From: Cunninghamella blakesleeana
Lineage: Eukaryota > Mucoromycota > Mucoromycetes > Mucorales > Cunninghamellaceae
Direction of reading: 5' to 3'
DNA length: 64,000 nt
NCBI GenBank assembly: GCA_017871115.1
Contig: JAFCIZ010000001.1
Span: 5,679,501 to 5,743,500 of the forward strand
Positions 1-64,000 of this stretch are shown here, in pieces (position 1 is the first letter of the stretch; each line of letters starts with the position of its first letter). The notes beneath the pieces are model-generated. The model ran no database searches. It was not told where the DNA came from and saw only the letters and a program-made list of their open reading frames with translations. The translations under genes were made by a program, and so were the position numbers.

Positions 1-37
1 ATATAATCTAAACAAATAAAAAATAAAATCCTATACT

Positions 38-1605
38 TTATTTAATGGATTTATTCAATTTTATACTTAATTTCAATTTATACCAATTTTTAGAAAGAGA
101 GTTTAAAATAGCATATGCAATTGGACTTCCTCTTTTATACAATATAAAGAATATCAAAAATACAGTGAAAAGATTAATGACAGCATGTTTTAAAGCAGCC
201 TAATAGTAATAACGATATATATATTAGTACAAGTAAGAATGACCCTTTTCTTTTTTTTATATAATTATCTATCTAATTACCTTAAGTACCCATTTCCATC
301 CATCCCATATTTCGTCATCATTATTACTATCGTCGGTTTTCTTTCCTGCCACCGATCTACCCGAAGAGGAGGAGGATCCGTAATTATTTTTCTTCGATCG
401 CAAGTCCTTTTGATCCCTATCTATTAGCTCTTGTCTTAATCCATCGATTCTTTCATTTAATGCAAGAATTTCGGCCTGAAGTGTTTCTAATGCTCTTTTA
501 GTTGATGGCCCAAGTGAAACAATAGATGTATATTGTTGCTCTGTCAAAAGTCTATTATTACTATTATTATTATTATTATTACTACTATTATTATTATTAT
601 CAGATAAAGTTGAAGAAAATGGCTGTTGTTGTCGACTGTTTGGTCTAGAATCTATCAAATGACTAGCCGTGATAGTGTTATTGGATGTAGATATACCTGT
701 TGCTGTAACCGATGAAGTGGTGGATCCAAGTAATGGTGATCTTAATGAATGATTATCATGCTGTTGTAATCGATAACCAGATGATCGCTGCTGTTGATAG
801 TTAGATATTGTAGATGAAGAGGAAGGTCTTCGTCTATAAGATGGATTAGAATGAGGTGGTAATGGTGGAGCAGTATAAGGTGATGTAAATAGATAGCTTT
901 GCTTACGCTCTTCATCTATACTATCGTCAGAGAGTTGGTCATCATCATCATGGATATTATTATTTATCTTATATTGTCGAAGTGCTTGTCTTTCTTGTGA
1001 TGTTGCCCACGGATTAATACTATTATCTACATGTTCATCAAATATTGGTTCTGCTGGTTCATTTTGTGCTGTCATATGTAATAAATTTCCTCTTCGTTGA
1101 TAATTATTATTATTATTATTATTATTGGTAGTAGTAGTAGTTGAATTATTATTAGTATTATTATTGTTATTATTATTATTATTACTATTATTATATATAT
1201 CAGATCTATTTGAAATAGTTGAAGAAGGTCGCATACCAGCTGCGCCAAAATTATTGACAGTAGTAGATGATGATTTGGAAAGTCGTCGTATAGGTATACT
1301 TGGTGCAGTCATCATAGATTGTGTTGAATCAACAGAAGGTGCTCGCATAGGTAATCTTCCTTGTTTTTCGTGCCATGATCTTCGATTTTTTTGTTTATTA
1401 TTGTTGTTACTACTTGATGCTCTTAAAACAGGTGATCGAACGGAATGATAGGATTCACTAGGATTACTACTTATTGTTGACATGGATTTGGATGGAATCA
1501 TTGTTGGTGCTGTTTTTTGAATATCACGTAGATAAGCTTGTTCTTCTTCATCAATAGATTCTGTCTCTATTTATATATGATAAAAAAAAATAATAATAAT
1601 AAACC

Positions 1606-1648
<43 letters not shown>

Positions 1649-2497
1649 AATTAGTATCAATAAAAAAAATATATTCATATCATTCGTTTTCTTAAAAAAA
1701 AAAAAATTAGATGGTACCATCATCATTTTCCATATCATCTTCGTCATCTTCTTCATCGTCCGAATCATCATTATCATCAGTATCATTTTCACCTGGTCGC
1801 ATCATTGCAAAAGATCGAATGATTTCTTCTACTTGAGCCTTTGCTGCAGGTTTTCGATAAGCCTACAATAAAATAAAGCATAAAAAAAAATATTAGTAAT
1901 ATGATCATCATATAGAGATACTAATAAACGTAAACAATAAAAATTATATATATACACCACTTCATTTACTTTTTTTTATTTACATATACATATAATATTA
2001 TTATAACACTGTACCTCGGCACAAACAGTTAAAAGAGTTTCTACATATCGGTGTTTTGCTTCAATAGGTGTTAACCCTTCTAATTTTTTCCAAGCGTCCC
2101 TATAAATATAATAATAAACCCAAGGGTATAGCTGATAAATACATGAAATTCATTTTATTCTTTTTATTTCCTTTTATTGTTACCATTTTGCTCTTCCAAC
2201 TACATCAAAAATACCAGGTCGTTGAGTATCAATATTACCATGTGATACTTGTTTATATAATGAATATAACTATACGTATATATATATATATATATAAAAG
2301 AAAAGAAAGATTAGAAAGATAAGTAAATATACTAAACTTGTAATAAAAAAACAACTAAATATATTTTTTACTTCTAACTTTTGGTCTCGACTTGGTTGAA
2401 AACTAGATGAGGCTGGTAGATTTTGTACGATATTTAAAGCCTTATTATATCTTTGATTAATATATCGTTCAGAATAATGAGTTGGAATGGATGACAT
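38..2497 (-). CDS. Tail-anchored acyl-CoA-binding protein (ACBD5-like)
   Basis: Six exons can be joined by eye, giving about 630 residues. Residues 1-100 form an acyl-CoA-binding domain, with YSLYKQVSHGNI, a WDAWKKLEG core and EAKHRYVETL in the expected order. A strongly acidic stretch follows, then a long Asn/Ser-rich linker with runs of Asn, and a short coiled-coil-like segment (LETLQAEILALNERIDGLRQ). The last exon, too short to stand out alone, starts after the acceptor near 201 and encodes AALKHAVINLFTVFLIFF, a C-terminal membrane anchor followed by a basic tail; its stop is at 38-40. ACBD4/5 proteins of this layout sit on peroxisomes or ER and bind long-chain acyl-CoA. I could not identify a clear VAP-binding FFAT motif, although acidic tracts are present. 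The domain and anchor are well supported; the organelle is inference. Confidence 0.85.
1608..1646. repeat. (TA)n microsatellite
   Basis: An uninterrupted TA run of about 36 bases lies within an intron of the acyl-CoA-binding protein gene. It is one of many simple repeats in introns of this window. Confidence 0.9.
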
Positions 2498-2849
2498 ATA
2501 TATAAAAACTGATTATTATTATTATTATTATTGTTATTATTATTATTAAGGAACGACAAAGAGAAATATATAAATAAAAAAAATAAGGAATAGAAAAGAA
2601 GTGGTGGAATTAAAAAAAATTAAGAAATTTAAATTTAAATTTATTGGATTAAAAGGGAGATATTTATTTAAAAAAAAATGACAAAATCTTTTATTGAAAA
2701 AAAAAAATCACATGTATTTATTTTAAAATTTATATATAAGGTGACAGTTTTTTATTAACGATATTAAACTATTGTATAAAAACTAATGTATAAATTAAAA
2801 TATATTAAAAAAATAAAAAAAGTTCTATAATAATAGCAGTAGTATGTAT

Positions 2850-4529
<1,680 letters not shown>

Positions 4530-5984
4530 GGTATAAGATTATTAAAAAGAAAAAAGGATGAAGATGAAGAAAAAGAAGGAAGTGGAAAAAGGAATTTTTT
4601 TTTTAGAAAAGAAATTGGAGTTTGAAATTTTACAATAGGTATAAAAATCTTAATTAACTTTTTTTCCAACGCGCTTCATTGTCTCTTTTTATATCTTTTC
4701 TAAATAAATACCTTTATATAATACTTTTTGTTTGAGTTGTTCTTGTAATGTAGTAAACTGAGAATAAGTGTAATGAATTTTTTATTACAATAAAAAACAC
4801 ACAGCTATAATCACAAGAACAAAAATAATTTTTATCAAAATTATAGATGGATGTTTACCTAATTTGGAAAATGAATCTAGAAAGAGGCCTCAATTTCTAT
4901 CAACTTCCATTTATTTTGGCAATGAAGAATCCTATTTTATATGTAATTCAAAATCTCATTGATACTCTAAGTAAATTAAATAATTGTTTTACTATATTGA
5001 TATTTTTAATCCAGTAAATGGTAATAATAAAAATCTTAATATAATATATATATCAGACTATGATTATTATTATTAAAATTAAAATATGTGTTGCTAGCTT
5101 GGGGGAGGAAGAGAGAGAGAGATTTAAAAGTATTTATATATATATTAATATGAATGGTGAAAAATCAAAAGTAGTATGACAATATCATGAAAATTCATAT
5201 ACAGAGCCATAGAAAACTGTTAGTACATTTTTTTCGTTATAAAAAACCATAATGCAAAAAATACTGACTTTTTGCTACTTAGTACATTAAACGTTAACTA
5301 CTCTGTAATAAGGGCATCAAAAATTTACAACTATAGGATTAAAATTAAAAGTCTGTACTGATATTTCGTTGACTTTTGAATAATAAGCTCAAGTATAATT
5401 CTTTAAAAGAATCTGTAAATATTTATGATTTTTTCTATAAAAATTAGCCTACACAAATTAATTGCCAACGTTAACAACCTATCATAGCATCAAATTGATT
5501 GAATTATTTTCTGTGGATACGTATATATATAGCATTAATACACTTCTTTTAATCTAATCTCTAAAGTTATTTGAATATTTAAATCAAACAATACTTTCAA
5601 ACTTTAAAAAAAATAAAAAAACAGCATATGGTTTATACTAACATAGCTATTTGTTATTTTATTTTATTTTATTTAAAATAATCAAATAAATAAGTAAAGA
5701 GAAATAAAAAGGATAATTATTTTATTAAAATATTGTAATTTTTCTTATTGTTCTTAATAAAAAGTGGAGTAATGGTAATAACTGACAAGATTTAAACTTA
5801 AATTTTTTTGAGTGTTTTTTTTTACCTGAGAATTCCCATATTAATTTTTTCAAAGCTAAAAACACGAGTGGAGTTTTAAAAAAATTGATAAAAATTTCGT
5901 CAAGTCAAATTTTTTTATTTTGCTTCCTTTTTCCTTTAATTTCTTTTTACTTTCAATACCTATTATTATTTATATAAGCTTAAA
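4530..5984. other. Intergenic region, divergent promoters
   Basis: About 1.45 kb lie between the divergently transcribed ArfGAP and mitochondrial kinase genes. I see only AT-rich sequence with short TA and GA runs and no convincing ORF or RNA gene. Confidence 0.6.
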
Positions 5985-7602
5985 ATGATATTGAAACATC
6001 ATATTGTTACATCATCACGTCATTCTACATTTTGTATATATCGCACTTTTATAACTAAAGCATCTGAAAGACCATTAGCTCAAGCATTCTATGATGATAA
6101 AATTGTTACTGTAATAATAATAAGTATATTTGTACATATAGTTGTATAATTTATATTTCCTTTGTACCAGAGTAACTAATATAAGTAGATATACTTGTTT
6201 TTATTATATATATATATATATATATAGTATGCAAATAAACCTATTAAACCAGTGTCATTGAAACAACTAGTACGATTTGGACAGCCATTTTCATCAGAAC
6301 CCTTATCGCAAGAATGTACGTTATACGCTAGAGCAGAACTTCCTGTCCGTTTAGCCAGGCGTGTACGAGCTTTTCAAACTTTACCATTTATTGTAGGAAC
6401 TAATCCATATATTAAAGAAATTTACAAATTATATTATGATTCTTTTGAAATGTTAGAACCTTATTCTCATAGTAAAAATGATGCTAATGATATGGAATAC
6501 GCTGAAAAATTAAAAGATTTAGTAGAACGACATACTGATAATATTCCAACTTTAGCCAGAGGTAAGATATATATATCCAAAAAAGAGAAAGAAAAAAAGA
6601 AAAATAACAATAATAATAAGTGGCAATATAAAAGTATGGAAACAAACGTAAAATTTATATACATATTTATATTTAATAGGTTTTTTGGAATGTAAACAAT
6701 ATATGAATAATCATGATATGGCAACATTTTTAGATGATATGATCAAAGCACGGATAGGGATTCGATTAATAGCAGAACAATGTATTGTATTAACACAACA
6801 TGCACAACATTATTCCAAAACTAAAGATGACAGTAATAATAACAATAAAACAAATGGATACATTGGGATCATTGACACACAATTAAAACCAAGTCAACTT
6901 GTTCGACAATGTGCAGATTTTGTAGCAGAACTTTGTGAATTTAATTATGGTCAAAGTCCAGAAACGATTATTAATGGTCATACCGATACAACCTTCACTT
7001 ATGTACCTGTTCATTTAGAATATATCTTGACGGAATTATTAAAAAACTCGCATCGTGCCACCATAGAACATGCAAAACATCAAGGTTTATTAGACCCTCC
7101 ACCTATTGAAGTTACTATTAGTCATGGGAAAGAAGAAATTGGAATACGTATACGTGATCAAGGGAATGGGATTAATGAACAAGATCTTGGAAAAGTTTTT
7201 GAATATTCTTATACTACTGTGACAAAACCTGGAGATGAAAATAATGATGATAACGATTCCTCTAGTATCTTTGAAGGAATGGCAGAGATGGCTATGCAGA
7301 GTGGTGTTGGTGGACCTTTAGCTGGTTTAGGGTAAAAGATAAATAAATGAAATATGAAACAAGAAAAAAATAAAAATAAATGCAATATATTTTAATATTT
7401 ATTATTGATCATGTTTTTAATCTTTTTATTTTTTAAAAAAAATTACTCTCATTTTCTTAGGTATGGATTGCCATTAGCTCGTATGTATGCTAGATACTTT
7501 GGAGGATCATTGACATTGGTTTCTATGAATGGTTATGGATGTGATGTCTTTTTGAAATTGAAACATATTGATGAATCTATGGCAGAAGGGATGGAAATTT
7601 AG
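5985..7602 (+). CDS. Mitochondrial protein kinase of the PDK/BCKDK family
   Basis: It phosphorylates and inactivates a mitochondrial 2-oxoacid dehydrogenase, most likely pyruvate dehydrogenase E1-alpha. Four exons join in frame: 5985 to about 6119, 6229-6561, 6680-7331 and about 7462-7602, for about 420 residues. The first exon is Arg/Ser/Thr-rich, as expected for a mitochondrial presequence. The all-alpha domain has ANKPIKPVSLKQLVRFG, LPVRLARRVRAFQTLP and ARIGIRLIAEQ. The GHKL ATPase part has the N box ELLKNSHRAT, the G1 box IRDQGNGI and the G2-type GLGYGLPLARMYARYFGG, the latter split by the last intron. An Asp/Asn-rich insert (GDENNDDNDSSS) sits in the ATP-lid loop. The fungal branches Pkp1, Pkp2 and branched-chain kinase cannot be told apart by eye. 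Confidence 0.9.
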
Positions 7603-7889
7603 TGATAGACCTTTTTTTTATTTTTTCTTTAATATAAATGGTACATTTTATATCTCTCTATTTAAATAATACATCTATATCAAAATTTATAATAAATTAC
7701 ATATTTTTTTTAAAAAATCTCTATTTAATTTAATTTTCTTTAAGGAGTCCATTGTTTTCAATTAAAACTAATAGTACACCTAAATAAGAACTATGATGAG
7801 AGAAAAAAAATCAGGGGCCGCACTGACTAAAGATACATGATACTCTCTCTCTCTCCTAAAAAATGATCTTTTGCACAAATCATTTATTC

Positions 7890-7922
<33 letters not shown>

Positions 7923-7989
7923 AACAATTTTATTGCAATCATTAAATAATAACAATTGTTTAAAAAAAAAAAGACCATTTATATATATA
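7603..7989. other. Convergent intergenic region
   Basis: This spans the 3' ends of the mitochondrial kinase and the LSM12-like gene. It holds a TA run near 7891-7914 and a short GC-richer patch (CAGGGGCCGCACTGAC near 7813), without a recognisable gene. Confidence 0.6.
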
Positions 7990-9366
7990 TTATTTTTTCG
8001 AATTGAATAATCTTCTTCGTTCACCTTCCAGCTAAAGAAATAAAACAAGGATAATAAAACATGATATTAATACCACAACAGTAAATATACATACACCTTT
8101 ATAATATATTTTATACTCAGCTACTTTACCACTTTTTTGACTCTTGCAAGTGAAGCTTCGGAAGAATCGTTAGCTTTACAGTTATCAACATCATAAGGAG
8201 AACTGATCATGACTTCATCTAATACAATAATCTTATCACCAGCCCAGCGGCAAGGAAGACTATGAAAAGGGAAATACAGATTTATATAAAAATATAAAAA
8301 TATATATGATTGTTATTACCATTATAAGCATGTAATTAAAAAAAACTTGATAACCACCATCATCATCATTACCCATTGAAATATTTAAAATCTCCTTTTC
8401 TTTTCCCCCTCTTTATAAATATCGGTTTGCTATTTCTTATTCCTTCTTATTCTTTCTTATTTTTGCATTTATCATAATCATTATTATTAGAACTTACGTT
8501 TTTGCTAAAGCATCAAAAATATCTTGAGCTTCTCTAGTAACACCTACACCAAGCTTTGCCATTTGTTGCCTTACTCCACGGACGGTTTCTGCTTCACGTG
8601 CCACAATACGGTCAATATTAACATGATTCACAGGTAAATAGCTGGTTAATTTATTAGTATGAGCGACGGCTGGGTCTTGTAGAGGTGCTGAAGCTTCATC
8701 CGAAGTAACAGAAAGAATTTCCTTAATGTGTGGGATTTTAAGAATACGAAATGATAAACTTTTTCTTGAATGACGAGATCCTGTTGAACAATGTGTATAT
8801 CCATTGATTTAAAAATATAATAAATAAATAAATAAATAAAAAATGATATAAAGAGAGGAAGAAGACAGTGAAAAGGTAAGAGTTAAAGAAATAAAATATA
8901 ATTCATTGCGCTAAATTTTACTGTTTCTTTTTTAATTATTTCATTCTATTCACTTTTTTCTCTGGCTATTTTTTCATTATTTCTCTATCACACACAAAAC
9001 ACCCACACATCCACATATATATATATATATATATATATGTGGATGTGCGTGTGTTGTGTATTAATATAACCCAATAAATTTTATATATAAATATTAAAAA
9101 AGGATATCAAGCGCAATACAATTGGTAATACGATCAAAAGTATAGATTAAACCTTCGATTTCTTCATTAAAAGTTGTTTTCACTTTAATACGTCTACCAA
9201 CGAGCCATTCTAATGATTTCTTATTGTTTGGTATAGATGAGTTATTAGAAGAAGCATGAGATCCAGCTGGTCCAGAATATGTAGATGATCCTCCTCCTCC
9301 ATGCTGTTGCTGTTGGTGTTGTTGTTTTGTCACAGATTTACGACGTTGATTAGTGGCCCCTTCCAT
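7990..9366 (-). CDS. LSM12-like RNA-associated protein
   Basis: The protein has about 235 residues from at least four exons. The N-terminus is Gln/His/Gly/Ser-rich. An Lsm-type fold follows: WLVGRRIKVKTTFNEEIEGL and YTFDRITNCIALD. After an intron comes the second domain typical of LSM12: SFRILKIPHIKEI, then LPVNHVNIDRIVAREAET with VRGVRQQMAKLGVGVTREAQ and IFDALAKT, then LPCRWAGDKIIVLDEVMIS with SPYDVDNC. This order of an Lsm domain and an anticodon-binding-like (AD) domain is diagnostic of LSM12, which in yeast and animals associates with ataxin-2/Pbp1 and RNA. The short last exon encodes a basic end, LEGERRRLFNSKK, and its join rests on one plausible acceptor near 8032. Confidence 0.85.
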
Positions 9367-9883
9367 TCCTAGGTTTTATGTAAAGATTGTTTTACCAAAT
9401 AAAAATGAAAATATTGGATTGTTTTGTTTATTTTAATAAGCATAAAATATATGTATAATAATAATATTATTATTGGTTAACCTATTTTACATAGGCGTGA
9501 TTCTTTTTATTTTTAACTTTTTAACTATTCTTCGGGTTTATATTAACTAATCCCATTCTTTATCTTCTTTTTTTTTTACCTTATTGCTAAATATATATAA
9601 TGAAATATAATAAAATAAAAAATAAAAAGGATATATTATTAAGAAAAACAAAAAGGAAAAAAAGGGGGAAATATCACTAGAAAAGAAAAAAAGAGGAAGA
9701 AAATGAAAAAAAATATCGACTGAACTACTTGTAAAAACAATTTTAAAAAATTTAAATTCCGCATTTTTTTTTACAAAATCTATATAAAATGGTTTATTCA
9801 TGCTATATGAATATAAGATAAAATATATAATATGATATAAATATAAAAAATAATATAAAAATATAAAAAATCACTACCCACTA

Positions 9884-11715
9884 TTAATTTTGGTCCTTTC
9901 GTTTTACAAAATTAATCCATACCCCATTCTTTGGTTTTGTTGTTAAAACAATTTTCGTTTCAATTTTGTTACCGGGTTGTAAAGAAAAAGTAAATTGATT
10001 GATAACAGTAGCAATGACTGTACGTAATTCTAAGATTGCTAAATTTTTACCAAGGCAAGCATGTTGTCCCAAAGTAAACGTAATATCAGGGAATAAATAT
10101 TGAGTTTCTGGTGTGATAGGTTTATTCTCTTCTTTGCTATTATTATTATTATTCTGATTCATCGTGTCAAATCCTTGATCCACATCAATATTATGATTTT
10201 CTTTAGAAGAAACCAACCAACGATCAATATTAAATTCTTCAGGATGAGGAAAAATAGAAGGGTTCATTTGAATACCACGGATGTTACACCATATTTCTGC
10301 ACCGCCAGGGACTACTACACCATCCACTAATATATCACGATTCACATGAACTGGGATAAATACTACCGCTGGATATTTTCTTAATGTTTCTTTATAAACT
10401 GCTGTTACCAAAGTCAATCGAGCCAACTTTTCAGGTGTAATATAAGAAGAAAAATCATCATTATCTTTAAGAGTAGACGGAGGAGGTCCTAGAACTTGTC
10501 TTACTTGTTGAAAAACTCTTTCTTGAAGTTGAGGATCTCTTGCTAATTCAGAAAAACAAAATGATAAAGTATGTGCCGTTGTATCATATCCTGCAAACGT
10601 TAATGATAATAAATCATTTACTAATTCTTCACGGTCATGATTATATTTCCCGCTGGCTAAAGCTGCTGCTGCTACGCAATGATAATCGTCTGTTTTCTTA
10701 TTATTTTGTTGTAGTTGTTGATATTCTTCTTGTACTCTGTTTAAGGAATCACGAATAAAACTTTTTAATAGTTCTCTTGACGGTTTAAATGATTGCTGAG
10801 CCCAATCAGTTTTATTTATACCAAAAGGTAACCAAGTTTGAATAGATTGAAATCCTAAACCAAGTTTTAAGTGCTCTTTCTATTATATTATTTTAAAAAA
10901 TAAAATTATTTATTAGATAAAAAATTGAAAGTAATTTTTTTTTAATACCTTTAAATTTGAACGTCCGCCCACAATATCGTAATTTAAATCACTTCTACCA
11001 TAGAGATAAAAATTAATCACATTCATAGTTAAATCAGTGAACACATTATCTATTTCCAATGGAGCCTTTTTTAATTCATACTGCTCAAAAATTTTTAAAA
11101 GATTATTAGCTTGGCTTGAAACGTAAGGCAATAGTTTAGGGACCAATTGGCGAGGTTGAAAAGGTGGTAAGAGAATATGGCGTCTCCATTTCCAATCCTA
11201 TTTTATTAAAAAAAATTAGAATAATGAACAAGATTATTATATAAAACATTTTTTTATTTTCTATTTTTTATTTTCTATTTATTTATGTTTATAATATATA
11301 TATAATTTACCTCACCAATAGTATTGTTAATACTTGGACCACCAAAAACCAAATTTTGAATTCGACGTATTAGATCGCCTCGTTGAACACATGGACCTGT
11401 GTTTTTATTTTTAGCTTGACCATTGATTAAAACGTCCTTGATTCCTTTTAAAGTATTGACCAAAACTAACGGGGTTCCCATCAAAGAATAACAAACGCTA
11501 ATAGGCGATTGATTTACATCTTGACCAACATGAATTAGAAATTCTGATAAAGTATCTTTCCCATCCGATGGTGGAGGTACTAAACCAAGCTGCGTGATCC
11601 AAAAGTTCCCCTTTTTAGGTGTAGGTGCATAACGGAGACGTGAAGTATATTTTTTAAATACAAAATTTAAAATAAAAATACTAATTGGAAATAGAATTAT
11701 TTTGATTAATATCAT
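9884..11715 (-). CDS. Cytochrome P450 monooxygenase
   Basis: A haem-thiolate monooxygenase of about 550 residues in three exons (11715 to about 11311, about 11199-10950, about 10880-9884). The first 20 residues form a membrane anchor (ILIKIILFPISIFILNFVF) followed by basic residues, as in ER-bound P450s. Key motifs are the C-helix DWKWRRHIL, the I-helix FAGYDTTAHT, the K-helix ExxR in YKETLRKYP, the PERF-like EEFNIDRW, and the haem loop FTLGQHACLG with the cysteine ligand. An unusual Asn-rich insert of about 40 residues lies between the PERF-like motif and the haem loop. The substrate cannot be predicted. The neighbouring genes do not form a biosynthetic cluster. Confidence 0.93.
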
Positions 11716-12133
11716 AATGATTAAAAAAGAATGAATAAAGAAATACCTTTATATATATATACTTTTTTTGACAGCATAATAATAATGAAAAATAAAGGGG
11801 AGTTGGTCATTTATTTTTATTTTTTTTCTTTCTATTGACGATTTTAGCCAATAATCATTCATGATTTTAATTCTGAAGCATGAAGTTTATAAAAGGAAGC
11901 CAAGTAAACCTTAAATTAAAAAATAAGGACTGTTTAGTGAAATCGATAACCATTCCAACGAATATAATGAAATTTTATATGTAACGGATATTTTTTAAAA
12001 AAATAGTAAGAAGCAGTAATAATTCTAATAAGTAAATTAAGTTTTTTTTTTGTTTATATATAAAAGTGATAGTTGAACAAAAAAGCTTTTCTTTTTCTTT
12101 TCCATCATTAATTTATTTATATTTTTTAAAAAA
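11716..12133. promoter_or_regulatory. Divergent promoter region of the P450 and the secreted-protein gene
   Basis: The 418 bp between the two start codons contain a TATATATATA stretch about 35 bp upstream of the P450 start and a TATATATAAAAG box about 70 bp upstream of the secreted-protein start. No specific factor site is recognised. Confidence 0.4.
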
Positions 12134-12613
12134 ATGAGATTTACAACTACTGTTATCATTGCTTTATTTTCTGCTCAATTACAAGCAGCAGTAATTAAAA
12201 AAAGAGAAACTAAAGCACCTACAGCCAATAATTATATGTATACAAGTAATAAAATCATGGAAGTATGGTATCCATCACCTACTTTTGAAAAAGCAACTGA
12301 TCACACAAATAATAATAATAAAAAAAATAATATGGATACCAATGATAATGATACATTGGAACAAAATTATAGTGTCACATCAAATGGTCCAAGAAGATTC
12401 AGATATGTTGATCCAATTTCTTCTCCTCCTCAAGCATCAACAGCTTCTTCTTTATCTTTTTCTGATCCTACTTCCGATGCCAACGATTCCTCCTCCTCCA
12501 CCTCATCTTTAAGCTCTATTGAAAATATTAATATTAAACAAAAACCTGAAAGAAAGCCAAAAAAATTAATGGATAGTGTACAAGATGAAAACATTTTTGA
12601 TGAATTAGAATAA
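12134..12613 (+). CDS. Small secreted protein with dibasic processing site
   Basis: Single-exon gene for 159 residues; family not recognised. The start MRFTTTVIIALFSAQLQAAV is a classical signal peptide, with cleavage likely after AQLQA or close by. It is followed at once by KKRE, a Kex2-type dibasic site, so a short propeptide is likely. The rest is Asn-, Ser- and Pro-rich with no cysteine, no second membrane segment and an acidic end. Such proteins may be wall-associated or released. The ATG has an A-rich leader (AAAAAAATG) like other genes here. Function unknown. Confidence 0.65.
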   Translation: MRFTTTVIIALFSAQLQAAVIKKRETKAPTANNYMYTSNKIMEVWYPSPTFEKATDHTNNNNKKNNMDTNDNDTLEQNYSVTSNGPRRFRYVDPISSPPQASTASSLSFSDPTSDANDSSSSTSSLSSIENINIKQKPERKPKKLMDSVQDENIFDELE

Positions 12614-12889
12614 AAGATAATATATCTTATTATACATAAAAAATAAAAATAAACAAATAGCTATACTATTATTTTTTAATTTAAATAAATTATTTTTTAT
12701 TATTAAAACATAAATATGTAATTCTTTTTAACTGTATATCTTTTATATATACGGTTGTGCACCTTTTTTTATTTTTAAATATCCTAACTTTATATAATTT
12801 TGATCCGAGTTTTTTTTTTTTTTTTACAACTTATATATGTATATACCAGCTTATATGTAAAAAATTGTTAAATTCTGAGAAAATCTATG

Positions 12890-13530
12890 ATCAGTCACCA
12901 ACATATATATATATTCAAATTATTCAAATTTTTACTAAATTACTCCGCTCTAATTTTTTAGCTAGTTAGTAGGTTACCATAATGATAAAACATATATAAA
13001 ATTCATTTAACTATGAGCTATCTATTTTAAGCTGCGATCATAGTATATGTAATTAATATAATTTTTTTATTATGCATATTTCTCAACATTTTACTAAGCT
13101 ATCCTGCTTCAAGTTTTTAACCAGTTCATTAATAAATATTGAGCTATAAAATGTTTATGAATCATTCAGTTCCAAGGCTTTTTTTTTTTGACCGTAAACG
13201 TAATTGATAATTTTCTTTCATTCTCGCTAATACATCAACGTTTTATTATGCTACCTTTCTCCAATATTTTAACGAGCTTACTCTTGAATGATTATCTACA
13301 ATATATCCAAAAATATTCAATTCTGAGGGCCAATTTTGCGCCTTGATCACGATATATGTAATTAATAGATTTTATTTTCTAATGCATATTTCATGATTTT
13401 TTACTCAACCACATTGCTCCAATTTTATAATCAGCTCATTGGTAAATAATAAACTACAACATACATAATAACCATCCAATTCTATAATGTTTTTTTAAGT
13501 TGTGAACGTGTCAATTTTTTAAGTACCTTA
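12890..13530. repeat. Decayed tandem repeat, about four units
   Basis: A pattern recurs at about 12930, 13090, 13268 and 13400: TTTTACTAA or a variant, a GCT/TGC-containing step, then AATTTT, a CAGTTCATT-like block and a TAAATAATAAACTA-like block. A second block (GATCATAGTATATGTAATTA at 13035, GATCACGATATATGTAATTA at 13346) precedes two of the units, each time followed by ATGCATATTTC. Units are about 130-180 bp and diverged, so this is an old array or the remains of a repeated element. Confidence 0.55.
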
Positions 13531-13539
13531 ATTTTCGTT

Positions 13540-14762
13540 GTATAATAGTAATTTATAATTATTATTATTATTTCCATTAATAAATATAGGTTGAACTATA
13601 GTATATTAGAGTATCTTCAACGCCTAAAAAAGCTTAAAGTGCATAATCAATTTTAAATAGAATAGCTTATATAATACTTCTTGAAAATGTTAAGATTTAA
13701 ATACTAAAAATATTTCATATCCCGAAAAACTATATTAATATCTCTCAAAAACAAAAATTAAAAAAAGGAACTACAAAATAGTATAAAATTCAAAGAATGG
13801 GATAGCTCAACGCCCTTTTGATACAATATTTCGCTGCGACATCAAATCAAAGTTTTTCTAAAAACGTGATATTGTCAATAGGGGGAAGTGCTGAGTTTTA
13901 AAAGGGTAATTTTATATTGGCCAATAGTTTATAAAGAACCTAATTTGTAAAACCTTGCCAACAAACATAATTCACAATTTACAATACCACTTTAATTAAA
14001 ACAAACGTTTTTTAAGGATAATAATAAAAAAAAAGAGACTAAGTTAATAGATCAACTTATTAGTCACAAACAGGATCCATCTTTATTTATTTTTTCATCT
14101 GATAATAAATAATATTGAATCAGATATGTTAAATTAAATCAAATCATCATCACAACACCCTAAAAATTTCTATTTTTATTACAAATCAAAGAGTTAGAAA
14201 AATTTATTTTATTTATTATTTATTTTTAAAATGATCAGCATTTCCAAAAACAAGCAATATTTCGCTCTTTCGGCGCTTCCCTACAAAATTGATTTTTTTT
14301 CGTATTACTTTCTATATTTGGTAAATAAATTACGAATTGTTGAATTACTAATTCAAAAAAATGTGATCGTTATCCAACGACCTATAGAATCTTATAGAAA
14401 ATATATAAGATGGGTGTAAAAAAATAAAAAATAATAGTAAATCAACAAACTACTATGGATCATATAATGAATATTTATTTGTATTAAAAATATATTATTA
14501 CTATTCTATATATAAAAAATTTTTTTTTGAATTTAAATGTTCTTTTTTTTGGCCATGCGCGGCTGTTCGGATTCAAGATATTTTTAATGTTCGGGAGGTT
14601 GTGAGTCAAAAAAGAAAAAAAAAAATTTCACTACATGTGGAAGAGTGACGGAGTTTGATTCTTAATTTTTTGATTTAAATAAGGATCTTTTTTTTTTTCT
14701 TTTAACTACTTTTCTTTCTTTTTTCTCCATTTTTTTTATATATTAAACATAATAAATCAATC
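13540..14762. promoter_or_regulatory. Upstream region of the Asn-rich gene
   Basis: AT-rich, with a few short GC-richer islands. A Gcn4/AP-1-type site TGAGTCA lies at 14602-14608. The hexamer GTTCGG occurs twice near 14564 and 14589. No convincing gene; a 62-codon ORF at 14231 is unsupported. Confidence 0.35.
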
Positions 14763-16063
14763 ATGTCTGCTGCAATTATGAACGACCCATTACTTTTTAA
14801 CTCTTATAATAATTATTATTATAATAATAATAATGATAATAATAATATAGATACAGATATAAATAATAATACCAACTACAATAATAATATTATGATGAGT
14901 AATAACAATAACAGTAATAATGTATACGAAACAGAACCCTATAACAATTACAACGAAGTCAGCTCTACTTATTCTTCTTCACCAGATTCTAATTTACCTT
15001 TATCACCCGTTATTTCTACTGATATAAAACCATCTATGGATGCAGATTGGAATATGATTATGTCAAAAATCAAACATACCATGTACAACTCTACTAGTGT
15101 TATGGTTCCTTCTCCAGTTTCTTATCTCTGTGAAAACACCTCATTTAAACCTAAACCATCTAAAGAACCTCATTTTTTCTATAATAATGGTATTTTAGAT
15201 GTAAAAGATATGTTTTCTTATCGTCAATTAAGATCAGAAAGTTTATTATATCGTCTTTTTAACTGTCCTTTAATGAAAACAGAAACTGATCCTTCTAATG
15301 TGATGCGTCTTTCAAAAGGTGTCTTTATTGCTCAACAAACTCAGCCTTCTTCTTTACCTTCTCCTCAAATTTCTCCATTAATGGCTTCTGTGAATATTTT
15401 CGATGACTTATTTTTATTTAATGGTAAGTTTATATATATATATAATAAATAAATAAACAAATAACAATAATTTATTTATATTTTTATTCATTTTTATTTT
15501 TTTTTTATTTATTTATGAACATTTTAGAACAAGCCCCTATTGGTACATTTGATTATGGAAATATGAAACAATTAATGATGATTCAACAACAACAAAAACA
15601 ACACGAAGAAGGGTTTGTACCTTTTAGTTATACTATTGGAGGAAGATATACCAACCCATATAATGGAAGAGATGTATTATTGCGTGGAGGACAATTACCT
15701 ATGTGGTGTCAAACATTATTTTTAAATGAATGTATGAGTCGTATGCCTTTAGAACCTCATGTACCTTATACCGGTTTATTCCCTTTTGCTCCTTCTATTG
15801 TCATTACTTTTAAGCCTTTATCATCATCTATTCAACAACAATATGATTGCTATCCTGAATTAACTGTAATATATGAAAAATATGCTATGGAATTATCGGA
15901 ACCTGATCATATCATGGATATGGAAGGAACTACCAATTTATGGAAAGATCAAAAACAACAAATCTTGGATAAAATGTTATATTGTGATATACCTGAAGAA
16001 ACTGTTCCAATTTTAACTCAATTAGCTACTATATGGGCTGCTGATCAAGGTTTCTTATTTTAA
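14763..16063 (+). CDS. Unrecognised Asn-rich two-exon protein
   Basis: Two exons (14763-15423 and 15528-16063) join in frame at AATG|GTAAG and TTTTAG|AAC to give 398 residues. I do not recognise the family. Residues 1-80 are dominated by Asn and Tyr, and a Ser/Pro segment follows. The second half is compositionally normal and looks folded: RDVLLRGGQLPMWCQTLF, a run with Pro, Gly and Phe, then KDQKQQILDKMLYCDIPEET and a C-terminal helix ending in DQGFLF. There is no signal peptide, membrane segment, zinc finger or DNA-binding signature. A long leader with a TGAGTCA site and Asn-rich N-terminus would suit a regulator, but that is only inference. Both exons keep coding-like composition, so the gene itself is well supported. 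Confidence 0.75.
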
Positions 16064-16711
16064 AAAAGAGAAAGAAAAAAAACTTATATATATATATATA
16101 TATATATTACTATTATTATTATTATTATATCATGAATTCATTTTTTTTAACATCATTATCATAATTATCATACTCCCTTCTCCTTTTTTTATGTAAATTT
16201 TTTTCCTTGTTTGTTTTATATATACCTCTTTTTATATGATTATTATTTTTTTTTATTTCGTTATATACATATAATAATAATAATAACAACCCCTCTGTTT
16301 ATATTTTACATTATATTGCTTATATATATATATATGATCCTACATTCATATTTTTCTTTATTGTAATAAATAATTTATCTAATAACATCAGATCAACAAT
16401 ATATTTAAAACTAAAAAGTTCGTGTTCGTGGCGAAGTATATCTTAATATGGAAATGTTACAATCTATTTAAAGATCCAGTGCTATGGTTCAAATTGGAAT
16501 AACTTGTTTAGATCAAGAAAAATTATAAAAAACATACAATGAACATGTGTGATTATTATTATTATTATTTTATAAAAAATTTTAACCCTTACACCAATAA
16601 AAATCATCTGTTAAAAAATTATTGTTTTTTCGCATTTATTAATAAATGAGTACTACTTCATTATATTTATATACTATTTTAATATATATATAATAAAAAC
16701 TTTATACCATT
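16064..16711. other. Convergent intergenic region
   Basis: This lies between the 3' ends of the Asn-rich gene and the H2A-like gene. It holds TA and ATT runs and an odd patch at about 16411-16440 (GTTCGTGTTCGTGGCGAAG) that is less AT-rich; no gene is seen. Confidence 0.5.
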
Positions 16712-17086
16712 TTAATCATTTAAATTATCTATCATAGATTGATCATTATTTTTTCTTTTAACCCTTGGGTATCTTCGGTGTCGATGAGCGATCAAGGCAT
16801 TTTTTCCGCCAATCAATTGATAGAGAAGTTCATCATGAGTAATCCCTTTTAAAAAATGATAAGCCGTAACGATTTTTTTATCTTCTTCAAATGTTATATG
16901 AGCAGCACTTTCAAAGAGTTCAAAAATCACATATTCAAGTACCGCGGTAAGATATATTGAAGTTAACGAATTGTATTTATAAGTATATCTTTCTTTACGT
17001 AACATGTCTTCGACTTTAGATACAGGAATACATAATCCTGATTTAACGGTTTTACTTCTTTTTTGAGTCTGAGTAGTATCGCCCAT
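16712..17086 (-). CDS. Divergent histone H2A-like protein
   Basis: 124 residues from the ATG at 17084-17086. The histone fold follows canonical H2A in order: SGLCIPVSKVEDMLRKERY (canonical GLQFPVGRIHRLLRKGNY), SIYLTAVLEYVIFELFESA (VYLAAVLEYLTAEILELA), EEDKKIVTAYHFLKGITHDE ([20 protein letters not shown]) and LLYQLIGGK (LNKLLGGV). Differences are large. The N-terminal tail is only about 15 residues, the L1 loop is rewritten, one residue of the D-E-E acidic-patch triplet is Leu (HDELL), and the C-terminal docking segment is replaced by a basic tail HRHRRYPRVKRK. It pairs head to head with an H2B-like gene. The ORF stays open upstream of this ATG to 17305, but that part is hydrophobic and atypical and follows a pyrimidine tract with AG, so the shorter start is preferred. 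It should dimerise with H2B in the nucleus; a role as a specialised variant is inference. Confidence 0.85.
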   Translation of the reverse strand: MGDTTQTQKRSKTVKSGLCIPVSKVEDMLRKERYTYKYNSLTSIYLTAVLEYVIFELFESAAHITFEEDKKIVTAYHFLKGITHDELLYQLIGGKNALIAHRHRRYPRVKRKNNDQSMIDNLND

Positions 17087-17394
17087 AACTAAAAAAAAAA
17101 TTGGTTTGACTATATGTATATAGAAACAAAGAAAATGAGCGAAAAAGAGAAAAAAAAAAGTTGGAATAAAACTACTCTTTATATATACATGAGAACATAA
17201 AAGATAGAATGGTTTTAAAACATCATTTGACAACCTTTTTAATTTTAATAGTGATTTTTTTGAAACCTGCGAATCAACATTATTCAAAGCTATATAAATA
17301 TGCATTTAATCATTTTTTTATTTATCATTTATTATTTCTTTTTCACTTTACTTTTTTCCTTTTTTTAAAAAAAATTTTTTACTGAAAAATAAAA
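17087..17394. promoter_or_regulatory. Bidirectional promoter of the histone-like pair
   Basis: 308 bp separate the two start codons. It holds TATATATAC near 17180 (as read on the + strand), CTATATAAATATGCATTTAAT-like sequence near 17290 with a TATA box, and long T and A tracts. Head-to-head H2A-H2B arrangement with a shared promoter is the usual layout of canonical histone pairs in fungi, so co-expression is likely. Confidence 0.6.
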
Positions 17395-17945
17395 ATGGAT
17401 GAAATTAATCATACAAACGAAGACATGAATAATGATCAAGGTAAAAAATTAATACACATACCTTTTTATTATTATCATTTTAAAAAAAATAACTAAATTA
17501 ATGCCTTATTATTATTTGTTATTTGATAAGAAAAGAAATGACACAACCAAATACTAGTGAAGAAGAAGATATTTCTCTGGATGAAGATGAGCAACATCAA
17601 CAACGTATGAAAAAATCACCCTCCATGTATCCACGTCGCCGGCCAGGATTACCTCGTTATCAACATATAACTTCCTTTCGACATAAATACCCTCAACTTT
17701 TAACATCATTACACCCAACTCTTAAAATATCCTATGATTTAATCAATGTAGTAGATTCAGTGATTAACCATCTTTTTCATCGTATTGCAAGTGAAGCACG
17801 AGAATTAGCAAATTTAAGAAAGCGTCAAACCATCCTTTATCATGATATTGAATCTGCTTGTCGCCTTATCTTTCCTTCTGAAATTTATACTCATGTTAAA
17901 ATAGAAGCAACAAAATCAATTCAACGGTATAAAATTTCGAAATAA
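17395..17945 (+). CDS. Divergent histone H2B-like protein
   Basis: Exon 1 (17395-17440) encodes MDEINHTNEDMNNDQ, and exon 2 starts at 17536 after AAAAG, giving 151 residues. Residues 60-151 follow canonical H2B: LTSLHPTLKISYDLINVVD, SVINHLFHRIASEARELA (canonical FVNDIFERIAGEASRLA), LRKRQTILYHDIESACRLIF ([20 protein letters not shown]), PSEIYTHVKIEATKSIQRY (PGELAKHAVSEGTKAVTKY). The N-terminus is acidic (SEEEDISLDEDEQ) rather than the Lys-rich tail of H2B, followed by a short basic patch PRRRP. The lysine before the final Tyr that is monoubiquitinated in canonical H2B (K120 human, K123 yeast) is Arg here; a lysine two residues later could substitute. It is expected to pair with the neighbouring H2A-like protein. 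Confidence 0.86.
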
Positions 17946-18210
17946 TAATAACAATATTAAATACCAAATTATTACGTATATTGTATATATATATATATGT
18001 ACGTATCTTTTTTTAAAAAAATAAAATAAAGAGTATAGCATAATTTTTTATATAAATTGATTCTATTGAATGAAAAGAATTCTGAGTTTTAATTTTTTAA
18101 TATGTTTACTTTTTTTGACAAATTTTTTTTTACAATTCTTTTCTACTTTTTTTTTTTTCTTATTATTTTTTAATATTTTAATATTAAATCTAGATTAAAA
18201 TAAATACACT

Positions 18211-18338
18211 ATGGTAAATAAATATTAAAATAATATAGATTAAATAAGGAAAATTATTGTGGATAATAGTTACTAGTATTTTATTTAAAAAAGATGAAAA
18301 AGATGAAAAAAGAATAATATAAATCTAAATATAATGGG

Positions 18339-18384
<46 letters not shown>

Positions 18385-19660
18385 GTATTAAATGAACTTA
18401 TTTATAATTTTATTAATATGTGCTTTTATAGACTACAGCAGCTCGTCCTACCTTTGATCCAGCCCGTGGAAATGATAGTAGTGCACCTAGTTTTCAATAC
18501 AGCGCTCGTGATATAGCATCTCATACAAAACTTAAATTCAGGTATGACGAAATAGAAAAAACGAACTAAAAGAACAGTTTACATTTATTATTATTATTAT
18601 TATTATTATTAATTCACATATTATATATATATATATACGTATATATATGTTTATTAAAATAGACAACCTGGTCAAGGTACAGCAGCAGAAATCGGTGATC
18701 GTGAAAAATTAAAAGAAGAATTACGACAAGCTGAAAGAGAATACTATGAAAAACAAGGCAAAGCAGTATCAGGATCGGATAGATTAATAACTCATGAACA
18801 TGGAGGAGATGGTGGAGGTAGTGGAGGTGGAATAGACGAAAACATAAATCAAGAAGTAATGGAGGACCCTGAAGCAAAAAGACAAAGATTATTAGCTGAA
18901 GCCGAAAAAATGGCTGCACTGGATAAAGAAGATAGTGACGACAGTAGGTAAGTAATGTGATTTAAAAAAAGATCAACAATGAATTTTTTTTTTCTCAACA
19001 AAAATTAAATACTAAACTATATGAAATTCACCATCTATATCTTATGACGTAGTAAAATAACTAATGATACTATTTTCTATTTCTCATTCTTTTTTCATTC
19101 TTATAAATCTTATTCCATTTAGTGATGAAGACGATGACGATGATGACGATGACGATGATGATGAAAGTGATGATGATGAAAATACAGCTGAATTATTAGC
19201 CACGTTACAAAAAATTCGTCAAGAACGTGCCGAAGAAAAAGAAAGAAAGATGAGAGAACAAATGGAAGAAGAAGAAGCAAAAAGAAATGAAGAAACAATG
19301 ACTGGTAATCCATTGCTTGACATTGGAGACAAAAACCGAGATTTTAGTGTCAAAAGAAGGTAAATCAGCGCTGATTTTTTTTTCGGATTTTTCTAAATAG
19401 TATTAAAAAAGATATTACACAAAGAAAAAAAAAGGGTTTAAAAATAAACTGCGGTACTATATAAAGTTAATAACTTTTTATTTACTAATTTATTTTTTTA
19501 TATGTCATTTTTCAAACTTTTTTTTATATATAGATGGGATGATGATGTTATATTTAAAAATCAAGCCCGAGGAACGGATGAAAAACCTAACAAACGTTTT
19601 GTCAATGATATGTTAAGATCTGATTTCCATAAAAGATTTCTTCACAAATATATTCAATGA
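18211..19660 (+). CDS. CWC15: Spliceosome-associated protein CWC15
   Basis: Component of the Prp19-associated (NTC-related) part of the spliceosome, nuclear. Exons 18432-18541, 18663-18947, 19123-19359 and 19534-19660 join in frame. Exon 1 would supply only the initiator ATG at 18211-18213, directly followed by GTAAAT, so that the protein starts [14 protein letters not shown], the conserved CWC15 N-terminus. Other family signatures are [18 protein letters not shown] with QPGQGT, a central acidic tract of about 20 Asp/Glu, [20 protein letters not shown], and the conserved end [15 protein letters not shown]...[19 protein letters not shown]. The whole family layout is present. A 47-bp (ATT)n run lies inside intron 1. 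Confidence 0.92.
18336..18382. repeat. (ATT)n microsatellite
   Basis: About 15 TTA/ATT triplets lie inside the first intron of CWC15. Confidence 0.9.
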
Positions 19661-20009
19661 ACCATTATAATAAACTATTTACTATGAATCATTTTACAAA
19701 AAAATATAAATAATGCGTAATATGACCACTTTTTTTTTTACTTTGACTCATAAAAGCAGCATGTGTGTGTAAATAAGGACGTGATGAACCAAGACTTGAT
19801 TTTTTCTAAAATAGGATCAATTTTAGTAAATGGGGGGAGTGGTTTAAAAAAAAAATGAAAAAAAAGCTGCGGATAAAAAAAATGAAAGGGGATGGGTCGG
19901 AAGCTAAATAAAACGAATATAAAAGAAAAATGAAAATCTTTTTTTATTTTATACTTCTTTTCTTGCTAAATTTGATAGATCTAATTTTTTAAATATAAAC
20001 ACAAAAAAA
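19661..20009. promoter_or_regulatory. Promoter region of arrestin paralogue 1
   Basis: Contains a full Gcn4/AP-1-type octamer TGACTCAT at 19744-19751 and GGGGGGAGT at 19832-19840. The same 9-mer is found upstream of the second arrestin gene. AATATAAAAG lies about 90 bp before the ATG. Confidence 0.4.
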
Positions 20010-21161
20010 ATGAAAGATAGTAATTTAATAATTACTCTACTTCCTGAATTTGGTTGGTCCATTCATGGTACACCTGTCTACGGTCCTAATAGCTGCTTCT
20101 CTGGTGAAATACAATTAAAATTATCCAAACCATCTAAAATAGATCGCGTTCGACTTGTGTTTCAAGGTGTAGAAAGCTTACCTCCTTTTGATGTATCTCC
20201 TGGTGTGGTTCGTGGAAAGAAAAATGCTTTATTTGGTGTCCAACAAACATTATGGGAAAGTAAAGATGGTTCACCTATGCTTGATGCCAACACATATAAC
20301 TATTCCTTCACCTTACAACTACCTAACGTTCAATATCCACCCTCGGTCAGAAATGATTATTATACATGTAATTATAAATTGATTGCCGTGGCTGAATTAC
20401 AATTACAAGATGGATCTTATGAAACACTTTTCATCAATGAAGAGCCTGTTCTATATATGCCTTATGTAGAAACACGACCATTGAAACAACCATCTTTAGT
20501 ACAACAACAACAACAACAAACTGATTTAACAGTTTCTACCAAATTCCAATCCTTTGACTATGTAATTGGAGATTCTATACTTGGCTCTATCCAAGTTGAC
20601 TCCTTTATTAATGGCAACAGCAATCAAAATGTATCCGCTTTAATGAAAAAATCAATTGAAGTTTCTCTACGAGTATATCAAACAACAAAAAATTTAATAT
20701 TTGATGATGTATCAGGCAGTACTTGTTTAGTAGCTTATAACAATTATAAATTATATCCTGTCAGCACTGTTACAGTTGATAAAAAGAAATCCAAATTGAC
20801 CTATTCCAGTAATATTGAATTAGATTTACCTTTCGATTTAACACCAACATTTACCTATAGTTCCTTAGCTTCCATGACTTATAGATTATGTATTAGTGTA
20901 AAGCGAAAAGGACCTTTATCCATGTGGGCTGATGAAGTAAATATGGAATATCCTTTAACAGTGGGCACTTTAGGTTATGGTGTTCGTTCTAGTCCTGATT
21001 TACAAGTATACACTTTAGTGGATAAATCAATTGTTCGCCCTACTTTTATGAAATCTCTTGAATATGAAGATGCTTTACCTGTTTACACCTCTGATAAATT
21101 ACCTACTTATAATGATGTATCTACAACAAAAATTTTAACAACTTTGGTTAATCCTATTTGA
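20010..21161 (+). CDS. Arrestin-related protein, paralogue 1
   Basis: Intronless, 383 residues. Two arrestin-like beta-sandwich halves are recognisable: the N-terminal half from GPNSCFSGEIQLKLSKPSKI through DRVRLVFQGVES, ending in YPPSVRNDYYTCNYKLIAVA with VLYMPYVETRPL, and the C-terminal half from DYVIGDSILGSIQVDSFI through LDLPFDLTPTFTYSSLASM and YPLTVGTLGYGV. The tail has EYEDALPVYTSDKLPTYND, with two LPxY motifs resembling the PY motifs that alpha-arrestins use to recruit Rsp5-type (HECT, WW-domain) ubiquitin ligases, though not exact PPxY. It probably adapts plasma-membrane cargo for ubiquitination; cargo is unknown. A paralogue lies 1.45 kb downstream on the same strand. Confidence 0.85.
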   Translation: MKDSNLIITLLPEFGWSIHGTPVYGPNSCFSGEIQLKLSKPSKIDRVRLVFQGVESLPPFDVSPGVVRGKKNALFGVQQTLWESKDGSPMLDANTYNYSFTLQLPNVQYPPSVRNDYYTCNYKLIAVAELQLQDGSYETLFINEEPVLYMPYVETRPLKQPSLVQQQQQQTDLTVSTKFQSFDYVIGDSILGSIQVDSFINGNSNQNVSALMKKSIEVSLRVYQTTKNLIFDDVSGSTCLVAYNNYKLYPVSTVTVDKKKSKLTYSSNIELDLPFDLTPTFTYSSLASMTYRLCISVKRKGPLSMWADEVNMEYPLTVGTLGYGVRSSPDLQVYTLVDKSIVRPTFMKSLEYEDALPVYTSDKLPTYNDVSTTKILTTLVNPI

Positions 21162-22615
21162 TAAAAAAAAAAATACAAAAAAAAAAAACATTAAAAAAAA
21201 AAATGAATTCTTTTGTTTATATATATATCCTTTATTCATATATCCTTATATATATTTATTTATTCATTCATTTATATCAAAAAAAAAAAAAGCATAGCAT
21301 TATCATTAAATTATTTTTGTTAGATACCCTTCATTACTTTAGCATTTTATAGAATATAATTTATTTAAAATATATAATAATAATAAAATAAAATAAAAAT
21401 ATATAGTATTTTCATCATCATAATATCATTGACTTTTTCCTTATTATTGATTTTTGTAAATTAATACCATTAAATACAATAAAAACTACATACTTAAAAT
21501 CATCACTAAAAATAACAAACTAAACCATAAAAGGATATTACTGATAATTGTTTACCCTTTGGTTTTGTGCTATTACCATCATTGTTGGATTAAAAAATTT
21601 TTTATTGTTTATTTTTTTAGTGAGATTCTAAAAACGTTTTAGAAAGTTACCTTGGTGTAACGAACACGATCATATAGGTATAGGTATATGTAGTACTGCG
21701 GCAGTCGATCCCATTTCACACTCCACATGGTTATTTAGGGGGGAGTAGATTCGCCGCTTTTTCCGGCTGTTTTTTTTATCAGATATGTGAATATCATTTG
21801 ATTTAGGTTAAGTATTCTATTAAAAATTTTTTGGTGGTTAGATTTTTTTAAAAAATAATAATAATAAAATTAAAAGCTAATATTTTTAAAAAAAAGGAAA
21901 AAGACAGATTAAGTTGCGTAGTAATAAAAAAACTTTTAGAATAGTTGATAGATCAATAATATTAAAAAAAAAATAGTTTAAATCAAATATTATATTAAAT
22001 GATTGACAGGGCCAAGATAAATGCCAAGGTAAGGGACCAAAGAGGATTTTACAGACTCTTTTGTTTTTATTTTTGATGTGAAAATCAATAGACAATTGAA
22101 GTCCGAAGGGTTTACTTGATACACGTGGATGACAAACTTGTTCCTTGTTATTGTTATTATTATTATTGTTGTCGTTGTTGTTGTTGTAATTATTATTATT
22201 TTCATTATTATTTTCATTATTATTATTTCATTATTATTATTTCATTATTATTATTTTCATTATTATTATTATCAAGATCGATATTTTTATTCTTATATCT
22301 GAACATATAAAAAATTAAGAATATTAGATCTTTCTATTTTTTTAAAATAGTAATAGTAATAAAAGTTAAAAAAAAAAAGTTCATTATAATTATTTTTTAA
22401 AATAAAAATTTTTTTTCATGCATTTTATTGGCTGATTTTTCACCGAGCAATGGCCATGAAAATTTCATAGAAATTTTCATTTCTTTGGCGCCAATCCAAT
22501 TGCCAAGTTACAGCTCGGCGTAGTTTATATATATAAAGGTTATTTTTTTTTTGATCTCTTTTGATCTTTCTTAACTGAAATCAAATTTTCTTTTTTTTAA
22601 AAAAATATAATTAAA
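21162..22615. promoter_or_regulatory. Intergenic and promoter region of arrestin paralogue 2
   Basis: A GC-richer stretch at about 21640-21770 includes GGGGGGAGT (21738-21746). An E-box CACGTG lies at 22122-22127. TTA/TTTCA repeats fill 22140-22275. A perfect 11-bp inverted repeat lies at 22456-22480. TATATATATAAA lies about 75 bp before the ATG. No gene is seen. Confidence 0.45.
22456..22480. promoter_or_regulatory. Perfect 11-bp inverted repeat, candidate operator
   Basis: Arms ATGAAAATTTC and GAAATTTTCAT flank a 3-bp spacer ATA, about 136 bp upstream of the second arrestin ATG and next to GGCGCCAATCCAATT. It resembles a heat-shock-type GAA/TTC arrangement but the spacing is not the canonical one. 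Confidence 0.5.
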
Positions 22616-23972
22616 ATGGATACTTCTAATATACAATTATCTATTAAACTTCAACCAGAATATGGTTGGGCAATTAAAAATACACCCGTATTTGGTCCTT
22701 CGAGTATTGTCTCAGGTACATAAACCATTGATTATTTTAAAAAAAAAAAATAAGCAAACTATCATGACCATCATTGCTAATTTTTTTTTAAAAAAAATAA
22801 TATAAAATTAAATAGGTCATGTCGATTTACAAATATTAAATCAAGAAATTTTATCTAGAATAGATAAAATAAGAATTGTTTTTCATGGATCTGAGAGAAT
22901 GATGAATATCAAAACAGGCTCTTTGATCAAAAGAAAGCAATTCTTTGGTACTCAAAGAATCATTTGGGACAGTAAACGTCCACAAAAAGATTTAACAGTC
23001 ATGAATAAATATTCTTTCCCTTTTATCATTCAATTACCTAACGTACAATTCCCTCCTTCTATGGATTATCCTCATTACAAATGCTACTATATGGTTTCTG
23101 TTTATATTGACGAAATCGAAAATCATACCAATACAAGAACAAGTATCAACCCAAAAGAAACTTTACAAGAATATAACCAGCCTATCATTTTTATGCCTTT
23201 TATTGAAACTTGTCTTTTTAAAACACCTTTAATTCAATCTATTCCTCCAAAATCTAAAAAAAATAATAAAAAAGACCACCATCAACAACAGCAACCTATT
23301 AAATTATTAACACATGCTTTGGATTATGTTCCCGGTGACTCAATTAAACTGGACGTGACAATTCCTGATTATTTTTACCAATCCAATAATAACAATGACT
23401 CATCTACTACAACCTGTGCATTTTCTTCCATGTCTCTTACTTTAACCCAAATAGTAAAAAGTTCAAATCAAGTCCATCAATCTACTGTTTCTACTTTGAA
23501 AATCCCATTATTATCATTACAATCCTCCTCACTTTCATCTTCCACTTCGTCTTTTAACCCATTAAAACAACAAATAGAACTTCCACTTTCGTCCGATTTA
23601 ACGCCCACTATTACTTATAGCGATGTCATTTCTGTGAACTATTCCTTACATGTACAATTCCATGAAAATAAATTAAAATTGTCTTCCTTTTTTTCATCCT
23701 CTTCATCCGATCATTATCAATTAACCTTACCCATTCGTATTGGTACCTTGGGTTATGGCATTCGTCCATCTGAAGAATTACAAGTATATTCTATTTTTAG
23801 AACCTCGTTTGAAAATCAAGAAAACGATCCAAGACCTTCTCTACCTAATCCTACTTTTTTACAAAACGTTGAATATGAAGATGCTTTACCAGTATATGAA
23901 GTAGACCCACAATTACCTTCTTATGACTCTTTTATTTCAAACCACTCTCCCATTCCTTCTTATGTTAATTAA
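22616..23972 (+). CDS. Arrestin-related protein, paralogue 2
   Basis: Two exons (22616-22715 and 22816-23972) give about 418 residues. It aligns along its whole length with the gene at 20010: PEYGWAIKNTPVFGPSSIVSG versus PEFGWSIHGTPVYGPNSCFSG (each 21 residues with a shared GW..TPV.GP core), FFGTQRIIWDSK, QLPNVQFPP, PIIFMPFIETC, LPSDLTPTITYSDV-like segment, PIRIGTLGYGIRPSEELQVY and NVEYEDALPVY. The tail holds LPVY, LPSY and IPSY, again degenerate PY-type motifs. Between the two lobes it carries a His/Gln/Lys-rich linker and Ser-rich loops absent from paralogue 1. It is a tandem duplicate that has diverged strongly and gained an intron or kept one lost by its neighbour. Confidence 0.84.
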
Positions 23973-24011
23973 GCTTGACCACTCTTTCATATTTTATTTA
24001 TATTTATTGTT

Positions 24012-24085
24012 GTTATTATCATCAGTATTATTATTATCATCAGTATTATTATTATCATCAGTATTATTATTATCATTAGTATTAT
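24012..24085. repeat. 18-bp minisatellite, about four copies
   Basis: The unit TATTATTATTATCATCAG is repeated in tandem just downstream of arrestin paralogue 2, with the last copy changed to CATTAG. Confidence 0.85.
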
Positions 24086-24735
24086 TTTTATGCCTCATTC
24101 TACTCCCAAAAAACAGTACATATACGCTAGATTCTCTTTTTATATGAATATTACTATCTATATCATTACTATCATTTTTTTTTATTAGTATAGCATTCAC
24201 ACATTATCATTGTTTATAATTTTATACCACTTGTTTATAGTTTAAATACCAATATCAATAAAAAAAACAATAATACCATTCGATACTTTACATATATTTA
24301 TTTTTTAATATATTCAAAATAAGAGTAAAAATGCTCACTTTTTTCGTTCAATTTTTTTTTTTTTTTGATTGATTATTAACAAAATAAATAAAATGAATAA
24401 GTCTTTCTTTTTAGCTACTACTATTGTATTATTTTATTGTATAAACTTCATTATTTGTTAAAGTGCAATATCAAGAAAGGATGCAGATCAATAATGTATA
24501 AAATATAAAATAAAAATGGATATAATTTTAATAGATAATAATAATAATAATGCTATAAGAAAGGGATGCTATTCTAATAATAATAATAATAAAAGTATGA
24601 TTAAGTAGGTATTTAAATTAATATCAACCTTTTACTTTTAAAATTATTTCGACTTTTTAAAATTCCGCAATTTTTTCTTTTTCTTTCACCTTTTTGTCTT
24701 ATTTTATCATATACCTATATTTTATAAATGAACTC

Positions 24736-26658
24736 ATGTCAAAAGAAACAATAACATCTTCCAAAAGACGATATTATTTCGGTCTAATACTTCTTTTAAT
24801 AGTTGTATTTATATGGGTCTCTACATCGTTTATTACGAATGTAAATAAAAAATAAAATAAAAGTAATTACATTCCACTTATAAACATATATCTAAGTTTT
24901 AACTTTATTTCTATTTCATTTTTATGTATATTCATCATTAATAGAATATCTTTGGTGATAAACACTTTAATCGTCCATTTTTTATAACATATATTGGGAC
25001 CTCCACTTTTTCTTTATATCTTATACCACCTTCTATTAGCTACTTAAAACAAAAATACAATAATAAAAAAACAACAGCTATACAATCAGCTCGTGAAGAG
25101 TAAGTCATATATAGATAGATAGATAGATAGATAGATATGGCGATGAATTGACAACCATAAAAAATATATTCATTTGTATCGATTTTTTTTGTATATTTAT
25201 ATGTGTGTGCGCGTGTGTGCATTTTTGCATGTATTGTACATAGAATACATATGGAAGTTAGAGAAAGCTTATTAGAAAATGAAGATGGTGGAAATATTGA
25301 AGAGAATACGGTAATGAATAAAGGAACTTATAGATAGTACTTTAAATATACATCCATACAGGCAATAAAATAATATACTATGATAATAACGCAAGTATAT
25401 ATATAGAGTGAAGAGCTATACCAATATAAAACAAATGAGAAAATGACAACAAAAGAAACTATTCAACTCAGCTCTTATTTTTGTATCCTTTGGTTCCTTG
25501 CAAACTACACGACCAATGCTAGTTTAGCTTATACAACTGTCGGCAGCATGACAATATTATCATCCATGTCTGGTAAAGAGAAAATAATGTTAATGCATAA
25601 TAAGCGAATAATATGAAATAAATAAAAATAATGGAGATTGATCGAATTTTTTTAATGCTATGGGATTATCATTTTAGGTCTATTTACATTGGCAATTGGT
25701 GTTTTTTTTAAAGTAGAACGATTTACATGGATTAAAATGTTAGCTGTTATATTAAGGTAAAATAATTTTATTTTTTACTTTTAATTATAATAACAATATT
25801 AATGGATCAAAATAATTGATAAGTATATCTCTTTATATTTTTTTATTTAGTATATTTGGTGTAGTACTAGTATCATGGTCAGACGAAGTATCAACAGAAA
25901 CAGATCAAGTCCATCATTATAAATTAATAGGAGACCTACTTGCGTTATCTGGAGCTATATTTTATGGTGCCTATACTGTATTTCTTAAATTAAAAATCGA
26001 CGATGAGTCCAAAGTTGATATGACTCTGTTCCTTGGTTTTGTTGGGTTTTTTAACATAGTATTGCTATGGCCATTATTTTTCTTACTTCATTGGTTGGGT
26101 ATAGAAACTTTTTCTTTACCATATAGTTCTGCTTTATGGGGAATGATTTTATTTAATGCTTTAATTGGCACCTTTTTGTAAGCTTATTTTTAAAATTGTC
26201 ATTTATATGTATTTAAGTCGCTTTTTTTTCTAATTCATAAATCACTTTTTTTTCTCCTCCGTACTTTATTTATAGTTCTGATTACTTATGGTTACTTTCA
26301 ATGTTAATGACTTCACCATTAATAGTTACTTTGGGTATGACTCTGACGGTAAATACACAATATTTTATTTACTTATTTATATAAAAAAAAGCTAATAATT
26401 GAACAAAAAAATATGAAATTAATAATCTTTTTTCTTCCTTTTCTTTTTTTTTTCTTTCAGGTTCCATTTGCATTAATTGGTGATATTATATTTAAACATA
26501 TTATACCTAACACTCAATATATTATTGGTGCCTGTTTAGTCATTGCCGGATTCTTTACAGTGAATATACCATCGTTATTTAAAAAAAAAGAAGAGAATAA
26601 TGTTGATGAAGAGGATGAAATAATATCTGATGATCAGCTTACATATAATAGAGATTAA
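24736..26658 (+). CDS. SLC35F/EamA-type membrane transporter
   Basis: A multi-spanning transporter of the drug/metabolite superfamily, similar in layout to yeast vacuolar YML018C/THI74 and animal SLC35F5. It is split into about eight exons, the last beginning at 26461. Membrane segments include YYFGLILLLIVVFIWVSTSF, a segment with TYIGTSTFSLYLIPP, FCILWFLANYTTNASLAY, IFGVVLVSWSDE, GDLLALSGAIFYGAYTVFLK, GFVGFFNIVLLWPLFFLLHW, SDYLWLLSMLMTSPLIVTLG and YIIGACLVIAGFFTVNIPSL, so about ten helices. The family signature region from GAIFYGAYTVFLK on is clear. Substrate unknown. The second-to-third exon join at 25100 uses an acceptor near 25263 that keeps frame (EESLLENEDG); it is my best reading. Confidence 0.82.
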
Positions 26659-27122
26659 TAGACTTATCCTTATGTACATATAAGCATTTTAAAAATCTAT
26701 CATTGAAATAAAATAAAATAAAATATGTACATAGAAATCAAGTTTTATAACAACGATTAGATACAAATATTCAAAGTGCCTTTAATTGGTGTATTTTATA
26801 TATTTTACTCAAAATAAAAATAAATATGATTTTATTAAATAATACCCTATCTTTTAATTTTATTATCTATTTATAAAGGAATTGATGTAATTATATTAAA
26901 AAAAATATCATCTGTCTTTTTTATTGTAAAATTAAACAAAAATATATTTATTCTTATTATATTTTTATCACACTATAACTTTTATTTTAAAAATTATTTT
27001 TTTATCTTCATTTCAAAAATAAATAAATAAAAAGGTTTACATTGGTAAATAAATATATAACATACACATAAAAAAAGTAAAATAAAAAAAAAGGGAAAAG
27101 GATAGGATAGGATAATATATAT
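26659..27122. other. Convergent intergenic region
   Basis: AT-rich 3' flank of the transporter and the GGA gene; only A/T runs are seen. Confidence 0.6.
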
Positions 27123-28924
27123 TTATGCACGATAATCTCCAGTTTGTTCCATATCTACGCCAAATTGTTTATAAGTGACCTTATATCGTAATCGTAAAAC
27201 TTCATTATTAGGATTATTGAGGGTAATAATTTGAGTAACGGAATTCTGAGAAGATGGTGGAACAATCTGTGAAGATTGGGTTTCCATATTAAGTTGCATT
27301 GTCTAAAATAAATAAATAATAGTAAGTATTAACAAGAACTACTTTAATCTCTTTCTCTTTTTCACTTCTATTTTGTTTAGTTATTTAAAAAATATAAATT
27401 AAACTTACTCTTGGCGCAGCAAGTGATAATGTAATATTTTCCATAGGGGCAGTAGATTGATTTGAAAATAATGCTTTAAATTTCAATTGGGTATTGATTT
27501 TTTTAACTTCTAAATCAATTCTTAATCCATTCTTATTTACCAATTGAACTATTTCATAAATTAATTATTAATAAAAGGGTAACAATTAGTATTATAGGAA
27601 CAAAAATAATATTATAGATGATATACTATTATGATTATGATTATTATAATATTTTTTACTTGATGGAAGAGTTTCATAAGATTGCTCGTTGGAAGACAAT
27701 TTAGGAGATGATTGGTATTGTTGTTGATGATGTTGAATAGGTGATCCAAATCCACTGGAAGTTGAAGTAGTGGTAGTCAAATTAGATAATAAAGGTGAAT
27801 GATTATTGTTACTGTTGTTATTGTTGAAATTGAGAGCATTCCCAGAGAATATATCGGCATTAGAAGCTGACGAAGGTGTTGTATTTGAATTTGTATCACT
27901 TAATAAATCAAACAAATCTGCTTGTTTTATTACTGCATTGCTACTACTATTGTTATCACTGGTATTTAAAAGATTATTATTATTATTATTATCATTTGTT
28001 GTGGACGATGATATACTTGTTTGACCAAATATTTCACTAAGATCATTTAATGCTGAACCAGATACTGTTGTTGAAGTTGTTGAAGGTTCATTTATATCAT
28101 CCAAATCAATTAAACTAATAGCTTGACGTGGTGGTTCATCTGCTGATGTTTGAGTAGGTGGTTTTCCATTAATGTCATATTGGGTATTATAAATTCCTTT
28201 TTGAATATCAGCATATTTGGAAATTACGTTGTTGATCATATCATTAAGTGTAAGCAAATTTTCTATTATAAACAAAAATGATATATTATCATTAAAGTTA
28301 TTAAATTATACATTTATCTCCATATACACATATAGACTATTTCTATTTTATTTTAATGTTTCTCTTTACCTATTTTATCATTATCTTCTTCTTCAGTAAT
28401 CATTCTTTGTATTTTAGGTTGAGAGTTCACACAGGAAGATCTTAGTTCCTGATTATAAAAATATAAAAAAAACCAATATTACATTATTAATATATATATA
28501 TTTACTATATTATGCCGTGCTACTATTGTATAAAAAGCATAGATTATTACCATGATTGTTTCATTGCGTTCTAACTTTTCACCAGGTTTGATGTTTTCCA
28601 ACATTTCATATAACAAAATAGCTTTATCTTGAACCTTATGTAATTCTTCTTCGAACTTCTGTTTATAATCAGGAATAGATCGTTGATCCTAATATCAAAT
28701 AAAGCAAATAAATAAGAAAAATTAAGTGTATCAATATTTATCTAATTTTTATATTATAATTATTGTTTGTATCATTGTTATTGTTTCTTACATATCCAGA
28801 CATCACTTTCATTAAATGATTTGCCTCTACTAAATCTTGAGGTCTTCCACGTCTAATTAATTCTTGCAATTTCTAAATATATAATAAAATGATATTATTC
28901 ATTTATTAATGTCTGTGAATACAA

Positions 28925-28957
<33 letters not shown>

Positions 28958-30222
28958 TATAAGAAATATGTCTTTTTATTATTTACTTACAGCTGACTGA
29001 GCGATACGATCCTCTTCTTCTAGTTCTTGAGCAGATTTTAATGACTAAGTATAAATTACAGTAATAATGTATTGATACATCAGTATAAATAATCCAAAAC
29101 AATTACACCCTAGATTCGTATTTATTTATTTATTCATTATTAGCATCATTATATTTTATATTTACTTCTGAGGGGGCTAAAGCAGCTAATGAAGATTCAC
29201 GTAATTCAGGAAAACGATAACCTAAAAAAAAAATACTGGTTATATGAGAAAAAATAAAATAATATATAACCACAATATATATTCTTTTCTTTTCTTTTAC
29301 CTTTAAATCTTAATAATCGATACATATCCTTAATATGGATTAAATCGTCTTTATGCTTTGACATATCAGTAAGAGCAACTTTCCATTCTTTGATTAAATA
29401 TAATATACGTTGAATGACAGGACTTGGAAAAGGCTATTATTAAAAAAAAGAAAAAGAAAAAGGATCAAGAGTAAGAATCAAGCACTTTGTATCATTATCA
29501 TTACATCTACACTCTCTAAACATAAAATTCTTTGTTACTTACGGCAGGTCTTTCAGGAAATCGTCGTACAAGTTCATTTAAAAATTCCTTGGTACCAATT
29601 TGAAGATGGAAAGGATATCCACAATTTTTTACACAATTATCTAATAACTTTTTTTTTAAAAAAAAACAAATAAAATAGAAGAATTTAAGGTTAATAAACA
29701 GATACTACATTATTTCTCAATAGGGAATAATATAACAAAAATAAAAATAAAAATAAAAATCATATGAAACTTACTGTAAGTGCCAGCATAGCTTGATTAA
29801 TACTTTTACTATTAACAATACGAACAATGGCTGTAGCTGCTTCTCTTGGTCTATTATAAAAAATAGTATATATTTATATATGTTAATATATAAAAGGTAA
29901 TATATATATATATATATATATACATTCAAATGAAATAAAAACAGAAATAAAAAATAAAAAAAATATATCCATTATATTTATTAAAACTTACGCATTCCCT
30001 TGTTTTTTATTTATCATTTCACAAATCTCGAGATTAAGCGCCAAGTCAGGCTCATAACGTGCAGGACTACACGCTCCATCTAATAAAAAAAAAGAATAGA
30101 ATAGAATAGAATAGAATAGAAAATATATTTCATTAATAAACTATAAAATAACTTTAACTGTACTATAATAATAATAATTTTTATTTCATCTTACCAATAA
30201 ATTCTTGTAAAGGTACCAACAT
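27123..30222 (-). CDS. GGA: GGA-type clathrin adaptor (VHS-GAT-GAE)
   Basis: Monomeric Arf-dependent adaptor for trans-Golgi to endosome transport. About ten exons. The VHS domain runs over the first 150 residues: MLVPLQEFIDGACSPARYEP, AREAATAIVRIVNSK-like helix, MLALTLLDNCVKNCGYPFH, PVIQRILYLIKEWKVAL. The GAT domain follows with LQELIRRGRPQDLVEANHLM, IKPGEKLERNETIM and ENLLTLNDMINNVISKYADI. The hinge is Asn/Ser/Thr-rich with SLIDLDD and DLFDLLSD, clathrin-box-like. The C-terminal GAE ear has LRIDLEVKKINTQLKFKALF, SNQSTAPMENITLSLAAP and LRLRYKVTYKQFGVDMEQTG. The join at 27630/27546 gives N-I-Q-L-V-N in frame. All three domains are present. It shares a 240-bp promoter with the divergent Dsc3-like gene. 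Confidence 0.92.
28928..28960. repeat. (ATGT)n microsatellite
   Basis: About eight tandem TATG units within an intron of the GGA gene. Confidence 0.85.
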
Positions 30223-30463
30223 TATTTAATAAAATAATTTGATATATAATTTATATGGTAAGAAAAAAGTAGTTAGGAGAAAGAAAAAAGAAAGAAGGGA
30301 GTGGAAAATAAAAGGAAAGAAAAAAAGAGAATTCTGAATTTTTAAGTTCCGTTAAAGTGTGTAATTTTTAAATTGTGCCAAGTTTTTAAGTTTTTTTCTT
30401 GTGCTCTTCTTTCTTTTTTATTTCTCTCTATCCTATTTTTTATACATATTTATATATTTATAC

Positions 30464-30621
30464 ATGTCAAAAGATACATTTTTAATAAATATTCGTTGGT
30501 CGGAAGGATCTGATCTTACTTTACAAGTAAAACCTTTTTTAGATACCCCAAACAATATTAAATCTATGGTAATATTGATTTATAAAATAATAAGATGTAG
30601 TTTTATATATTATTTATTTGT

Positions 30622-30668
<47 letters not shown>

Positions 30669-31239
30669 TATATGTATGTATGTATATATTATCTTTTTGT
30701 ACTAGATTAATCAAATATCACCAAACACCATAAATAAAAAAATTCGGCTTATATATAACGGTACTATTTTAGACAACGATATGAAAGTATTGTGGGATTA
30801 TGGTATTCGAACTTCTGGTAGTTTTATTCATTGTGTTATATCTGATAATGTTATAAAAAGTCCCACAAAGGTATTATGGAGAAATGAAAAGATATATGAA
30901 CATAGACAAATATATATATTGAAATTTTGATATTAAACTGTATTTTTAATTTATTTTATTTTATTTTATTCATTTTATTCCATTCTATTTTATTTTAATT
31001 TATTTTAATAGACTTTAAGGAAATCAAAAATGATAAAAGGCTTTGATCGTTTATTATCTTCAGGCTTTAATCAAGAAGAAATACGTAGTATTAGAACTCA
31101 ATTTCACAGAATGCATGGAACACCTTATGACGGTCAAGGTAAATAAAATAAAAATAATATGAAATGAAATAATATATAATAATAAATATAAATAGACAGA
31201 CGAACCACCTATTCATACAAACAATTTCATGATATTATG

Positions 31240-31270
<31 letters not shown>

Positions 31271-31695
31271 GAACCTACAGAACAGTTGCAACAATTAGAA
31301 GAAGATTGGATGGAACAGACTGGGGAAACGATACCTGAAGGAAGTAAGTTTTATTATTATATAAAAGATGCATATGTTGGTGATAATAAAAAATACTCAC
31401 GTTTATTTATTTATTTATTTATTTTATTCTATATTTTATTTTATTTTATAATTTATTTTATTTTATTTTATATTTATTTTATTTTATTTTATATTTATTT
31501 TTATATTTTGGATAAAATATAGCTCTTCAAGGAACTTATAAAGAAATGTTGTGGGGTGTCATCTTGGGATTCTTTTTAGGCGTTTTATGTATCTTTTGGG
31601 TAAGAGAATCAGTATTTACTCGTCGCCACCAATTGGGAATACTTGCCGGCATGTTTCTCAATGTTTACTTTGGTTATCAACATGTCTACAATTAA
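30464..31695 (+). CDS. Dsc3-like E3 ubiquitin ligase complex subunit (DUF2407)
   Basis: Subunit of the fungal Golgi Dsc/Tul1 ubiquitin ligase complex. Five or so exons give about 225 residues. The N-terminus is ubiquitin-like: FLINIRWSEGSDLTLQVKPF, then NTINKKIRLIYNGTILDNDM and TSGSFIHCVISD, matching the beta-grasp order. The middle has the family segment GFDRLLSSGFNQEEIRSIRT with QFHRMHGTP. The end has two membrane segments, MLWGVILGFFLGVLCIFWV and QLGILAGMFLNVYFGYQHV. The same domain order is found in fission yeast Dsc3. Intron 1 contains a (AAT)n run of about 14 units at 30629-30668. Confidence 0.83.
30629..30668. repeat. (AAT)n microsatellite
   Basis: About 13 AAT triplets in the first intron of the Dsc3-like gene. 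Confidence 0.9.
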
Positions 31696-32010
31696 AATGT
31701 AAAGTTTTATACTTATTCTTTTTTCTTTTTTTTTTTTTTTTTTGTGTATATTTCTTTTTTACTCTTTTCTTTTTATTATTTATTTTCATTAATCTTTTCT
31801 TATATTTATAAATCATATTTATATATGTATAATCATATAATCTCATCCCTCTAACATATATATACATATATATATATACATATTTTTTTCTTTATTTATA
31901 TTATTAAATATTTTAATAAATCAGTTTTCAATAATCATTGATAAAATATTTAATGCAGGCGGTTATTTAATTTAATTTAATTTTAAAATAAGTGTCCTTT
32001 ATTGACTAGT

Positions 32011-32828
32011 TTACTTGAGTAAATGATAAATAGTTGAACCGGAAGTATATAATAAAGTGATAAGACCAAGGTATCCAATAGCACCGTATGCACGCTTTTC
32101 AGGTCTACCAGTTGTATAACCCTTAGAATAGATGAATCTACCAAGAAGATAAACCTAATTAATGTAAAAAAAAGTGCGTATTAGATTTCATTTACTTAAA
32201 AATAATAATAATATAAAGTGTATATATATTATACTTACAACACCAGCACCAGCAGATAATTCAGGGTGTTTGATACCACCAATTAATAAAAGAGTATTGA
32301 AAATGGGGAACATTTCTATTTACCGTCATCCATTTATAATAATAATAATATTAATCATAAATACCAATGAATTCACTTTTTTATTATTATTTTACCTAAA
32401 GTATTTTGATGAACTCTTTGGGTACAATTAAAAATGTGCTTTCTAATATCCTTTTCAGCTTCACTCTTTTCAGCATAAACTAAATAAAAATAAAAATAAA
32501 GATAAAGATAATATATTTTAAAAAAAAAAACGCGTTTCATTTTTAATTTATTTATTTTTTTTCATATCTAATTTTTTATTGTTATTTTACCATAAGGGTA
32601 AGGAACTTGAGCTTTCTTTCTGGCTGCACCGACAGCAATACCCATACCAAATATTTGTAAAGCACTTACAGCAGAAGTAGCAAGTACCTAATGCAAGGAA
32701 AAAGAAGATGCTGGCATTTAGTTTACTGAAATATGTATGTATATATGTGTGTATTTTATTCATTATGGTAAACTAAAATAAAAAAATAAACTTACATAAC
32801 CATATTCAGAAGGAACAATAATAGCCAT
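32011..32828 (-). CDS. Microsomal glutathione S-transferase 3-like (MAPEG family)
   Basis: A small integral membrane enzyme that conjugates or reduces substrates with glutathione, usually in ER or mitochondrial outer membrane. Five short exons give about 145 residues with about four membrane helices: VLATSAVSALQIFGMGIAVG, IFNTLLLIGGIKHPELSAG, VVYLLGRFIYSKGYTTGRPE and AYGAIGYLGLITLLYTSG. The diagnostic MAPEG/MGST3 motif FNCTQRVHQNTLE is complete and spans the loop facing the active site, and RPEKRAYGA follows the third helix. The stop is at 32011-32013. Length is normal for MGST3. Confidence 0.92.
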
Positions 32829-33613
32829 TATATAAATTAATTAAAAGATAATATTGAGTTTTTTTAACAACAAAAAAGTAAAAGAAAAGAAAAGAAAAGA
32901 AAAGAAAATAAAAGAAATTAAATCGAATTTTGAAATTTTTTAAATTTCAGTTAGTTCTCTTTTCGGCGCCCTTCAGTTTGATTCTTTGTGCAACCAAACG
33001 TAATCAAAATTTCCATCTTTGTAGCGATCTTTATTTAATTTTTTAGTAATATAGAGTAATAATTCGTAAGGTTTTTTATATATATTATTTTTAGTATTTT
33101 TATAAAATAGCTTTTATATTTATTAAAAAATTAAATAAAGCCTTGAATAAATAAATACGTACGTCATTCATTCTGCAATGATTATCGTTTTATACAGTGT
33201 ACATACATATAAAACATGGTCTTACATACTTTTATCAGTTTATATACATGTGTCAAAATACACAAGTACAACTTTTTTTTTTGGGTAATTATTTTACGTA
33301 TGGGGTAAAAAAAGAAAGCTTATTATTTTAAATTATGTATTAAAAAAAATATATTTATGTATTTATTATTTTATACTATTTATTTAACAAAAAAAAAGAA
33401 TGTTTTATCATAAAAATATCATATTAAAAATAAAAAAAATAAATATTTACTTTGGATGTATATATAAAAGTGTGTGAATATGAGTGTGGGTGTGAATATG
33501 AGTGTGAGTATGAGTGTGAATATGAGTGTGTAATAATAAAAACAACAATAATAATAATAATAGTAATAAAATAGAGAGAGAGAGAAGGGTGATTTTTTTT
33601 TAGAATAGTAGTA
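32829..33613. other. Intergenic region with minisatellite
   Basis: Upstream of the MGST3-like gene there is a GC-richer patch (TTTTCGGCGCCCTTCAG near 32958). At about 33465-33530 lies a purine/GT minisatellite of ATGAGTGTG and GTGTGAAT units. No gene. Confidence 0.6.
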
Positions 33614-35548
33614 TTAATGTTGATAATCAAAATCGTGTAATTCAATAGCCGTTTGAAAAGCTGCCTCTCGATCACGATGTAAACGACGTTGTAATACCAC
33701 TACGGCCTTAGTTGCATGACACTCCAATTTCCAAACAGTCCTTCCTACCTGAGTAAAAGTTCGAATCAATTGTCCTGAATCCAAATCCCATAACTTTACA
33801 CTACCATCACTGCCGCCACTTAAAACATGTTTCCCGTCCACACGAAGACAAGTAACGGAATTATCATGAGCAGAGATTCGATTTTTACATTCATACGTTG
33901 TTAAATCCCAAAATCTTAAACATCCATCAGATCCTCCACTAACTAATAAATTTGGTAATAACTGTAAATGACCTACTAAAGTAGTATGACCGTGTAAGGT
34001 AGCTATACATGTTCCCTGTTGTGCAATGGACCACACTTTAATGGTGGAATCCAAGGAACCCGTTACAATATATTTGTCATCAATGGCCACTGCGTAGATT
34101 TGTGATAAATGCCCTCGACATACAAACATACACTCCCCTGTATTAATATTCCATAATCTTGCTGTACTATCATATGATCCCGAAACCACTTGATCTCCTT
34201 GTATATCTAAACATCGTACGCTTGAATGATGGCCAAGGCATAAATGTTTTAATATTCCTTTTTCAATATCCCATATTCTTAATGATGCATCCCGCGATCC
34301 TGTCACTGCTGTTTTATGATCTGGTAATTGAAGACATCGAATGGTGGATGAATGTCCTTGTAAAGTATGGTATAATTGCCCTGTTTTAAGATTCCATACT
34401 CTTGCATCACTAAAAACATATAAAAAAAGAGAGAAAGAAATATATAAATATAAAATTAGAAAAGGAGAAAAAAAAATTAAAATATGCTTTAAAAAATAAT
34501 AATAATAATAGGGAGTAAAAAGAATAATGTAAATTGGGGTAATGAGAAAGAGAGAGTTTAAATAAATAGTATAATGATAAGGAGAAAGGGAAAAAAAAAA
34601 GTGTATCAATTTTTTTTTTATTTTGTATATATATTATACTCATTTTTTATTTTATTCTTACCGATCACAACCACCAGAGACTAAAATAGTTTGAGATTGA
34701 TGTTTAATAAATTGTAAAGCCCATACGCCACCACTGTGACCATGCAAAGTACGTAAATAGTTACCAGAAGATGCATCAAAAACAACAATACGATTATCAT
34801 CACAACCAATAACAATAAACTCATCATCCATTTGTAAACTTGTAACTAAATTACTACCAATATCATTAGTACAAGAAGTGATTTTTGCTCCACCATTGAT
34901 CCAAGCCATATCAATTTGATATTTTCTTTGAAACAAATTTTTAAAAGTAGACGACGATGATATATATTTAGGATGAGAAGGAAGTAGATTCGTTGATAAT
35001 GATGATGAAGAAGATATAATAGAATCATTGTTAAATGATTGATAATTATGCTGTATACACATTGTTTTCCAAATAGAATCGTCCAATAATATGGAATGCC
35101 ATACAGTTGATACACGAGAAGCTTGAGCTAATGTATAAGGATCTTTAATAAAGGATATAATATGCAAAGAGATTTCGGTTGGTAAATATTTTAAAAAATC
35201 GACTTTTAATTTAGGAGCTACCAAGGTATTAATAAATGTTAATAAAGTATTATCACATACACCAATGATTTCTGTTAAAAAGAGTTGTTTTTGAGTCGTA
35301 TCCAATTGTCGAAATGTTTTTTTAATCATAGTAATAAAATCCAACCGTGAACTGTTTAATAAAGTGGGTATCATTAAAGCTAAGTAGTCGCTGTTTGTTT
35401 TATTTTTATCATCTTGTATAAGAAGAGGTTGCTGTTGATGCTGATCTTTATATAACTGCCGATTACTTGTTGTACTACTACTACTAGTACTACTACTTGG
35501 TGGTGTTGCAGGAGGTGATAATTCATCTACACCCAAATAACAATCCAT
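33614..35548 (-). CDS. Fbw7/Cdc4-like F-box and WD40 protein
   Basis: Substrate receptor of an SCF ubiquitin ligase. Two exons (35548-34658 and about 34407-33614) join as GATCG|T to give C-D-R-D-A-R-V-W in frame, about 560 residues. The N-terminus is Ser/Pro/Thr-rich. Before the F-box lies a helical dimerisation-like region (SSRLDFITMIKKTFRQLD). The F-box is LKYLPTEISLHIISFIKDPY with the following TLAQASRVSTVWHSILLDD and SIWKTMC. The rest forms eight WD40 blades, with repeated GH...WD pairs such as LHGHSGGVWALQF, LRIWDIEKG, GSYDSTARLWNINTG, GSLDSTIKVWS and GGSDGSVKLWDLDSG. Eight blades and this F-box position fit Fbw7/Cdc4/Pop1, which bind phosphodegrons. Confidence 0.88.
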
Positions 35549-36344
35549 GATTTCTTTGCTATTATAGATTAATAATAAAAATAAAAAAGTAGGAAAGAGT
35601 ATATATTTAAAAGGAAAGTGGATATATCAAGGAAAGGAAATGGGTATAATAATAACTATATATATACAACTATATATGTATACAAAGTATTCAGTATATA
35701 AAATATGTAAAAAAGAGTGTATCTGAGAGTGAGAGAGTGAGAGTGAGAGAGTGAGAGTGAGAGAAAGAAAAAAAGAGAAAAAGAGAAAAAGAAGAAAGAG
35801 TGTGAAAAATAATAAAAAAAGGAAAAAGGAATAATAAAATAAAGGGGGAGAGAGGAGGAGAAATAAATTTATATATGACAAATAAAATTAAGGGGAAAGA
35901 AAAAGCATATAAATCCATTTAAGTAAAAGGTAGTGTTTTCCATTATATTTATATGACTTTTTTTAAAAATAATATAATACAAAAATGTCGTGTGTTGTCA
36001 TTATTATACCTTATAACTACATATCCTATAATAACAATAATAATAAAATATTATATATTAACTTTTGAAAATTATTACAAACAATTTATTTTATGTTATC
36101 CTATATTTACCCTAAAAATGCCAATGTATATATACATATAAATACATCTTTATAAAATTCAATCACATTATACTTTATTGTATATTAACTTTTAAGTTGA
36201 AAAAATAAACCAAAATGAATAAAACATTAAAAAATAATAGTTGTATATAATTTATAGTTGTTAGATATTATTTTTTTAATTTTATTTTATTTTATTAAAT
36301 AAGAATAATATTATCAATAATAAAATGATGATTGTTTGTTTTAA

Positions 36345-36385
<41 letters not shown>

Positions 36386-36926
36386 AAGGAAAAGGAAAAG
36401 AAGAGGTGGAAAAAAAAAAAAAATATTAACATATCGGTATTTAAATTAATTTTATTGTTCACTCCATTTTTTTTATTATTATTATTTGATCCGTTTGAAT
36501 GACTTGTTAACACTAAATTAATGATTTATTATGGTTACTATTATCATTATTTATTTGACTTTACTTAAATGAAAGTCATCAGCTTATTATAAAATTTAAT
36601 CTATTTTTTATTATTTATTTTTATAACTCAAACTTTTGTTTTTGTCTCGGAAATGAAATCATTAATGCACTTTACTTATAAATAACTGATGCGTTAAAAG
36701 AATAGATGAGATTTTCTTTTTTTCTTAAAATTTCAAATCATTCTAAAGGTTTTATTGGTTAATCAAGAACTCCGCCATCTCATAGATTTAAATTAAGCCA
36801 CACACCCTCTGACTCTTTTTGAAAAAAAAAAAAATGACAAGGCTTTAAATTTTATCTCACAATTTTTTTCCTCTCTCTTTCTTTTTTTTCTTTTTTTCTT
36901 CATTAAAAAAAACTATTTATATAAAG
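35549..36926. promoter_or_regulatory. Divergent promoter region, F-box gene and SHMT
   Basis: A purine tract of GAGAGTGA units lies at about 35716-35765. (TA)n occurs near 36347. A Gcn4-type core TGACTC lies at 36810-36815, about 110 bp before the SHMT ATG, which fits an amino-acid-metabolism gene. A long CT-rich leader precedes the ATG. No gene is seen. Confidence 0.45.
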
Positions 36927-38619
36927 ATGTCTGTTAAAGCTGCTGATTCCTGGAACGTTTGTCTTAATACTTCTCTTAAAGAAGAAGATAAAGAAGTTTA
37001 TAATATTGTTGAAAACGAAAAACTTCGTCAATGGTCTGGTTTAGAACTTATTGCTTCTGAAGTAAGTTTGCATAACTAATAAAAACACGTGTATAATATA
37101 TATATATATTATTATGCTCAATTAAAAAAATAAAATAAAATAAAAAAGAGCAAAGAATGGTGAAAGAGAGAAAGAAAAAAAAATAAGAATAATTTTTATT
37201 CATTTATTTTTTATTCATTACATTTTTTAGAACTTTACCTCCCAAGCTGTTATTGAAGCTAATGGTACTGCCTTAACCAATAAATATTCTGAAGGTCTTC
37301 CTGGTGCTCGTTATTATGGTGGTAATGAATACATTGATGAATTAGAAATCCTTTGTCAAAAGAGAGCCTTAGCTGCTTTCGGCTTAAACTCTGAACAATG
37401 GGGTGTTAATGTTCAACCTTACTCTGGCAGTACTGCCAATTTTGCTGCTTTAACCGCTTTAATTCAACCTCAAGATCGTTTGATGGGTCTTGATTTACCA
37501 TCAGGTGGTCATTTAACTCATGGTTATCAAACAAATAAAAAAAAGATCTCTTCTTCTTCTATTTATTTCCAATCCATGCCTTACCAAGTTGACCCCGCTA
37601 CTGGTCTTATTAACTATAAACGTCTTGAAGAAAATGCTGCTCTTTTCCGTCCTAAATTATTAATTTGTGGTGCCTCCGCTTACCCTGCTGAATGGGAATA
37701 CGATACTATGCGCAAAATTGCTGATCAACATGGTGCTTATTTAATGTGCGATATGGCCCATATTTCTGGTTTGATTGCTGGTCAACAAGCTCTTTCTCCA
37801 TTCGATTATTGTGACATTGTTACTACTACTACTCATAAAACTTTACGTGGTCCTCGTGCTGGTTTGATCTTTTTCCGCAAGGATAAAGGTGATCAATTGG
37901 AATCTCGTGTCAACCAAGCTGTTTTCCCTTCTTGTCAAGGTGGTCCCCATAACAACACTATTGCTGCTATTGCTGTCGCTTTAAAACAAGCCGGTTCCCC
38001 TGAATTTAAACAATACGCTCAACAAGTCTGTGCTAATGCTAAAAAATTAGCTGAAACTTTAACTTCTTACGGTTATCGTTTATCCACTGGTACTACCGTC
38101 AATCATTTAATTTTATGGGATTTAAAACCTCAAGGTTTAACCGGTTCTAAAGTAGAACGTATTTGTGACATGGTTCATATTACTATTAATAAGAACTCTA
38201 TTGCTGGTGATAAATCTGCTGGTAAGTAGAACTACTATATTAAAAATAAAAAAACAAAAAAAAATTAAAAAATAGAGCGGGATTATAATAGGTGACTCAT
38301 GATAAAACATGTATGTTTTTATTTATTTATTTTTTATATAGTAACCCCTGGTGGTGTTCGCCTTGGTAGTTCCGCTTTAACCTCTCGTTCCTTAAAAGAA
38401 GACGATTTCGTTAAAGTTGGTGAATATTTACATCGTACTGTTCAAATTGCTCAAAAGGTTCAAGCTGCTTGTGGATCTAAATTAATGAAAGACTTTGTTG
38501 CTGCTTTAGACGGTAATGAAGAAATTGCTCAATTAAAGAAAGAAGTAGTAGAATTTGCTCGTAGCTTCCCTATGCCCGGTTTCGACCCTTCTACCATTGA
38601 AGCTACCGCTACTATTTAA
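36927..38619 (+). CDS. SHM2: Serine hydroxymethyltransferase, cytosolic
   Basis: PLP enzyme that interconverts serine and glycine with tetrahydrofolate, the main source of one-carbon units. Exons 36927-37061, 37231-38221 and 38342-38619 give 467 residues. Signatures: LIASENFTSQAV at the first splice junction, [20 protein letters not shown], the [11 protein letters not shown] region, and [18 protein letters not shown] with the PLP lysine in HKT. The end has [15 protein letters not shown]. There is no mitochondrial presequence, so the cytosolic isoform is likely; the symbol follows the yeast cytosolic enzyme by analogy. Codon choice is more selective (TCT, GCT, GTC, CGT) than in neighbouring genes, which fits high expression. 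Confidence 0.95.
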
Positions 38620-39452
38620 ATTACTCTTTTTATCTTATTTATTATACGTATACATATTCATTAAAAACTATCAATTATCAACTATCCATTATATTTTTTA
38701 TTTTATTTCATTGTTCAACCATCATCATTTTATTTTATTAAGACAAAAAAATAATAATAATAATAATATTAATAAATATTTCAACATATATAAATGTATA
38801 TATACTTTCAATTTTTATACGAATCAAAAATATAGAAAAAATTACTAGATTAAGAATTTCGATTATTTTTTAACTCAGTTTTAAACATCATCTCTTCATC
38901 TATTTATTTTTTTATCTTGCATGAATGTTAGTTTACCCATTTCATTATTGCTTGTATTACTCATCAAGAAAACAAGAAAATAATAAAGTAGGTGCATTTA
39001 TATATTGCTAAAGTTACATATGGCTATATACCTGAATATAAAATATTATTATATGAATATAAATTATAAAATAATATAATATAACTTTATTACAAAACAA
39101 TCCTTCTCTGTTTTTCTTATATTAACTTCGGTTAAAATATTATACAAATAATCCACCAGATTATTTCTTTTTTTAGCTCCGAGTAAAAATGGAAAAAGGG
39201 GTATAAATAAATAAGTTTTTATTTATCTAACTTGAGTATACTTTTTTCTTTTTATTTTTATAAAAAGAGAGGAAAAAAAAAAAATTGATAATGAAATATT
39301 AAAATAAAACTAAAAAAGAAGAGAATATATAAAAAAACTGATCATGTAAAGTTATAGTACATTGAATTGAAAATAAAAATAAAAATAAAAAAAACTATAT
39401 ATGTGTTATGATAAGTGAGTTGAGTGAATTGATTAAATTGTATATATTGTCA

Positions 39453-39638
39453 TTATGTTGATGTCAAAAAAAATAAAAAAAGAATGGCCATTATTTGTTC
39501 CATATTATAATATATCTTTAATGAGGAGGAGGATGGAGTAGACGGTTCGGGTGGGGGAGTAGGTGCTGTAGGTGTTGGCGGTGTTTTAGGTGGTTTTGGA
39601 TTAACTGGCCGTGGCTTTTTATATGAATCTACTGACAT
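39453..39638 (-). CDS. Possible small Pro-rich protein
   Basis: 61-codon ORF in the otherwise empty 2.7 kb between SHMT and the reductoisomerase. The first 40 residues are Pro/Thr/Ser-rich (KPPKTPPTPTAPTPPPEPS) with GC-richer codons than the surroundings. The end is hydrophobic (IMAILFLFFL), like a very short membrane tail. A TATATATAAAT-type box lies directly upstream. No family is recognised. It may be a real short gene or part of a longer unspliced one. Confidence 0.35.
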   Translation of the reverse strand: MSVDSYKKPRPVNPKPPKTPPTPTAPTPPPEPSTPSSSSLKIYYNMEQIMAILFLFFLTST

Positions 39639-40604
39639 GATATTTATATATGTATAAAAAATTGAGCAATAAGGGATAGCCGTGTATCTAAAAGATGGTA
39701 TAATCTTGACAATAGAAAAAAAGAATGATGAAATAGCTGATTCGTTTTTGGAAATAATAAAAAAAAAAAAAAGGAATGATCGACAAAAAGTTTTTTTCTT
39801 ATAATGTTAAAACTATAATAACCATTTAGGGTAAACTTTCTTCTTTTGTGTTTCTATTTTGCATATATAGTTAAAAAAGAAAAAAAAGAATTGGATTGGA
39901 AAAGAAATAATAAGTTTATATAATTATTATTTCTTAAGAAATAATAATAATGAAAAAGAATTGAGAAGGAAATAAAAGAAAGAGAAGAAAAAAAAACAAA
40001 AAAAAAAAAAGAGGGAGAATAAAAAAAAAAGAATTACGAAATAATTACTAAATAATCATTTATAAACTTTTCTTATTCTGACCTGATAATTTATTTAGTG
40101 TTGTTAACAAATTTGGCTGATGTTGCATGCAAAAATATATATATATATGTACAAAAAACTTCTTATTTCAATGTAGAATTTAAGTTTATAGTTTTGTGTA
40201 TGTGTACATTATAATAAACTAATTTATTTATATCCCTATATTTTTTTTTCTGATCTGATCATGTTACTATATTTTTTTTTTCTGGTTCTTTTTCTTTCTT
40301 TTATATATATATATATTTATACTTTATATAAATAAATAAAAATTAAATTAAAAATATTGATATGTAAGCAATAGTAAATGAGAATAAGTGGAGTTAAGAA
40401 TAATATCTGAGAAATTATTCTATATATGCATCTTATTACATATGGTTAAGAACATTGCTTTCTATAAATACTAAAAAAAAAGTGTAAAATAATAATAAAA
40501 AATCACATTATTCTTTATCTAAATTTGTATCTATAATCTATTCATTTATCTATAAAACGGCATTTTCCTTCTTTCTTGATAAATTTTTTAAAAAAAAAAA
40601 CAAA

Positions 40605-40815
40605 ATGCTTCTTAGGTAAGAGTGTAATCTGGCATTGAAATTGAATATAGAATAATCGATTTATGACAGTTTTATATATATATATACTTTGATGAGATTG
40701 GAATGATTGGTGTTGATTTATTTTTATACACGAGGTAAAAAAGAATGCCGTTCCAGGGAAGCCAGCGAGCGAGAATAAGAGCGAAAGAGAGGGGAGTTAT
40801 CGGTCCGCCTTTTCC
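40605..40815 (+). other. Orphan start codon with splice donor and GC island
   Basis: An A-rich leader ends in ACAAAATG, the usual start context here, and four codons later a strong donor AG|GTAAGA occurs. About 120 bp on, TTCCAG precedes a stretch at 40760-40815 much richer in G and C than anything nearby. Joining these gives only about ten codons (MLLREASERE, then a stop). It may be a short-peptide or non-coding transcript, or chance. Confidence 0.25.
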
Positions 40816-41307
40816 TTATTACCATATTTGTATATACAAAATAAACAAAGAAAAAATAGGGTTTGCTTTTTTATAAAATAACTAGGAAGGCAAAAAAAAA
40901 TTATCTCGATTAAAACACCACCTAAAAAAAAAAAGTTGGTAACCATGATCTATTTCCAAATAAATATCATGTGTTTGTGAAAATATACATTTATACATAT
41001 ATATATATATAAATTCTTTTTTTTTTTTTTTCTTCATTATCTCTTTTTCTTTTCTATTCCCTTTTATATTTATGATGATTTATAATATAGAATATTATAT
41101 AAAAATAAAGTTCGCTGATTGGTAATGTTTTTTTTTTTTTTTTTATTTTTCAAGATAAAAAAAAACAAATATATATAAAATTATATACAATATTCACTTA
41201 TTTTATTAATTTTACTATTATTATTATTATTATTATTATTTAAAGTATGAATGGATGAATGAATTAAATAAAATAGAATGATAATGGAATAAATAACCTT
41301 TTTTTTT

Positions 41308-42298
41308 TTAATTCTTGCCAGCATTTTCAGGACGTAATTGACGAACAGTTTGACCAGCACGCCAGATTTCAGATTCACGGATTTCCTTAAGTTCTTCTTC
41401 TAATTTTTCACGATAATCGGCTTTAGAATTACGATCTAAAGAACGAGCGGTTTCGCTACCATCACGTACAGATTGATAAAGCTTTTCAAAGACTGGTTTA
41501 GAAGCTTCGTGGAAAGGTCTCCACCAATCAAGAGCACCACGTTGAGCAGTAGTAGAACAGTTAGAGTACATCCAATCCATACCACGTTCACCAATTAAAG
41601 GATAAAGAGATTGAGTAGCTTCTTCGACAGTTTCATTGAAAGCTTCAGAGGGAGAATGACCATTGGCACGAAGGACTTCGTATTGAGCTTGGAATAAACC
41701 TTGAATAGCACCCATCAATACACCACGTTCACCGAATAAATCAGAGTAGACTTCCTTTTCAAAGGTAGTTTCATATAAATAACCAGTACCAATACCTACA
41801 CCAAGGGCAATAGTACGTTCTTTGGCTTTACCACTGGCATCTTGGAAGACAGCAAAAGATCCGTTAATACCACGACCTTCTTGGAAAAGACGACGAACAG
41901 TAAAACCAGAACCTTTGGGAGCTACTAATACAACATCAATGTCTGAAAATAAAAAATAAAATCAATTTAATATACTATATTCATTATACTATATTGCTTT
42001 GATTTCCCTTCCCTTCTCTTTTTTTTTAAAAAAAAAAAATTAGATCATCATCGCCATTATACTATTATTATAATTACCTTTAGGAGGAACGATGTCGGTT
42101 TGATCCTTATAAACAATGGAGAAACCATGAGAGAAGTAAAGGGTTTTACCAGGAGTTAAAAGAGGTTTCATTTGAGGCCAGATTTCTTTTTGATAAGCAT
42201 CAGATAATAAATTCATGACAACGGTACCCTTTTCAACAGCTTCCAAGAGAGGGAATAAGTTTTTACCAGGAACCTTTTTATATTTATAGTTAAATATA

Positions 42299-42332
<34 letters not shown>

Positions 42333-42954
42333 TAATAAATAAATAAATAATAATAATAATCATATAATATATATATTTATTTATTTTTATTCTTTAATCA
42401 CTTACCCAACCTTCTTCAATAGCTTGTTGATAAGTTTTACCTTCACGTTGACCAATGATTACATTGACACCGTTATCACGTAAATTAAGGGCTTGACCAC
42501 GACCTTGAGGACCATAACCAAGAACAGCAATGGTATCATCTTTGAAAGTTTCTAATAATTTTTCTTTAGGAACATCAGATCGTTCATATACAACTTCATC
42601 AGTACCACCAAAGTTTAAAGTCTTTAAACCACGTTGTTGAATAGAAGGAATGATCTATATTAAAAAAAGAAAAAAGGATACATGAATATTGATTCTTTCA
42701 AAGTTCTCTTTTATTTTATTTTATTTTTTTATAAAACTGTAAATACACACATACATACATACACAAATATATATATATGTACGCGACACTGTCCTTTTGT
42801 TTATCATTACTTTTTATTTTTACTATTATTTTTAACTTACAGATGCTTTGGTCATAGATTGTTTTAAAGCAGCTGATACCATAGGTCTAGCAACTAAAGG
42901 ACGGGTAGCACGAGCAGCAGTACGAAGAGCAGTGGTAAAGACACGAGAAGCCAT
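41308..42954 (-). CDS. ILV5: Ketol-acid reductoisomerase, mitochondrial
   Basis: Second enzyme of isoleucine-valine biosynthesis; NADPH- and Mg-dependent. Four exons give about 400 residues. The first 45 form a mitochondrial presequence rich in Arg, Ala, Ser and Thr without acids (MASRVFTTALRTAARATRPL). The Rossmann fingerprint is VLGYGPQGRGQALNLRDNG. Next come KTLYFSHGFSIVYKD, the VVLVAPKGSGFTVRRLF region, and KERTIALGVGIGTGYLYETT with FEKEVYSDLFGERGVL, carrying the metal-binding acids, then EEATQSLYPLIGERGMDWMY. It ends in VRQLRPENAGKN at 41308. All family blocks are present. Confidence 0.95.
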
Positions 42955-43567
42955 TCTAGTTTATATTGTTTATATAAGAAGATATATAAGTTGTAAAAGA
43001 AAAAGAAAAGAAAAGAGAAGTGGAAGAAAAAAAAAATAGTTATATAGAAAAATAGAAATAATAAAAATGATTCACAATTATTTTAACCAATAAAATCCCT
43101 CGCTTTAAAATCTCTCTTTTAAAAAATTCAAGATTTACCTCTTTTGATGAATATATTATTAAAATTATTTTAGTAATAAAATTATTTATATAATATATAT
43201 TTATATATTACTATTATCATTATACTTTATCATTTTATTTCTATAAATTAGTAAGATATACATGGATTTTTTATCATTTTATTATTTGAATTAAAACGAT
43301 TATAATAATAAAACATATTTTGACGGGGGAATTCACCATTAAAATATGTCTGATTTGGAAAGAAGTTACATTTATTATCCCCAAAAAATAAAAATAAAGA
43401 AAATATTTTTCTTCTAATACGAATAATTTATTGTATGTTATGTAGTGGTTATTTTTAAATATATAAAAGAATTTATTTATTTTCTTTTTTTAATAATAAT
43501 AGTAATAATAAGTTAAATATAATACGACAGTTTGAAAAATATGAATAAAATTAATTACAAAATAAAT
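42955..43567. promoter_or_regulatory. Upstream region of the reductoisomerase
   Basis: 613 bp between the reductoisomerase start and the stop of the ABC transporter on the same strand. A CCAAT box in AACCAATAAAATC lies at 43085-43091. No TGACTC site was noticed. Confidence 0.4.
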
Positions 43568-50650
<7,083 letters not shown>

Positions 50651-50902
50651 TATTTTCTATTTAAATTTTTTTATTTAAAATAAAAAAGTGAAAGAAAAAA
50701 GATAGAGAAAAAGAAAAAACCTTTTTTTTTTTTTTTTTGAAACCCATCTGATTTTTATAATAAAATTTTCGTGACCTAATTTTTTTTCGGAATGGAAATA
50801 ATTCAACCGTTTTTTTTATTTATTATTATTTTTTCAGCCTATACTTTTTCTTCTTTCTCTTTCCACTACTTTCTTATTAATAATACACGTTTAAAAAAAA
50901 AT
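50651..50902. promoter_or_regulatory. Divergent promoter, ABCC and CCDC124-like genes
   Basis: 252 bp between start codons with long T tracts and a CT-rich leader. An in-frame upstream ATG at 50792 exists, but the conserved MGKK start at 50903 is preferred. Confidence 0.45.
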
Positions 50903-52141
50903 ATGGGAAAAAAAACAGCAAATACTAAAGCCGAAGCAGCAAAAGAAAAAAAGGCCGCCAATAAAAATGAAAAAGACCGTGCTAAGCAAGCTCAATTAGA
51001 AGCTGCTGAAGCTGATAAATGGTCTCAAGGTGCAAAAAAAAATAAGAAAGCTGACGAAGCCGAAAAAAAAGTAAGCACCGCGTCTACTTGCATATACCAT
51101 ATATAATGATAATAACGATATTAATAACAATAATATAAGAAGAAGAAGAAGAAGAAAAGATATGAAAATAGAAGGTATTTACTTTTATTTTTATTTTTAG
51201 GCTGCTGCTGCTGCAAAGAAAGCTGAAGCTGCTAAATTACTAGTAAGTTATTCCATACATTTTTTTTTTATATAATAAATAAATAAGAATAAGAATAATA
51301 AACAAGATATATATATATATATATAAAAAGGGAGAAAAAGAAATTCATCATTGTATTATCATTATTATATAGGCCGAAGAAGAAAAAGAATTAGGTCAAT
51401 CTAAACCAAAACTTAGTGGAGCCGATGTAAGTTGAAATATGTTAATAGATACTTTTCATTACGACCATAATGTTTATTTATTTATTATTAAATATAACTT
51501 TTTTGTTATTATTATCCTTTTAGAAAAAAGCAGGAAAGAAATCAGCTAAAATTGCACAAGAAACAGTTGCTAGACGTACTATTCCAGAATTCTCTGCAAG
51601 TAATATCGATGATGCTCTCGATTTGTTATCATTGGATGATAAACTTAAAGCTAAAGATATTGAAAAACATCCTGAACGTCGATTCAAGGCTGCCTTGGCT
51701 GCTTTCGAAGAAAGGTAAAATTGATATATGAATAGATGCTTAAACAAAAAGGAATGAAAATATTATATATATGGATATAGAAATAATAATAAAATAATAC
51801 TAATGTTTTTATTTTTATTTGTTAATTCTAACAGAGAATTACCTCGATTTAAACAAGAAAATCCTGGCCTTCGTTTATCTCAACTTAAAGACTTGATGTA
51901 TAAAGCTTTCCAAAAATCACCTGACAATCCATTTAATCAAGCTAACGTTTTAGCCTATAACGCTACTCAAGAAGATGCAAAGGAATTGAAAGGTAATAAT
52001 ATAAAATGAAAGAGCGAAAGAGAAAAAGAAAAAAGCTTGATACATATGCTAACTGTCCAACTTTATTTTTTCGTGCCTTTTTTTTAAAAAAAATAAATAG
52101 CCAATCAACGCAAGGGAGTTGAAGATCGCCTTCGTGTTTAA
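50903..52141 (+). CDS. CCDC124-like ribosome-associated protein
   Basis: Homologue of animal CCDC124, related to the yeast Lso proteins, which bind idle 80S ribosomes. Six exons give about 225 residues. The N-terminus MGKKTANTKAEAAKEKKAAN opens a long, highly charged helix of Lys, Glu and Ala that runs through four exons. The conserved C-terminal block has RTIPEFSASNIDDALDLLSL, KHPERRFKAALAAFEERELP, RFKQENPGLRLSQLKDLMYK and SPDNPFNQ, which is the family hallmark. The last exon gives ANQRKGVEDRLRV. Length is close to the family norm. Confidence 0.9.
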
Positions 52142-53031
52142 ATCAATTATCATCTTTTCTTTTTTTTATTACTGCCATTTTATTTTGTTTTATTTTTTAA
52201 ATCTTGCATTAACATAATTGTATTTATCTCTGTTTTTCCTTTTTTTTTCTTTTTTCCCTTTCCTTTTCTTTCTCATCACTCTTTGTTTTTAATTCTCTTT
52301 GATTAAAATAATTTATATATCTATATATTTATAAAACCTAATTATAAAACGTAAACAAATATAAAATTGGCTTTTTCTTTTGAAATGATCTGATAAAAAT
52401 CCATTGGGTAGAATATAATGCTGATCTGATCTTGCATATATAAATAAAAACTATTTTATACAATTATTCGTCCGTGCATATTTGGAATCCCATTTTATTT
52501 TATACTTACCATTTTTTATAGTTTATTTATTTATTCATTTATTCTAAAAAAGAAAAGAAACATTGGCCTTGATTTATTATTATAAAACCACACATGTTTA
52601 TGATGCAAACTCTCTTGTATATAAATCAAAAAGTCTTTTTTATAAGAATAATAATAATAATGATTTTTCTTTGCTATTTAAAAAGCGATCACTCTTTTTT
52701 AAAAAAGATTGGTCATTATTTCTTTTTATAATTATCTTAATACATTTTATTTATTTATAATATCATCCATTGTTTTTACATTAGAATTCATTAGTAAACT
52801 TGCTAAAATTCACCCATTTACTTTTATTTTCATTTATTTTTTTAAACACCATCGATTTCCGATGCACGTTTTTTAACTTTTATTCTTTTGGTCTTTATTC
52901 AACTATATATATACATGTATATCGATCCACCTTATTTTAAGGCAACCCATTAATTTTTATTTTATTTCTTTTTTATAATAATTATTAATAATTATTATTT
53001 AAAAAAAACCATCATTTTAACGCTATTTGAC

Positions 53032-53052
53032 TTTGTATCTTTCAGATACAAA
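53032..53052. repeat. Perfect 9-bp inverted repeat
   Basis: TTTGTATCT and AGATACAAA flank a 3-base loop TTC. No associated gene is seen. Confidence 0.7.
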
Positions 53053-53609
53053 TTGATATTTCAGGGCATCAGTAACTTCTATGACGCGACTAGCTAGCGC
53101 TATTTTTTAAAAAAATATTCAATATTCATACTTTCTTAAAACATTTCCATTGTAATATTATGAAGTGGTTTTGTTTGGGTCATTTCAAAAGCAGTATCTG
53201 AATCAATTTAGTGCATACTTTTTATTATTATATAATTTTATTTAATTTTATTTATATTATATAATGTTACAAAGCGGTTATATCTCAGTCGTTCTAAGGG
53301 TGACAATTAAAATCATATTTTTTTTTATTTTAATTTTTATTATTTGAGTTTTTTTTCTCTTATTCCGAAATAAAAATACCTTTTTAACATACTCTTCTTG
53401 TTTAGAAAGAAATCTAATTTTTTCTCTTTTTCTCTTGAAAAGAGAAATATTATTTATTATTATTATTTTCTGCCCTGAGGAGAAAAAGTTTATTTAAAAA
53501 TTTATTTTAATATAAATACTCCATCCTTTATATTTTATTATTTTAATTCAGTTCTTTTTTATTAAAAAATTCAATAAAAGATTATTTTATAATCTCACCA
53601 AACTTTTTT

Positions 53610-53990
53610 ATTGTATTATAATATTGTTGACGTTTATCCAATATTATTTTATTTATATAGGTATTGATTATAACCTGATCATACAATATATTGTCACCCA
53701 AATGGATGAAGCTAGCCATGCTTAAAAAAAATTTAGAACCTCTGGACCGACAACCTTTGAACCAACAACCTTTTTTTCTCTCAAAAATTAAATTTTGTTT
53801 TAAATATAATAGATTGGAATGTTTTTTCTTTCTCTTTTCGTTTTTGTCAAATTTTTTAAGTAATATTTTATAATAAATAATTTATTTGTTCAAACCAATT
53901 TTATTTTATTTCTTTAATTTATATTTTATTTTATTTTTATATTACTTGATTATTACCCTTTCTGTATAATAATCTAAACTACTGACTTTA
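53610..53990 (+). repeat. Repeat family F1, copy T
   Basis: Shares ordered blocks with the region 57450-58075: TTGTTGACGTTTATCCA, then CAAATGGATGAAGCTAG, then ATTTATTTGTTCAAACCA and finally ATAATAATCTAAACTACTGA or close variants. Divergence is high. Confidence 0.5.
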
Positions 53991-54045
53991 AAATGTATTT
54001 GCATAAGTTTTATAACCTTAAATTCTTTTTTTTTTTCTATAGACA

Positions 54046-54095
54046 AATGTAATGCAGTCTAACACAAGCCTGTGCAATGTTCCTTGACTACAGGG
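54046..54095 (+). repeat. Repeat family F3, copy 1
   Basis: TAATGCAGTCTAACACAAGC and the following CTGTGCAATGTTCCTTGAC match the stretch at 56026-56075 with mostly C/T and A/G differences. Confidence 0.5.
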
Positions 54096-54402
54096 CGGTA
54101 GGAATAGGATGGAGGCGACTATTCTCTACATAACTATTAGTCATTCTTTTTCTTTTTAATAAAAGAGGTTATTTCTCACTAATTTATGAAGGTTAATATA
54201 ATCTTTTTAAATTATGTATATGTTCTTTTTTATTATTATATTTTTAAAAAAAATTATATGATAAAAAAAAACTGCAATAAAAACCCAGTAGGAAAAAAGC
54301 ATATTCAATATCATAAAAATAAAATGAAGTAAAAGATAATAAATAAACTAATAATATTTTTTTTAAGATCTAATTTGTTCAAAAAAGAGTATTTTAATTA
54401 AC

Positions 54403-55014
54403 TTAACATGTCATAAGACCTCCTCTAGCTTTTTCATTTTGTTCATGCCATCCTTGAATAATCTTTGTATCAAATAAGTAATTTTCAACAGGACCTACAG
54501 TGACATAAGTCCATTTATAACCTTCCCAACATCTATAAGGGGCCTTTGTTCCTGCACCTTTAGTAACGACTTGTCCAGCACCAGAAATAGTATGTACAGA
54601 CATTTTCCAATTATAATCTTCACTATATTTATCAATAACATCAGTTAAGCCTTTAAATGATAATCCATAATTATCTGCGGTATTAATAGCATCATGAACC
54701 TTTTGAGCAAAATTAGGATAATCAGTACCACCATTCATTTGAGAAAAACAACTTTTATCGGGAACAATAAATATAAAGGTATCTCTATAACTCTTGGGAT
54801 TAAATTGAATTTCTTTAAGTTTGGAATGATATGGCCATCTTTTTGAATAATGATTCACCAAAGGTCTATCAACTTGATTCCATTTCTTAAGAGCACTATA
54901 AACTTTATACAATTGGCCAAATCCACTAAAAACAGAAGAAAACCCTATGGCATTTACTTGACTAAACATGATAGTAAATAATACTAGAACAAAAACAACC
55001 TTTTGTCGTAACAT
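54403..55014 (-). CDS. Small secreted protein, unrecognised family
   Basis: Intronless gene for 203 residues. MLRQKVVFVLVLFTIMFSQV followed by NA is a strong signal peptide with probable cleavage after VNA. The mature part is well-mixed, folded-looking sequence, with no repeats or further membrane segment: KKWNQVDRPLVNHYSKRWPY, YRDTFIFIVPDKSC, YRCWEGYKWTYVTVGPVENY, and an end RGGLMTC. It has only three cysteines, two near the ends and one central. I recognise no family. It sits alone in a gene-poor, repeat-rich stretch, the common setting of lineage-specific secreted proteins, and is flanked by two copies of repeat family F3. Function unknown; a role in wall or host interaction would be guesswork. 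Confidence 0.72.
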   Translation of the reverse strand: MLRQKVVFVLVLFTIMFSQVNAIGFSSVFSGFGQLYKVYSALKKWNQVDRPLVNHYSKRWPYHSKLKEIQFNPKSYRDTFIFIVPDKSCFSQMNGGTDYPNFAQKVHDAINTADNYGLSFKGLTDVIDKYSEDYNWKMSVHTISGAGQVVTKGAGTKAPYRCWEGYKWTYVTVGPVENYLFDTKIIQGWHEQNEKARGGLMTC

Positions 55015-56544
55015 CTTTTGAATGAATATATTCCACCTATAGTAGTTAAAAATTGTAATAGATAAAAAAGTTTGATTTTATTAGTTTATTTCCAAAAAAA
55101 ATTGGATTTAAATAGTTATTTTACAGATCACATGATCATGTAAAATACATTGACAAGGAATATTAGGAAATGACATTAGTGTAACTCTAGTCCAAAAAAA
55201 ATTAAATATCAAAAAAAATTAAATATCAAAAAAAAAAATCCTTTAAAAAAAATAATAAGACAAGTACTGGATTTTTCTTTTAAAGTTGCCTGCCATTTAA
55301 CAGAGAATCACAGCCATAGTTTCACAAATTATTAAATCATGAATAAAAATACCAGTGGAATAATGGTAAATAGCAGTAATTGACAATCAGGATGATTAAA
55401 AATAATTATTCAATGGACTAAAATCTTTTCAATAGATTCTATTCTTTCTAAAATATAACATTATGTTACATTATTAAAAATTATTTCTTTATAAAGTAAC
55501 AATAATAAAAATATTGTGTATAAGTAAACCTTCACTTTTTAAAAGAATTTTACGAGCATATTTTTATAGGTTGATAATTTATTAACACATAATTATTGAA
55601 GATAAAAAAATAAAAAGATTTTAACTAAATTGAGAAATACAGAGACTAGCGAAATTATTCACGATTTTTTTTTATTTTTCTAAAAAATTAAAAATAATTA
55701 CGAAGTGGTAAGTTTTATATCAAATGAAAACTGTGGTTATGAACTTTCACAACATATATACTAATCGGCGCTGAAGGGGGTATGAAGATTTAAAATAACG
55801 GAGTCTCAAAAAAGTGCGAAAATCCTGCTTTTCTTTTTAATATAAAAGGCAACCACTGGGACGTTATCTTCATGTGCTATATGCATACTTAATATAGAAA
55901 TTAACTTAAATTATTCAGAGGAAAAAAAATATCTAAACACTTGGTAATTTTGGACTGAGGTGTATAACTATTAAAAAATATAAACAAAGTATTTATAAAT
56001 TAATAAATAGCATTTAAATGTAGACTAGCATAGTGCAGTCCGACATAAGCTTGCTTAATATTTCTTGACAATGAGAGTTAGTAACTGTGTTAAATATTAT
56101 ATATAGAAATTGTTACTCTATGATTAAACCACTAGATACAGCAAGGACAAGAATAAACCGTGTATATGGTAATAGACTCAAGATTTTACAGTTACCTGAC
56201 GTTTATTAGAACGCACATGTTTACAAAACTTATGGGTTGAACCAATAATATATATATATGTACTTTCCCGAAAACCTTAAAAAAAACTTTAAATAATAAT
56301 AATAATACTAATAATATATAAATATATATATACAAAGCAATATGATAAAACATATGTTAAAAAAAAATTAACGAATCTAATTTAGTAACACAAAAAGAGC
56401 TAATCTACCAATGAAAATATATTTATACATATTATACTTTTTTTATACTTTTTTATATACATTTTAAAACTGTCATTTTATTCAATTGATATTATTAGGT
56501 TTGGTGAAAATAAAATATAAAGAAATAAAAGTTAAGAAAAGAGA
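55015..56544. other. Gene-poor region
   Basis: Upstream of the secreted gene, AAAAAAAATTAAATATC is directly duplicated near 55193-55235. A slightly GC-richer patch lies at about 55760-55870. No convincing ORF, tRNA or other gene was found. Confidence 0.5.
56026..56075 (+). repeat. Repeat family F3, copy 2
   Basis: TAGTGCAGTCCGACATAAGC and the following TTGCTTAATATTTCTTGAC are the partner of the copy at 54046, in the same orientation. Confidence 0.5.
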
Positions 56545-56820
56545 TATTGTGAAACTGCCAATTATTGTTTATTAGAAAATAAAATAAAATAGATATTTAT
56601 ATGTGAATATATTATAAGGAGTTATTATATAAGAGTGTAATATAATAACTAGGATTATGATACTATTTAATTATTCATATTTTTGTATGTATTAGTTAGG
56701 ATGTAGTATAGTATAATTATATTATTTAATTAAATGATATCTATAATAAATAATTATAGTTGTTAATAGTATATCAATATTAACTAAATAATATATTTTG
56801 ATATGACAAATACAGCGGAT
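56545..56820 (+). repeat. Repeat family F4, copy 1
   Basis: About 275 bp matching 62290-62545 in order and orientation: TATTAGAAAATA, ATATTTATATGTGA, a GATGTAGTATAGTATAATTA-like block, AATGATATCTATAATAAATA and ATATATTTTGATA...GGTAAATACA-like end. Differences are mostly single bases and short gaps. Confidence 0.6.
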
Positions 56821-57309
56821 ATATATAAATATAATCCTTTTATTATCTCTTACTCTACGCTATTTCTATCAATTATGGGCATGTCCTTAAATAGAATCCG
56901 TGTACCCTACGACCATTTCTCTACATCAGTTTCCTTAGGTATTTAATCTCAGATATTCTCTTTCTCTTTTTTTTTGTATTTTAAATAACACAGCATTACT
57001 TGTGTAATGCTTGTGTTTTTCTTTATTGGGAAAATTATAACTCCAGTTAACAAAAAAATAAATAAAAATTCTAAAGCTATATGTTCCTTTTTTTATATAA
57101 AAACTCGACCATTTTTATTTTATTTTATATATTTATATTTATTTACTTAAATATATTTTAACTACTCTAAATATAAATTATTTTTAAAATTTTTATATTA
57201 TCTTCCTCATTTTACATTGCGGTTACTGAAACCTTACTTTAGTCCTGCAATTATATTACACTTTTAAATTTTTTTATATTTATTATATCTTTTTTATTTT
57301 ACTTTTATT

Positions 57310-59030
57310 CCTTTATATTAATTCATTCTACTTATAAAACAAGGACTGGTGCTCACTGGAATTATATTATTTATATCAAATATAACTTATAATACTCATT
57401 CCTCATTTCAAAAAAATAAATCTTAAACAAAACCCACATAATATTATATTTATTTTATTTGTATTTTTATTTTGTCTATACAATTGTTGATCTTTATCCA
57501 GTTATATAATTTATTTCATTCCATTTCATTTTACTTTATTTTATTTTATTAATCTAAACTAAGTTGTATCTACTTATAAAACAAGATACTGGTGCTCACT
57601 AACAACTAAATTAAACTATAAAACTATCGTCGTCCAAGCGGATGAAGTTGGTAGTGATTAAATTTTTTTTTTTCACAGTCAAAGCTCTACAACCAAATTC
57701 CTGCAAGCTTTTCCCTCTTTCTCTTCCTAAAAAAATATTTTTTGTTTTAGTATAAATAGGAAAGAATATTTTTCTTTTTCTTTTGTTTTTTTCTTTGACA
57801 AATATAAATGGCAAATTTTTAAATGATATTTTATATAATAAATATTTTATTTGTTCAAACCAGTTTTTTATTTTAACTTTATATTAATTTCTTAATAGAA
57901 ATCATTTTATTTTATTTTTATTATAACAAACATGGTTTATTTATCTTTTTTTTTATTTATAATACAACATATATAAACTTTTATATTTTATTTTAACTTT
58001 ATTATTACTTTATTTGGTTATACACTATTTATATAATAATCTACTCTGACTTTTAAAATTCATTTGCATATATTTTTGAATTTTTTTTAAATATTTTTAT
58101 TTTAACTTTTTAATTTTTTTTTACTTTTACATTATATTAAGTCGTTCTACTTATAAAATAAGGACTAGTGCTCACTGGAATTATCTTATTTATAATTAAT
58201 ATAAATACTGTCGACAATGGTGATACCAATGGCGCTCTTTGAAATTGGTCACTGCTTTTTTGAACCGTTGTTCACTGAACCATTGTTCACTGAACCAATG
58301 TTCACTGAACCAATGTTCACTGCACCGTTGTTCAATATGAAAGTCACTTCCATATCTTTTCCCTACTCTCAATATACTTTAAATAATTTTTTTAATTTTT
58401 TTAAATATAAATAGAACCAATTTTTTTCTCTTTCTTTCTCTTAAATTGTCAAATTTTTATAATAAATTATTATCTACTAAATAATTATTGAACTTGTCCA
58501 CTTTATAAAACAAACTTTATAATTTTAAATTTTTTTATTTTAACTTACTATAACATATTCAATTATTGAACTTATCTATTTTTTATTTAACAAATTATTT
58601 TATTTTTATTTTATTTTTACTTTATAATATTTTATATTATTATATACTATCTTATTTTATAATATTTATTCACTTAAATATTCTATACTACTGATCTAAA
58701 TCATTTAAACTCTTTACTACTTATTTTACTCGGCGGTCATTAAACTTTTGCTTTAATCCTGCTTATATTTTACTTATAATCTTTATTTTATTTTCTTTTA
58801 TTTTTTTTATTTTATTTTATTTTTTTAATTTTCTATTCCTTTATATTAAGTCGTTCTACTTATAAAACAGGAACTGGTGCTCACTGGAAACTTATTATAT
58901 ACTCCAAATATAACTTATAATACTCATTCCTCATTTCAAAAATAAATCTTAACCAAAAACCCACATAACAATACAAACTCTCATATTTTATTTAAACAAA
59001 TATAACTCTTACCAAAAACACACACTACAA
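57310..59030 (+). repeat. Repeat family F1 cluster, several nested copies
   Basis: The core GGACTGGTGCTCACTGGAA, preceded by CTACTTATAAAACA, occurs at 57322-57361, 57566-57600 (changed), 58141-58180 and 58851-58888. Copies at 57322 and 58851 stay similar for about 120 bp, through TATAACTTATAATACTCATT and CCTCATTTC to AACCCACATAA. TATAAAACA before the core looks promoter-like. No intact ORF is seen, so I read this as remains of one or more mobile elements. Confidence 0.6.
58250..58335. repeat. 15-bp tandem repeat, about five copies
   Basis: Units of TGAACCATTGTTCAC and close variants, inside an F1 copy. One frame reads as repeated EPLFT/EPMFT, but the ORF is short and lacks other support. Confidence 0.85.
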
Positions 59031-59067
59031 CAACTAAAATAAATCCAGAACTCTATACTAATTAAGC

Positions 59068-59091
59068 GACCAAGTCCGAGCCGGACTTTGT
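59068..59091. other. Short GC hairpin near the tRNA
   Basis: AAGTCCG and CGGACTT flank a 3-base loop AGC, about 25 bp past the 3' end of tRNA-Asn (minus strand). Confidence 0.5.
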
Positions 59092-59112
59092 TAATTTTTT
59101 TAAAAAAAGAAA

Positions 59113-59186
59113 CGCTCCTAGGTGGGCTCGAACCACCAACCTCTTGATTAACAGTCAAACGCGCTAGCCAATTGCGCCATAGAAGC
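59113..59186 (-). tRNA. tRNA-Asn (GTT)
   Basis: A complete 74-nt cloverleaf on the minus strand. Acceptor GCTTCTA pairs with TAGGAGC, followed by discriminator G. The D arm is GCGC-AATTGGCTA-GCGC. The anticodon arm is TTTGA-CTGTTAA-TCAAG with GTT at positions 34-36. The T arm is GGTGG-TTCGAGC-CCACC, and the variable loop is 5 nt (AGGTT). There is no intron. TTTCTTTTTTT right after the gene is a Pol III terminator. Internal A box (GGCGCAATTGGCTAGCGCG) and B box (GGTTCGAGCCC) are intact. Confidence 0.97.
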
Positions 59187-59663
59187 TGTTGGTGACTTGT
59201 TGTTTTGGTTATCTATTATAATTTTAGTAGAAGTTATTTTTTATAATTATTCTATGAATATCCGTATTCTTTTAATAAACGCGTCACTCAGACAATACTA
59301 TTTGTTATAACTATTCTTCTGATAAAATAACAAAAGTAATTAATATGAATCTTATCAAAAAGAGTTGTCCTTTATTTTATTAAAAACAATCGTCGTATTT
59401 ATATTTTTTAGAGGATCTAGTACTACTTTGATTATTATTAACATTTATAATACTATTCTATAAAAATCATAAAAGCGAAAGGATTTAATAAAATTAAGGA
59501 AAGGTTTAAAAAAAAAAAAAAATAAGTTATACAAAAAGGAAAAGTAAAGAAAAAGGAAAAGGATTTGAAAATAAATAAAGTTGGTTTTCAAAGTCCATTT
59601 ACGAAAGGTTATTCCTTTTGAATTCCGATGCTGGTTTTTAATTATTGTTTTTTGTTTCCTTTT

Positions 59664-59665
<2 letters not shown>
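59187..59665. other. Gene-poor region upstream of tRNA-Asn
   Basis: About 480 bp of AT-rich DNA with A-rich runs near 59510 and 59530. No gene is seen. Confidence 0.5.

Positions 59666-59711
<46 letters not shown>
59666..59711. repeat. Poly-T homopolymer, 46 bases
   Basis: An uninterrupted run of 46 T. It directly precedes F2 copy A. On the minus strand it would be a 46-A tail. Confidence 0.95.
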
Positions 59712-59713
<2 letters not shown>

Positions 59714-59728
59714 CAATACTATTATTAT

Positions 59729-60222
59729 CGACAGACTGAGACGATGCTGAGACGTCTTTGAAACCAGATCGTCTTGTTTCCGGCCATTAACTCTTCTTTT
59801 TCATATTCAATTTTATTTATATTTATTTATTTTCAATTGTTATTATTTTATTTATTATATTTATATATTTTTTTATAGAATTTTATTTTTATTTTTATAT
59901 TTTTCTTTATTTCGAATTCTATCTAGATTTGGATTATTTTTAATTATTTTTAAATGCCGACAATGATTATATATACACCAGGTCAAACTGAATTAGAAAT
60001 AAAATCATCTTTACCTCTCTTTCGTGTATTGATCACAAGTAGATTTTTTTATTTTTATTTTAGTTATTTTTGTTTTTGTTTTTTTTAGTTTAGAGAATAT
60101 TTTCGTTGGATAGTTTCCGTTTTTGATAATTATTTTATTTGATTTTGATTTTTTTTTATTTTATTTTATTTTTACAAGTACTTGAACCTAGCCATTTCAA
60201 GTCGAAGCACCGCACGTGACAT
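59729..60222 (+). repeat. Repeat family F2, copy A
   Basis: Head: GACTGAGACGATGCTGAGAC then GTCTTTGAA and CGTCTTG. Middle: CGTGTATTGATCACAAG. Tail: CTTGAACCTAGCCATTTCAA then GTCGAAGCACCGCACGTGAC. The same ordered blocks recur in copies B and C. Confidence 0.6.
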
Positions 60223-60808
60223 GACTGAGAGGGCGCCGGTGCGTCTTTGAAGTCGCTCCGTCTTGAACTTTTTTTTTTTTTAATTTATTTACTTTACTAT
60301 TTCTATTATATGTTATATTATTTTTATTTATTATTTTATTATTTTATTATTTTATTATTTATTTTTATTATTATCTTTTTATTTATTTTTTTTTATACAT
60401 TTTTTTTCTTACTTTTATTTTTTTAAACTTTATTATATTTTAAATCCCGATAGAAATATGCAACTATAAAATCAGAATTTCATTATAATAATAAAAAGAC
60501 ACTTTTCTTCAGCGTATTAGTCACTCGATTTGGTTTTTAGTTTTAGTTTATATTTCTTTTAGTTGAAGTGTTTCTTTTTGAAGATTGAATTATTTTTTTG
60601 TTTTTCTTATTTTATTCTAGTTAATTATTTCGTGTTAGCTATTTTTTAACTTTTATTGTTCATATTTTTATTTATTTTATTTATTTTTATTCTATTTTGA
60701 TATTGTTTAATTCGATAGGGGAATTCGAATTAAACATCGATAAATACTGATATATATATAACTCTTGAACTTAGCCACTTCAAGTTGAAGCACCATCCGT
60801 ATCATGAC
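60223..60808 (+). repeat. Repeat family F2, copy B
   Basis: Tandem to copy A. Head: GACTGAGAGGGCGCCGGTGC then GTCTTTGAAGTCGCTCCGTC. Middle: AGCGTATTAGTCACTCG. Tail: CTTGAACTTAGCCACTTCAA then GTTGAAGCACCATCCGTATC. Confidence 0.6.
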
Positions 60809-60967
60809 TTCGTAATCGGATACATAATTTTGTTCAAAGTAAGATATAGTTAGAGATATAATATATAAAATAATGTACCTAATAATAAAAGGAAGAAAAT
60901 AAAAATTTATATAAAATAAAAACAATTTTATATAATTAATAATAAAATAATATAGTAAATTTATATT

Positions 60968-61643
60968 TAGTGAGAAAACCCTCCCAGATTTTTTTATTTA
61001 TAAAAGCTAAAGTCGGAAGTTAAAAATAAAAAACTCGGATTTTGAAAATTTTTAAACTCTGGCCGTAGTTATAATACAATAACATCAAACATAAACATAT
61101 AAGATAGTGTTATACCAATAATTATAGTAATACAATAACACTAATATAAATGTATAAAATTTAATTATGAGCCATAATGAAGAAAATTTGTAATTCTAGA
61201 AATACTACTTTTGCAAATATGTGCGAATAATCTCAAGAAGAGATACATAAATTCATTCCCGTTTAAATGAATTATATCTCACCAAATAAATACAGCTGTT
61301 TAATAATAGTGTTATAATCTATTTGATAAAACAAAATTCTAGAGTTAACTTCGCACATGTGTTTAAATAATTCATCAGATGAATAGTATTCTCGTGACTG
61401 CGCCCAATCTTCATAGACCTTACAAAATAATTTATGAATTATCTAAATAATACCCATATACATATCCATATAATTTTATTTAATCATTTTTAAAAAATAA
61501 TTCTTATAATAAATAATACAATACCGTTATTGTATTTAAAAATTGAATTTTTAATTTTTTTTAAAAAAAAGGAGAAAGAGAAAAGAGGTCCAAAAAAATA
61601 TAATGCTCACGAAATTTAAAAATCTGAGCGGATTTTCTCCCTG
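60968..61643. mobile_element. Possible non-autonomous element with hAT-like inverted ends
   Basis: The left end TAGTGAGAAAACCCTCCCAG and the reverse complement of the right end, CAGGGAGAAAATCCGCTCAG, match in most positions, and similarity continues through GATTTTT. Ends of form YAGNG resemble hAT transposon termini. No 8-bp target-site duplication is seen (TTTATATT against CGCATAGA), and the 676-bp interior has no ORF, so the call is tentative. Confidence 0.35.
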
Positions 61644-61934
61644 CGCATAGACCTACACTTTAGGAAAGTATTTTCGGACTTTATATTTATATTTTATTTT
61701 TGGGATTGTTGGTTTAAAACTTCTTTTCCTTTTCTTCTCTATCCAACCACAAATTTTTATCGATTATTATTTTCAACTGTACTTATTAGTTGAATCTTTT
61801 ATAATACTGTTATTTTTGAATAAATCATGATTTCCTCCTTCTATAATAATCTTGCTGTTATTATTATTGCCTACATCCATTTTAATATTTTCTGATCCTT
61901 TGAAAATATTATCCTTATTATTTTTTATTTTATC

Positions 61935-62640
61935 GCCGGCAGTCTAGGGCTTCAGCAATATACCTTTGAAGTAGTATTATTTGGTGCCTTATTTATTTTA
62001 TTTTGATTTTAACTAATGTGTTTTACGCACCAATGGAAAATATACAAATATAAATCAAAATTCAATTATGATTAATAAAGGACATTCTTTTGCGTATTGA
62101 TCGACGATGTTAGCCTTGTGTTATGTTTTAGTTATTATATTTCGTTTTGCTTTATTCAATTGTATTTGAATTATTTACTACTGAATTTAAAGACCAAGTT
62201 AACCCGATTTGTTTTATTTTGTTTTATTTTTATTATTAGATTTGATCACCGTTGAGTTTGATTAAAAATATAAATATGAGTTAGGGCAAAGGTGGCATTA
62301 TAATACTGTTGATTATTTTTTATTAGAAAATATAAGATTAAATAGGTATTTATATGTGAGTATATTGTAAGATGGTTATAATAATTTAATGTATAATCAA
62401 TCAATATTTTGTGTGTATTAAGTAGATATAGTAGTGTAGTGTAATTATATTAAACAAATGACATCTATAATAAATAGTTATAGGTGATGATAGTAAATTG
62501 ATACTAATAAAATGATATATTTTAATAAGGTAAATACAACAACCACCATTATCGAATATGACTAATTGACAGTTATATATATATAGTAACACTTAAATTC
62601 TTGAGCCTAGTTACCTCAAGATAAAGTACTGCACGTATCA
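61935..62640 (+). repeat. Repeat family F2, copy C
   Basis: Head: CGCCGGCAGTCTAGGGCTTC then CCTTTGAAG. Middle: TGCGTATTGATCGACG. Tail: CTTGAGCCTAGTTACCTCAA then GATAAAGTACTGCACGTATC. It is interrupted by F4 copy 2 at 62290-62545. Confidence 0.55.
62290..62545 (+). repeat. Repeat family F4, copy 2
   Basis: Partner of 56545-56820, with ATTAGAAAATATAAGATTAA, ATATAGTAGTGTAGTGTAAT and GACATCTATAATAAATAG blocks. It lies inside F2 copy C, so it inserted later or is part of that copy only. Confidence 0.55.
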
Positions 62641-63726
62641 TTCCATTTTTAGTGGGGGAAACTGGGTAAACTCGTAATATTTGTTAATATGCCATTGTGA
62701 CCAGTCACTTAGAGTTTTAAAATTACACATTGCAAACCTATCAATATTTTTATCTTCTATTTCCTTTGGAATTTTCTTCAATGCAAATGGCCAGTTAATA
62801 ATTGTAAATAAATAAATAAATGAATTTTCAAACCTCTCACATATTATAACACCTTTTAAGATAAGTTTTGAACAATCCACTGGGTCTATATTTAGTTCCT
62901 TGGTTATTGTTCTATTCGCTATATCAGTGAATGTTTTATCTCCTATACAACCCCTTTCAGATACCAATTCAAAACCTCGTCTATAGTGATTAACACATGC
63001 AAAATCCATATTTTCAACATCCATTCTATCATCTGACGGTTGTATAAGAACTGCTGAGCATATATTTGGGAGCTTGTTTTTACCAATTCTATTTTGATCA
63101 AAGCAAGTGTCTGGTGTCATTGGTGTTTGATAAAATTCAATTTCTTTTTTGTGATTTTGAATGTCATCATATAAATATCTTGGTGGATACCCATACTTTT
63201 GCCAGTACTTATTATAAATTGTAACGATTTTTCCATCCTTTCTTTCGACTCTGAAAGATAGTGGAACCATATCTTGTTTGTATTTATTATTCGTGACATA
63301 GCGAAAAAATTCTTTATCAACTTCACTGAATCCATAATAATCTTGTAATTGCTTTATAATATTATTTATTAGTCTCGAAATATTTTCACTATCTCCAAAT
63401 CCTGTGTTTATATCATTCAATGCCCATTCATACGCTGCTTCCTTAAATGTCTTTGTTGTTATAGATTCTAGGATTGTTATGCCATCTTCAAATTCTTTAA
63501 TGACATCTACAAAGCAGTCAATCTTGGATGTGTCAAGAACTGGAAAGCAGAAGGAATTTTCTAAATCATTTTGTTCATTAAGTATCCCTCTTGTTTTTTT
63601 GAATGCATAAAATATAGTTATAAACATATCCCTATAAGAGTAAAAAATAAGAAAAATATAAAAGAAAAATATATAAAATAAAAAAAGAGTAGGAAAAGTT
63701 AATTTTATTCTATTTTCAAACTCCAC
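62638..63726 (-). CDS. Unrecognised protein; C-terminus abuts a repeat
   Basis: Open frame of 362 codons; family not recognised. Residues 1-30 are hydrophobic (TLFLFYIFFFYIFLIFYSY), but this part may be intron: TTTACTCTTATAG just before GGATATGTTT near 63631 is a good acceptor, and AAG|GTATAG near 63740 a possible donor. The true start may therefore lie upstream or be the Met at about 63627. The body has normal composition: KEAAYEWALNDINTGFGDSE, YNKYWQKYGYPPRYLYDD, a segment with four to six cysteines including CSAVLIQPSDDRMDVENMDF, ACVNHYRRGFELVSERGCIG and ILKGVIICERF. A second hydrophobic patch is SFIYLFTIINWPFAL. The stop codon lies within the tail of repeat F2 copy C, so the end may be truncated. 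It is a real gene or recent remnant, function unknown. Confidence 0.6.
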   Translation of the reverse strand: MEFENRIKLTFPTLFLFYIFFFYIFLIFYSYRDMFITIFYAFKKTRGILNEQNDLENSFCFPVLDTSKIDCFVDVIKEFEDGITILESITTKTFKEAAYEWALNDINTGFGDSENISRLINNIIKQLQDYYGFSEVDKEFFRYVTNNKYKQDMVPLSFRVERKDGKIVTIYNKYWQKYGYPPRYLYDDIQNHKKEIEFYQTPMTPDTCFDQNRIGKNKLPNICSAVLIQPSDDRMDVENMDFACVNHYRRGFELVSERGCIGDKTFTDIANRTITKELNIDPVDCSKLILKGVIICERFENSFIYLFTIINWPFALKKIPKEIEDKNIDRFAMCNFKTLSDWSQWHINKYYEFTQFPPLKME

Positions 63727-64000
63727 TATACCTTACTTTTAAGGAAACTTTTTTATTTTTATAATTTTATAATTTTACTTAATTTTCTTTTCCCTTTCCC
63801 TTTTTACTTGTATTTTTATGCACTATATTATCAATATTAACGTTTTTTATTATTATTGACCCTAAAATAATTCGACTGATCAAAAAGCAACGTTGCTATA
63901 TTAATTTTTATATGTCATCCTATAACTGTACAGTTTGACAAATAAGGGAGGAATAGAGCGCTGGTAGAGATAATTAAGCAACTATGTCGACATAGGAAAA
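63727..64000. other. Upstream region at window edge
   Basis: AT-rich, with an AAGTAAGG near 63733 that could be a splice donor of the neighbouring minus-strand gene. Nothing else is recognised. Confidence 0.4.

Follow-up and report, generated by a model that had tools for sequence, protein, structure and literature searches.

The window analysed here (the whole stretch of 64,000 nucleotides, positions 5,679,501-5,743,500 of contig C1 in a 31.9-Mb assembly of 12 contigs) carries at 16712-17945 a head-to-head pair of histone genes, an H2A paralogue on the minus strand and an H2B paralogue on the plus strand. The homology of both genes to H2A and H2B is clear, and it is observed together with their pairing, the presence of canonical copies elsewhere in the genome, constraint on the fold of the H2B variant, and a series of residue changes. 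The reading that we favour, and to which we give about even credence, is that a canonical H2A-H2B pair was duplicated, kept as a unit, strongly diverged, and is now under constraint, its two products forming a dedicated variant dimer.

Gene models and homology of the variant pair

The coordinates of the pair and the 308 bp between its starts, as given by a previous reading of the sequence alone (hereafter the sequence-only reading), are borne out by the open frames and by a splice model (Table 1). Once joined, the exons of the H2B variant encode a product of 151 aa, whose length and N-terminus match those of P0001, a separately annotated relative.

Table 1. Positions of the variant genes and their shared upstream region in the window, and of the canonical histone clusters on their contigs.
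Feature	Position	Strand	Description
H2A variant CDS	16712..17086	-	Intronless open frame, 124 aa + stop, reads 17086 down to 16712
Shared divergent promoter region	17087..17394	.	308 bp between both start codons
H2B variant exon 1	17395..17440	+	Splice model; acidic tail begins here; N-terminus as in P0001
H2B variant intron	17441..17535	+	GT-AG, 95 nt
H2B variant exon 2	17536..17945	+	Remaining acidic tail, YPRRRPGLPR, histone fold, alpha-C segment, stop
Canonical histone cluster	C5:630323-633987		All four core histones
Canonical histone cluster	C6:462605-467738		All four core histones

Chance similarity to H2A and H2B can be rejected for both proteins: when aligned with the canonical histones of the same genome, the H2B variant scores 171 and the H2A variant 104 (from FPVG on), against a best score of 46 among 300 shuffles in either case. 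In searches of the genome, the H2A variant matched, besides itself, both canonical H2A genes (30%, E 3e-8) and then H2A.Z (0.0075), and a canonical H2B query returned the H2B variant as its third match (41%, E 4e-14). P0001 recovered the H2B variant of the window together with both canonical H2B genes, with none besides up to E 1. Among PDB sequences, P0001 matched a tandem H2B chain (5.6e-29), the next matches being at 9.7e-15 and weaker (best 60 of 189), and P0003, a relative of the H2A variant, matched an H2A chain (2.9e-10; best 60 of 209); with the exception of one odd label, these best 60 matches were H2B and H2A chains, respectively. The genome, PDB-sequence and shuffle comparisons thus confirm the earlier description of the locus as an H2A-like and H2B-like pair. 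A search with histone profiles, which had been proposed as a check, gave a divided answer: the H2B variant passes the Pfam Histone cut-off of 26.4 bits (6.9e-7, 30.0 bits), whereas the H2A variant falls below it (E 0.052, 14.2 bits), and a Pfam search with P0003 to E 0.1 yielded zero matches.

The gene next downstream of the pair encodes the splicing factor CWC15 (Pfam 5.2e-25). Elsewhere in the window, an ORF at 20010-21161 has a Pfam match to arrestin domains, and the ORF adjoining it (22899-23972) appears by eye to be a diverged tandem copy. A 203-aa ORF at 54403-55014 starts with what resembles, by eye, a signal peptide, and has no Pfam match over cut-off. The repeats around the locus comprise four direct families and 19 inverted pairs, which by eye are of low complexity and AT-rich.

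Canonical histones, upstream regions and codon use

A canonical histone set is present elsewhere in the genome, with H2A and H2B at two loci each, H2A.Z, H3 and H4. The clusters on C5 and C6 each contain H3, H4 and one head-to-head H2A-H2B pair; a further H3 lies on C1, and an intron-split H3 and the single H2A.Z lie on C6. The window pair therefore represents extra genes, and the possibility raised by the sequence-only reading, that these are the organism's sole H2A and H2B, is rejected by the canonical pairs found on C5 and C6. The same two pairs match the divergent layout that had been likened to canonical H2A-H2B pairs, with start-to-start gaps of 638 and 607 bp. Matches to canonical H4 likewise begin within the protein, behind what appears to be an intron, so that the intron of the H2B variant does not mark it as a replacement histone.

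An exon-by-exon search of the genome in which the best candidates were scored returned no significant further divergent H2A or H2B and detected no CENP-A-like H3, both being weak absences. The lone odd H3 match, at C8:404037-404342, is weak (29%, E 0.22) and lies within a 612-aa open frame. Excerpts of a review describe CENP-A as missing from all Mucorales among 55 Mucoromycotina genomes examined (PMC9089191).

The region shared by the two variant genes contains two TATA-like words, TATATAAA at 17291 on the plus strand and TTTATATA at 17178, whose reverse points towards the H2A variant; since the genome is about 25% GC, both words may be due to chance. CGYGTT, a motif picked after inspecting promoters, occurs three times in each of the two canonical H2A-H2B intergenic stretches; when 465 overlapping AT-rich stretches of 650 bp from the window were scanned, none had three. 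Counts were 1 and 0 in the two H3-H4 stretches (859 bp each; the first exon of H4 was not located), and zero both upstream of the H3 on C1 and before the H2A.Z exon. The 308-bp variant region contains neither CGYGTT nor CRCGAAA boxes, an absence expected in so short a region (at least one CGYGTT box occurs in 32 of 487 overlapping AT-rich stretches of the window). In the two canonical H2A-H2B stretches, one and two of the CGYGTT boxes also read CRCGAAA on the opposite strand, a reading that we take to resemble yeast SBF sites.

Measured against six canonical histone genes, the codon adaptation of the two variants is 0.33 and 0.34, compared to 0.75-0.81 for the reference genes themselves, 0.61 for a non-reference H3, 0.44 for the H2A.Z exon and 0.28-0.73 for 10 ORFs of the window. 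These values are a hint, and no proof, that the variant pair may be expressed at a low level or in a limited manner. Limited expression would also fit, by analogy with H2A.L-TH2B and with lily gametic histones, a pair restricted to a reproductive or spore stage that remodels nuclei in spores or zygospores, with which both the divergence and the low codon adaptation agree. We nevertheless regard this as rather improbable: the H2B variant is not basic, unlike what a compacting histone would presumably need. Moreover, such a role overlaps with that of a dedicated variant dimer and does not exclude it.

Fold, tails and charge

The folds of both variants align without gaps to those of the canonical histones of the same genome, with 26 of 81 identical positions for H2A and 33 of 77 for H2B. 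The sequence-only reading described both proteins as differing from canonical histones at most positions outside the fold core; these counts correct it, in that within the fold, too, the majority of positions differ. By residue class, the folds retain 53/66 hydrophobic, 10/14 acidic and 13/24 basic positions, the difference between basic and hydrophobic retention having a P of 0.03 and that between basic and acidic retention being not significant (P 0.33). The net charge of the fold changes from +6 to -2 in the H2A variant and is unchanged at +4 in the H2B variant. AlphaFold monomer models, computed from three-sequence alignments, were poor (mean pLDDT 66.5 and 41.3); that of the H2B variant has residues 76-127 as a single helix and serves as the basis of no conclusion here.

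Residues of the nucleosome surface were compared using lists of acidic-patch and DNA-contact positions that derive from nucleosome structures. On these lists, seven of the eight acidic-patch residues are retained (five of the six in the H2A part), the exception being H2A E92, which is replaced by Leu. Fewer of the DNA-facing basic positions are still basic in the window (7/13 in H2A and 5/9 in H2B): H2A R32, R71, K74, R77, R81 and R88 have become D, F, D, I, Y and T, and these positions are non-basic in both lineages compared. Loop 1 is also altered in the variant pair. The position equivalent to the ubiquitylated lysine of H2B, which we take to be human K120, is Arg in the window and in P0002; this Arg (R146) is invariant in the three sequences.

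Outside the fold, the C-terminal docking segment of H2A (IAQGGVLPNI...LLP) is replaced by KNALIAHRHRRYPRVKRKNN, and the local alignment with the H2A of the same genome stops ahead of it; the C-terminal tail of the H2A variant is basic, unrelated to the canonical one, and devoid of an SQ motif. The tail of the H2B variant is acidic where a basic one is typical of the class, with 14 acidic residues and one basic among the first 40, and a similar composition is found in its relatives (13 acidic and one basic of 40 in P0001; nine and one of 38 in P0002). The tail varies up to the segment YPRRRPGLPR (17628-17657, residues 47-56), which is invariant in the three H2B variant sequences and may be a DNA- or chaperone-binding part. 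From canonical to variant, the net charge of the whole protein falls from +12 to +5 for H2A and from +14 to -1 for H2B, and the pI of the H2B variant is 6.75 compared to 10.1 for canonical H2B.

The strongly lowered net charge, the acidic H2B tail, and the loss from H2A of its docking segment and several DNA-contact residues could also be expected of a histone-fold dimer that no longer forms nucleosomes, such as a chromatin-complex subunit or an acidic chaperone-like factor. The histone fold is used in this way by the NF-YB/NF-YC and POLE3/POLE4 dimers, and the H2B variant lies just over the cut-off of the Pfam profile CBFD_NFYB_HMF in the genome search (21.5 vs 21.4 bits). This last point says little, because canonical H2B (30.1) and H2A.Z (22.0) also pass, and the profile has additional matches elsewhere in the genome. 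We consider such a role, the main rival of the dedicated variant dimer, possible, if on the unlikely side, given that the sequences themselves say H2A and H2B and that a nucleosomal surface is favoured by the retention of the acidic patch and by the basic residues preceding the H2B fold. Furthermore, the Histone profile outscores CBFD_NFYB_HMF for both proteins (14.2 vs 13.2 and 30.0 vs 20.5 bits), which sets the pair apart from the NF-YB/NF-YC type, although for the H2A variant the margin is narrow and both scores lie below their cut-offs.

Relatives, analogues and a candidate mechanism

Both variant genes recur in two Cunninghamella echinulata data sets (P0001-P0004). The relatives of the H2B variant are 97% and 79% identical to it, and those of the H2A variant 85% (P0003) and 99% (P0004, partial, 84 aa). 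Within each data set the longest contig reported has the same length for both genes (9,094,544 and 8,516), which makes it probable that the two genes adjoin each other in those data sets as well. When the H2B variant is compared with P0002, differing positions amount to 22/46 in the tail, 2/20 in the basic stretch and 9/85 in the fold (tail versus fold, Fisher P 3.5e-6); from this comparison of sequences, the fold is constrained, being far better conserved than the tail. The contrast is less sharp for the H2A variant, with 9/78 differing positions in the fold and 10/46 elsewhere. Codon-position GC is coding-like in the two variant genes (42/32/21 and 50/33/18).

Strong divergence from canonical histones and low codon adaptation might suggest a functionless relic or a decaying duplicate. 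However, both frames are open in the window, and the proteins are annotated in the two C. echinulata data sets (one H2A being partial). The pseudogene-like substitution pattern that the sequence-only reading had named as evidence against a functional pair does not appear: the fold of the H2B variant is much better conserved among relatives than its tail, and GC by codon position is of the coding type. We therefore hold a relic to be very improbable. An inserted viral or otherwise foreign histone pair seems less probable still, to the point of being extremely unlikely. Divergent H2A and H2B are encoded by some giant viruses, among them Melbournevirus according to excerpts of PMC12297534, but here the genes are separate rather than a doublet, one has an intron, and CWC15 lies next downstream. 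Scans of viral contigs, weak in that each used two short patterns and that the variable tail was the source of those for the H2B variant, gave 57 and 79 pattern matches and no confirmed relative. A viral origin is thus disfavoured by these scans, the intron and the CWC15 neighbour.

No relatives were found beyond C. echinulata by a protein search that needs shared exact words and misses distant ones (hits among candidates: 2/12, 2/2 and 2/288). The first search step overlooks relatives as distant as the canonical H2Bs (about 40% identical), none of which it returned, and the absence beyond C. echinulata is accordingly weak. That the pair may be confined to C. echinulata is a claim weakened by the same need for shared exact words. 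We find highly doubtful the idea of an obligate variant dimer marking one chromosomal place, e.g. the centromere, in a fungus in which no CENP-A-like H3 was detected and whose order is reported to lack CENP-A; the seeming confinement to a single species speaks against a role common to all Mucorales. If the idea were true, H2A-H2B in place of H3 would carry chromatin identity.

Judged by its sequence, the H2A variant is an H2A-derived protein and not a canonical H2A, as it has the homologous fold and lacks the docking segment. It is not an H2A.Z, because it has LEYVIFELFESAAHI instead of the H2A.Z signature given in excerpts of PMC12459048, LEYLTAEVLELAGNA, and scores 104 to the H2A of the same genome against 85 to the H2A.Z exon. 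Nor is it an H2A.X, since it ends in SMIDNLND without an SQ[DE]-hydrophobic motif, the canonical H2A here ending in ASQEI. The H2B variant combines homology in the fold and alpha-C segment with the absence of a basic tail and of the ubiquitylated lysine. Both resemble the canonical C5 and C6 pairs in gene order, orientation, ungapped fold alignment, and most hydrophobic and acidic-patch positions, and differ from them in the low fold identity, an intergenic region about half as long, the acidic H2B tail, the missing docking and SQ motifs, and lower codon adaptation.

The nearest analogues are two, and neither fits all features tested. Mammalian short H2As (H2A.B, H2A.L, H2A.P, H2A.Q) with testis H2B share the strong divergence and the altered docking segment, and H2A.L is described as working with TH2B in excerpts of PMC3380720 and PMC8015243. 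However, short H2As have smaller acidic patches, as far as excerpts of PMC8015243 describe them, whereas the window variant retains five of six H2A patch residues and thus lacks this feature of the class. The apicomplexan H2A.Z-H2B.Z and trypanosomatid H2A.Z-H2B.V systems likewise have dedicated variants of both H2A and H2B (PMC3594968 and PMC8893665, in part), but in the window pair the partner of the H2B variant is an H2A other than H2A.Z, the latter being encoded by a gene of its own, and the variant genes lie side by side. H2B variants are said to be rarely encountered in an excerpt of PMC3594968. Among the matches listed from the open-licence literature, which leaves most subscription papers outside, no title describes a fungal pair of this sort. 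To our knowledge, H2A and H2B co-diverging as one gene unit are rarer still than H2B variants.

Under the dedicated variant dimer that we favour, the pair would have originated by duplication of a canonical H2A-H2B pair, and its products would bind each other through the retained hydrophobic core. The variant dimer may dock on ordinary H3-H4, either in a minority of the nucleosomes or during a single stage of the life cycle, with low or stage-limited expression. Such nucleosomes would hold DNA loosely, given the loss of several DNA-contact arginines and of the docking segment in H2A, the altered loop 1 and the acidic tail of H2B. The retained acidic patch could continue to serve as an anchor for patch-binding factors, and the Arg at the ubiquitylated H2B lysine position would remove the ubiquitylation mark. 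Against this explanation, basic residues are not lost significantly more than acidic ones, and the H2B fold keeps its net charge.

A fungal pair beside intact canonical histones would offer a simple system for probing how much divergence an H2A-H2B dimer tolerates before it stops working, and the role of an H2B that has an acidic tail and lacks the ubiquitylation lysine.

Follow-up and report, generated by a model that had tools for sequence, protein, structure and literature searches.

The 64,000-nucleotide window of the Cunninghamella blakesleeana genome contains a head-to-head pair of intact genes that encode a strongly divergent H2A-like and a strongly divergent H2B-like histone (Table 1). 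With a probability of about 0.6, the two products form a dedicated extra dimer, in which the proteins likely pair with each other, and which is predicted to be held loosely in nucleosomes and to serve a restricted stage. The positions of both reading frames and their identity as real histone relatives were confirmed, and the divergent arrangement and spacing reported in an earlier note on this DNA, made by inspection of the letters, were borne out. Frames of this length seldom arise by chance: order-2 simulated sequences of 64 kb held one ATG-initiated frame of at least 120 residues in 4 of 30 cases, and the window holds 20 such frames. The H2B-like gene (17395-17945, plus strand) contains an intron that was absent from the earlier note. 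The unspliced frame runs into a stop codon within the intron, and the spliced product is 151 residues long; three later in-frame acceptor sites are also present. A T-rich stretch ending in TTTTTTTTTTAGTT (17087-17104, minus strand) immediately precedes the ATG of the H2A-like gene and resembles a 3' splice site, so that an intron in the 5'-UTR of this gene is possible. Further along the window, the adjacent frames 20010-21161 and 22812-23972 have alike C-terminal motifs (LGYGVRSSPDLQVY and LGYGIRPSEELQVY) and, judged by eye, are probably tandem arrestin-like genes. Another neighbour of the pair, likewise named by eye, is CWC15-like.

Table 1 Features of the variant histone locus (window positions) and other histone genes of the genome (C1, C5, and C6 are contigs).
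Feature	Position	Strand	Description
H2A-like gene	16712-17086	minus	124 aa, one exon; ATG at 17086, stop at 16712
H2A-like rewritten C-terminal segment	16712-16807	minus	residues 94-124 and stop, replacing the end of the canonical docking domain and the tail; border approximate
Intergenic (promoter) region common to both genes	17087-17394		308 bp between start codons
H2B-like exon 1	17395-17440	plus	start of acidic N-terminal tail
H2B-like intron	17441-17535	plus	95 bp, GT...AG
H2B-like exon 2	17536-17945	plus	remaining acidic tail, basic proline-rich linker, histone fold, alpha-C helix
Cluster with H3, H2A, H2B	C5 near 630-634 kb		Pfam Histone matches (six over both clusters)
Cluster with H3, H2A, H2B	C6 near 462-467 kb		Pfam Histone matches (six over both clusters)
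Third, single H3	C1		Pfam Histone match
Intron-rich H3	C6 3.908 Mb (about 3,907,748-3,908,532; L009:549-1333)		two Pfam Histone matches
H2A.Z exon	C6 4.58 Mb		Pfam Histone match

The classes of the two proteins were established by searches of the Protein Data Bank. The phmmer search with the H2A-like protein matched H2A at E = 2.3e-11 (42.3 bits, chain 1kx3_C) and returned 205 distinct sequences with E values of 0.001 or less; the best 60 of these are chains of H2A or H2A variants, some of them fused to H2B. The H2B-like protein matched an ordinary H2B chain at 6.2e-15, scored 55.3 bits with chain 1s32_D, and had as its top row, at 3.2e-29, a chain with two copies of H2B. It also exceeded the 26.4-bit cut-off of the Pfam Histone model (PF00125) with 29.9 bits, whereas the H2A-like protein reached just 14.2 bits, below the cut-off. 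With 1kx3_C and 1s32_D, solved nucleosome chains of animal origin, this genome's canonical H2A and H2B reach 206.7 and 178.6 bits, respectively. The variants score 38.6-38.7 bits (H2A-like; E 3e-8) and 57.4-58.9 bits (H2B-like) with their own canonical partners. Therefore, they are more distant from the canonical histones of the same genome than those are from animal histones. Direct genome searches gave identities to the canonical partners of 30% for the H2A-like protein, and 39% and 41% for the H2B-like protein. Within ungapped fold blocks, 23 of 74 residues (31%, H2A) and 33 of 77 (43%, H2B) are identical. The earlier claim of strongly divergent histone relatives was correct for both proteins and understated the divergence, since it had placed the differences mostly outside the fold core.

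The H2A-like protein scores 38.7 bits with canonical H2A and 21.2 bits with the H2A.Z of the genome; its L1 loop has the length of that of canonical H2A and lacks the one-residue insertion of H2A.Z. Its identification as H2A.Z was therefore rejected. A docking domain of the GGVLPNI type was not found in the protein: in the alignment to canonical H2A, HVTIAQGGVLPNIHATLLP... is replaced by GKNALIAHRHRRYPRVKRKN... within the C-terminal segment, and the GKNALIAHRHRRYPRVKRKN stretch is mostly present in a relative from another Cunninghamella record (P0001, see below). Because of the replaced docking domain, the protein is a variant of H2A descent and not a canonical H2A. The canonical references used for alignments, the L1 comparison, and Protein Data Bank scoring were one residue short at the C-terminus, with no consequence for the conclusions.

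The pair is additional to canonical histone genes located elsewhere in the genome. Searched with the Pfam Histone model, the 31.9-Mb genome yielded 11 matches with E values of 0.001 or less, including the H2B-like gene of the window (28.4 bits); the H2A-like gene was missed by this model genome-wide. Translations showed that both canonical clusters also contain H4 genes. The canonical H2A-H2B pairs of the two clusters are head-to-head, in agreement with the earlier comparison of the variant locus to such pairs, and have 638 and 607 bp between their starts. The presence of canonical H2A and H2B, which the earlier note had proposed to look for, makes the H2A-like and H2B-like genes extra genes, and the explanation that they are no more than this organism's own fast-evolving histones was rejected. 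A search of the genome with the H2A-like protein at E up to 1 returned the protein itself, the two canonical H2As, and H2A.Z (31% identity, E 0.007). That with the H2B-like protein returned the two canonical H2Bs and both exons of the query gene; a further two matches, with E values of 0.13 and 0.64, were taken as noise. Further genomic copies of either variant were thus rejected. The intron-rich H3 has, by eye, Thr31 and Lys42 in place of the Ser and Arg of the cluster H3s, and looks like a replacement-type H3. Canonical H2A (L006:1465-1857) ends in ASQEI, a SQ tail of the H2A.X type; according to passages of PMC3380720, yeast H2A has the similar ending ASQEL.

Relatives of both variants were found in other records of the genus. 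Both of the two candidates from the protein search with the H2A-like sequence match it and are labelled Cunninghamella echinulata: P0001 is 85% identical over the full length, and P0002, a partial record, is 99% identical over 68% of the query. Of the 12 candidates scored with the H2B-like sequence, two had E values of 0.001 or less, namely P0003 and P0004 (79% identical), which carry the same species label. P0003 corresponds to the spliced product end to end, with 97% identity over 151 residues, which supports the chosen acceptor and the intron model; in protein alignments, both P0003 and P0004 are ungapped across the splice junction. P0001 and P0004 are each located on a contig of 9,094,544 bp, and P0002 and P0003 each on a contig of 8,516 bp, both distinct from the contig of the window (8,032,158 bp). 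Based on the equal sizes of the carrying contigs, it is very likely that the H2A-like and H2B-like genes are linked in what appear to be two other assemblies. The co-divergence of both partners proposed earlier holds: both proteins are changed here, and their relatives recur in apparent linkage. When a profile was built from the three H2B-like proteins and 288 candidates were scored with it, P0003 and P0004 alone reached E up to 10. That search needs shared five-residue words and likewise did not return canonical H2Bs, so the absence of the pair from other Mucorales is unproven, and its limitation to Cunninghamella is the apparent result of a word-limited search. In these protein searches, no relatives were found beyond records labelled Cunninghamella.

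The residues that are retained and those that are altered fall into a pattern, described here in human numbering. Canonical hydrophobic fold positions are still hydrophobic at 25 of 34 sites in the H2A-like protein and at 27 of 30 in the H2B-like protein; for polar fold positions that have turned hydrophobic, the corresponding counts are 12 of 40 and 7 of 47. Seven of the eight acidic-patch residues are kept in the window and in P0001/P0004, namely five of six in H2A (E56, E61, E64, D90, and E91, with E92 replaced by L) and both in H2B (E105 and E113). The H2B alpha-C region is kept as well (Glu105, Glu113, and the C-terminal SK), as is H2A R35. Contacts with H4 and DNA are not fully gone, since H2B E76, R86, T88, and R99 persist. 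The altered residues of H2A include R32 to D, R77 to I (V in P0001), R81 to Y, and R88 to T (A in P0001), with the milder changes R29 to K and R42 to K (Q in P0001); two of the altered arginines are presumably DNA-contact residues. The last part of the H2A docking domain is also altered. In H2B, Y83 is replaced by L, and K120, the usual ubiquitination lysine, by R in both the window and P0004. H2A R32, R77, R81, and the docking motif, and H2B Y83 and K120, are sites that are altered also in P0001 or P0004. Lysines and arginines of the fold are kept at just 5 of 12 positions in H2A and 7 of 11 in H2B, and two have turned acidic in each. The lysine-rich basic N-terminal tail of canonical H2B is absent from the H2B-like protein, the tail of which is acidic, with a charge of -14 over residues 1-38 (-9 over 36 residues in P0004, and +9 over 29 in canonical H2B). 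The summed net charge of the two proteins is +4, compared to +26 for the canonical partners and +8 for P0001 with P0004. In all three H2B-like proteins, the fold is directly preceded by the same basic proline-rich block (residues 47-56, YPRRRPGLPR).

Structure predictions were calculated with AlphaFold from three-row alignments, that of the H2B-like protein being based on P0003 with exon 2 of the window and P0004. The model of the H2A-like monomer has a mean pLDDT of 41.3, which is very low confidence and makes it unusable; its helices (22-33, 40-59, 66-79, and 84-91) follow the order of a histone fold. The H2B-like model has a mean pLDDT of 67.1 and is confident over residues 81-150 alone (block means 82-94). 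It contains alpha-2 and alpha-3 merged into one helix (76-127), followed by alpha-C (130-150), and because of this merging the assignment of the H2B-like fold rests on the sequence. A Foldseek comparison of the H2B-like model with the Protein Data Bank gave two weak matches, to chain D of a nucleosome that contains testis-specific variants (E 0.039) and to an isolated Drosophila H2A-H2B dimer (E 0.13).

The simplest account of the locus is that the pair is an old duplicate of a canonical head-to-head pair, the products of which changed together. The linkage and co-divergence of the genes bear on a putative preference of the two variants for each other over canonical partners. The retention of the fold and acidic patch, combined with the rewriting of the docking segment, tail, and ubiquitination site, points to a dimer that likely enters nucleosomes and is likely labile within them. 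Since the dimer would retain its hydrophobic handshake core and the greater part of its acidic patch, chaperones, remodellers, or H4 tails could still recognise it. Its grip on the H3-H4 tetramer would be weakened by the rewritten docking segment and the loss of H2B Tyr83, and that on DNA by the lost fold arginines and the reduced charge. The acidic H2B tail and the arginine in place of the ubiquitination lysine may put the dimer outside the normal tail-acetylation and H2B-ubiquitin marks. Open and easily lost nucleosomes would result where and when the dimer is expressed. Expression is probably restricted to a certain stage, such as spore or zygospore formation, a guess made by analogy with the germ-line H2A and H2B variants of animals.

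The very low net charge raises the alternative that the pair is perhaps not nucleosomal at all, and the strongest rival is accordingly a histone-fold heterodimer that works outside nucleosomes, in which a duplicated H2A-H2B pair would have become a transcription or DNA-repair factor. NF-YB/NF-YC and CENP-S/CENP-X use the same handshake outside nucleosomes, and the model for CBF/NF-Y and archaeal histones gives the H2B-like protein 20.3 bits, slightly below the cut-off of 21.4. The acidic H2B tail and the sparse retention of basic fold residues, two of them reversed in each protein, also fit such a factor. However, the conserved acidic patch, the alpha-C region, and Arg86/Thr88 are presumably nucleosome-surface and DNA-contact features with no obvious reason to persist away from the nucleosome, and the solved relatives among the matches listed are core H2A and H2B. 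We consider this alternative unlikely, and prefer the extra nucleosomal dimer.

The codon usage of the variant pair does not look like that of bulk histones. Codon adaptation, calculated with the canonical histone genes of the genome as the reference set, is 0.32 for the H2A-like and 0.34 for the H2B-like gene, in contrast to 0.63-0.81 for canonical histone genes with their own type left out. The values resemble those of ordinary genes: the frames of at least 150 residues in the window (n = 15, one of them the extended H2A-like frame) range from 0.19 to 0.73 with a median of 0.37, and the H2A.Z exon has 0.45. Such ordinary codon usage fits a possible restricted expression. The motif CGYGTT occurs three times in each canonical H2A-H2B promoter (L011:3191-3828 and L012:1466-2072), a count reached in 0 of 200 shuffles; since it was chosen after inspecting these promoters, the shuffle figures are post hoc. 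Two or three of the sites lie 10-11 bp apart beside a TATATAAAAATAA stretch. One site is present in the H3-H4 region of C5, and none in the H3-H4 region of C6, upstream of the third H3, the intron-rich H3, and H2A.Z, or in the three other upstream stretches of the window that were covered. It is possible that CGYGTT is a histone control element of this fungus. The variant promoter contains none, which says little, because the region is short and 0.035 sites are expected by shuffles. The intron, the ordinary codon usage, and the lack of CGYGTT sites are indirect hints at most of a possible replication-independent expression outside S phase.

The comparison of the window proteins with their relatives bears on whether the genes are maintained. 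The H2B-like protein and P0004 differ at 21 of 46 residues at positions 1-46 and at 11 of 105 at positions 47-151 (Fisher p = 5e-6), and this concentration of differences in the tail indicates that the H2B fold is under constraint. The differences between the H2A-like protein and P0001 (3 of 17 in the tail, 9 of 76 in the fold, and 7 of 31 in the C-terminus) show no marked contrast. P0001, P0003, and P0004 contain no breaks and agree in length with the window proteins. Judged from these comparisons, the pattern appears to be that of constrained genes, the H2B-like gene above all. A decaying, functionless duplicate of a canonical pair could account for the low codon adaptation, the score of the H2A-like protein below the Pfam cut-off, its lack of contrast between tail and fold, and the partial record P0002. 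Nevertheless, the unbroken relatives, the ungapped H2B-like junction, the confinement of H2B differences mostly to the tail, and the retained acidic patch and hydrophobic positions make decay very unlikely. Variation that mostly keeps the core and acidic patch and rewrites the docking segment and H2B tail argues in the same direction. These patterned changes and the contrast within the H2B-like protein thus speak against the pseudogene-like substitution pattern that the earlier note had named, together with a lack of transcription, as a ground against its reading; they do so less clearly for the H2A-like protein.

The least probable account is that the dimer is tied to centromeres or kinetochores and, CENP-A having been lost from the lineage, would mark kinetochore chromatin through H2A-H2B instead of H3. 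It would suit the genome searches, run exon by exon so that split domains can be missed, in which canonical-type H3 alone and no CENP-A-like H3 was found, the C-terminal domain of CENP-C was not found, and that of CENP-T gave a match above the cut-off (56.6 bits, C2:819074-819394) spanning stop codons, presumably introns. The lack of a CENP-A-like H3 agrees with the loss reported in passages of a survey of 55 Mucoromycotina, according to which all Mucorales and Umbelopsidales lack CENP-A (PMC9089191). However, the relatives of the pair were found in Cunninghamella alone and the loss is common to all Mucorales surveyed, so that the pair looks younger than the loss, and the locus contains no centromere pointer. 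More doubtful than the factor outside nucleosomes, yet less so than decay, is a bolder form of the extra-dimer reading: a dimer private to Cunninghamella and encoded by one divergent unit, in which both partners are swapped to build a second type of nucleosome that has an acidic tail, lacks the H2B ubiquitin site, and docks weakly, and which, CENP-A being absent from the lineage, could mark kinetochore or spore chromatin via H2A-H2B rather than H3.

An extra dimer of linked and co-changed H2A and H2B would be a natural experiment in what a dimer can lose (docking, the ubiquitin site, and the basic tail) while selection keeps it. The pair would also be a compact genetic unit for testing the swap of a whole variant dimer into nucleosomes, and may offer an entry point to the spore or centromere chromatin of fungi without CENP-A.

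Fungi are not known to use histones other than the canonical ones, H2A.Z, H3 variants, and CENP-A, the last of which is missing from lineages such as Mucorales. The earlier statement that no such fungal pair is known is consistent with the part of the openly licensed literature on fungal and Mucorales histone variants that was covered (including passages of PMC9476466), in which no comparable variant pair is described. The variant pair resembles canonical fungal H2A-H2B pairs in its head-to-head order, histone classes, L1 length, and mostly kept acidic patch. It differs from them in its low fold identity (31% and 43%), shorter intergenic region, intron in the H2B-like gene, lack of CGYGTT sites, ordinary codon usage, acidic H2B tail, and rewritten docking segment. 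Brown and other algae have the lineage-restricted H2A.N, H2A.E, and H2A.O with distinct docking domains and tails (passages of PMC12459048); unlike the pair, these are H2A variants of algae, and the words "fungi" and "fungal" do not occur in the main text of that paper. Apicomplexan H2B.Z and trypanosome H2B.V are dedicated H2B variants thought to interact with a variant H2A (passages of PMC3380720). Their partner is H2A.Z, whereas the H2A-like protein described here is nearer to canonical H2A. The short H2As of mammals, H2A.B and H2A.L, are fast-evolving and have a shortened or altered docking domain, and H2A.L.2 pairs with a special H2B of the testis, TH2B (passages of PMC7226823 and PMC3380720). 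The Cunninghamella pair is similar to them in the loss of docking and in having an H2B partner. However, short H2A variants are described as confined to mammals (passages of PMC3380720), and H2A.B and H2A.L.2 as lacking the acidic patch (passages of PMC7226823). The H2A-like protein is not a member of the short H2As, since it keeps the acidic patch, and the Cunninghamella dimer is set apart from them by its seven retained acidic-patch residues, the encoding of both partners in one divergent pair, and the acidic tail of its H2B.
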